DNA of 40,245 nt from Nostoc sp. GT001 (GTDB taxonomy: Bacteria > Cyanobacteriota > Cyanobacteriia > Cyanobacteriales > Nostocaceae): NCBI RefSeq assembly GCF_030382115.1, contig NZ_JAUDRJ010000003.1, positions 5,504,319 to 5,544,563 of the forward strand, read 5' to 3'. The position numbers and the translations under genes are program-made. The notes beneath the pieces were generated by a model. That model did no database searches. It was not told the DNA's origin and saw nothing but the letters and a program-made list of their open reading frames with translations. The first letter of the stretch is position 1. The number at the start of each line of letters is the position of its first letter. Below, piece by piece: positions 1-40,245 of the stretch.

Positions 1-69
1 CGGTGAATTCCGAAAAGGTAATTCACTAATTTTGCCTGCAAATGTTAATTTTATTTCAGAGCGATCGCA

Positions 70-1176
70 ATGAAGACACTTCCGATTAGTAGATACAGAT
101 TTTTCCAAAAGCTCCAGCCCCTACCTTTGTTGAAAAAAATCACTGGTAAGTCGGTTACTGGTTGTTTACAAGTGTTTAGCACATCAGGCTCTTGGTCAAT
201 ATATGTAGATGAGGGGAAACTAATTTATGCCAGCTACTCAGAGAAAATGTTTGAGCCGCTTTACAGAAATTTGCAACGCTTGAGCGAGCAAATTTCTACT
301 CTCCCTGACGGAATCAAAGATCAGGTGCGGGCGATATTTGAAACTGGTATTGAAAATCAGGCAATACCGAACCCAGATTATCTGGCTATTTGTTGGTTAG
401 TCAATCAGAAATATATCAGTTCTTCTCAAGCAGCAATGCTAATAGAGCAATTGGCGCTAGAAGTTCTAGAGTCATTTCTGAATTTAGAGGAGGGAAGCTA
501 TGAATTTATTCCTGAGAGTTTTCTGGATGATATGCCAAAATTTTGTCATCTAAATGTTCGTTTATTAGTTGAACGATGTTTAACGCCCCAAAATGTTCGC
601 GTTAGCGTCTCTGAAAGAGAAGCGGGTTATCGTCAAACATCGCCAAATTATCAATCGCATACCTCACAATTTTTCCAAATAAATGAGCTACAATCTAAAG
701 CCAAAACTACGCCAAAGTTACCTAAAATAAACGGCTATAAGCCAGCAACCTACTCGATTAATACTAATGAACACAGAGGTCAGCAAATCATCCAACCGCC
801 TGCTGACAGAAAAATCTACACAATCTTGTGTATTGATGACAGTCCTACAGTATTGAATGCTATTAAAAGTTATTTAGATGAGCAAACCTTTTCCGTTATC
901 GGAGTCACTGATTCTTTAAAAGCTTTAATGCAGATTATCCGTATAAAACCCGACATAATTTTGTTGGATATATCAATGCCTAATCTCGATGGATATGAAC
1001 TCTGCTCTTTGCTGCGTAAACACTCATATTTTAAAAATACACCTGTGATTATGGTGTCAGAAAAAGTAGGATTCCTAGATAGAGCTAAAGCTAAGATGGT
1101 GAGAGCATCAGGCTATTTAACCAAGCCTTTTAAACAAGGAGATTTACTAAAAGTCATTTTTCAACATATTGTTTAA
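70..1176 (+). CDS. PatA-like response regulator (PATAN domain plus REC)
   Basis: 368 aa. Residues about 10-180 resemble the PATAN/DUF4388 domain of cyanobacterial PatA-family regulators, and residues about 250-368 are a phosphoreceiver domain. Receiver residues visible: acidic pair D256-D257, phosphoacceptor D300 (LLDISMPNLDG) and K352 (LTKPF), so it should be phosphorylatable. There is no DNA-binding domain. In Anabaena, PatA acts in heterocyst patterning, and relatives such as PixG head phototaxis operons; that role is family knowledge only. Here it is an orphan: no CheW, MCP or CheA gene follows, and the next gene is on the other strand. The linker (about 190-245) is low-complexity and polar. 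A HIP1 octamer sits directly before the ATG, and no clear Shine-Dalgarno is seen. Confident in family, not in pathway. Confidence 0.85.
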   Translation: MKTLPISRYRFFQKLQPLPLLKKITGKSVTGCLQVFSTSGSWSIYVDEGKLIYASYSEKMFEPLYRNLQRLSEQISTLPDGIKDQVRAIFETGIENQAIPNPDYLAICWLVNQKYISSSQAAMLIEQLALEVLESFLNLEEGSYEFIPESFLDDMPKFCHLNVRLLVERCLTPQNVRVSVSEREAGYRQTSPNYQSHTSQFFQINELQSKAKTTPKLPKINGYKPATYSINTNEHRGQQIIQPPADRKIYTILCIDDSPTVLNAIKSYLDEQTFSVIGVTDSLKALMQIIRIKPDIILLDISMPNLDGYELCSLLRKHSYFKNTPVIMVSEKVGFLDRAKAKMVRASGYLTKPFKQGDLLKVIFQHIV

Positions 1177-1553
1177 TTTCCTAATATAGCAAGTCACTCC
1201 ATTTAAACAGCCTATTATTTTAGATATTTAAGGTTGAATATTATCTGCGTCACTATCATTATAGTTATAGAATATTGTCTGAGTCAGTGAGAATTAATCA
1301 TTCTCTTATAAAGGCAGATTAATACAGCATAATTCTGAATTCAGGAGAAAAATACGCTTTATACCTGGGTAAAAGATTTAGCTTGTGTACCTCACCAACT
1401 TGAAATCTGCTACACAAGTTGTTAACAGTGACAAATAATCAGTTAAGGGATTCCCAAATAAAAAAATATACAACTATTTATTGTGGGGTGGGCGACACGA
1501 TAGCCCATAGTCAAAGGCGGGCAAGATGCCCACCCCACAAGATTGGATAATTT
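1177..1553. other. Intergenic spacer with a 13-bp hairpin repeat
   Basis: No coding sequence recognised. A perfect 13-bp inverted repeat lies at 1481-1493 and 1528-1540 (TTGTGGGGTGGGC / GCCCACCCCACAA). Its right arm plus flank (1516-1540) recurs, reverse-complemented and identical over 25 nt, at 9791-9815. This is a dispersed repeat of the kind common in Nostocales. It lies between convergent genes, so a terminator role is possible, but no T-run follows. Confidence 0.6.
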
Positions 1554-1924
1554 ATACCAATTTGAAAAAAGAATGCGACAAATAGACCATTTGTAGAGAC
1601 GCGATGAATCGCATCTTTAGCCAAGCATGTATTGCAATAATTAATTGAATTGCTATTATTTCTTGTAATATCATGTCCGCTTGATTGCTTATTAAACCCG
1701 AAGAACCCCACCCCCGCCAAAGCTACGCTTTGTCTCCCCTCCCGAAGAGCGGGGAGGGGATTAAGGGGAGCCAGTGCGGTCTTCTCCCAAGGGGAGACGC
1801 CAAGGGCGATGGGGTCTCCCCAAGTGGAGCATCTGGCGTGTGGGGTGCAATGACTGTGGTTAGCATAACTAATTATGCGGACATGATATAAGTCCCTAAT
1901 GTACATCTTTTTTAAAATTGGTAT
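1554..1924. mobile_element. MITE-like element with IS630-style ends (outer of a nested pair)
   Basis: Terminal inverted repeats at 1554-1572 (ATACCAATTTGAAAAAAGA) and 1906-1924 match at 18 of 19 positions and carry terminal TA, as expected for TA-targeting IS630/Tc1-mariner elements. There is no transposase inside. The TACCAATT tip matches the ends of the IS630 remnant at 16094-16784. Inside lie a hairpin repeat (1578-1643) also found reversed at 13571-13643, and a second MITE at 1668-1889. Boundaries come from reading the inverted repeats only. Confidence 0.6.
1668..1889. mobile_element. MITE-like element, ATATCATGTCCGC ends, copy 1 (nested)
   Basis: Perfect 13-bp terminal inverted repeats: ATATCATGTCCGC at 1668-1680 and its reverse complement at 1877-1889. 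The 222-bp body has no credible gene. About 80 bp next to the left end (starting TTGATTGCTTATTAAACCCG) match, nearly base for base, the reverse complement of the interior of the element at 28343-28481, so the two are the same family. The remainder holds G/C-rich hairpin sequence and differs from copy 2. Confidence 0.7.
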
Positions 1925-1957
1925 TAGTTACAAGCCCTAACCTAAAAGTCAGTAGGG

Positions 1958-4543
1958 TTATTTTTCCTGAAATGTCCAGACTCCTTCATCCCAATCTGAT
2001 TCTGTTGGGGGTGATTGTAACCAATGCTGACAACGCAACAGATGCAACATAGCAGCTTTGTCCTGGCTGTCTGCTGCCAAAACATTAGCAAATTCAGCCC
2101 TGGCACGAGAAAACTGCCGCTGGAGGTAATACTCACGCCCTTTATGATAGTGTTCAATCACTTGCAATTTTTCGCTTTCAATCGGATTTGAACGCAAACC
2201 CAGTAATTCGTATATGGCTACTGGTTCGTTTCTACCCTTGACACGAATGTAATCTAGTTCCCTAGCCCAAATGTTTTCTTGGCATGGTTTAAAAGTGTTA
2301 TGGCTAATAATAATATCGCAACCATACTGTTTACTAACACTTTCTAATCGGGAGCCAAGATTAACGCCATCGCCAATGGCTGTAAATTCCATCCGTTTAC
2401 TAGAGCCAATATTCCCGCTAATCACGGTATCTGAGTTGATGCCAATGCCAATTTTAATTCTGGGCTTATCATCTGTATGGCGACGTTGATTAAATTCGTG
2501 TAGGCGATGGCGCATTTCTAAGGATGTTTGTACTGCCATCCAAGCGTGTTCTTCTAATGGTAGAGGAGAACCAAACACAGCCATGATGGCGTCGCCGATG
2601 TATTTATCAAGAGTGCCTTTATGTTTAAAGACTGCCTCCACCATTGATTCAAAATATTCATTGAGCATACTCACCACTTCTTCTGCTTCCAAGTTTTCTG
2701 TTAATGTGGTGTAGCCGCGAATATCGGAAAATAATATTGAAACTTCTTTGCGATCGCCTCCTAGTTTAGCATCATCTAATTTCAGCAATTCTTCGGCTAA
2801 TTCCTGGGTCATGTAGCGGTACATTGTACTCTTGAGCCGCTTTTCATCACTAATATCTTCCATCACCACCAGCGCCCCACGGACTTGCTCTTGGTCGCTA
2901 GCATCGGCAATTGTGTTAATCGATAAATTAATACTATGCTGTTCTGTACCAGTGCTTAAAAGTGTGCGATCTGGGTAATATTGCTGCCGGCCTTTTAAGT
3001 CAACTGCATGTAAAGCATCCTGATACCACTTGCTAAAGTCGCCTTCTTTGATGCCAATGACATCATTAACTAATTTACCTTCTAAACGGTCATCTACTCC
3101 CAATCCTAGTAAACGTTGGGCGCTTTCATTGGCGGCGATAATTAACCCAGTTTTATCAGTGGAAACCACTCCATTGGAAAGACTACGCAGAATATCCCGT
3201 TGCATTTGTTCTTGTTGCTTGACTGTGGCAAACAACTGAGCATTTTGCAGCGCGACTCCCGCTTGAATATTAAAAGCTTCCATGAACTCTTCATCGTTGC
3301 GGTCAAAGCTAGCTTGGAAGCAGTCAGGAGCTTTAGGCCAATCCGCTGGATTATAAGGTGGAAAATCCCCGGATTTCTTTTTATTTACGAGTTGGGTAAC
3401 GCCAATCAGTTGTTGATCGGCATTAAATACTGGCATACAAAGTAAGCTACAGGTGCGATAGCCATTTTGCTGGTCTAGTTTTTGGGCTGTCTCTGAGTCA
3501 GGATCGTAGTACAAATCAAAGCCAATATTTAACTTTTTGCCAGAAGCCGCGACTATGCCAGCAAAACCTTTACCTACGGGGACTCGTAACTCTTTCGTTG
3601 AACCATCATCCTGAGTGATTTTCGTCCACAATTCATGACGATCGCGGTCTATCAACCATAGTGTACTGCGATCGGCATTCATCAGTTCTTTGGCTTCATC
3701 CATCACCCGTTTCAGGGTATCTTCTAAGTCGAGACTACTTTGAGAGAGAGACTTAATCGCCTTCATCAGCGCCGCCACTGCTCTTTGTTTTTGGGTAGCT
3801 ACATAAAAAGAGCGCGAGGACTCTAAAATCAGGCAAATCGAAGGGGCAAATTCTTGAAATAATTGTTCGTCAGCACTGGTGAAACCTTTAGTATCAATGC
3901 GCTCTGCAAGTGGAGCATCGTGATTATTTTTAGATTTTAATTTATTCAGTAATTGTACTACTGCAACTAATTGCCCATGTTCATTTAAGAGTGGCAAAGC
4001 TAGCATGGTGTAGGTGCGATAGCCAGTTCTCTTTTCTTGTTCTTGGGCAAAATGCGATCGCGGATCGTTATAGAAATCAAAGGGGATATTAATAACTTCT
4101 TTAAAAGTGGCAACTTCACCACCAATGCCTTTATTAGCCGGGATGCGAATTTCTAAAGAGCGACCGCCCTCACCCTCAGCTAAAATTGACCAAAGTTCTT
4201 GCTTTTCTTCATCCAATAAAAATATCGTCGTCCGGTCTGCCCCCAGTAATTCCCCGGTTTTCAAGGTAATCGAATGCAACATTTCTTGCAGAATGGTTTC
4301 AAACCCCTGAGAATCGAGCATTGATAGGGTTTGATGAACAATCTGTAATTTTTGCTCAACATCCTGAACCACCTGTTTAAAAGTATCCTGAGTCAGGGGA
4401 GCAAGAAACGTAGAAAAAGTTCCTTGTCTTGTGGCAAGAGCACCCACAGGAGCAGATTTTGCTGGTAATTCGAGGTTTTCTTGGTTGTGAACACTAATAA
4501 TCACATCAGTGGTCTCCCCACAACTTCCTTGATACGCTGACAT
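1958..4543 (-). CDS. cyaB: CyaB-type class III adenylate cyclase (GAF-GAF-PAS-cyclase)
   Basis: 861 aa; makes cAMP from ATP. Domain order: GAF-A about 75-245, GAF-B about 265-445, PAS about 448-570, class III cyclase about 595-785, then a short TPR-like tail. Catalytic residues are all visible: metal aspartates D607 (LFSDIRGYT) and D651 (YIGDAIMAVFG), purine-specifying K647 and T721 (EFTAIGDG), and transition-state N728 and R732. K plus T indicates ATP rather than GTP. In Anabaena CyaB1/CyaB2 the GAF tandem binds cAMP and activates the enzyme by positive feedback. Length and GAF-B wording (NADRSTLWLIDRDRHELW) agree closely with that pair, but I cannot tell B1 from B2. No transmembrane segment. 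It is monocistronic, with a long divergent spacer upstream. Confidence 0.93.
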   Translation of the reverse strand: MSAYQGSCGETTDVIISVHNQENLELPAKSAPVGALATRQGTFSTFLAPLTQDTFKQVVQDVEQKLQIVHQTLSMLDSQGFETILQEMLHSITLKTGELLGADRTTIFLLDEEKQELWSILAEGEGGRSLEIRIPANKGIGGEVATFKEVINIPFDFYNDPRSHFAQEQEKRTGYRTYTMLALPLLNEHGQLVAVVQLLNKLKSKNNHDAPLAERIDTKGFTSADEQLFQEFAPSICLILESSRSFYVATQKQRAVAALMKAIKSLSQSSLDLEDTLKRVMDEAKELMNADRSTLWLIDRDRHELWTKITQDDGSTKELRVPVGKGFAGIVAASGKKLNIGFDLYYDPDSETAQKLDQQNGYRTCSLLCMPVFNADQQLIGVTQLVNKKKSGDFPPYNPADWPKAPDCFQASFDRNDEEFMEAFNIQAGVALQNAQLFATVKQQEQMQRDILRSLSNGVVSTDKTGLIIAANESAQRLLGLGVDDRLEGKLVNDVIGIKEGDFSKWYQDALHAVDLKGRQQYYPDRTLLSTGTEQHSINLSINTIADASDQEQVRGALVVMEDISDEKRLKSTMYRYMTQELAEELLKLDDAKLGGDRKEVSILFSDIRGYTTLTENLEAEEVVSMLNEYFESMVEAVFKHKGTLDKYIGDAIMAVFGSPLPLEEHAWMAVQTSLEMRHRLHEFNQRRHTDDKPRIKIGIGINSDTVISGNIGSSKRMEFTAIGDGVNLGSRLESVSKQYGCDIIISHNTFKPCQENIWARELDYIRVKGRNEPVAIYELLGLRSNPIESEKLQVIEHYHKGREYYLQRQFSRARAEFANVLAADSQDKAAMLHLLRCQHWLQSPPTESDWDEGVWTFQEK

Positions 4544-5216
4544 AACTGGTATTTTATATAACAGAATGAGGTTTTAGATTTAACAATGAGATTAAATTTA
4601 TGTAAGTGGTGTTAAAAGCAACAATTGCTCGACATTATCCATAGTTTAATCGCTTGTTTAGCCAGCGTCATCCTGTGAATAAACGCTCAAGCTGATTACC
4701 AACAAGCATGGCTTGACCAAAACCCCTTCCCAGTGGTGAATACAGATGATAAATAGAGGGTTAGACCCCTCATGTAAACGAGAAAACAATGTTTTCCGCA
4801 GGAGATTGATTGTTAGTGTTGCGTTGTAAGATTTTGCAAGGTAACACTAATGAGCATTGCTGTATCCGTAGAGTATAGTCAATTTATTTGAAAATGGCTG
4901 TATTTCGTAAGTAATTATACGCAATTCCTATATTCAACTGCGATCGCTTCCTGTCGCAGATATGTCAGCCTGAAAAAAAAGTGCTGAGTAACAAATACTG
5001 AACCCGCAGATCCCCGACTTCTCAAATAAGTCGGGGATCTTGTTGATCGCAAATGATTTAGGATTCCTATAGATATTAATTTTATACAGATAAAGTTAAT
5101 TAAAAATATTAAGCACAATAGCATTTCAGCCAAACATAAATATAAAATCAGATTCAATCTTTGGGTTTAACCCAAGATGTAATATTCACCCGATTGAAAT
5201 CCACAGGATTATTTTA
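4544..5216. other. Divergent intergenic region between cyaB and an exported-protein gene
   Basis: About 670 bp with no credible gene. It must hold the promoters of both flanking genes, but I see no operator I can name. It contains the perfect hairpin repeat at 5008-5040 listed separately. The sequence after that hairpin (about 5040-5070) resembles the stretch at about 16050-16085, so the repeat extends beyond the stem. Confidence 0.5.
5008..5040. repeat. 13-bp perfect hairpin repeat (AGATCCCCGACTT family)
   Basis: Arms AGATCCCCGACTT (5008-5020) and AAGTCGGGGATCT (5028-5040) pair perfectly across a 7-nt loop. The identical stem with a different 7-nt loop occurs at 31010-31042. Here it lies between divergent genes, so it terminates neither of them; it is better viewed as a REP-like repeat. 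Confidence 0.75.
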
Positions 5217-6110
5217 ATGAGAAAATTAAAGACTCAAGTATTTTTAGGCTTGACAGGCGCATTTTTGGCAGTCGGATATTCCAGTTTGCTAGCTACAGAA
5301 ATTCCCATACAGAGTACATCAAACCTCAGAAAGGATTTATTAGCGCAATTAGAAACTAATCCAAATGTCAATGAGTATCTGGAGAAAAATAAACCAGAAA
5401 GTTATCAAGCTCTAAAAAGGCAGTTAGATACAGCTATTGAGGATGCAAAAAGACCCAGTGAAGAGAAAGTAATAAAAAATCTTTGGTCATTGTCAAAAAC
5501 TAATCCTCAAATAAAGTGGAGAGAAAATAACGGCAAAATTGAATATCTGATGGCGAGTTGGAAATATGTCAAAAACCCAACCGAGGATTGGAAAGTAGGT
5601 ATAAAAAAAAGTATAGAAGCACGGACTTGGTTAACAGCCGTTCCTCAAGTTAAGGAATTTTGTCAAAATTGTAAGGGGATCGGTATAGATATTCCCGGTA
5701 ATATTATGCTTTCTCTGAGGTTACAGCAGTATTTAGGCTTAATTTTAAATAGAAATTCAAATAAGACGCATTTTGTCGAAATGTGGGTGAAAGCTGAGGA
5801 TTTAAGTAGACCATGTGTCGATCCAGAAATTAATGATTCTAGTTGTAATGTTTTTAATATACCGATTCCTGCTAGTTATCCGATTTTGCAAGAGATATAC
5901 ACAAGTTCTTATGCCGTTGCTAGTCAAGAAAATTATCCTTGGACAGGTTTAGGTTACACCTATGATTGGGGAAATCCGAAAAAACCTCGTGAAGGGGCTA
6001 GTGAGTTTCTGATCGACGGAACTAAAGAAAAACCGATAGAAATAGAAGTTGTTTCAGTCACAGCTACGAAAGAATATTGTAATAATCAATATTTAACGCT
6101 AAAAGATTAG
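5217..6110 (+). CDS. Exported protein of unknown function
   Basis: 297 aa; I do not recognise the family. Residues 1 to about 27 form a typical signal peptide: positive MRKLK, then a hydrophobic run, with likely cleavage near SLLA/TE. The mature part is lysine-rich and charged in its first third. It contains five cysteines after the signal: a CxxC-like pair (FCQNC) and three more in the C-terminal half (RPCVD, SSCNV, EYCNN), which could form periplasmic disulfides. The start is ATG at 5217. The gene ends 12 bp before a short-chain dehydrogenase on the same strand, so the two may be co-transcribed, though no functional link is obvious. Codon use looks normal and AT-rich. Confidence 0.7.
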   Translation: MRKLKTQVFLGLTGAFLAVGYSSLLATEIPIQSTSNLRKDLLAQLETNPNVNEYLEKNKPESYQALKRQLDTAIEDAKRPSEEKVIKNLWSLSKTNPQIKWRENNGKIEYLMASWKYVKNPTEDWKVGIKKSIEARTWLTAVPQVKEFCQNCKGIGIDIPGNIMLSLRLQQYLGLILNRNSNKTHFVEMWVKAEDLSRPCVDPEINDSSCNVFNIPIPASYPILQEIYTSSYAVASQENYPWTGLGYTYDWGNPKKPREGASEFLIDGTKEKPIEIEVVSVTATKEYCNNQYLTLKD

Positions 6111-6122
6111 AAATGAGCGCTC

Positions 6123-7097
6123 ATGAAACATCTTGAAGGTAAAGTGGCTTTAGTAACAGGTGCTACGCGGGGAATTGGTAGGGGAATTGCCATTGGCCTT
6201 GGTGAAGCAGGTGCAACTGTATACATCACGGGTCGCAGCCTCAACTCCTCTAATGATGGGGTTTCAGGAAGTCTTAGTGAAACGAAATCAGCCATTGAGG
6301 AAGTCGGTGGTGTATGCATTCCCGTCCAAGTCGACCACAGCGAGGATGAGCAGGTGCGTTTGCTTTTCGATCGCATTCAAGATGAGCAAAATGGCCAACT
6401 CGACCTACTGGTAAATAATGCTTACTCAGGAGTTCAGGCATTAAAAGACGCTCAGGGACAGCCCTTTTGGGATTCTGAACCAAGTCTTTGGGATGCTAGC
6501 AACAACGTTGGGCTTCGCAGCCACTATGTTGCGAGTGTTTTTGCGGCTCGGATGATGACTAAGCGTAACTCTGGACTCATTTGCACCATTTCCTCATGGG
6601 GTGGGATGTCTTATATCTTTGATACAGCTTATGGTGTTGGTAAAGCAGCTTGCGATCGCCTAGCTGCTAATATGGCTGTTGAGTTAAAGCCCTATAATGT
6701 CACTTCTGTTTCAATTTGGCCAGGTATTGTTGGTACTGAGCTTTTTTCCCGTTTTGCTTCGGAAATGAATCAAACCAATGCTACTGAAAATAATTTCTCA
6801 TTTTTAAGCGATCGCTACAACTGGGAAACTCCCTTATTTACTGGACGAGCGATCGCTGCACTTGCTGGTGAGCCAAATATAATCCGCCGTACAGGGCGTG
6901 TACAGATTGTTGCTGAACTGGCTAAGAAATATAATCTTGTAGATGAAAATGGCTATCAGCCCGCATCCCTACGCTCTCTGCGTTTTGTGCTGCCGGCTGC
7001 ATTGCCTCTACTGAGAAAGTACTCATGGCTCATACCTGATATTAAACTGCCGTGGTCGCTGCTATTATTGAATGCCCTCGGTTCGCCTAAAATTTAA
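6123..7097 (+). CDS. Short-chain dehydrogenase/reductase, DHRS1-like
   Basis: 324 aa, a Rossmann-fold NAD(P)-dependent oxidoreductase. The cofactor motif TGATRGIG is at 12-19, NNAY at 98-101, the catalytic serine in ISSWGG (about 157-158), and the active-site pair Y170/K174 (YGVGK). All catalytic residues are present. R16 after the glycine motif and the ITGR segment suggest NADP(H), by inference. The long C-terminal extension past about residue 260 and the overall wording resemble the DHRS1 (SDR19C) subgroup. The substrate is unknown. It begins 12 bp after the exported-protein gene; GAGCGCTC, a perfect 8-bp palindrome, lies across the spacer. No convincing Shine-Dalgarno. Confidence 0.85.
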   Translation: MKHLEGKVALVTGATRGIGRGIAIGLGEAGATVYITGRSLNSSNDGVSGSLSETKSAIEEVGGVCIPVQVDHSEDEQVRLLFDRIQDEQNGQLDLLVNNAYSGVQALKDAQGQPFWDSEPSLWDASNNVGLRSHYVASVFAARMMTKRNSGLICTISSWGGMSYIFDTAYGVGKAACDRLAANMAVELKPYNVTSVSIWPGIVGTELFSRFASEMNQTNATENNFSFLSDRYNWETPLFTGRAIAALAGEPNIIRRTGRVQIVAELAKKYNLVDENGYQPASLRSLRFVLPAALPLLRKYSWLIPDIKLPWSLLLLNALGSPKI

Positions 7098-7200
7098 TGC
7101 CCAATATGCAAATTTTGTCACCCCTTTAGCAAACAAGCTGTTTGAGATCGTAAAACTTTGTATCCTGAATTAATAGGTCTTAATAGTTCTTTTAAAACTG

Positions 7201-9540
7201 GTGCAAGAAGATTTTCGGTTAATTGTTGATTTAGTTTTAGTTCTAGGCGTTGCAGCCTGTGGCGGACTATTGGCGGCACTTTTGCAACAACCCGTGCTGC
7301 TGGGATATCTTATTGGCGGGATAGTCATTGGGCCAACGGGACTGGGATTGATTAAAGAACTGATTCAAGTAGAGACTCTGGCACAGTTCGGGGTAGCCTT
7401 TTTGTTATTCGCCTTGGGTGTGGAATTTTCCTTTGCGGAACTCAAGAAGGTAAAAGCGATCGCTCTTGGTGGAGGTGGACTCCAGATTGCTTTGACGATT
7501 TTGGTCACGGTTTTAGTATGCGGGTTAAGCGGAGCCTGGGGAGCCTTACCTGCTAAGGGGATGTTTTTAGGGTGTATTCTGTCCCTGTCTTCCACAGCAG
7601 TTGTCCTCAAGTGCTTGATGGAGCGCAATGAAACAGAAACGCCCCACGGGCAAGTGATGCTCGGAATTTTAGTTGTCCAGGACTTGGCACTGGGACTAAT
7701 GTTAGCAGTCTTACCAGCCCTCAACCAACCAGCAGAAACTATTGGCATTGCTGTCCTAACAGCGCTAGCTTCGATTGCTTTATTTGCTGCTGGGGCTATA
7801 GCTGCGGGGATTTGGCTGATACCGCCTTTGTTGCAACTGCTAGCCCGTACCGAAAGTAAAGAACTATTTTTATTAGGGGTTGTAGCCCTGTGTTTGGGCA
7901 TTGCCCTGTTGACAGAGCATTTGGGACTGTCCATTGAAATGGGGGCATTTGTCGCGGGTTTGATGATTTCTGAGGTAGAGTACGCCGACCAAACCCTGAC
8001 TTATGTCGAACCACTGCGAGATATCTTTGCCAGTTTGTTTTTTGCCGCCATTGGGATGTTAATTGACCCAGTGTTTTTGTGGAACAACCTGGAATTAATT
8101 TTGGGATTGGTGACACTAGTTTTCTTGGGTAAATTTTTGATTATCACGCCCTTAGTGAAACTGTTCCGCTATCCTTTGAAAACAGCCATAATTGCTGGTT
8201 TAGGATTGGCGCAAATTGGGGAATTTTCCTTTGTTCTCGCTAGTGAAGGGCAGTCTTTGGGGCTGGTGTCTCGACAAATATACTTATTAATTTTGGGAAC
8301 CACCGCAGTTACTCTGATGCTTACTCCCTTTGTATTGCGGTTAGTGCCATTTTTATTTAACTTTGCCGAATCAATGCCCTGGTTGAAACCGTACTTAGAA
8401 GAAGATGAGGCGCGGGATGTATCGGAAGATTTGCCCTTCAAAGACCATGTAGTTGTTTGTGGCTATGGGCGAGTCGGCAAGAATTTGGTGAAGTTGTTGC
8501 AGCAACATGACCTACCTGTGGTAGTTATCGACCAATCAGAGAGTAGAATTCAGCAGTTGCGTGAGGCTGGGGTATCTTATGTTTATGGCAATTGCGTCAG
8601 TTTACACGTTCTGGAAACCGCCGGGGTGAATCACGCCAAAGGAATGGCGATCGCACTTCCTGACCCTATGAGTACCCGTCTTTGTTTGAAACGCGCTTTG
8701 GAATTGTGCCCAGAATTAGATTTGGTTGTCCGTGCTACCCAGGATAAAAATATTGAGGTGCTGTATCAATTGGGAGCCAGGGAAGTTGTGCAACCAGAGT
8801 TTGAAGCCAGCTTAGAAATGGCAACCTATTTATTAACTGGCTTAGGCTTGTTGTCGCCACCTGTCGTACAACGAGAAATGCAGCAAATCCGCAACGATCA
8901 TTACTTAGATTTGCGCCCAGAGCGCTCTGCAACTGAAGTTGCTCGTGATTTGCGCCAAGCTACGCGCGATTTAAATCAGCGCTGGTATCCTTTACCATCC
9001 AATTCGCCCTTAATTGGTATGAGCATAGAAGAAGCGGATATGCGCTATTTAACAGGAGTGAGTTTGATGGCGATTCGCCGCGCTAACGGCGAAGAAATTG
9101 ATTATCCCAACAATCAAACCAAATTGGCAGAAGGCGATCGCTTGTTAGTAGTAGGGGCTGATGAAGAACTAGCAGCTTTGGCAGAATTTGCCAAGGGACA
9201 AGCGGCTGTTCCCGGAGAAAATAGTGCTTGTCAGTGGGTTACAGTCAATGCAGATGCACCAACACTAGGTAAAACCCTTGCAGATTTAGATATCGCCAAG
9301 CAATTTGGAGTACAGGTACAGGCGATCCGGCGAGATGGTAAATTTATCCGCTATCCTGATGGCGGCATGGATTTGCGAGTCGGCGACCAAGTATTATTAT
9401 GTGGTGGCTTGACAGGTTTGAGTCAACTAGAACAGTTATTTGCGATCGCTAGTTCAGTACCCCTTTCGATCCCAGTGCTGAAAGCTGGTGAGGCAGAAAC
9501 GCTCAAAGACTTTCTACCTGCGGATAGTGTGACTGATTAA
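7201..9540 (+). CDS. KefB-type CPA2 cation/proton antiporter with RCK domains
   Basis: 779 aa. Residues 1-390 form a polytopic Na+/H+-exchanger-type domain of about 12 membrane helices, with the conserved transport aspartate D161 in VVQDLALG. Residues about 413-540 are a TrkA-N/RCK Rossmann domain (GYGRVG, 421-426) with an acidic residue ending strand 2 (VVVID). Two TrkA-C domains follow at about 595-670 and 685-770. Family members exchange K+ or Na+ for protons across a membrane, gated by nucleotide binding to RCK. Having two TrkA-C copies is common in cyanobacterial CPA2 proteins. The start codon is GTG at 7201, just before the first hydrophobic helix. The ion cannot be assigned from sequence. 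It appears monocistronic. Confidence 0.9.
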   Translation: MQEDFRLIVDLVLVLGVAACGGLLAALLQQPVLLGYLIGGIVIGPTGLGLIKELIQVETLAQFGVAFLLFALGVEFSFAELKKVKAIALGGGGLQIALTILVTVLVCGLSGAWGALPAKGMFLGCILSLSSTAVVLKCLMERNETETPHGQVMLGILVVQDLALGLMLAVLPALNQPAETIGIAVLTALASIALFAAGAIAAGIWLIPPLLQLLARTESKELFLLGVVALCLGIALLTEHLGLSIEMGAFVAGLMISEVEYADQTLTYVEPLRDIFASLFFAAIGMLIDPVFLWNNLELILGLVTLVFLGKFLIITPLVKLFRYPLKTAIIAGLGLAQIGEFSFVLASEGQSLGLVSRQIYLLILGTTAVTLMLTPFVLRLVPFLFNFAESMPWLKPYLEEDEARDVSEDLPFKDHVVVCGYGRVGKNLVKLLQQHDLPVVVIDQSESRIQQLREAGVSYVYGNCVSLHVLETAGVNHAKGMAIALPDPMSTRLCLKRALELCPELDLVVRATQDKNIEVLYQLGAREVVQPEFEASLEMATYLLTGLGLLSPPVVQREMQQIRNDHYLDLRPERSATEVARDLRQATRDLNQRWYPLPSNSPLIGMSIEEADMRYLTGVSLMAIRRANGEEIDYPNNQTKLAEGDRLLVVGADEELAALAEFAKGQAAVPGENSACQWVTVNADAPTLGKTLADLDIAKQFGVQVQAIRRDGKFIRYPDGGMDLRVGDQVLLCGGLTGLSQLEQLFAIASSVPLSIPVLKAGEAETLKDFLPADSVTD

Positions 9541-9683
9541 GCTTTAAGACTCTGCAAGCTAAGTGGCTCAATATAGCGATCGCGCCTTTGGGATGGTAGT
9601 GATTTGGCTATTTGGGGTGCTTTTTCATATTCTTTTAGGATAATAAGCTAAAAAACATCTCATTTGCATAATCGAATTAAATA

Positions 9684-9786
9684 TATAGCAACGGACAGGG
9701 AGCTTAGGACAGCAATAAAATCACAAAGTACGCTGTTGAAGACGCATTTCCCGCAAACTGTCCTAACGGCTTTGGCAACTGCTATA
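9684..9786. repeat. Small palindromic MITE-like repeat
   Basis: About 103 bp with imperfect 29-nt terminal inverted repeats (9684-9712 versus 9758-9786). The outer 7 nt (TATAGCA) and inner 9 nt (TTAGGACAG) pair perfectly, with 20 of 29 positions matching overall. No coding content. Confidence 0.45.
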
Positions 9787-10240
9787 ACTCTTGTGGGGTG
9801 GGCATCTTGCCCGCCCAGTTTATGCAATTTAAATGTGGAACAGCTTACCAGATCCAAGATGTTCTCTCTGATGCGGACATCATCATGGATTGAGTAATTT
9901 GCAGCTCAGTTTTGGTAACAGTCCATCCGTAAGAGCTTAAAAGGATGTTTGAAAAGTGGTTGCGGGGTAAGGCGACAAATCAAGCTTGAGGACTGGCGAT
10001 CTTTTGCCCTTGACTACTCTAAATTTTGATTATCTTTTGCAGAAAAATATTTAATTGGGTCATCTGCTTGATCTTTGTCAATCGCAGAATTTTTCGGTCT
10101 ACTGAATTTGATTATCTTGTTTGATAACTGAATTTATCTAAGAATTGAGCTTTACTTTTTACAAATTTCTTCTATCTTTACAATACTTTTTTATCTCATA
10201 TTTTCAGTTATCAGATACTTTGGCGATAATGATAATTACT

Positions 10241-10258
10241 GTACTGTATTTACAGTAC
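10241..10258. promoter_or_regulatory. Perfect dyad, possible operator
   Basis: GTACTGTA-TT-TACAGTAC is a perfect 8-bp inverted repeat with a 2-bp spacer, 178 bp upstream of the GAF-GAF-GGDEF start codon. The symmetry fits binding of a dimeric regulator. I cannot name one; it does not fit the NtcA (GTA-N8-TAC) or the cyanobacterial LexA spacing. Confidence 0.35.
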
Positions 10259-10436
10259 TTTATCCAAAATTATTTGTGAGAACGCTTTTTAAGACTTAAT
10301 GGCAAAAGTCAGATGAAGAGAAGCGATCGCGTAACAAAGTTTCGCGATAATGGTTATAAACTAAGAAAAACTACGTTTTTATATCGTTGTAGCTGTATCT
10401 TTTCATCTTGAAAATATTACTGAAATTATACTTATA

Positions 10437-12221
10437 ATGTTGTACACAAGTTTACGTATTATTACGAGAGCATCTGCTAATCTACTCTGTAAGCTTTTAG
10501 GACAGCCTAGTGTTAGTAATTTAGAAACTCAACTCTATGATAAACAAGTTCAGATTCAGCAGCTAGAAGAGCAAGAAAGGGCGCTTTACCGAGTTATTAG
10601 CAAAATTCGAGCTTCTCTTGAATTAGAAACAATTTTTCGTACAGCCACTAAAGAAACTTGCAAGTTACTCCGAGTCGAACGGATTGCCGTTTATCGTTTC
10701 TATGAAAACTGGGGTGGAGAATTTGTCAGTGACTTTGAGTTTGCAGAGACTGGATGGGATGATGTAGAGACATTAGGAAAAAATACAGTTTGGAATGACT
10801 CTTATCTAAAAGAACATCAAGGTGGACGGTATCGTAATAATGAAACTTTAATTGCTTCAGATGTCTACGCAGCAGGCTTGTCTCAATGCCATTTAGAAAT
10901 TTTAGAACAGTTCCAGATTCAAGCTTATGCAACTGCACCAATATTTGTGGGAAAAAAACTGTGGGGAGTGCTTGCAGCTTATCAGCATTCACAGCCACAT
11001 GAATGGAAACAATTAGAAATTCAGTTTCTATCTCAGATTGCAACGCAGTTAGGATTTGCAGTTAAACAAGCAGAATTTTTAGCTCAAGCAGAACAAAAAG
11101 CAGCAGAACTGTATAAAGCAAATCAGCAGCAGGAGATTCTATTTAATTTAGTTGCTGAAATTCGTGAATCTCTGAATCTAGACACCTTGTTTAAGACTAC
11201 TGCACGAGAAATTCGTAAGGCTCTCCGTAGCGATCGCGTCAGTATCTTTCGATTTGACCCGGAATCGAACTATACCTCTGGTGAATTTGTCTCTGAGAAT
11301 GTCTTGCCTGACTACGATTCTACGATCACCATTAAGGTTAAGGATAATTGTTTTGCTGAAAACTATGCAGTTGCTTATCACCAAGGGCGTATACAGGTAT
11401 TATCAGATATTTATCAAGCTGGGCTAAAAGATTGCCACATTCAACTGTTAGAGCAATTTCAAATCAAGGCACAAATTGTTGCACCCCTAATGAAAGGAAA
11501 AACTTTATGGGGATTACTATGTGTTCATCAGTGCCATTGTTCGCGTGAGTGGAAAAAGTCGGAAATTCAATTTATCCACCAGTTAGCTGCTCAGTTTAAT
11601 GTAGCTTTAGAACATTCTGAGTTATTAGAGCAATTCCGCTCTCAAGCTAATCAACTTGCTCAAGCAAACAATGCTTTAGAACTAGCAAATTCTCAGTTAG
11701 AAAAACTTAGTAAGCTAGATGCTCTAACCCAAATCGCCAACCGTCATTGTTTTGATCAGTTTTTAGAGCAGGAATGGGATCGACTAAAACTAAGCGAAAA
11801 TTATTTATCTTTAATTATATTTGATATTGACTATTTCAAGGATTATAACGATTCTTATGGGCATTTAGCTGGTGATGAATGCTTAATACAAGTTGCTCAG
11901 GCAGCACAATCTGTATTAAAGCGTCCTACCGATCTACTAGCTCGTTATGGTGGTGAAGAATTTATTGTAATTTTGCCAAATACGAACGAATCAGGTGCGA
12001 TTAAAGTAACTAAGCTGATTCAAAAATCTATTCAAGAATTAAAGATTACCCATAAAAAGAAGAGTAACTTTCAATATTTTGTGACCGTCAGTTTAGGTGT
12101 GGCAATTCAAAAACCAACAGATAAAAGTTCAGCTCAAGACTTAATTAATGCAGCTGACAAAGCTTTGTATAAAGCTAAAGAACAAGGACGCAATCGGTGG
12201 GTTTGTGCTGCAAAATTCTAA
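10437..12221 (+). CDS. Cyanobacteriochrome-like GAF-GAF-GGDEF diguanylate cyclase
   Basis: 594 aa, predicted soluble. GAF1 about 50-215, GAF2 about 232-398, a short coiled coil, then GGDEF about 425-590. The cyclase looks active: GGEEF at 505-509, metal site FDIDYFK, and an inhibitory I-site R496-x-x-D499 at the correct spacing, so c-di-GMP synthesis with product inhibition is expected. Both GAFs have the bilin-lyase-type Cys-His at the canonical place (C151-H152 and C333-H334, each followed by a LEQFQI segment). GAF2 also has D303-N304-C305-F306, a DXCF motif exactly 28 residues before C333, the spacing of known blue/green DXCF cyanobacteriochromes. GAF1 has DSYL there and lacks the second cysteine. 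Chromophore binding is inferred. Start ATG, no clear Shine-Dalgarno. Confidence 0.88.
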   Translation: MLYTSLRIITRASANLLCKLLGQPSVSNLETQLYDKQVQIQQLEEQERALYRVISKIRASLELETIFRTATKETCKLLRVERIAVYRFYENWGGEFVSDFEFAETGWDDVETLGKNTVWNDSYLKEHQGGRYRNNETLIASDVYAAGLSQCHLEILEQFQIQAYATAPIFVGKKLWGVLAAYQHSQPHEWKQLEIQFLSQIATQLGFAVKQAEFLAQAEQKAAELYKANQQQEILFNLVAEIRESLNLDTLFKTTAREIRKALRSDRVSIFRFDPESNYTSGEFVSENVLPDYDSTITIKVKDNCFAENYAVAYHQGRIQVLSDIYQAGLKDCHIQLLEQFQIKAQIVAPLMKGKTLWGLLCVHQCHCSREWKKSEIQFIHQLAAQFNVALEHSELLEQFRSQANQLAQANNALELANSQLEKLSKLDALTQIANRHCFDQFLEQEWDRLKLSENYLSLIIFDIDYFKDYNDSYGHLAGDECLIQVAQAAQSVLKRPTDLLARYGGEEFIVILPNTNESGAIKVTKLIQKSIQELKITHKKKSNFQYFVTVSLGVAIQKPTDKSSAQDLINAADKALYKAKEQGRNRWVCAAKF

Positions 12222-12350
12222 GTCTAGTGACGAAGAATAGGGGTTCAAAAAGAGGGAGGGAGCAGGGGGATTGAAACCCTTACTCCACTTAGTTTTGCGG
12301 CAGGGTAGAAGAAGTATTCACCCTGCTACTGTGATTTTTCTGCCTCACTC

Positions 12351-12569
12351 CTAACCCACTTGCGGCTTGATGTAGGCGATCGCTTGTTTCCAAACGGTGG
12401 TTTGCTGGCTATTTTCATCAGCAATACAGATACACTGTGGATCTTGCCATAAAACCTTTCCTGTGAGTACATCCTGAGTCACCAGCTTTAACTCAACTGG
12501 CGTTGTTTGTTTAATCAGGTTTTGGACTTGTCTAATACTGGGTAAAGTGGTGTCAAATTCAGTAAGCAT
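12351..12569 (-). CDS. hfq: Hfq RNA-binding protein (cyanobacterial type)
   Basis: 72 aa starting MLTEFDTTLPS. It matches cyanobacterial Hfq throughout, including LKLVTQDVLTGKVLWQDPQC and the C-terminal WKQAIAYIKP. The reading frame extends 32 codons further upstream, but those residues do not resemble Hfq and would run into the dapF start, so I choose the ATG at 12567-12569. Cyanobacterial Hfq is a short Sm-fold protein; in Synechocystis it is needed for motility and binds the pilus ATPase PilB1 rather than showing strong sRNA binding (family knowledge). It diverges from dapF with about 70 bp between starts, a pairing I recall from other cyanobacteria. Confidence 0.92.
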   Translation of the reverse strand: MLTEFDTTLPSIRQVQNLIKQTTPVELKLVTQDVLTGKVLWQDPQCICIADENSQQTTVWKQAIAYIKPQVG

Positions 12570-12638
12570 TTTTAGTAAAGATGAACCTACAAGGCAAAAT
12601 AAAGAGTAACTAATCCTTGATAATTCATCCTTGAAGAA

Positions 12639-13478
12639 ATGGCAATCGAATTTACTAAGTATCATGGTCTAGGCAACGACTTTATTTTGATTGACAATCG
12701 CTCGTCATCGTTGCCTATAGTGACTCCAGAGCAAGCGATCGAGTTGTGCGATCGCCATTTTGGTATCGGTGCTGATGGTGTCATTTTTGCCCTCCCCGGA
12801 GAAAACGGCACTGACTACACCATGCGGATTTTTAATTCCGATGGTTCAGAACCAGAAATGTGTGGCAACGGCATTCGCTGTTTAGCTGGCTTTTTGGCAG
12901 ACTTAGAAGGCGAATCCCGAAATCAAGACTCATATCGCATTCATACTTTGGGTGGTGTAATGACTCCCCAACTCTTATCAGATGGTCAAGTTAAAGTAGA
13001 TATGGGTTTACCCAGGTTACTCGCTAGCGAAATTCCTACCACCCTTGTACCCAATGAAGAAAAAGTAATTTCTCAGCCGTTAGAGGTGGCGGGGCAAACT
13101 TGGGATGTCACCTGTGTAAATATGGGAAATCCTCACTGCATTACCTTTGTGGAAGATGTCGCAGCAATTGAGTTAGAAACCATCGGCCCAAAATTTGAGC
13201 ATCACCCAGCTTTCCCGCAACGCATAAATACTGAATTTATTCAAGTGGTACGCCGTGACTATTTGAAAATGCGGGTGTGGGAACGGGGTGCTGGGATTAC
13301 CTTAGCTTGTGGTACTGGTGCTTGTGCTTCTTTAGTAGCTGGAGTGTTAACCGGGAAATGCGATCGCATCGCCACTGTAGAATTACCAGGTGGTCCCTTA
13401 CAAATTGAATGGTCAGAAGTAGACCAACGGATTTACATGACAGGCCCGGCTGAAAAGGTATTCACTGGTAAACTGTAA
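12639..13478 (+). CDS. dapF: Diaminopimelate epimerase
   Basis: 279 aa. Interconverts LL- and meso-diaminopimelate in the lysine and peptidoglycan pathway, in the cytoplasm. The two catalytic cysteines sit in their signatures: C75 in MCGNGIRC and C224 in [10 protein letters not shown]. The protein is full length with the normal N-terminus ([11 protein letters not shown]). Start ATG at 12639. Transcribed divergently from hfq across a short shared promoter region. Confidence 0.97.
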
Positions 13479-13483
13479 CCGAC

Positions 13484-13545
13484 TTACTATTGGCATTACT
13501 CAAGTAGTAGTGCCATAGAAGCCTTGCAGCGATGTCTGCGGCGGG
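13484..13545 (-). pseudogene. Remnant of a second alkA 3' end
   Basis: Read on the minus strand, this stretch encodes IAARLLWHYYLSN, nearly identical to the last residues of the intact glycosylase (VAARLLWHYYLSN) that ends at 13950. Over 42 nt (about 13492-13533 versus 13957-13998) I count 34 identities. Only the tail survives. It abuts the end of dapF. Confidence 0.6.
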
Positions 13546-13949
13546 CTGTGCCATCGTTTCTTATAGTTATTTAATAATATTGCAACACATCCTTGGGTAA
13601 AGACGCGATGAATCGCGTCTCTACAATATGGTCTATTTATTGCATTATTTTGGCTCTTCAGTACTTATTATGCTAAATATCTTTGACAAAACCCTGAAAT
13701 CCTTATTTTTCAATATAATTCACATTATTTACTAATATTTTAGGGTTTAATCAATAATTTTGGCTTTTAACCTTATTTTTTAAACCAAATCTTGATGTTT
13801 AATTAATAATTTGGCATAACAAATACTGAAGAACCATTGATTTTCTGCCATTTATTAGTTTATATTTATTATACGAACTGCCAAGTGCGCCTTCTCTACG
13901 AGACACTACGTGAACGCGCAGCGTCTTGTAGAGAAGGGAGAAAGAGCAA
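13546..13949. other. AT-rich spacer with dispersed repeats between dapF and alkA
   Basis: No gene seen. Contents: a hairpin repeat (13571-13643) whose reverse complement resembles 1578-1643; a near-direct repeat GTTTAATYAATAATTTGGC at 13745-13764 and 13797-13815; and a hairpin at about 13893-13938 whose arms read CTTCTCTACGAG and CTTGTAGAGAAG. Confidence 0.5.
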
Positions 13950-14588
13950 TTATTTGGGATTACTTAGGTAATAGTGCCATAGAAGTCTTGCCGCAACTGC
14001 TCGCCACGGTCGCCAGTGCTGTGTCATGACTTCTAGTTGCACTGGTGTTGGACGCGTTGCCAAGTTTTTGAGTTTTTGTAGAGCGATCGCGATCGCTAAA
14101 TCGCCTTTAGGAAAGACATCAGGACGTTGCAACGCCATGAGCAAATAAATATCAACTGTCCAATCTCCGATGCCTTTGAGACGCTTTAACTCGGTTCTGA
14201 TAGCAGTTTCGTCCATTGTTTGGAGCTTGGTTAGGTCAAGCTGACCAGTTGCAACAGCATTCGCCAATCCACGACAGTATAAAATCTTTTGCCGACTGAA
14301 TCCAATCGCTCTTAATTGAACATCATCCAATATCAGAAAATTTTCTGGCGTCAGAGTTACAACAACCCCACAAAGTCTTGTAAATACAGCCTTTGCAGCC
14401 GCTAAGGAAACTTGTTGTTCGAGAATGATGCACAGAAGCGTTGCAAAACCCGGTTCTCTTGACCATATCGGTGGAGGCCCCAATGTCTCTAAAATCCGAG
14501 CCAAATCGCTATCAAGTTTGGCAAGCACCATTAAACCACGGGTCAAACTTTCTTCAGTTAACGATTCTAGTTCAGGTGTTTGAGTCAT
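13950..14588 (-). CDS. alkA: AlkA-like DNA-3-methyladenine glycosylase (HhH-GPD)
   Basis: 212 aa from the ATG at 14586-14588 (MTQTPELES). The open frame extends further upstream but only as antisense of the ada tail. HhH-GPD fold: the helix-hairpin-helix is LKRLKGIGDWTVDIYLL and the catalytic aspartate follows in FPKGDLAI. It removes alkylated bases such as 3-methyladenine, starting base-excision repair. It overlaps the end of ada by 17 bp on the same strand, so the two are almost certainly translationally coupled. It lacks the N-terminal domain of E. coli AlkA, as many bacterial members do. A decayed copy of its 3' end lies about 410 bp downstream. Confidence 0.9.
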   Translation of the reverse strand: MTQTPELESLTEESLTRGLMVLAKLDSDLARILETLGPPPIWSREPGFATLLCIILEQQVSLAAAKAVFTRLCGVVVTLTPENFLILDDVQLRAIGFSRQKILYCRGLANAVATGQLDLTKLQTMDETAIRTELKRLKGIGDWTVDIYLLMALQRPDVFPKGDLAIAIALQKLKNLATRPTPVQLEVMTQHWRPWRAVAARLLWHYYLSNPK

Positions 14589-15651
14589 CTTTGAGAAATT
14601 TCGATTCTTGTGTAAGCAGTTTTTGTTTGCGCTCAATTCCCCAGTGATAACCGCCAAGACTACCATCACTCCGCAGCACACGGTGACACGGTACAATCAG
14701 CGCTGTTGGATTAGCTCCACAAGCATTTGCCACTGCGCGGACTGCTTGGGGTTTGGCAATATCACAGGCGATATCAGTGTATGTACGCGTTTCGCCATAA
14801 GGAATTTTTTGTAATGCTTGCCAAACCTGTTTCTGAAATGCTGTCCCACGGACATCAAGTGGTAAATCAAGATGTGTTTCACCTCCTGCAATGAAGTCGA
14901 GGATTGCTTGTATCCAGTCTTTGTATATGTGGTCATTACGCACAATCTGGGCTTGGTGAAATTCTTGGTTCAAAATGTGTTCAAGCTTGTCTGCTTCATC
15001 ACCTAATTTTACGGCGCAGATACCCTTCTCTGTTGTTGCCACAAGCAAATATCCTAGTAAACATGGAGCGATCGCATAAACAATGCTAATTGTCTTTCCA
15101 GCTTGTTGGTAAGTCTTTGGTGTCATTCCTAATTGTTTAGGTGCTTTCTCATACAGTTGACTACTTGAACCATACCCCGTATCGTAAACTGCATCAGCAA
15201 TTTCTTCCCCCGACTGAAGACGCTGTTTCAATCGCTGGCTACGCAGCGCATCTGCATATTGAAAAGGCGATACGCCAATTATCTGCTTGAATATTCTTTG
15301 TAGGTAACTCGGACTCATTTCCACCTGAGAGCATAATTCTGAGAGGGTTGGAATGTGGTCAACTTGTGCTTCAATATATCGACATACTGCTAAGATTTTG
15401 GCTGTATTTGGAACTATTTCAGATTGTGGCTGACAGCGCTTACAAGCTCGAAAACCTGCAATTTCAGCATCTTGTACTGACTGGAAAAAACAAACTTGAT
15501 TCCGATTTGGTCTGCGACTAGGGCAAATCGGTCGGCAATAAATGCCTGTAGAGCGAACACCATAGAAAAACTTACCTTCAAAAGTGTAATCTCGATTGAG
15601 AACTGCTTGCCAGAACGTTTCTTCTAAAATTTGTGTCTGTTGTAATTGCAT
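14572..15651 (-). CDS. ada: Ada: methylphosphotriester sensor and O6-methylguanine methyltransferase
   Basis: 359 aa. The N-terminal zinc domain has the four cysteines C39, C43, C70 and C73; C39 (IYCRP) is the likely acceptor of methyl groups from phosphotriesters. An AraC-type helix-turn-helix pair lies at about 85-185. The C-terminal methyltransferase domain carries C322 in PCHRV, which takes the methyl from O6-methylguanine. All parts of an E. coli-type Ada are present, so it is probably both repair protein and activator of itself and alkA. The Shine-Dalgarno AAGGAG lies 6 nt before the ATG, one of the clearest in the window. It heads the ada-alkA operon. Confidence 0.96.
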   Translation of the reverse strand: MQLQQTQILEETFWQAVLNRDYTFEGKFFYGVRSTGIYCRPICPSRRPNRNQVCFFQSVQDAEIAGFRACKRCQPQSEIVPNTAKILAVCRYIEAQVDHIPTLSELCSQVEMSPSYLQRIFKQIIGVSPFQYADALRSQRLKQRLQSGEEIADAVYDTGYGSSSQLYEKAPKQLGMTPKTYQQAGKTISIVYAIAPCLLGYLLVATTEKGICAVKLGDEADKLEHILNQEFHQAQIVRNDHIYKDWIQAILDFIAGGETHLDLPLDVRGTAFQKQVWQALQKIPYGETRTYTDIACDIAKPQAVRAVANACGANPTALIVPCHRVLRSDGSLGGYHWGIERKQKLLTQESKFLKDDSNT

Positions 15652-16093
15652 TCATATCTCCTTAAATCTATTGCAAAGTATCCCCACTTTGGAGTGTTAA
15701 TTATTATTTTTTGTCTTTAGGTAAAACTAGATTAAATGTATTGATAAACTACTTTCTATCTGATTGTTGCGATCAAAGTTGATTATCTCAGTTTTTGAAT
15801 GTACCAACTCGTTGAAAGAGTGTTCACTACTCGATGAAACCGGGAACCTTAAATTAGGTCAACACAACGGAGTTTTTATGAGTGGTGGTATTTACCTGAT
15901 TCAGGCAAGAGACGCGATAAATCGCCGTCTTTACAATAATCAGTCCTTTGTAGAGACGGCGATTTATCGCGTCTTTCCGATCTAGGGCATGTCATCAAAA
16001 AACCTTATCCGAACCGTATTGACATATCCCCGATTTCATAAAATTTGTTGGGGATCTTGTTTCTTACAAATGATTCAGGGTAGGCAATTACTT
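15652..16093. other. Intergenic region upstream of ada
   Basis: No credible gene. It holds the ada promoter side, the strong hairpin repeat at 15910-15974, and a degenerate relative of the CCCCGACTT hairpin near 16027-16060. It ends at the inverted repeat of the IS630-type element. Confidence 0.45.
15910..15974. repeat. 27-bp hairpin repeat (GAGACGCGATAAATCGCCGTC family)
   Basis: Arms at 15910-15936 and 15948-15974 pair over 27 bp with a single G-T wobble, across an 11-nt loop. Shorter versions of the same GTAGAGACGCGATGAATCGCGTC motif occur near 1592-1619 and 13600-13625. A very stable structure, probably a dispersed Nostocales repeat. Confidence 0.7.
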
Positions 16094-16784
16094 ATACCAA
16101 TTCTTTATGAAGCTGCGCTAAATAAAGCCTCAAGAATAAAGTCGTAGGAAGTGAGAGAGGCAATCATGGAAGGTGTAATTTCTTTGAGGACATCAGTTAA
16201 CTTGTGCTGTAGTTGTGTGAGTGTTTTACAATTTTCCCATTGCAGTTTAGATTTGAGAAATTCCCAAAACCGCTCAATGGGGTTGAGTTCAGGAGAGTGA
16301 GGAGGTTGAAAGATCAACCACTTCATAGACTGTTTTATAGGCAAGTGAAAGCCCTAATTCGCTTTTAAGCCATTGTTGAATTTGACCATAGCTTTGAAAC
16401 CCAGATGCTTCCTGCAACCGCCTTTCTAAGCGTTCTAAGTCTGAACCACTGATACTCGGTGCTTTGCCGGGTGCATGTTTGACTTCCAGCAAGCCCCTTT
16501 TCCCTTCATCCTTATACTTTCTCACCCAACGAGTTATGGTTGCTTCATCACGCCCTAAACGTTCTGCCAACGTTCGCCTGCTGCTGACTTGACCACTCTT
16601 AAGCCAATAAAGCATTTGTAATCTTTCTTTGCTGCTTGCTGTTGTGGCATGTTTGAGAGCTTTCTCTAATTCTTTTTGGCTTTCTGATATCTCGACTTGG
16701 AATGGACGACTCATCACAAAATTACTCAATGCACTCATCTATCAGTTTGACGCAGTTTGGCGCATCTTCATACAGAATTGGTAT
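16094..16784 (-). mobile_element. IS630-family element, internally deleted
   Basis: Terminal inverted repeats TATACCAATTCTTTATGAAG (from 16093) and the complementary end finishing at 16784 pair with only a few mismatches, extending inward to the GCGC/TGCGC region. The CCAATTC...GAATTGG core is flanked by TA on both sides, the IS630 target duplication. About 690 bp remains of an element normally near 1.1 kb. It abuts the end of a truncated Uma2 gene. Confidence 0.8.
16105..16738 (-). pseudogene. IS630-family transposase, middle deleted and frameshifted
   Basis: The N-terminal fragment (16289-16738, 149 aa) has two helix-turn-helix units (AERLGRDEATITRWVRKY) and an IS630-type winged region ending at SLAYKTVYEV. 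The C-terminal fragment (16105-16344) keeps SPELNPIERFWEFLK with the last glutamate of the DDE triad. The aspartates are missing: roughly 110-150 codons are gone and the two parts are in different frames. It cannot be active by itself. Confidence 0.85.
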
Positions 16785-17131
16785 TACCAAATTTCTGCTA
16801 AATCTAAAACAAATCCTGGCAAAACATCTTCTCCCAATAGAGTTTTAGGACTTTGTAAAATCTCAACTTTTCGATTGGGACGATAAATTTCTACCTGCTG
16901 CTGTCCTCTATTAATTAACCATCCTAATCTTGCGCCATTCTCCATGTATTCCTTCATTTTGACTCGCGTTTTTTCTAAGGAATCACTTGGAGACATTAAC
17001 TCAACCACAAAATCGGGACACAAAGGAGCAAATCTTTCTTTTTCTGCTTCGATTAAAGCATTCCACCGTTTCATTTTCACCCAGGAAGCATCTGGAGAAC
17101 GCTCTGCACCGTTAGGAAAATCAAAAATCAA
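16784..17131 (-). pseudogene. Uma2-family (DUF820) nuclease, 5'-truncated
   Basis: 115 aa matching the C-terminal two thirds of Uma2 proteins: RSPDASWV, CPDFVVELMSPSD, LGWLINRGQQQVEIYRP and LPGFVLDL. These hold the PD-(D/E)xK-like core (D in RSPD, E in VVEL). About 75 residues are missing at the N-terminus, where the sequence runs into A-rich repeat sequence and then the end of the kinase gene. At the 3' end the stop codon is formed right at the edge of the IS630-type element. Compare the full-length relative at 28567-29157. Confidence 0.75.
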
Positions 17132-17150
17132 AAATCTAAAATTGGCAGGG

Positions 17151-18275
17151 TCAATTCCCGATTGGTAGTGTTATTTCAAACTCAGAGCCTTGTCCTAAAG
17201 TAGAATTTACTACCAAAGTACCTTCATGTTTTTCAACTATAATTTGTCGAGCGATCGCTAATCCTAATCCTGTGCCTTTGCCGACAAGTTTAGTAGTAAA
17301 TAAATGATCAAAAATTCGTTTTTTTACCTCATCATTCATCCCAATACCGTTGTCAGAGATTTTAATTTTTACATATTTATCGTTATGCACTGATGTTGTA
17401 ATAATAATCCGATTAATATTAGACTCGATCTCATTAAAGGTGTATCCTTGGTTAGATTCTTCTAAGGCATCAATGGCATTTGCTAGCAAATTCATAAATA
17501 CCTGATTGAGTTGCCCAGGAAAACATTCTACTTGGGGAATATCGCCGTAGTTGGTAATGACTTCAATTGCTGGATGTTGTTCATTAGCCTTCAGGCGATG
17601 TTTCAAAATTAAAATAGTGCTATCAATACCTTCATGGATGTTAAACGGAACTTTGTAATCCTTATCTGCACGTGAGAAAGTTCGCAAGCTAGTGCTGATA
17701 TTTTTAATGCGATCGCACCCCACGTCCATAGATTTAATCATTTTGGGTACGTCTTCTAGGAGATAATCAATCTCAATCTCCTGGGCATGTTGTTCAATTT
17801 CTGTTGTAGATGCGCCAGAACGGTACAATTGCAAGTGTTCAATAATATCTTCTAATCCCAACTTCGCTTCGTTGACGTTTCCAGCGATAAAGCCAATTGG
17901 GTTATTTATTTCGTGGGCGACACCTGCAACTAAATTCCCAAGGGCTGACATTTTTTCGCTTTGGACAATTTGTAATTGGGCTTTTTGTAAGTCTTCAATT
18001 GCTTGTTCTAGTTGTTGAGATTTTTGCTGGACGACAGCTTCGGCAGCTTTGCGATCGCTAATGTCTAAAATTAAACCATCCCAAACAATTGCACCATCCA
18101 CTTGCATCTCTGGGCGAGATGCCCCTTGCACCCATTTCATAGTTCCTGATGGCGTGATGATTTGCCATTCATGAACAAACGGTGTCAGATTTTGGGCAGA
18201 TTCCATCATTGCTTGCTCGATACCAGCAATATCATCGGGATGTTCTAGAGAACGAGGGTTTTCTTTGCTTGACAA
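17151..18275 (-). CDS. Histidine-kinase half of a frameshifted Ser/Thr-His hybrid kinase
   Basis: 374 codons in the frame +1 to the preceding 5' part. It begins inside a PAS domain (HPDD...WQIITPSG...LDISDRK), then a coiled coil, HisKA with the phosphoacceptor in GNLVAGVAHEINNP (H121 of this fragment), and a complete HATPase: N-box NLLANAID, G1 ISDNGIGM, G2 GKGTGLGLAIA. Autokinase activity looks intact. There is no receiver. The fragment's apparent start (TTG at 18275) is only the first usable codon after the frame change; the domain it opens is half a PAS. It is probably the 3' end of one 1947-codon gene starting at 22974. Confidence 0.85.
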   Translation of the reverse strand: MSSKENPRSLEHPDDIAGIEQAMMESAQNLTPFVHEWQIITPSGTMKWVQGASRPEMQVDGAIVWDGLILDISDRKAAEAVVQQKSQQLEQAIEDLQKAQLQIVQSEKMSALGNLVAGVAHEINNPIGFIAGNVNEAKLGLEDIIEHLQLYRSGASTTEIEQHAQEIEIDYLLEDVPKMIKSMDVGCDRIKNISTSLRTFSRADKDYKVPFNIHEGIDSTILILKHRLKANEQHPAIEVITNYGDIPQVECFPGQLNQVFMNLLANAIDALEESNQGYTFNEIESNINRIIITTSVHNDKYVKIKISDNGIGMNDEVKKRIFDHLFTTKLVGKGTGLGLAIARQIIVEKHEGTLVVNSTLGQGSEFEITLPIGN

Positions 18276-21200
18276 TTATTTCCTCTGCTGTCACTTCGTA
18301 AAGGTTATAGCAGCCAGAACTAATATAGGGCATAGAAGCCAAGTTATCTGCTGTCACATGGAGTTGATAAATAGCTCCAGGAAGATTATCGGCAACTTTC
18401 TGGAAACGGGCTTCGCTTTGCTGAAGATTCGCGTAAAGCCGAGCATTTTCTAAAGAAATTGCCGCTTGAGTACAAAGGAAATTCAATACTAAAATGCGAT
18501 CGCTGGTAAATACCCCACTCGTTAAATGATTTTCTAAGTATAAAATTCCTACTAAACGCCCCTGATTGAGTATCGGTAAACACAGCACACTCTGAGGTTG
18601 ATGCTGAATTAAATAATCATCAACTATCGGTAAAGTAGTTTTGAGATCGTCAATCACAACCACATTAGCTGTATTTTTCACATACTGAATCAGCGCAATC
18701 GGAACATTAGGATTATTTTCGAGCGGTTCTAATTTTAAGCTAGTGCTATCAAGGGTAGTAATTGCGCGTATTTGCCATTTCCCATCTTCAGGTAAAAGCA
18801 GGGCACATTTATCAGCACCAGCATTTTCGAGGATGATTTGGGTTAGTTGTTGTAAAAATTCATCGAGTTGAATTGTTGCAGAAAGAGTTTGCGACGCTCT
18901 GAGGATAGCGCTCAAGTCAAGTATGTTGTTGATGTTGCTACCGGAAGAAGTCGCGGTACTAGTAAATGAGTTGATTGGGTTAGCAATTGTTGCTAAGGCC
19001 TCTAACAGATTTACTGTTGGTACTGTCTGTTGCGAAATTGGATGCAGCAATTGTGGGTAACGTTTTTCTAAGTCATCTGTCTTGGCTTTGGCTCCCCAGC
19101 GGGCATAGCCAGAGTAAGCTGCCTGCATATAGGCTTGGGCGACTTTTTCTTTGCCCCAGTTCAGGTAGAATTTGGCAGCGAGTTCGTTAGCGAGAGCTTC
19201 ATCTTGGAGGAAGCCGTTTTCCTTGGCTTTAGTGATGGCGCGATCGTAAAAGTCCATTGCTAGGGCGCGTTCGCTAATAGCATACCGTTCGGCTTCCACC
19301 AAATCCCAACGGTGTTGATGGTTACAGGGAGCAAATGCTGCCCATCTTTGCATTTTCTCTTGATTCGCCTCGACTTGGGCGAGAATCTGTTGCTGTTCTG
19401 ACTCAGCTGCGGCTTTGTAAACTGCCAGATGAATCAAAGAATCGTAGAAAAAATACAGAGCAACACTAAATTGGGCGATACCAGCATCTAAGTATTGCTT
19501 CGCTTGGGCAGACTGTTGGGCAGCTTCTTGATACTGCCCAAACAAATACCAGAGAATCGTTTGATTAACTTGCCAATAAAATAATCCCGTTCGGTCTTGG
19601 GTTGCCTGATTCAGGGATAATCGTTGTTCTGCATGATAAATCGTTCCCGTTAAGCGATCGGGAGATTGGCTATGTCCTAGCAAGTTGAGTACAGCTTGAT
19701 AAGCAATCTCCAGATATTGCAGCGGCGATTCTTGCTTGAGTGAATAGATGCTTTGGCGATAGGCTGCCATTTCATTCGCCAACCCAGTTAATTCTCGCCC
19801 CGCAAAATAAGCATAGTGACAGTAAGCTTGGGCATTCAATGCTGTACTATCCAAATCTCCAGTTTCCAGTCCATTTTGGTAGCCCTCTTGCAGATGCACA
19901 AGTTGTTCGCGCAATGGGTCTTTCCAATGACGGATAAAGTAGTAGACGATAAAGTAGGTTCTGGATTTAAAGATTTTGGACTGCAACTGTTCCAGCAGGT
20001 TTAACGCCAATTGTCCAAACTCATAACCACCTTCCAGATTACCAAGCACACCACAGAGGATGATGCCGTAGTCGGCATAAGCATAGACAGAAATAGGACA
20101 AGTACCATATTTAATCGAAAATTCTACTTGTTTGAATATCAGTAGAGGCATTAAAGCTGGTCTTGCAAGATAGGCAGCCGGAATCATTCTGCTCATGATG
20201 CTCATAGCTGCCAAGCGGTGAGCATCTTTCATAGTGGATAAATTGAGCAAATCCAGAGAAGAACGTCCTTCCCATAACTCCATAGTTGCTTCACCTGCTC
20301 GTCCAATATCTGCCGCAGTTGATTGTTGAGGAAACTCAATATCCAACAGTTGCAACACCTGCAAGCCAATATTCAGCGTTTTCAATGGAAGACCTTGCGA
20401 TCTTCCTGCCATCATTCTGGTTACATATATGGGAATGCTGTCGAGCAAGGTCTTAGCGTGTTGCAACACAATTGTTACCCATTGTTCCATCTGCTCAAAA
20501 TCGGCGTTGAGATAGGTGGCTTCAGTTACCTCGATATACAGCGCCAGGGTCAAGTCATAGTGGCTTTCCCAGGAAGAATGGGATAGCAAACTAATTCCCA
20601 CGGTCAGATACTCGACGGCTACTGTGTATGTAGTTGCAGATTTTGCTCTCCGTCCTGCGCTCAGATTTAATTGTGCCAGTTCTTGCCGCTTTGAAGGTTC
20701 AGTGATTAAGGAACTACCTGCGTTTAAATGAGTGACAATTTCAAATAGTCGTTCTTCTCGTTCTAAATCTGAGGAATTGCGTAACAATAACATCCCAATT
20801 TTATAATGGGTGGCTTGCTTTTGGTCGTCTGGAATCAGCGAGTAGGCAGCTTGTTGAACGCGATCGTGTAAGAATTTGTATCCAGCATTTGGGGAAGTTT
20901 GTTGAGTAAATATTTGTTCTTCTTGCCCAACATAAAACTTATAAACTTCACTTTGGGGCAAAATTAAACCTTCTTGTAAACCATTCCATAAACAAGCTGC
21001 TGTTTCGGTTTCCGACTGTTCAGAAACGATCGCCAATGTTGCTAAATCAAACTGATTACCGATGCAAGCAGCTAACCTTAGAGTCTGTTGAGTTGATTCT
21101 GGCAGCCTCCGTAATTGAAATGCCATGAATTCCAAAACATTATCTGTCAGAGATTGCTGATTGATTTTTGCAATATCACATTGCCAGCAGCCTTCTGCAA

Positions 21201-22974
21201 AGTTAAAGATAATCAACCCATCTTGGTACAAAGCTTTAATAAACTGTGTTGCAAAAAATGGATTTCCCTGAGTTTTTTGAAACACTAATTGTGAAATGGG
21301 TAATGCTAATTCTTCTTTGCAACCTAATGTATCGCTTACTAACTGATTCAATTGTAATTGACTTAAAGGTTGCAGAGTCATCAAGTTAATAGTCGTGCCT
21401 ATTTTTCTTACCTCATCTAAAGTTGACATTAACGGATGGGCAGGTGATACTTCGTTATCTCTATAAGCACCAATTAGTAATAAATATCCAGAGTTTGACT
21501 CATTCATTAGTAATTGGAGCAATTTTAATGAAGCTAAATCTGCCCATTGCAAATCATCTAGAAAAATAACTAAGGGATGTTCTTTTGTAGTAAAAACTTG
21601 AATAAAGCTTTGCAATAATAAATTAAATCTATTTTGCGCCGCTTCTGCTGATAATTCTGGTGTCGGTGGTTGTTTACCGATAATTTTTTCTAATTCGGGA
21701 ATAACTTCAACGATTATCTGTCCATCGTCTCTTAATGTTGCCAGGATATTTTTTTTCCATTGTTGCAGTTGTTGATCGGTTTCTGTTAATAACTGCACTA
21801 TTAAATCACGCAAGGATTGCACAAAGGCAGATAAGGGAATATTCCGGTTAAACTGGTCAAATTTACCTTTGATCAAATAACCGCGTTGCCGAACGATTGG
21901 TTTATGAACTTCATTCACCACCGCAGTTTTACCAATGCCAGAAGAACCAGCAATTAACATGATTTCACGCTTTCCCAGAGAAACCCTCTCAAAAGCTTCT
22001 AAGAGTTGTTGGACGGCTGTTTCTCTCCCATATAATTTTTCTGGGATAATGAAGCGATGTCTACGACGGTCTACGCCTACGCAAATATCCCGTTGTCCAA
22101 TTTGGAAGTATTTAATCTGACCAGTTTCGTTCAGTTGACAGAGACAATTTTCTAAATCGTGTTTTAACCCTAAAGCATTTTGATAACGATCTTCAGCATT
22201 TTTCGCCATTAGTTTTATGACAATATCTGACAACACTTCCGAAATCTCTTCACTTTTAACTTCCCGGAGGGATGGTGGCTGTTTGGCAATATGACAATGC
22301 ACCAACTCCATTGAATCTTCTGACTCAAAGGGTAATTGTCCTGTGATTAGTTCAAAAAATGTCACACCCAAAGAATAAAAGTCACTGCGGTAGTCTATTC
22401 CCCGGTTCATGCGTCCAGTTTGTTCGGGAGATAAATAAGCCAAAGTTCCTTCTAAAACCTTGGGACTGATCGTAGTTTGGTTTTCTCTGGGAAGCAAAGA
22501 AGCAATGCTAAAATCGATGAGTTTTACTTGTTTGGTTTGCGGGTTAATCAGAATATTAGTCGGTTTGATATCTTTGTGAATTACCCGTTCTTGATGGAGT
22601 TCATGGAGAATATGACTAAGTTGCAGGGCGATTGTGAAAAATTCCACAAGTTCTAGTGATTGAGTTTTGGTATATTCTCTCAGAGAAATTCCCCCAAAAT
22701 CTTCCATTACTAAAGCATAACTATTGCGATATGCTTCTAGACTATAGGGACGAACAATACTAGGAATATTTAAATTTTTGGCAATGGTATATTGGTTCCG
22801 AAACTGCAACAGTTCGTTAAAAGTAGGGGATTCGACTTGCAGTATTTTAATGACAACAGGTTGTTCATCGACCAGTCGGATGGCTCGATAGACTATGGTT
22901 TTGGAACCTTGGTAGAGTGTTTCTATTAATTTATAGCCGCTTATGCTATAAACTTCATAAATTGCTGTTGTCAT
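18232..22974 (-). CDS. Ser/Thr kinase-AAA-GAF part of a frameshifted hybrid kinase
   Basis: The frame opens at a TTG (22995), but the ATG at 22974 has GAGAG suitably upstream, so I start there. Domains (numbered from that ATG): Ser/Thr kinase about 8-270 with K43, HKD 133-135 and DFS 154-156 in place of HRD and DFG, as is usual in cyanobacterial hybrid kinases; a STAND/AAA ATPase with P-loop GSSGIGKT 343-350 and Walker B FLDDLQWAD about 471-479; a long helical TPR-like region about 600-1320; GAF about 1350-1500; then half a PAS that ends in wrong-frame residues. Members of this architecture (HstK-like) sense unknown signals. Removing one A from AATAATT near 18277 fuses it cleanly to the histidine-kinase half. 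Confidence 0.88.
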   Translation of the reverse strand: MTTAIYEVYSISGYKLIETLYQGSKTIVYRAIRLVDEQPVVIKILQVESPTFNELLQFRNQYTIAKNLNIPSIVRPYSLEAYRNSYALVMEDFGGISLREYTKTQSLELVEFFTIALQLSHILHELHQERVIHKDIKPTNILINPQTKQVKLIDFSIASLLPRENQTTISPKVLEGTLAYLSPEQTGRMNRGIDYRSDFYSLGVTFFELITGQLPFESEDSMELVHCHIAKQPPSLREVKSEEISEVLSDIVIKLMAKNAEDRYQNALGLKHDLENCLCQLNETGQIKYFQIGQRDICVGVDRRRHRFIIPEKLYGRETAVQQLLEAFERVSLGKREIMLIAGSSGIGKTAVVNEVHKPIVRQRGYLIKGKFDQFNRNIPLSAFVQSLRDLIVQLLTETDQQLQQWKKNILATLRDDGQIIVEVIPELEKIIGKQPPTPELSAEAAQNRFNLLLQSFIQVFTTKEHPLVIFLDDLQWADLASLKLLQLLMNESNSGYLLLIGAYRDNEVSPAHPLMSTLDEVRKIGTTINLMTLQPLSQLQLNQLVSDTLGCKEELALPISQLVFQKTQGNPFFATQFIKALYQDGLIIFNFAEGCWQCDIAKINQQSLTDNVLEFMAFQLRRLPESTQQTLRLAACIGNQFDLATLAIVSEQSETETAACLWNGLQEGLILPQSEVYKFYVGQEEQIFTQQTSPNAGYKFLHDRVQQAAYSLIPDDQKQATHYKIGMLLLRNSSDLEREERLFEIVTHLNAGSSLITEPSKRQELAQLNLSAGRRAKSATTYTVAVEYLTVGISLLSHSSWESHYDLTLALYIEVTEATYLNADFEQMEQWVTIVLQHAKTLLDSIPIYVTRMMAGRSQGLPLKTLNIGLQVLQLLDIEFPQQSTAADIGRAGEATMELWEGRSSLDLLNLSTMKDAHRLAAMSIMSRMIPAAYLARPALMPLLIFKQVEFSIKYGTCPISVYAYADYGIILCGVLGNLEGGYEFGQLALNLLEQLQSKIFKSRTYFIVYYFIRHWKDPLREQLVHLQEGYQNGLETGDLDSTALNAQAYCHYAYFAGRELTGLANEMAAYRQSIYSLKQESPLQYLEIAYQAVLNLLGHSQSPDRLTGTIYHAEQRLSLNQATQDRTGLFYWQVNQTILWYLFGQYQEAAQQSAQAKQYLDAGIAQFSVALYFFYDSLIHLAVYKAAAESEQQQILAQVEANQEKMQRWAAFAPCNHQHRWDLVEAERYAISERALAMDFYDRAITKAKENGFLQDEALANELAAKFYLNWGKEKVAQAYMQAAYSGYARWGAKAKTDDLEKRYPQLLHPISQQTVPTVNLLEALATIANPINSFTSTATSSGSNINNILDLSAILRASQTLSATIQLDEFLQQLTQIILENAGADKCALLLPEDGKWQIRAITTLDSTSLKLEPLENNPNVPIALIQYVKNTANVVVIDDLKTTLPIVDDYLIQHQPQSVLCLPILNQGRLVGILYLENHLTSGVFTSDRILVLNFLCTQAAISLENARLYANLQQSEARFQKVADNLPGAIYQLHVTADNLASMPYISSGCYNLYEVTAEEIIVKQRKPSFSRTSR

Positions 22975-23480
22975 GGTTATGCTCTCAATAATCAAGACTG
23001 CTGACCAAAAGTTAAACTTTTAGCAGCACATATATCGTTATTGTTCCCAAAATCAGGGTTTGTTTTTCAAGGATATGATAATAAGCTGATGTGCAAATAC
23101 TCTTACGCAAAGACACGGAGATGCTATTTGAATGACGATTAGCTGACTAAAAATTTTATTAATTCATCACCTATTAGGCATTTCTAGAAATTAATTATTA
23201 TCCATAAGCCTTGTAGAGACGTAGCAGTGTTACATCTTTATATTCTCTTTGCATTTCTTTGCGTTTAAAAAAGCTACGAATTTATGCAAAACTGTACTTA
23301 GTGTTCAAAAAAGAATTGAAACCTTTGCCTGAAAGTGAATCAGCACTCCTGAACTGATTCGCTATTTGACAAATGGTTCACCCGATTGGGTGAATGCGAT
23401 CGCAGCATCCAGAACTACTCTGAAAGTAGAGCCACTTTTTTGCTGTTAGTGATTTCGCCGACAGCTAAAAAACTTTTACA
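22975..23480. other. Divergent spacer between two kinase genes
   Basis: About 500 bp without a credible gene. A TTGTAGAGACG repeat fragment lies near 23211. Promoters for both kinases should lie here, but I see no distinct operator or riboswitch. Confidence 0.4.
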
Positions 23481-26120
23481 ATGGCTATGATTGCCTTGAA
23501 TATTATGCCAATTGCTTATATATCAAAGGGTCTAAGAGTGGATGAAATTGTAAAATCACGGCATAAACCAGATTTTCTACCAGAGAAGATCCCTCTGTTG
23601 GAAACAATGGCTGCCAATTTACCGGGGATGATTTTCCAAATTCTGCAACGGCAGGATGGTTCTGTATTTATCCCTTATATTAGTTCTGGTTGTAAATATT
23701 TGTATGAATTAGAACCTGAAGCTGTACAGGCAGACTTTCAGGTGTTATGTAAGCTGATTCATCCACAAGATATACAAGCTTTTACAGAATCTATTACTGT
23801 TTGTCGCACTACCCTTACACCTTGGGATTGGGAAGGTCGGATTATTACGCCTAGTGGCAAACTTAAGTGGATTCAAGGTACTTCGCAACCAGAATTACAA
23901 GAAGATGGTGATTTTCTTTGGCATGGCTTGATTATGGATATTACAGACCGAAAACAAGCCGAAGAAAAATTGCAAGAAAGTGAGGCACGATATAAAGCAA
24001 TTTTGGATGCGATCCCCGATTTGATGTTTCGCATCAGCCGTGATGGCGAGTATCTAGATTTGAAAAGTGAAGGAGCAAATATCACTCTTTCGAGAGAAGA
24101 AATAGTTGGAAAAAATTTGGAAGAGTTATTGCCGAGTGATGTTGCAGCCATTAGCCAAGTAGCGATCGCTAAAACTTTAGATTCTGGAATTTTGCAAACT
24201 TGTGAATATCAACTACCAACATCTTTGGGAGTCAGAGATTATGAGGCGCGATTGGTAGTTAGTGGTACAGATGAAGTACTAGCAATTGTCCGAGACATCA
24301 CAGATCGCAAACAAGGAGAAGTCGCCTTACAAAATCTTGCCCAAAAATTTGCTAAAGCTTTTAGTTGCAGCCCCGATTCAATTACCATTAGCACGCTGCA
24401 AGAAGGACGCTTTATCGAAGTTAATGACAGTTTTGTGAATCTTTCAGGTTATGGGCGAGATGAGGCAATTGGTAAAACTTCCTTTGAGTTAAATCTTTGG
24501 GTAAACGATCGCGATCGCCTAAACTTAGTGCAAGAGCTGCAAAGCACGGGAGTTGCTCGTAACTTAGAAATTGATTTTCGGCAAAAATCTGGCGAGATAA
24601 TTACAACGCTGCTGTCAGCCGAAGTCATTGATTTAAATGGTATTCCTGCCATTTTAGCAGTGCATCACGACATTACAGAACGCAAACAGGTAGAAGCACA
24701 ATTACGCTTTTGTGCCCAACGCGATCGCTTGTTGGCAGAAACCCTAGTAAGAATTCGATCTTCGCTTAAATTAGAGGAAATTCTGCAAACCACCGTGACG
24801 GAAGTCAGGCAATTTCTGCAAGCAGATCGAGTTTTCATTGGTTTAAATAATGCTAATTTAGGAGTCAAAACTCTTGCCGAATCAGTAGATCCTAAATATC
24901 CATCAGTCTCAGGTTGGTCTACTAAAGATGAAGCTTATCTACAAGAATTAAGAAACTTATTAAAAGATAATCGTGTGCGTGTCGTTGAAGACGTAACGCA
25001 AATATCAGTATCTCCCAAAGTAAAAGCACACTGTCAAAAATTCCAAACTAAGGCTAGCTTGGCTGTACCAATTATGCTAGGTGACGAATTATTTGGGGCG
25101 TTAATTGCCAATCAATGCTCAGGGCCACGTCATTGGCAGCCAATAGAAATTGATTTGTTACAGCAGATGTCAGAACAGCTAGCGATCGCGATTCAACAAA
25201 GCCAGATATGCCAAAAGCTAGCAGAACTCAACACTAATTTAGAATACCAAGTAGAAGAACGGACAGCACAGTTGCAGCAGAAAATGCAAGAAGTTGAAAA
25301 ATTGCATCGCGTCAAAGATGTTGTTTTGCACACAGTTGCCCACGATTTACGGACTTCCGTGATGGGTAACTTGATGGTGTTAAAGAATTTGTTAAATCAG
25401 GGGCAGGGGAGCAGGGGAGCAGGGGAGCAGGGGAGCAGGGGAGTAATTACAGCAAGTCTTTCCCCTCTGCTCCCCATCCCCTCTGCCCCTCTGCCTCTTT
25501 CCCATATCCCAAGTGCCCAATCTTCAATTCCAATATCTCGCTCAATTATCGAGCGGATGATTCAGGGCAACGATCGCCAACTGACGATGATTAACTCATT
25601 GCTAGAAATTAATTCTTGTGAAAAACAGGGTCTTGAGATCAAACTCGAACCTGTGCAATTTAGTACCATACTGGGAGGCACATTCGCCGAGTTGGAACCC
25701 ATACTGACACAAAATCAAGCGACTCTGAAGAACTTGGTTCCCGCAGACTTACCGTTAGTAATGGCAGATGGGACTCGATTGCAGAAAGTTTTGGTAAATT
25801 TAATCGCACATAGCTTGCACAATAATCCACCAGGATTAAATTTTACCCTGAGTGCCACCGTTGAAAGGGGAATGATTCGCACTCAGATTCAAGATGACGG
25901 TGTGATAATGAGTAAAGTAGAGTGCGATCGCCTCTTCGATCTCCATGTCCGCGATCCTCAAGATTGCTGCTCTACAAGCATTGGCTTAAAAATGTATCTT
26001 TGTCGAAAAGTTATTAAGGCGCATGGCGGCGAAATCGGTGTGATGAGTAACCGCAAGCGTGGATTAACTTTCTGGTTTACATTACCTCTCTTCACTTCAT
26101 CCGCAACAAATCGCCCATAA
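23481..26120 (+). CDS. PAS-PAS-PAS-GAF histidine-kinase-like protein, probably a pseudokinase
   Basis: 879 aa, soluble. PAS1 about 45-160, PAS2 about 168-280, PAS3 about 283-403, GAF about 410-575, coiled coil 575-612, HisKA-like helix with H621 (VAHDLRTS), then a HATPase fold. The catalytic boxes are damaged compared with the neighbouring paralogue (26708-28090): the N-box asparagine is histidine (H777 in NLIAHSL versus NLIVNAL), G1 reads DDGVIM instead of DNGVGI, and G2 reads SIGLKMYL instead of SLGLGLYL. A stretch of about 37-40 residues (about 641-680) made from AGGGGAGC-type repeats interrupts the HisKA helical hairpin in frame. ATP binding is therefore unlikely. The GAF lacks the canonical bilin cysteine. 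The start could be one of several ATGs. Confidence 0.85.
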   Translation: MAMIALNIMPIAYISKGLRVDEIVKSRHKPDFLPEKIPLLETMAANLPGMIFQILQRQDGSVFIPYISSGCKYLYELEPEAVQADFQVLCKLIHPQDIQAFTESITVCRTTLTPWDWEGRIITPSGKLKWIQGTSQPELQEDGDFLWHGLIMDITDRKQAEEKLQESEARYKAILDAIPDLMFRISRDGEYLDLKSEGANITLSREEIVGKNLEELLPSDVAAISQVAIAKTLDSGILQTCEYQLPTSLGVRDYEARLVVSGTDEVLAIVRDITDRKQGEVALQNLAQKFAKAFSCSPDSITISTLQEGRFIEVNDSFVNLSGYGRDEAIGKTSFELNLWVNDRDRLNLVQELQSTGVARNLEIDFRQKSGEIITTLLSAEVIDLNGIPAILAVHHDITERKQVEAQLRFCAQRDRLLAETLVRIRSSLKLEEILQTTVTEVRQFLQADRVFIGLNNANLGVKTLAESVDPKYPSVSGWSTKDEAYLQELRNLLKDNRVRVVEDVTQISVSPKVKAHCQKFQTKASLAVPIMLGDELFGALIANQCSGPRHWQPIEIDLLQQMSEQLAIAIQQSQICQKLAELNTNLEYQVEERTAQLQQKMQEVEKLHRVKDVVLHTVAHDLRTSVMGNLMVLKNLLNQGQGSRGAGEQGSRGVITASLSPLLPIPSAPLPLSHIPSAQSSIPISRSIIERMIQGNDRQLTMINSLLEINSCEKQGLEIKLEPVQFSTILGGTFAELEPILTQNQATLKNLVPADLPLVMADGTRLQKVLVNLIAHSLHNNPPGLNFTLSATVERGMIRTQIQDDGVIMSKVECDRLFDLHVRDPQDCCSTSIGLKMYLCRKVIKAHGGEIGVMSNRKRGLTFWFTLPLFTSSATNRP
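25399..25510. repeat. AGGGGAGC tandem repeat with inverted C-rich partner, inside a coding region
   Basis: Four AGGGGAGC-type units (about 25405-25443) are followed by a C/T-rich complement (about 25461-25500), giving a potential hairpin. Such sequence is normally intergenic in Nostocales; here it is in frame within the kinase and absent from its neighbouring paralogue. Confidence 0.7.
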
Positions 26121-26161
26121 ATCACCAAAAAATGAGAGGGTGTTATTTATGGCAATATAAA

Positions 26162-26281
26162 ACCTCTTGCAAAAGTGCTTTTTGCACTCTTGTGGGAAAA
26201 GGGTAAAGGTTAAAGGGGAAGGGTTAAATACAAAACCTTTACCCTTTGCCCCTTCCCCTTTTCCCGACTTCTGCAAGAAGT
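26162..26281. repeat. Palindromic intergenic repeat between two kinase genes
   Basis: About 120 bp. The ends ACCTCTTGCAAAAG (26162-26175) and CTTCTGCAAGAAGT (26268-26281) pair at 12 of 14 positions. The inside is purine-rich GGGAAAAGGGTAAAGG on the left and its pyrimidine-rich complement on the right, so the whole can fold back on itself. It fills most of the gap between two same-strand kinase genes. Confidence 0.6.
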
Positions 26282-26310
26282 CTATTAAGTAAGGGAAACA
26301 CCCTCAAGGT

Positions 26311-26751
26311 ATGGGCAAAGTTGCTCGGATGCTAATGGCTACTCCATTTACAACAGTGCAAAGCTGGTGGAGAAAAACCTTTTCTGCACCAACAACAGAT
26401 GAAATCACTAGTCTTTACAGAGCTTGGCGTAACCGTTTTTTGTGGCAGAGATTACGTTTATGGTTATGGCTGGCGCTGATCTGTCTGTTGTCTTTTACTT
26501 TGCGAGATATTTACGGACTGTTTTTTCCTTTTGCAGAGTTGCAGCAATTACCAGAAGTACTTAGAACTCAGCGCTTGGTAATTAATGTTGCAATGCTTGC
26601 GAGTATAATTATTTGCTTTGCTTTACATAAAACTAAATTAGGTCGTCATCGTCCAGATTTATTATTTTTGGGATCTTCTTGGGCAATTAGTTTAGCGTCG
26701 CAGTTGTTTGCAACCATCAGAGGTTTTGCACTACCCGATACCATCGGCTGA
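26311..26751 (+). CDS. Membrane histidine kinase, N-terminal part before a frameshift
   Basis: 146 aa containing three predicted membrane helices (about LRLWLWLALICLLSF, LVINVAMLASIIICF and LLFLGSSWAISLASQLF). The frame ends at TGA just after GFALPDTIG. Removing one G from ATCGGCTGAG (about 26744-26747) gives GFALPDTI-AESLLFLSQ and joins this to the downstream frame, which continues with further membrane helices. So this is the 5' part of one gene of about 592 codons rather than a separate protein. Confidence 0.75.
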   Translation: MGKVARMLMATPFTTVQSWWRKTFSAPTTDEITSLYRAWRNRFLWQRLRLWLWLALICLLSFTLRDIYGLFFPFAELQQLPEVLRTQRLVINVAMLASIIICFALHKTKLGRHRPDLLFLGSSWAISLASQLFATIRGFALPDTIG

Positions 26752-28090
26752 GTCGCTGCTGTTCTTGAGCCAAGCTGTGTTGATGCCCGTCTGCTGGATT
26801 CTTCACTTGCTGACTCAAGTGAGTGTGCTGATTTACTATTTTGGTGTGAATACGGCACTTGGGCTAAAAACATCAATCCCCGAACATCCAGGAATATATA
26901 ATGTCACATTCATTTTATACATTTTCTGGTTTTGTACTATATGTGACATCGGTGTTTATCTGTACGATCGCCTGCAACGTTCTGAATTTTTCGCCCGTCA
27001 AGAACTAGAATCTGCCTACCAAAAACTCAAGGTTGCCGAGGCTAAATATCGCAGCATTTTTGAAAACGCCGTTGAAGGGATTTTTCAAAGCAGTCCCAAT
27101 GGACGTTACATTACGGCAAATCCTGCTTTAGCGAGGATTTATGGTTACTCCTTAGCGCAGGAGGTGACAGCAAATTTCACTGATATTGAACAATTGTACG
27201 TTGACCCGAACCGCCGCACAGAATTTGTACGCCTGATGGAAAAGTACGGCAGCGTTTCGGAGTTCGAGTCCCAAATTTATCGCCAAGACGGGAGTATTGT
27301 CTGGATTTCCGAAAAAGCCTACGCAGTCCGTGACGAACAGGGAAAACTGCTTTACTACGAAGGTTTGATTGAAGACATTACCCAGCGCAAGCAAACTGAA
27401 GAAGAACTACGAGTATTTTTCCATGCAGTTTCCCACGACTTACGCAACCCAGTTCTGGGTACTGTAATGGTGTTGAAAAATTTGCTGGCCCGTTCAGAGG
27501 AAAATATTTCGATTTCCCGCTCAATTTTAGAGCGGATGATTCAAAGTAGCGATCGCCAACTGAACTTAATTAATTCGTTGATGGAAACTCATATCAGCGA
27601 GGTGCAAGGTGTAGTTTTACAACGCCAACCCGTACAATTACTGGCAGTCGTCGAAGCTGCGATCGCAGATTTGGAGCCATTATTAGCACAAAATAAAGCC
27701 AAGCTCACAAATTTGGTATCCGCAGATTTGCCATTAGTGAATGCAGATCCCACGCAACTATGGCGAGTTTTTTCTAACTTAATCGTCAACGCCCTCAAAC
27801 ATAATCCCCCAGAACTGCTTTTAACAATCAATGCTACCCGTCAGGATGACATGATTTATTGTACTGTTACTGATAATGGCGTAGGAATTAGTCAACAACA
27901 AAGCGATCGGCTTTTTGACCTTTACTTTCGGGGTACAAGTCTCGGCAATTCTGTAAGTTTGGGATTAGGTTTGTATCTATGTAAGCAAATTATCCATGCT
28001 CACGGCGGCGAAATTGGCGTAAACAGTGCATTGGATGCAGGTGCAACATTTTGGTTTACATTACCTATTAGTAGCCCATTCACAGGATAA
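26708..28090 (+). CDS. Membrane histidine kinase, PAS-HisKA-HATPase part after the frameshift
   Basis: 460 codons in the +1 frame. From about residue 14 it encodes two or three more membrane helices (SLLFLSQAVLMPVCWILHLL; NVTFILYIFWFCTICDIGVYL), a short coiled coil, one PAS (about 112-230, ending EDITQRK), HisKA with H243 in VSHDLRNP, and a complete HATPase (N-box NLIVNALKH, DNGVGI, SLGLGLYLCK). All kinase boxes are intact, unlike its upstream paralogue, with which it shares the HisKA-HATPase region (for example SISRSILERMIQ versus PISRSIIERMIQ). It lies about 190 bp after that gene on the same strand. The TTG opening this frame is not a believable start. Confidence 0.85.
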   Translation: MQPSEVLHYPIPSAESLLFLSQAVLMPVCWILHLLTQVSVLIYYFGVNTALGLKTSIPEHPGIYNVTFILYIFWFCTICDIGVYLYDRLQRSEFFARQELESAYQKLKVAEAKYRSIFENAVEGIFQSSPNGRYITANPALARIYGYSLAQEVTANFTDIEQLYVDPNRRTEFVRLMEKYGSVSEFESQIYRQDGSIVWISEKAYAVRDEQGKLLYYEGLIEDITQRKQTEEELRVFFHAVSHDLRNPVLGTVMVLKNLLARSEENISISRSILERMIQSSDRQLNLINSLMETHISEVQGVVLQRQPVQLLAVVEAAIADLEPLLAQNKAKLTNLVSADLPLVNADPTQLWRVFSNLIVNALKHNPPELLLTINATRQDDMIYCTVTDNGVGISQQQSDRLFDLYFRGTSLGNSVSLGLGLYLCKQIIHAHGGEIGVNSALDAGATFWFTLPISSPFTG

Positions 28091-28342
28091 GGCTTCTAGT
28101 TTATTATGTCCGCTCAATTGCCCATTATACTTCTATTTCTTGTATGCAAAATGTTGGTTTACCCTGCGGGAAGCAAGCTACGTTCCTCAACTCAACCTAC
28201 ATATTTTTATTTTTTTGGGCTTAACTGAACCATATTACAATACGCCTGATATTATACAGGACTTACGCAAAATCATGAAAAAACGAACCACAGAGGGCGC
28301 AGAGGACACGGAGAAATAAGAGTTTCAGAGAGTTCTTGCGTA
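28091..28342. other. Repeat-filled spacer after the membrane kinase
   Basis: No gene. A stray MITE end (TATGTCCGCTCAATTGCCCATTAT, about 28105-28128) resembles the left end of the MITE at 28343. A further small repeat is bounded by TTACGCAA near 28262 and its complement near 28335; it includes CAGAGGGCGCAGAGGACACGG, a type of sequence I know from Nostocales spacers. Confidence 0.5.
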
Positions 28343-28481
28343 ATATCATGTCCGCCAAATTACCCATAATAAAATAATCCCACCCCCAACCCCCTCCCCG
28401 CCTGCGGGGAGGGGAGACAAAGCACAGCTTTGGCGGGGTGGGGTTCTTCGGGTTTAATAAGCAATCAAGCGGACATGATAT
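28343..28481. mobile_element. MITE-like element, ATATCATGTCCGC ends, copy 2
   Basis: Perfect 13-bp terminal inverted repeats at 28343-28355 and 28469-28481, identical to those of the element at 1668-1889. The 139-bp body carries the shared segment of about 80 bp in the opposite orientation, plus a GGGGAGGGG hairpin. No transposase. Confidence 0.7.
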
Positions 28482-28566
28482 AAGTCCTAATTATATTCAG
28501 ATAATTGTAATCAATTATTTGTATCATCTAGCATTTATGTTTCCATACATCTTCTCAAACTTGCTA

Positions 28567-29157
28567 TTATTCAGGAAAAAATAAATGAATAGAACAACAA
28601 AATCCGGGTAAAAGTGGAGATGTTATCTCATCATCGCCTAACAAAGTCGCAACTAAAACCAACTGTGCTTTTTCTCGCCGATAAACTTCGACTTGTTTAG
28701 TAAACCGATCGACAATCCAATACTCACGCACGCCTTGAACTGAATATAGTTTCAGTTTTGCTTCTTTGTCTCGAAGTTCGTTTTGTTTACCTGGGGATAA
28801 AACCTCTACTACTAACTCTGGTGCGCCTGTCAAATGTCCCGCTTCATCCTCAATTTGCGCCAGTCGTTCTCGACTTACCCAAACTACATCTGGTATGACG
28901 CTATCTGCTTGTGAAAAAATCACTCCTGGAGCCACAATTGTTTCCCCTAAACCACTCGAATCTGACCAAACATCGAGTTGTCGGGCAATTTTAACACAAA
29001 CTTGTTGATGACGGCGGTGAGGAGTGCGAGTCACAAAGAGTTCTCCATTAATAATTTCATAGCGCGTCCACTCATTTTCGGGTAAAAGCTCTAAATCGTG
29101 AATTGTCCAGCGTACTCCCTCAATGGCTTGGTTCATGATTATCCCCGTTTGGCTCAT
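28567..29157 (-). CDS. Uma2-family (DUF820) putative endonuclease
   Basis: 196 aa, full length for the family. It has the PD-(D/E)xK-like core: an acidic residue in YEIINGELF, IPDVVWV, PELVVEVLSPG and YWIVD. These proteins are greatly expanded in cyanobacteria and often lie next to mobile elements; their biological role is uncertain. Start ATG at 29157, though an internal ATG (M8) is possible. It is divergent from ureE with about 95 bp between. Confidence 0.85.
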   Translation of the reverse strand: MSQTGIIMNQAIEGVRWTIHDLELLPENEWTRYEIINGELFVTRTPHRRHQQVCVKIARQLDVWSDSSGLGETIVAPGVIFSQADSVIPDVVWVSRERLAQIEDEAGHLTGAPELVVEVLSPGKQNELRDKEAKLKLYSVQGVREYWIVDRFTKQVEVYRREKAQLVLVATLLGDDEITSPLLPGFCCSIHLFFPE

Positions 29158-29252
29158 TGCCTTTGTTCAATTTTATCTTTTCTTCTGGTAAGGCAGATAT
29201 GGTATTTAAATTAGAACCATAATGAAAAGCAAAAGTTCAAGTTAAACTCTGT

Positions 29253-29699
29253 ATGCTGACGTTTACCCAACTGAAACCACCTAATCGCGATGCCGCAGTT
29301 ACTTTTACTCTGGCGCTAACAGCAGAAGAACGCACCCGCAGTCGTCATCGCTTTGAAACTGAAGATGGTAAAGTTGTGTTTTTACATTTACCCAGAGGAA
29401 CCGTCTTACACGATGGCGATATTCTGCAAGAAGAAAGCCATAGCAGTTTAATCAGAATTACTGCTAAACCAGAATTAGTTCTGACTGCCTTTGCCCAAAC
29501 ACCACTTTTATTATTACGGGCGGCATACCATCTGGGAAATCGCCATGTACCTGTAGAAATTACTCCAACTTATTTACGTTTGTCCTCAGATTCGGTTTTA
29601 CGCACGATGTTGGAACAATTGGGATTAGAAGTTAAAGAGGAAATTTTACCGTTTCAGCCAGAATTAGGAGCTTATGGACAACACCATCATGCTCACTGA
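29253..29699 (+). CDS. ureE: Urease accessory protein UreE (nickel metallochaperone)
   Basis: 148 aa. N-terminal UreE domain ([23 protein letters not shown]) and C-terminal metal-binding domain ([19 protein letters not shown]), with a short histidine-rich tail GQHHHAH that can bind nickel. It brings Ni2+ to the UreG/UreF/UreD complex that matures urease. It overlaps ureF by 26 bp if ureF starts at 29674. It is the first of three same-strand genes; the urease structural genes ureABC and ureD are not in the window. Confidence 0.95.
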
Positions 29700-30366
29700 T
29701 AGTCATCTTTTAAGTATTTTACAGTTGGCTAGCCCCGCTTTACCTGTGGGAGCATATAGTTATTCTGAAGGCTTGGAAATGCTAGTAGAAAATGGTACGA
29801 TCGCTAACCACACAAATCTCAAAGATTGGTTAAAAGCAGAGTTGCTCTATGGAGCAATTCGGTTAGAGGCGGCGGTGATGGTGCGATCGCAGCAAGCTGT
29901 AAAAATAGGTGATGTTGAGTCGCTATGCCGTTGGAATCTCTGGTTATCCGCCGCTAGAGAAACAGAAGAATTACGCGCCTCTAGTTGGCAGATGGGGCGA
30001 TCGCTGATCCAATTACTTGGTAAACTAGAACCTCAGATTATACCTATTGCTAATGCTGTGGGTAATCCTTGCAATTATGCGATCGCTTTTGGTATTGCCG
30101 TTGCCCATTGGCAAATCAGCATCCAAGCCGCATTACTGGGATATCTGCATAGTTGGGCAAGTAATTTAATTACTGCTGGCGTGAAACTTATCCCCCTTGG
30201 ACAAACAGCAGGACAGCAGTTATTGCTAGATTTACAACCATTACTCAGTGCTGCGGCATTAGAAATTCTCGCGTTGGAAGATGATGAACTCGCCTGTTGT
30301 AGTTGGGGTTTGTCGCTAGCGAGTATGCAGCATGAAACGCAGTATACAAGGTTGTTTAGGAGTTAG
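29674..30366 (+). CDS. ureF: Urease accessory protein UreF
   Basis: 230 aa, all-helical UreF family: the signature [20 protein letters not shown] is near the N-terminus, with [27 protein letters not shown] in the second half. It acts with UreD and UreG in carbamylation and nickel insertion of urease. Two starts are possible, ATG 29674 (MDNTIM) or ATG 29689 (MLTDSH); both overlap ureE, so translation is coupled. Its last codons and stop (TTT AGG AGT TAG) lie inside the AGGAGTT tandem repeat that precedes ureG. Confidence 0.95.
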
Positions 30367-30385
30367 GAGTTAGGAGTTAGGAGTT
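30358..30385 (+). promoter_or_regulatory. Four tandem AGGAGTT units forming the ureG ribosome-binding region
   Basis: Exact heptamer AGGAGTT four times (30358-30385), ending directly at the ureG ATG. The third unit puts AGGAG 9 nt before the ATG, a good spacing, while the last is only 2 nt away. The first units encode the end of ureF, and the ureF stop TAG (30364-30366) spans units one and two. Confidence 0.8.
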
Positions 30386-30982
30386 ATGAATGCATTTAGG
30401 GTGGGAGTTGCTGGGCCAGTGGGTTCGGGGAAGACAGCTTTGGTGGATGCTTTGTGCAAGGGATTGCGTGAGCAATATCAGATTGCGGTGGTGACGAATG
30501 ATATTTATACTCAAGAGGATGCTCAGTTTTTAGTGCGTTCTCAGGCGTTGGCTAGCGATCGCATTTTGGGTGTAGAGACTGGCGGTTGTCCTCATACTGC
30601 TATCCGCGAAGATGCTTCGATGAATTTGGCGGCAATTGAACAGTTAGAGGAACGTTTTCTCGATTTGGATTTGGTATTTTTGGAAAGTGGCGGCGATAAT
30701 TTGGCTGCAACTTTTAGCCCCGAATTGGTGGATTTAACGATTTACGTAATCGATGTTGCGGCTGGTGATAAAATTCCCCGCAAGGGTGGCCTCGGCATTA
30801 CTAAGTCTGATTTGTTGGTGATTAACAAAACTGATTTAGCACCATACGTTGGTGCAGATTTAAGTGTGATGGAACGAGATGCTAAAAAAATGCGCGGTGA
30901 TAAACCTTTTATTTTTACTAATTTAAAAACTCAGTCTGGACTTGCAGATGTAATTAACTTTGTTTGCACAAATATCTGTTAA
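30386..30982 (+). CDS. ureG: Urease accessory GTPase UreG
   Basis: 198 aa SIMIBI-class GTPase. P-loop GPVGSGKT at 10-17, metal-binding CPH at 68-70, switch region ESGGDN at about 100-105, and guanine-specificity NKTD at 147-150; all are intact. GTP hydrolysis drives nickel delivery into apo-urease. It follows ureF by 19 bp within the same operon. Confidence 0.97.
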
Positions 30983-31009
30983 AAAGAATTTTATAACCCA
31001 CGAAAAATT

Positions 31010-31042
31010 AGATCCCCGACTTTTTTGAGAAGTCGGGGATCT
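31010..31042. terminator. 13-bp perfect hairpin between convergent genes
   Basis: Arms AGATCCCCGACTT (31010-31022) and AAGTCGGGGATCT (31030-31042), loop TTTTGAG. It lies 28 bp after ureG and 33 bp after the end of the convergent ABC ATPase, so it may end transcription from both sides. No clear T-run follows on either strand. The same stem is at 5008-5040. Confidence 0.5.
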
Positions 31043-31074
31043 GGACAATGCGAATTTGTTTATAACCGCCCTTT

Positions 31075-32940
31075 CTATAAAGCCCGTAGATGCCGACTTC
31101 GCACCCGTTCTGCACTACCAGTAGGAATCGCAGCAATTAATTTTTGCGTGTATTCCTCTTTGGGTTTTTGGTAAATGCTTTCGGCTGTACCTTCTTCAAC
31201 AATTTGACCGCGATTCATCACTAAAATGCGATCGCTCATAAATTTCACTACACTTAAATCGTGAGAAATAAAAATATAAGTAAGCTGAAAGTCTGACTGT
31301 AACTCTTTAAGAAGATTTAATACCTGCGCCTGTACAGAAACATCCAGCGCTGAAACTGATTCATCGCAGATGATAAACTTAGGATTCAATGCCAAAGAAC
31401 GGGCTATGCAAATCCGTTGGCGTTGACCGCCGGAAAACTGATGCGGATAGCGGTTAATCGCATCTGCACTCAACCCCACTCGTTCTAAGAGTTCGACTAC
31501 TCGCTGGCGTCGTTGTTGCTTGCTTTTGCCAACAGCGTGAATTAACAATGGTTCCATCACCGCATCGCCAACCTTCATGCGGGGATCGAGGGAACTGAAA
31601 GGGTTTTGAAAGACTATTTGCATTTCTCGCCGCAGTTTTTGCAATGCTTCTCCTTTGAGGCTAGTAATATCTTGTTTCTCAAAGATAATCTGACCACTCA
31701 TCGGTTCAATTAATCGCAGCAAGGTTCTACCAAGGGTGGTTTTACCACAACCAGATTCTCCCACCAAACCTAGTGTTTCCCCTGGTTTAACATCAAAAGA
31801 AACGCCATTAACTGCCATATTGTAGCGTTTTGTCCCACCAAACACCCCGCGCACCGGAAAACCAACTTTCAGGTTGCGGATTTGCAGCAGGGGTTCCTTT
31901 TGATTAAAGTTTGCCAATCTTGCAGCAATCTCTTCAGTGGTGATTTCTGCGGGTTGTGCAGGTTCTTTCGCCTGAATTACTACTTGTCCCGTTGGTGTCT
32001 CTTCTGCACTCATATAGTCAGAAACAGTGAGTAATTTTTGGGGACGGCGGTTGAGTGTGGGGCGACAAGCTATCAAACCTTTAGTATATGGATGTTGGGG
32101 AGTGCTAAAAATTTGCCCAGAAGTACCAGATTCGACAACTTTACCTTTATACATCACCGCTACTTGGTCGGCAATTTCTGAAATTAGCCCCAAGTCGTGG
32201 GTAATGAAAATCATTGCCATGTCACGGCTTTGCTGCAATTCTCGCAACAAGTCCAAAATAGTCGCTTGCACCGTCACATCCAAGGCTGTGGTTGGTTCAT
32301 CAGCAATTAAAATTAATGGGTTGCAAGAAATTGCCATTGCAATCATTACCCGTTGCAACTGACCCCCAGAAAGTTCATGGGGGTAGCGTTCCAGCATGGC
32401 TTCTTTGTGTTCTTTAACCAACTGTGCCAACTTTGATGGTTCTAGTTTCGATGAAGTTTCGGTATACTGCTGTTGGATCTCCTCATCGCTAGGTAGAAGT
32501 TTAACCTCTTGCAGACCTGCGATCGCAATTTGTCGTGCTTGGGCGGCTGACACATTTTGATGTCGCACAATCGCCTCTGTTAGCTGAAACCCAATGTTAT
32601 AAACTGGATTGAGCGAACTCATCGGTTCTTGAAAAATCATGGCGATGTCGCCACCCCGGTGTAACTGCATTTGCTCAGGAGGCAATTTTACCAAATCGAT
32701 GGGGTCGCCATTCTCCTGCGGACGAAACCAGATTTCACCGCCAGTAACTATACCGGGAGTCTGCAACAAACCCATCACAGCTAGGGCTGTCACCGACTTA
32801 CCACTCCCCGATTCTCCTACTATTCCTAGAGTTTCACCTCGATGCAGCCCAAAGGAAATACCATCCAAAGCTCTGACAGTATTGCCATCACCGGGAAATT
32901 CAACTTGGAGATTGCGAACCTCTAGGACAGTTTCTCTCAT
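31075..32940 (-). CDS. Peptide/nickel-type ABC importer, fused double ATPase
   Basis: 621 aa with two complete ABC ATPase halves, like DppD-DppF fused in one chain (compare YejF/GsiA). First half: Walker A GESGSGKS 42-49, signature LSGGQLQRV 190-198, Walker [14 protein letters not shown]. Second half: GESGCGKT, signature [21 protein letters not shown]. The [15 protein letters not shown] and [12 protein letters not shown] segments are characteristic insertions before the first signature. The permeases and binding protein are not nearby, so the substrate (peptide, glutathione, nickel or other) is unknown. Start ATG 32940; no good Shine-Dalgarno. Confidence 0.93.
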
Positions 32941-33144
32941 AGGAGTTGGGTAGGAATTCTAACTTAAAATTATTTGGATTTTAACAATAGTTTTGATGTA
33001 TATGTAAGTAAATTTGGTTTTTACACTCATTGGCGGTTTCTCACATACTTCCACAATATACACGCATTTGCAATGTAGAACTGCTTGCGATCTCTGCAAA
33101 CTGCGATCGGTTCTTGCTATCCTCGCTTTTCAGAGTTCCAGTCT
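32941..33144. other. Spacer upstream of the ABC ATPase
   Basis: About 200 bp with no gene or distinct repeat recognised. It presumably includes the ABC gene's promoter. Confidence 0.4.
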
Positions 33145-33309
33145 TTACATAACAGCATAAGCACAGAAAGTTGCCACCACGAACAAAACAGCCAGGAGAG
33201 CAAATCCGTAAATTGCTTAAGGAGCGTCGCCAGTCTGCAATGTTAAGTCATGCTTTTGCAGTGCTTGTTCTCGTTTTTCGGATTTGACATCTCCAGTGAG
33301 CATTGCCAT
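33145..33309 (-). pseudogene. Small single-helix membrane protein ORF with an in-frame stop
   Basis: Too short to be an obvious ORF. From the ATG at 33307-33309 it reads MAMLTGDVKSEKREQALQKH..., 30 residues, then TAA (33217-33219). In the same frame it continues AIYGFALLAVLFVVATFCAYAVM and a second TAA at 33145-33147. The second part is a textbook membrane helix. A 54-residue protein with a charged N-terminus and one C-terminal helix is likely the ancestral product, cut by a nonsense change, for example CAA to TAA. I do not recognise the family. Confidence 0.4.
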
Positions 33310-33459
33310 AGAACAGCAGTATTTTATAAATCGTCATTAATTTTATCTTGCACCACCATCTTCTTGCCAAAATCAAAGTCTAAAAACATGATTATTGTAT
33401 AGGGTGGGCAATGCCCACTCTACCTGATCAACAATAGTGCAAGATGTTAGTTATTCTAG

Positions 33460-33687
33460 CTAATTTTCTGAGTCGGATTTGTTGGCCTTAGTGGAGTCGG
33501 AACGCCCACCTAACAAACCGAAAATAGCTCCAGTTCCCATCAGCCAAGTGTTTTGTGTAGTTCCAAACATTCCTTTTTGGGGTTTAGTAGGCGTGGGTTG
33601 GCTGGCAAGCCAGAGAGATGTACCACCTGACAGGAGAGTAATACCAACAACTGTTAGAAAGATAAGCTTGAAGCTAGTAGGTTTCAT
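33460..33687 (-). CDS. Small membrane protein of unknown function
   Basis: 75 aa. One clear N-terminal membrane helix or signal anchor (about 7-27, LIFLTVVGITLLSGGTSLWL), a proline/threonine-rich linker, a weaker hydrophobic stretch (WLMGTGAIFGLLGG, about 48-61) and a charged polar tail. Start ATG 33687; the Shine-Dalgarno is weak. There is no informative neighbour. It could be a small real gene or chance; the membrane pattern favours real. Confidence 0.55.
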   Translation of the reverse strand: MKPTSFKLIFLTVVGITLLSGGTSLWLASQPTPTKPQKGMFGTTQNTWLMGTGAIFGLLGGRSDSTKANKSDSEN

Positions 33688-33790
33688 AATTACAATTACT
33701 TCGTTAAACTTTGACTATCTTCAGTTTCCTACTCAGATGTCCGTTACTCTGACTGAGGTTGTCCGCGTATCTGTCCGACTTTGCAACTGA

Positions 33791-34855
33791 GTTCGTATTT
33801 CTTACAACAATCGTGATAAAAATTCTGACATTGATGATTTAGTTACAAAAGTCAGAAGGAAGAGACGGAGTAGCATCCAAAAGTTGTACGGCACTATGCG
33901 CGTGCTGGATATGGATCAACCTATTGGGTTAGAAGAGGTATATACAAATGTTAATATCCTTGAAAGAATTATTAGCCGTCGTCGTCTAGGTCTTTCAGAC
34001 TTGCAACAGAATTGTAATCAAGTTAATTTTGATCGATTTGGTCTTGGAAGGATATCTGAAAAACGGGTAATTGGCACTAAAGCTGTAGAAAAATATTCAA
34101 AATTAGTAGTTTTAGGTAAGCCAGGAGCAGGTAAAACCACTTTTTTGAAATATTTAATAATTCGATGCAATTTAGGTGATTTTCAAGCTGATAAAGTTCC
34201 TATTTTTATTACTTTAAAAGATTTTACTGAAACGGATCAACTATCGGTAAAGCTTGGTGCTGAGAACTCTAAAGAATACCCAAGTTTATTAGATTATATT
34301 TTTTTACAATTTGCCAAAAATAATGTTACTTCTGATCAGGTAGAAAACATATTAACCCAAGGTAGAGGATTGATATTACTTGATGGATTAGATGAAGTTA
34401 GAGAGGAAGATTCTAGTAGAATTATCAAACAGATTAAAGATTTTTCTGAGCAATTCAATACTAATTGGTTTGTTATAACTTGCCGTATTGGAGCAAAAGA
34501 ATATGTATTTGAACATTTTACAGAAGTAGAATTTGCAGATTTTGATATAAATCAAATATGTACTTTTGCAAAAAAGTGGTTCCAAATTAAAGATGTAATT
34601 AAAGTTGATAAGTTTATTCAAAAACTGAAAGGAAATGAACCAATACAAGAATTAGCAACTAGTCCTCTCTTGCTGACATTACTATGTTTAGTTTTTGGGG
34701 AAAAAGCAGATTTTCCTTCTAATCGTTCAGAACTTTATAAAGAGGGTTTAGATATTCTTTTGAAAAAATGGGATGCAAAACGTAATATTGAACGGGATAA
34801 AATATATGAGCAATTATCCTTGCAGCGTAAAGAAGACCTACTCTATAGAGAATGA
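33791..34855 (+). pseudogene. NACHT-family NTPase, N-terminal remnant (NTPase core)
   Basis: The frame opens after a TGA at 33788-33790, and the homologous reading (NNRDKNSDIDD...RSSIQKLYGTMRVLD) starts upstream of any ATG or GTG, so the 5' end with its effector domain is lost. From the TTG at 33884: Walker A GKPGAGKTT 78-86, Walker B LILLDGLDEV 163-172, sensor FVITCRIG about 196-203, and LATSPLLLTLLCLVF. This matches the STAND/NACHT proteins abundant in cyanobacteria, some relatives of which act in phage defence (bacterial NLR-like). It stops at tandem TGATGA right after QRKEDLL, where the winged-helix part should begin. Confidence 0.8.
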
Positions 34856-34858
34856 TGA

Positions 34859-35938
34859 AGATTTACAAAACTTTTTAAACTGGATAATCAAATTATAGAT
34901 TTTGCTAAACAGCTTGCTACAGACTTAATTTTTGAAGAAACAATAACAATTAGCCTTGAGAATCTTCGAGAACTTATTGTAGAACTAGATTTTGATTTTG
35001 GTTCTACTATTAATCCAGATCGAACACTTGCCTTTGCAATCGATAATGATCTCACTGTTAACAGGAATGGAGAACTTGCTATTCAAGAATTTAATGAAAT
35101 TCATGATTTGGATAATATGACTTCCATTGAGGCAATTGAAGATGAATTTGGTTTGCTTGAAGACATTAGTTCCAATATTTTAGAAATTGAGACTGAAAAT
35201 ACTGAATATATGGCTGATATAGAAGAACTTGAAGCAAAACGTGCAATTTTAAAAAAACAAGTTCAAGACATTGAAAAAGAACGATTAAAAGCCGAAGAAG
35301 ATGAAATTGATGAAATTAAAGATACATTAGAAGAAATTAATGATGAACTTGAAGGAATAAATGAGAAGATAGATTCTGACAAAGAAGAGATTGAGGAATT
35401 AAAAGAAAAGTTACAATTTTTACTAGATAAAGCCAATATTGATATAGGATATATAACAATTGAAGATGAAAGCATTTTTGAAGAGATACGCTCAGAAATT
35501 GAATTAAAGCTTCAAACTCTTGACAAGCGCCTTAGTGAACTCAGAAAACAAGAATCTCAACAGGAGTTCGATTCTAACTTATCTCTTAATAGTTTACTGT
35601 CTAATTTATTATTAGAAGTTAAAGCACAATTGCCCGATCCAGGTATTTTTGGAATATCGTTTGAAAACTGGTGGTTGGAGAAAGGGCCAGATTGGGCTGA
35701 AAAATTAAGAAATCTGGTATGTAAATTAATCATTGATTTCCGTAACTTGGGATATGATTGGCAATTCAATAATCAACAAATGAAACTATTAAATCAATAT
35801 TATGATGGGAATAAGTTATTAGTCGATTGTCTTAATAGCGATTGTTATATGAGTCGCCCAATTCGTGAGAAAGTTGAGGGAACCTTACTATTACCTATTG
35901 CTGAAATTGAGCAAAGTCACTCTTATAGAAAAGTTTAG
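34859..35938 (+). pseudogene. NACHT-family protein, C-terminal remnant with acidic coiled coil
   Basis: The frame is open from 34859 to 35938 (first ATG 35108), in the same frame as the NTPase remnant but after two stops. The end (FENWWLEKGPDWAEKLRNL...FRNLGYDWQF...LLVDCLNSDCY...EGTLLLPIAEIE) is the helical tail typical of cyanobacterial NACHT proteins. Before it lies a strongly acidic coiled coil of about 140 residues (EEINDELEGINEKIDSDKEE). Another frame at about 34848-34898 reads NDEDLQNFLNW, also typical of this family. So the region between NTPase and tail has lost roughly 150-250 codons. It might still be translated from 35108 as a small coiled-coil protein, but I see no Shine-Dalgarno. 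Confidence 0.7.
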
Positions 35939-36331
35939 TTTATAAATGATAAATGTAAACATAGGAAATTTTAAATGATTTATAATATACTGATGTTTGA
36001 TTTTAGACTAAAATCAAACATACAATCCAAAATCAAAAATTCTCAGTTTAAGTTAACTTAAATAACCTGCTAATACTAAGAATTATTGGCAGTAAATCCT
36101 TAAACCCATCCCCTCTCTTGATAGACATCTCCAAATCCAGCATCATAGTCAATGCCTTAGCTAATAGCGATCGCTAATCCCTGCTTCTACCCTCCAGAAA
36201 CATTTGCCCTTACTGCGGGTGTATTATATCATATTCTTGCCAAAATTGACCAAATGTAAGAAGCTGAGGCTTTGGATTTAGAGATTAAAATAGAGTTAGT
36301 AAAGGTAGGATTTACTTGATTAGGAGGTTCT
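35939..36331. other. Intergenic region with a 12-bp palindrome
   Basis: No gene. The perfect inverted repeat TGTTTGATTTTA-GAC-TAAAATCAAACA at 35994-36020 lies about 55 bp after the NACHT remnant and could be an old terminator. The Shine-Dalgarno of the following antitoxin gene is at 36322-36327 (AGGAGG). Confidence 0.5.
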
Positions 36332-36334
36332 ATG

Positions 36335-36562
36335 ATGACTTTACAAGAAATTATTAATTCTATTGAAAGTTTGCCCACAGAAGATCGAGAGTATTTATTT
36401 GAGTTTCTTCGCCAGCAACGAATTGAGAATCGGCGGGTTGAAATTTTGGCTAATGCTCAGGAAGTAATGCAGGCTTTTAAGGATGGGACAGCTTATAGGG
36501 GAAGCGTTGATGATTTGATCGCTGATTTACTCGGAGATGATGATGGAAGTTGTCTGGAGTAG
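36335..36562 (+). CDS. Putative antitoxin of a type II toxin-antitoxin pair
   Basis: 75 aa from the second of two ATGs (36332 or 36335). AGGAGG at 36322-36327 is 7 nt before 36335 and only 4 nt before 36332, so I prefer 36335. Small acidic helical protein (TLQEIINSIESLPTEDREYLFEFLRQQRIE) without a DNA-binding domain I can name. It overlaps the RelE-like toxin gene by about 20 bp, the usual antitoxin-first order. The last ten residues are very acidic (DLLGDDDG), which suits binding to a basic toxin. Confidence 0.75.
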   Translation: MTLQEIINSIESLPTEDREYLFEFLRQQRIENRRVEILANAQEVMQAFKDGTAYRGSVDDLIADLLGDDDGSCLE

Positions 36563-36824
36563 CGGATTTAAGCGCTCTTTTAGGAAGATTACAAAGAAAA
36601 ACCCGCAATTAAAGAATCAAATTGTTAATGTATTAAGGCTTTTGGCAGATGATCCATTTACACCGTCTTTGAAGTCTCATAAGTTAACAGGACATTTAGC
36701 GGGTTTGTGGTCTTGTTCTGTTGCTTATGATTGTAGAATTATCTTTAATTTCTCTGAGGATGATAAGTTGTTAGAAATGGTTATTTTATTGATTGATATT
36801 GGCAGCCATGATGAAGTTTATTAA
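36543..36824 (+). CDS. RelE/YafQ-superfamily toxin
   Basis: 93 aa from the third ATG of an ATGATGATG run (36537, 36540, 36543); GGAG at 36533-36536 is best spaced for 36543. RelE-fold features: basic N-terminus SGFKRSFRKITKKNP, LLADDPFTPSLKSHKL, the LWSCSVAYDCRIIF core and a C-terminal LLIDIGSHDEVY. The GSHDEVY end is typical of YafQ-like members, which cleave mRNA on the ribosome. The family's basic and histidine residues are present, so it appears intact. A stand-alone module beside decayed genes, as often found. Confidence 0.8.
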   Translation: MEVVWSSGFKRSFRKITKKNPQLKNQIVNVLRLLADDPFTPSLKSHKLTGHLAGLWSCSVAYDCRIIFNFSEDDKLLEMVILLIDIGSHDEVY

Positions 36825-36936
36825 ATTGTAAGATAGAGGCTGAAGCTTGGGATTTAGAAATTAAAATTCTTGATCCCTAACTGCTCGATAGTTAAACTAA
36901 GTGATGTCTCATAACTAGATGCAAAGCGTCAACGCA

Positions 36937-36973
36937 AACAAAAAAAATAGCACATCCTAAAGGATGGCTATTT
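36937..36973 (-). terminator. Intrinsic terminator of ssb
   Basis: On the minus strand, AAATAGCCATCC-TTTA-GGATGTGCTATTT forms a 12-bp stem with one bulged base, followed directly by a run of T. It starts about 60 bp after the ssb stop. Its position and structure fit Rho-independent termination of ssb. Confidence 0.8.
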
Positions 36974-37033
36974 GTAAAAATTGTCTAATCGTAATGTTAG
37001 TTAGCAAATTGAATACACACTCAATTACCAACT

Positions 37034-37609
37034 TTAGAAGGGGATATCATCTGGATCTGGTTCTTGCTCTTTCACTGCTGGATAAGTGGTTCGCTCATAA
37101 TTTGTGGGTTGGGGTACGGGTTCGTAAGTTTTCGCTTGGGGAGCAACGCCAACAGGATTTGTAGCTGGGGTAGGCGCTGGAAGTGTTGACTCATAACTGG
37201 GAACGTCTTTTTGGGCAGGACGAGATGCTGGAGATGGTTGTCGTGGAGCAGTTTCAGTGAATGATGGAGTTACGGTTGCTGAGGGCGATGGATCGGTATT
37301 AAAACTACCTCCAACAGATTGAATTTGTTGCACCGTCAATTCAGCGCGTTTTTCTTTAAAACCTTCTTGACGCTCAACAGTATTCATAGTTAAACGTCCT
37401 ACCAAGATGACGCGATCGCCTTGGTGGTAATTTTGCTGAATTTCTGTCGCTAAATTCCCCCAGCCGACAACTTTCAGCGTGGCTGGCGGATCTTCTGGTT
37501 TCTGGGAATTGGGAAACTGCACTAGCATTTCCGTGACTCCCAAATTATCCGCTGTATAACGGAGTTGCGGCTCGTTAATAATTTCCGCCATTAAGACGCA
37601 GCTGTTCAT
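37034..37609 (-). CDS. ssb: Single-stranded DNA-binding protein
   Basis: 191 aa from the ATG at 37607-37609 (MNSCVLMAEI), preceded by AGGAG about 9 nt upstream; the open frame extends 7 codons further but without a signal. The OB fold spans about 1-105 (LKVVGWGNLATEIQ, GDRVILVGRLTMN). Next is a proline/serine/threonine-rich disordered linker, and the acidic tip ends DPDDIPF, the motif that recruits repair and replication proteins. It binds ssDNA as a tetramer in replication and repair. It is monocistronic with its own terminator. Cyanobacteria often have more than one SSB. Confidence 0.93.
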   Translation of the reverse strand: MNSCVLMAEIINEPQLRYTADNLGVTEMLVQFPNSQKPEDPPATLKVVGWGNLATEIQQNYHQGDRVILVGRLTMNTVERQEGFKEKRAELTVQQIQSVGGSFNTDPSPSATVTPSFTETAPRQPSPASRPAQKDVPSYESTLPAPTPATNPVGVAPQAKTYEPVPQPTNYERTTYPAVKEQEPDPDDIPF

Positions 37610-38027
37610 TAAAATTACTCCTGACTGCAAAAAGTACTGATTGAAAAAGAGGGGTTTTTCTATGTAGTGCCAATTAATATCTAGATAGGTTTAATTGTTT
37701 GCATTTTTTAATAATGTTTGAACAAATTTTCTAACAGAATTCAGGAGTCAGAATTCAGGAGTCAGAAGAACACTTGATGAATGAATATACCAATCATACT
37801 AAACTGCTTATCAATTCTGACTTTTGACTCACCTCGGCTACGCTCGGCGACCACCTGGGTGCTGAATTCTTTTTAGTTATTTCTAGCATAAAAGCCAAGC
37901 GATTGCTTTGAACAGCATTGAATATACCGTTCGCCACCCTCGCTTGACTAAATTGAGCATTCAATTCTGCATAGAGTAGTATGATTGTACCACTCATTGA
38001 TTAAATAGAAAAAATTCTTGCCAAAAA
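37610..38027. other. Intergenic region upstream of ssb, with a 14-bp tandem repeat
   Basis: GAATTCAGGAGTCA occurs twice in tandem (37737-37764), and a partly complementary stretch (TCTGACTTTTGACTCA ... GCTGAATTC) follows at about 37816-37868, so the block can fold back. A 67-codon minus-strand ORF (37794-37997, beginning MSGTIILLYAEL) is open here. Its 3' half is repeat sequence and I cannot support it as a gene. Confidence 0.45.
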
Positions 38028-38611
38028 TTAAGCCTTGACGTGAACTGGAAAAACACCCAAGGCGATCAACCTGGCTGGAAGGCTGCGCAAGACGGGTAAG
38101 CGCAAAAACGCAGGTGGTACAAAGGTGCGATTTGAGGTGATAACCGGGGCCAATACCCGCTTTTGGATCAAAGTTTGAAACGCCTGAATGATGCGTGTAG
38201 GCAACTCGCGTTGACGTTGTACTTTTGCTAAGTCGCTAAGTTGTACTTGTAGGGATAATGGGTTTTCAGATGACTAAAATCTGCGAATGTGACAGTATCT
38301 TGAGGAGTTTGAATACTAATTTGGCGCATTTTGGTATGGGGGAGTTTTAGCAAGCGATCGCTAAGTCCCAATTCCTCCATAATTTCCATCACTGATGGAT
38401 GAATCGTATCGCCGCGAAAATCGCGATCGAAGTCTTTATGTGCTTCCAGCAGCATCACAGAAATGCCTTGACGCGCTAACAACAGCGCCAATACTGCTCC
38501 TGCTGGTCCCCCACCCACAATGCAACAATCTGTGGTTTGTCGGTCTACAATGTCATGGACAGGATTAACGCTTGGGTCTTGGGAAAGATTTTTAGGTACA
38601 TCGGTAGTCAT
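38028..38611 (-). pseudogene. FAD-dependent monooxygenase (UbiH-like), internally deleted
   Basis: The N-terminal 127 codons (38228-38611) have the FAD-binding motif CIVGGGPAGAVLALLLARQG, a LLEAHKDFDRDFRGD segment typical of aromatic-ring monooxygenases, and HPSVMEIMEELG. The frame stops soon after FADFSHLKTHYPY. In another frame, 38028 to about 38236 encodes the C-terminus (LAKVQRQRELPTRIIQAFQTLIQKRVLAPV...PVHVKA, then stop). Around 200-230 codons between them, including the second FAD motif, are missing. The 9-bp GTTGTACTT occurs on both sides of the junction (38216-38224 and 38240-38248). Confidence 0.8.
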
Positions 38612-38859
38612 AACAACACCTCCTGATAGCCCTAAAATTCAGGACAGTTTGCTTTTGATAGTGCAAGCTGTTTTTTTAACTTTTCGTATTTACCCTGAAG
38701 GTGTATTATGATGGGCGCTAAACTGTCATTGGTCATTAGTCATTAGTCATTAGTCCAAATCCAATGCCCAATGACGCCACTTGCTCCACTTGGGGAAACC
38801 CCAAGACCGCAGTGGCTCCCCCATGCCCAATGCCCAATCCCCAATGACAATAATTAGTT
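38612..38859. repeat. Repeat-rich spacer with GTCATTA heptamers
   Basis: Three tandem GTCATTA units (38732-38752) are followed by a GCCACTTGCTCCACTTGGGG block with an inverted partner, and by repeated ATGCCCAATG units to about 38848. The block resembles the GGGGTCTCCCCAAGTGGAGC stretch inside the MITE near 1810-1835. No gene. Confidence 0.55.
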
Positions 38860-39120
38860 GTGTCTCAAGTTGTTTTAGAAAACGTTTATAAAAGTTTTTC
38901 CCCGCGTAAAGGGGAAAGTGTTACCTCACAAACGCAATCTCCCCTCACATCTGGGGAGAATGATGCAGCGCAGGAACGTGCGGGAAGTGTCAATGTCTTG
39001 CGGCGGATTAACCTGACGATCGCAGATGGTGAGTTTATGGTGCTGGTAGGCCCTTCTGGTTGTGGTAAAAGCACTCTACTGCGACTAATCGTACGGCTTA
39101 GAAGTGATGACTGGCGGTAA
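38860..39120 (+). CDS. Sugar-type ABC ATPase (MalK/UgpC-like), 5' part before a frameshift
   Basis: 86 codons from GTG at 38860. [10 protein letters not shown] leads, after a low-complexity insert (about 14-42), into [14 protein letters not shown] and Walker [14 protein letters not shown]. The expected next residues are I-A-G-L-E-x-M-T-G-G; instead the frame reads [10 protein letters not shown] and stops. Removing the extra A in CTTAGAAG (about 39096) restores LEVMTGGN and joins the downstream frame. It is the 5' part of one gene. The AG of the AGLE motif has also changed (VR), which supports real decay. Confidence 0.75.
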
Positions 39121-40195
39121 TATCTGGATAGGCGATCGCTTAATCAATGACTTACCACCCAAGGAACGCGACATCGCAATGGTGTTTCAAAATTACGCCC
39201 TCTATCCTCACATGACGGTGTATGACAACATCGCTTTTGGGCTGCGGCGTAGGGGAAGCAGGGGAGCAGAGGAGCATACTTCGACTGCGCTCATTAACCA
39301 GAGGAGCAGAGGAGAAAATACTCCCTATCTTCGGACGTGGGCGGAAAATCTTTTTGGGGGGGCGACAAGAAAGTTACCTAAAGGATTGCGCTACACTTCT
39401 GACAAAGAACGGGCGGTAGATCAGCAGGTGCGTAGTGTTGCCCAACTGTTGCAAATCGAAACCTTGTTGAATCGCTTACCCAAACAGCTATCTGGGGGAC
39501 AAAGACAACGGGTTGCATTGGGACGAGCGATCGCACGTGACCCCCAAGTATTCTTAATGGATGAACCGCTTTCTAACTTAGATGCCAAACTGCGGGCGGA
39601 AACCCGCGCCCAAATTGTGAAATTGCAGCGCCAATTGGGGACAACGACAATTTACGTTACCCACGATCAAACAGAAGCGATGACAATGGGCGATCGCATT
39701 GCAATTATGTCTGAGGGTAAAATTCAGCAAGTTGCTTCTCCCTTAGAACTTTACAACCGTCCTGCTAATCTTTTTGTAGCAGAATTCATTGGTTCACCAC
39801 CGATGAATTTTATTCCTGTAGAATTTCATGCCCCGCAGTTGATTACTCATTCCCAGTTGCGTTTCACTCTGCCAGAAATTTGGGGAAAAGCTTTACAAAA
39901 ATATGATGGGAAAACTCTAATTTTAGGTATTCGTCCAGAACACTTAAACTTGAGTATGCCTGCTACCAAAAATCTACCAGTGCAAGTGGATTTGGTAGAG
40001 AATCTCGGCAACGATTCTTTTCTCGCTGTTAAGATTGCCGAACCTGGTTCTCAACCTGCTACTACAGCCAATTCCCTACAAGTGCGAATACCACCAGACC
40101 GATTTGTACAACCTGGCGAGCAACTTTGGTTATCTCTAACTCCAGAGAAAATTCACTTTTTTGACCCGGAAACTGAGTTAGCGATATTTCCCTAG
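39104..40195 (+). CDS. Sugar-type ABC ATPase (MalK/UgpC-like), 3' part after the frameshift
   Basis: 363 codons in the +1 frame. Q-loop [24 protein letters not shown], signature [14 protein letters not shown], Walker [17 protein letters not shown], switch histidine [11 protein letters not shown], then a TOBE-type C-terminal domain (about 230-363) typical of CUT1 sugar/polyol importers. Between Q-loop and signature an insert of roughly 60 residues (about 48-108) is partly encoded by AGGGGAGC-like and GAGGAGC repeats (39247-39320). No permease or binding protein is in the window. Without its Walker A, which lies in the other frame, this part cannot bind ATP normally. Confidence 0.85.
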
Positions 40196-40245
40196 AATCA
40201 ATCTAAAATCTAAAATCTAAAATCCAAAATTGTGTCACCTATTCC
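40196..40245. repeat. AATCTAA heptamer repeat
   Basis: Tandem TCTAAAA-type heptamers (about 40199-40231) follow the ABC gene, an example of the A-rich short tandem repeats of Nostocales. Similar sequence lies at the broken 5' edge of the Uma2 remnant near 17120-17140. Confidence 0.55.

Follow-up and report, generated by a model that had tools for sequence, protein, structure and literature searches.

Broad-spectrum diguanylate cyclases based on cyanobacteriochromes (CBCRs) were reportedly surveyed, to judge by the title of the work, by Blain-Hartung, Rockwell and Lagarias in 2021. In phytochrome cyclases, one chromophore domain and a PHY domain without chromophore suffice; IsPadC (5llw), a phytochrome with a single chromophore, follows the same order of sensor, sensor-like domain, helix and GGDEF domain as the protein described here. 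The blue-activated SesA (Tlr0924), as portrayed in the accessible parts of its literature, resembles our protein in placing a DXCF-type CBCR GAF domain before a GGDEF domain with an I-site and in the 28-residue spacing of its cysteine pair. According to the relevant section of PMC5812497, however, SesA has only one CBCR GAF, whereas our protein has two. The red/green (XRG) domains AnPixJg2 and Slr1393g3 share the WXDXXL motif, the Cys-His pair and a clade with the first of these (GAF1), but here the output is a cyclase and a second CBCR domain (GAF2) stands between sensor and output. CBCR cyclases and colour-diverse CBCR arrays as such are already known (sections of PMC5812497, PMC9614035 and PMC5871770), and a passage of one review puts composite CBCR receptors that combine several colours into one output as 'likely' (PMC9614035). 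No description of our protein was recognised in searches of the open-licence literature, a weak negative given that most CBCR biochemistry papers lie outside it. Leptolyngbya Dgc2, considered as an orthologue, was discarded, being a CHASE2-PAS-GGDEF protein in the part of PMC10581220 that describes it.

We analysed a 40,245-nt stretch of DNA (the window) from a 7.9-Mb assembly of six contigs; the nearest named homologues of the cyclase encoded there are from Nostoc. A sequence-only reading had proposed a single open reading frame (ORF) with two CBCR GAFs and a GGEEF diguanylate cyclase domain, and this architecture was confirmed by the ORF, its motifs, Pfam (two GAF stretches and a GGDEF domain on the 594-aa protein), phmmer and a phylogenetic tree (Table 1). 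C151-H152, C333-H334, D303-N-C305-F306, R496-P-T-D499 and G505-G-E-E-F509 all lay at the residues given by that reading. These motifs are not due to chance, since nearly all of the 120 homologues that we studied (those listed out of 678) retain them. The reading also held in that Pfam found no PAS family at E ≤ 0.001, and neither Pfam nor the predicted secondary structure speaks against the claimed absence of a transmembrane module; the gene product is probably soluble. Moreover, the tree placed both GAFs among CBCRs, the reverse of the outcome that the reading had named as fatal to it. We observed the motifs, clade membership, conserved spacing and intact active-site motifs described below, and we consider it quite likely that the gene encodes a diguanylate cyclase controlled by two successive bilin photoswitches, in which bilin binding, colours, dimerisation, sign and integration are all predictions.

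Table 1. Features of the two-sensor cyclase gene (window positions; residue numbers are those of the protein)
Feature	Position	Strand	Basis
Complete ORF, 594 aa, GAF-GAF-GGDEF	10437..12221	+	ATG start
N-terminal region, residues 1-46	10437..10574	+	model helix 2-20 and beginning of helix 26-58
GAF1, residues 47-222, XRG-type (red/green) CBCR domain	10575..11102	+	PDB phmmer, tree, pocket residues
WXDXXL motif W119-N-D-S-Y-L124 of GAF1	10791..10808	+	sequence, homologue alignment
Canonical bilin Cys151-His152 of GAF1	10887..10892	+	sequence, homologue alignment
Long helix 192-244, GAF1-GAF2 link	11010..11168	+	model, pLDDT 64-68 from ~221 on
GAF2, residues 229-395, DXCF-type CBCR domain	11121..11621	+	PDB phmmer, tree, pocket residues
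Phe284, beta2 trapped-twist position of GAF2	11286..11288	+	pocket alignment, homologue counts
D303-N-C305-F306, second-cysteine motif of GAF2	11343..11354	+	sequence, homologue alignment
Canonical bilin Cys333-His334 of GAF2	11433..11438	+	sequence, homologue alignment
Phe341, alpha4 trapped-twist position of GAF2	11457..11459	+	pocket alignment, homologue counts
Long helix 374-425, GAF2-to-GGDEF linker	11556..11711	+	model, linker analysis
GGDEF domain, residues 426-590	11712..12206	+	Pfam, Foldseek
I-site R496-P-T-D499	11922..11933	+	sequence, homologue alignment
Active-site motif G505-G-E-E-F509	11949..11963	+	sequence, homologue alignment

GAF1 had been described as a single-cysteine sensor with D121-S-Y-L in place of a DXCF motif. 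The description is correct as far as it goes: the residue equivalent to the DXCF cysteine is Tyr123, and C151-H152 is present without the second cysteine. However, it missed that these four residues are part of W119-N-D-S-Y-L, a WXDXXL motif, which is given as the mark of XRG CBCRs in the accessible portion of PMC11284453, and GAF1 is more than a single-cysteine sensor, namely a standard XRG domain. When residues 47-223 were searched against the PDB with phmmer, the closest chains were 6bhn, 5zoh, 3w2z (AnPixJg2) and 5dfx (Slr1393g3). A maximum-likelihood tree was built from 103 GAFs, comprising 20 family members (out of 121 rows including the query), 34 GAFs of the same genome, six PDB references and GAFs from six of eight non-cyclase relatives; the 34 were what was left of 67 domain matches once the query, two orthologues and any pieces that were short, long or duplicated had been set aside. 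In this tree the GAF1 family formed one clade (support 100/99) within an XRG clade of 56 rows (100/99) that also holds three solved XRG domains, AnPixJg2, 6bhn and Slr1393g3. GAF1 would most likely bind phycocyanobilin (PCB) at Cys151 and switch between a red-absorbing 15Z and a green-absorbing 15E state. Biliverdin binding, by comparison, is not favoured: 5zoh is a biliverdin-bound AnPixJg2 variant that differs from AnPixJg2 (3w2z) at four positions, and GAF1, with Y/L/L/T there, matches it at only one of them (Tyr123). Slr1393g3 has Y/L/F/T, and the putative tuning residues of GAF1 resemble this set. In seven of the 120 listed homologues (P0029, P0062, P0070, P0075, P0078, P0083 and P0113), the WXDXXL motif of GAF1 contains D-C-Y-L, with the cysteine one residue before the position of the second DXCF cysteine; some XRG domains of this kind might form a second bilin link there.

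For GAF2, the 28 residues from C305 to C333 were confirmed, as was the identity of this spacing with that of Tlr0924, for which Cys-499 and Cys-527 are named in the section of PMC4223177 concerned. The sequence-only reading had gone on to liken GAF2 to TePixJ and SesA. Its broader statement, two CBCR sensors of different class with a cyclase carrying all motifs, stood, whereas the likeness held for the motif spacing only, since clade and trapped-twist residues set GAF2 apart from TePixJ. In the phmmer search against the PDB, residues 223-401 matched best to 6oap, a dual sensor kinase, followed by the XRG chains 6bhn, 5zoh and 3w2z, with RcaE and TePixJ scoring below these three. The GAF2 family formed one clade (100/98) within a DXCF clade of 30 rows (100/99) in the 103-GAF tree, together with the DXCF domains of L081, L082 and L098 from the same genome. 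TePixJ grouped with L094, also of this genome (99/88), in a separate supported clade. The best trees joined the GAF2 clade to the XRG domains, with 90/85 for 103 rows and 95/95 for a 78-row tree from which three long-branch rows had been removed and in which nine family members were retained. However, a topology that unites the clades of GAF2 and TePixJ survived an AU test on the 78-row set (p 0.496), and the idea that the data exclude kinship between GAF2 and TePixJ was dropped.

The two trapped-twist positions are Phe/Phe in GAF2 and Val/Leu in TePixJ. Both Phe284 and Phe341 are present in 103 of the 112 listed cyclase homologues, and the other nine lack one of them. A beta2 Phe and an alpha4 Phe characterise Teal-DXCF sensors in the available part of PMC5240096, which lists the first GAF of NpR1597 as Teal-DXCF and the second as insert-Cys. 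GAF2 thereby resembles Teal-DXCF CBCRs such as NpR1597g1, which is a further point of difference from SesA, and it groups with the first GAF of L098. In L098, a DXCF GAF precedes one whose inserted C-S-A-K fits the CXXR/K insert-Cys motif; domain order and motif make L098 a probable NpR1597 orthologue, on which the Teal placement of GAF2 depends. Because GAF2 lies in a clade separate from TePixJ and carries the two trapped-twist Phe residues, we give a blue/teal photocycle no lower odds than a blue/green one and in fact take it to be somewhat likelier; the preference is a modest one because the best trees and the AU test leave room for either wider kinship of the GAF2 clade. A blue/green GAF2 like those of SesA and TePixJ, which would make the protein a red/green plus blue/green sensor, therefore seems doubtful to us: it agrees with the shared DXCF motif, the 28-residue spacing and the AU result, yet it has to accommodate the separate supported clades, Phe rather than Val and Leu, and three XRG chains that outscore TePixJ. 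In the preferred blue/teal reading, GAF2 most likely binds a bilin at Cys333, a blue-absorbing dark state would arise by addition of Cys305 to C10, PCB would be converted at least partly to PVB, and the photoproduct would be teal (or green).

The layout of the protein is strongly conserved. There were 678 homologues at E ≤ 1e-40, of which we aligned the 120 listed ones; 112 of these are cyclases, and the remaining eight are not (P0117 is partial, and for the other seven kinase domains are present or listed). One cyclase row, P0088, has no GAF1, so that GAF1 counts are over 111. D303, C305, F306 and C333 are kept in 112 of 112 listed cyclases and W119, D121, C151 and H152 in 111 of 111 that have GAF1; a set of eight motif positions is intact in 105 of 112, and in 104 the GGEEF motif is as well. 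With the query included, C305 and C333 are 28 residues apart in 113 of 113 sequences, C151 and C333 are separated by 182 in 108 and C333 and E507 by 174 in 109. Pairwise distances of GAF1, GAF2 and GGDEF were correlated (r 0.76-0.81; none of 500 permutations was as high), and the three domains therefore appear to have travelled together, in what this comparison suggests is a stable unit. Against nine orthologues, dN/dS was 0.14-0.26 for the whole gene, and the N-terminal residues 1-46 had the highest value of six regions in eight of nine comparisons. GAF1 (0.09-0.27) and GAF2 (0.10-0.27) gave similar values, and the bilin residues of both are equally strictly conserved, which argues against one GAF alone driving the cyclase while the other binds bilin as a structural relay or tuner without a light effect of its own. 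We consider this arrangement unlikely, even though a long stretch of sequence separates GAF1 from the cyclase and the best Foldseek matches over the whole length are to phytochrome cyclases, which manage with one chromophore domain and a chromophore-free PHY domain.

GAF domains in general bind many ligands, and the light response is here a prediction; the two GAFs could accordingly sense redox or a ligand, with their cysteines as thiol switches. This is very unlikely, as both nest among CBCR domains that include solved ones, pocket residues beyond the cysteines are kept, and bilin-synthesis genes are present in the genome (three Fe_bilin_red and two haem-oxygenase matches above cut-off).

The cyclase domain is predicted to be active, with the GG[DE]EF motif, the catalytic residues and the I-site all present. 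Across 68 aligned cyclase rows, G506-E-E-F509, D463, D465, K468, N471 and D472 are invariant, and G505, R496 and D499 are at ≥ 90%. We modelled the protein with AlphaFold from an alignment of the query and 67 of the 120 listed homologues. Long helices between the domains were obtained with a mean pLDDT of 84.2 but a pTM of only 0.44; the poorly modelled parts were GAF1 residues 101-120 (pLDDT 55-64) and residues 221-250 (64-68). The six best Foldseek matches were chains of the phytochrome cyclase IsPadC over ~600 columns, with superpositions (TM ~0.3, rmsd ~16) that back the domain order and not the arrangement. The model also bears on whether GAF1 and GAF2, instead of being independent CBCRs, make up a GAF-PHY phytochrome pair of the Cph2 type, given that Cph2 begins GAF-GAF-GGDEF in the section of PMC5812497 that covers it. 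We regard this as extremely unlikely: GAF2 has a bilin cysteine and a DXCF motif of its own, groups with CBCRs and shows no long tongue hairpin in the model, where a short turn connects strands 345-353 and 356-365.

With two independent CBCRs as the preferred reading, both signals would travel along one helical spine, from GAF1 through helix 192-244 to GAF2 and on through a coiled-coil helix (374-425) to a GGDEF dimer, whose c-di-GMP synthesis would rise or fall accordingly, with feedback through the I-site. Against this, the hydrophobic period of the linkers peaks at 107 degrees, at the edge of the tested band, and not at the coiled-coil value of ~103. From Cys333 to the I-site there are 163 residues, against 149 in L083, a single-CBCR cyclase of the same genome, and 149 from Cys-527 to Arg676 in SesA, a figure that joins T. 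elongatus Tlr0924 and T. vulcanus SesA numbering from parts of PMC4223177 and PMC5871770. L083 also agrees with L086 of this genome in its Cys-to-GGE distance (160). The difference between our protein and SesA is exactly 14 residues, or two heptads, and because of this we predict that blue light would activate the cyclase through GAF2, with the same sign as in SesA. PadC linker lengths, similarly, mostly differ by heptads. A natural break of the heptad register, which tells against this reading, is found in the orthologues P0007 and P0008, which are 92% identical to the query (one is named Nostoc): the 27 residues equivalent to 394-420, in the GAF2-GGDEF linker helix, are missing from both, and 27 is not a multiple of seven. 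GAF1 could set the gain of the blue activation or gate it by the red/green ratio.

Homologous XRG and DXCF domains also stand side by side next to the output in histidine kinases (L081, P0036 and P0061), which differ from our protein in their HisKA/HATPase output (L081, P0038 and P0118) and in the loss of a GAF2 cysteine in some. This pair of sensors thus serves both cyclase and kinase outputs. The 182-residue spacing between XRG and DXCF recurs in L081 and in seven of the eight listed non-cyclase relatives, five of which keep both GAF2 cysteines while three have lost one. L081 is the closest paralogue in the genome, with an open frame of 1105 aa, three XRG GAFs, one DXCF GAF and HisKA/HATPase. 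In this kinase with four CBCR GAFs (G000:C3:4292946-4295282), the last, DXCF-type one keeps the second cysteine and has Pro in place of the canonical one.

More tentatively, and with somewhat less than even confidence, we propose a four-colour (red, green, blue and teal) coincidence sensor, in which two independent photoswitches on one rigid helical spine would jointly determine a single c-di-GMP output and just one mixture of colours would switch the cyclase fully on; the module would have been assembled once before spreading among filamentous and unicellular cyanobacteria, staying intact in cyclases and decaying in some kinase relatives. As judged from its sequence, the protein may offer a compact natural model of colour integration. 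Its array has just two unlike sensors, a simple enzymatic read-out and a nearly invariant spacing, and natural variants exist in the linker deletion of P0007 and P0008 and in kinase relatives that have lost GAF2 cysteines, so that the question of colour integration lends itself to direct testing. The protein is a candidate, too, for a multi-colour optogenetic tool based on c-di-GMP. As for c-di-GMP effectors, the genome, which has many GGDEF matches, gave no PilZ match at E ≤ 0.001 and one ComFB match.

Among 386 genomes from a sample across the phylum, three have the gene, and among 53 genomes of the genus, 20 do (E ≤ 1e-150, its own genome included in both; three and 25 candidates scored per genome, respectively), and its presence therefore varies within the genus. 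In nine orthologues of 91-96% identity, hfq and dapF lie downstream (dapF within 0.4-3.7 kb), with an antiporter gene upstream in eight. Neither flank was seen in ten others (~85% identity or less) within the examined flanks, some of which were short. In nine congeneric genomes without the gene, the antiporter gene and dapF are 0.3-6.3 kb apart in six and not so in three. Of three further genomes with the gene, one (G387) keeps the three genes together; the antiporter gene lies elsewhere in G405, and the cyclase gene does so in G399. The distribution is patchy and may reflect gain, loss or both. A plasmid search with the whole protein gave <60% identity for all 5000 matches listed. We looked for a gene partner, and no operon was evident around the cyclase gene. 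A promoter and terminator scan of 9500-12700 gave sites no commoner than in shuffled sequences (8 versus a mean of 9.1, and 1 versus 2.0), and Rfam at gathering thresholds found nothing in the window.

Several neighbouring genes merit a brief description. An Hfq-family gene (PF21979; 12351-12665, minus strand) is tail-to-tail with the cyclase gene across a 129-bp gap and head-to-head with dapF; its listed start overlaps dapF, so that translation probably begins further inside the frame. A second cyclase gene, at 1958-4543 (minus strand) and about 6 kb away from the first, encodes an adenylate/guanylate cyclase that contains a PAS domain and two GAF stretches. We rejected a bilin-type adenylyl cyclase here, as its GAFs barely match the CBCR profile (best domain 6.1 bits). 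At 33884-35938 (plus strand), two successive ORFs encode first NACHT and then NACHT C-terminal helical domain 2, and together they may be a split STAND gene. Finally, at 17151-22995 (minus strand), a Ser/Thr kinase-AAA-GAF ORF (18232-22995) overlaps a PAS-histidine-kinase ORF (17151-18275) by 44 bp; the two are either overlapping genes or parts of one hybrid kinase gene that a frameshift has split.
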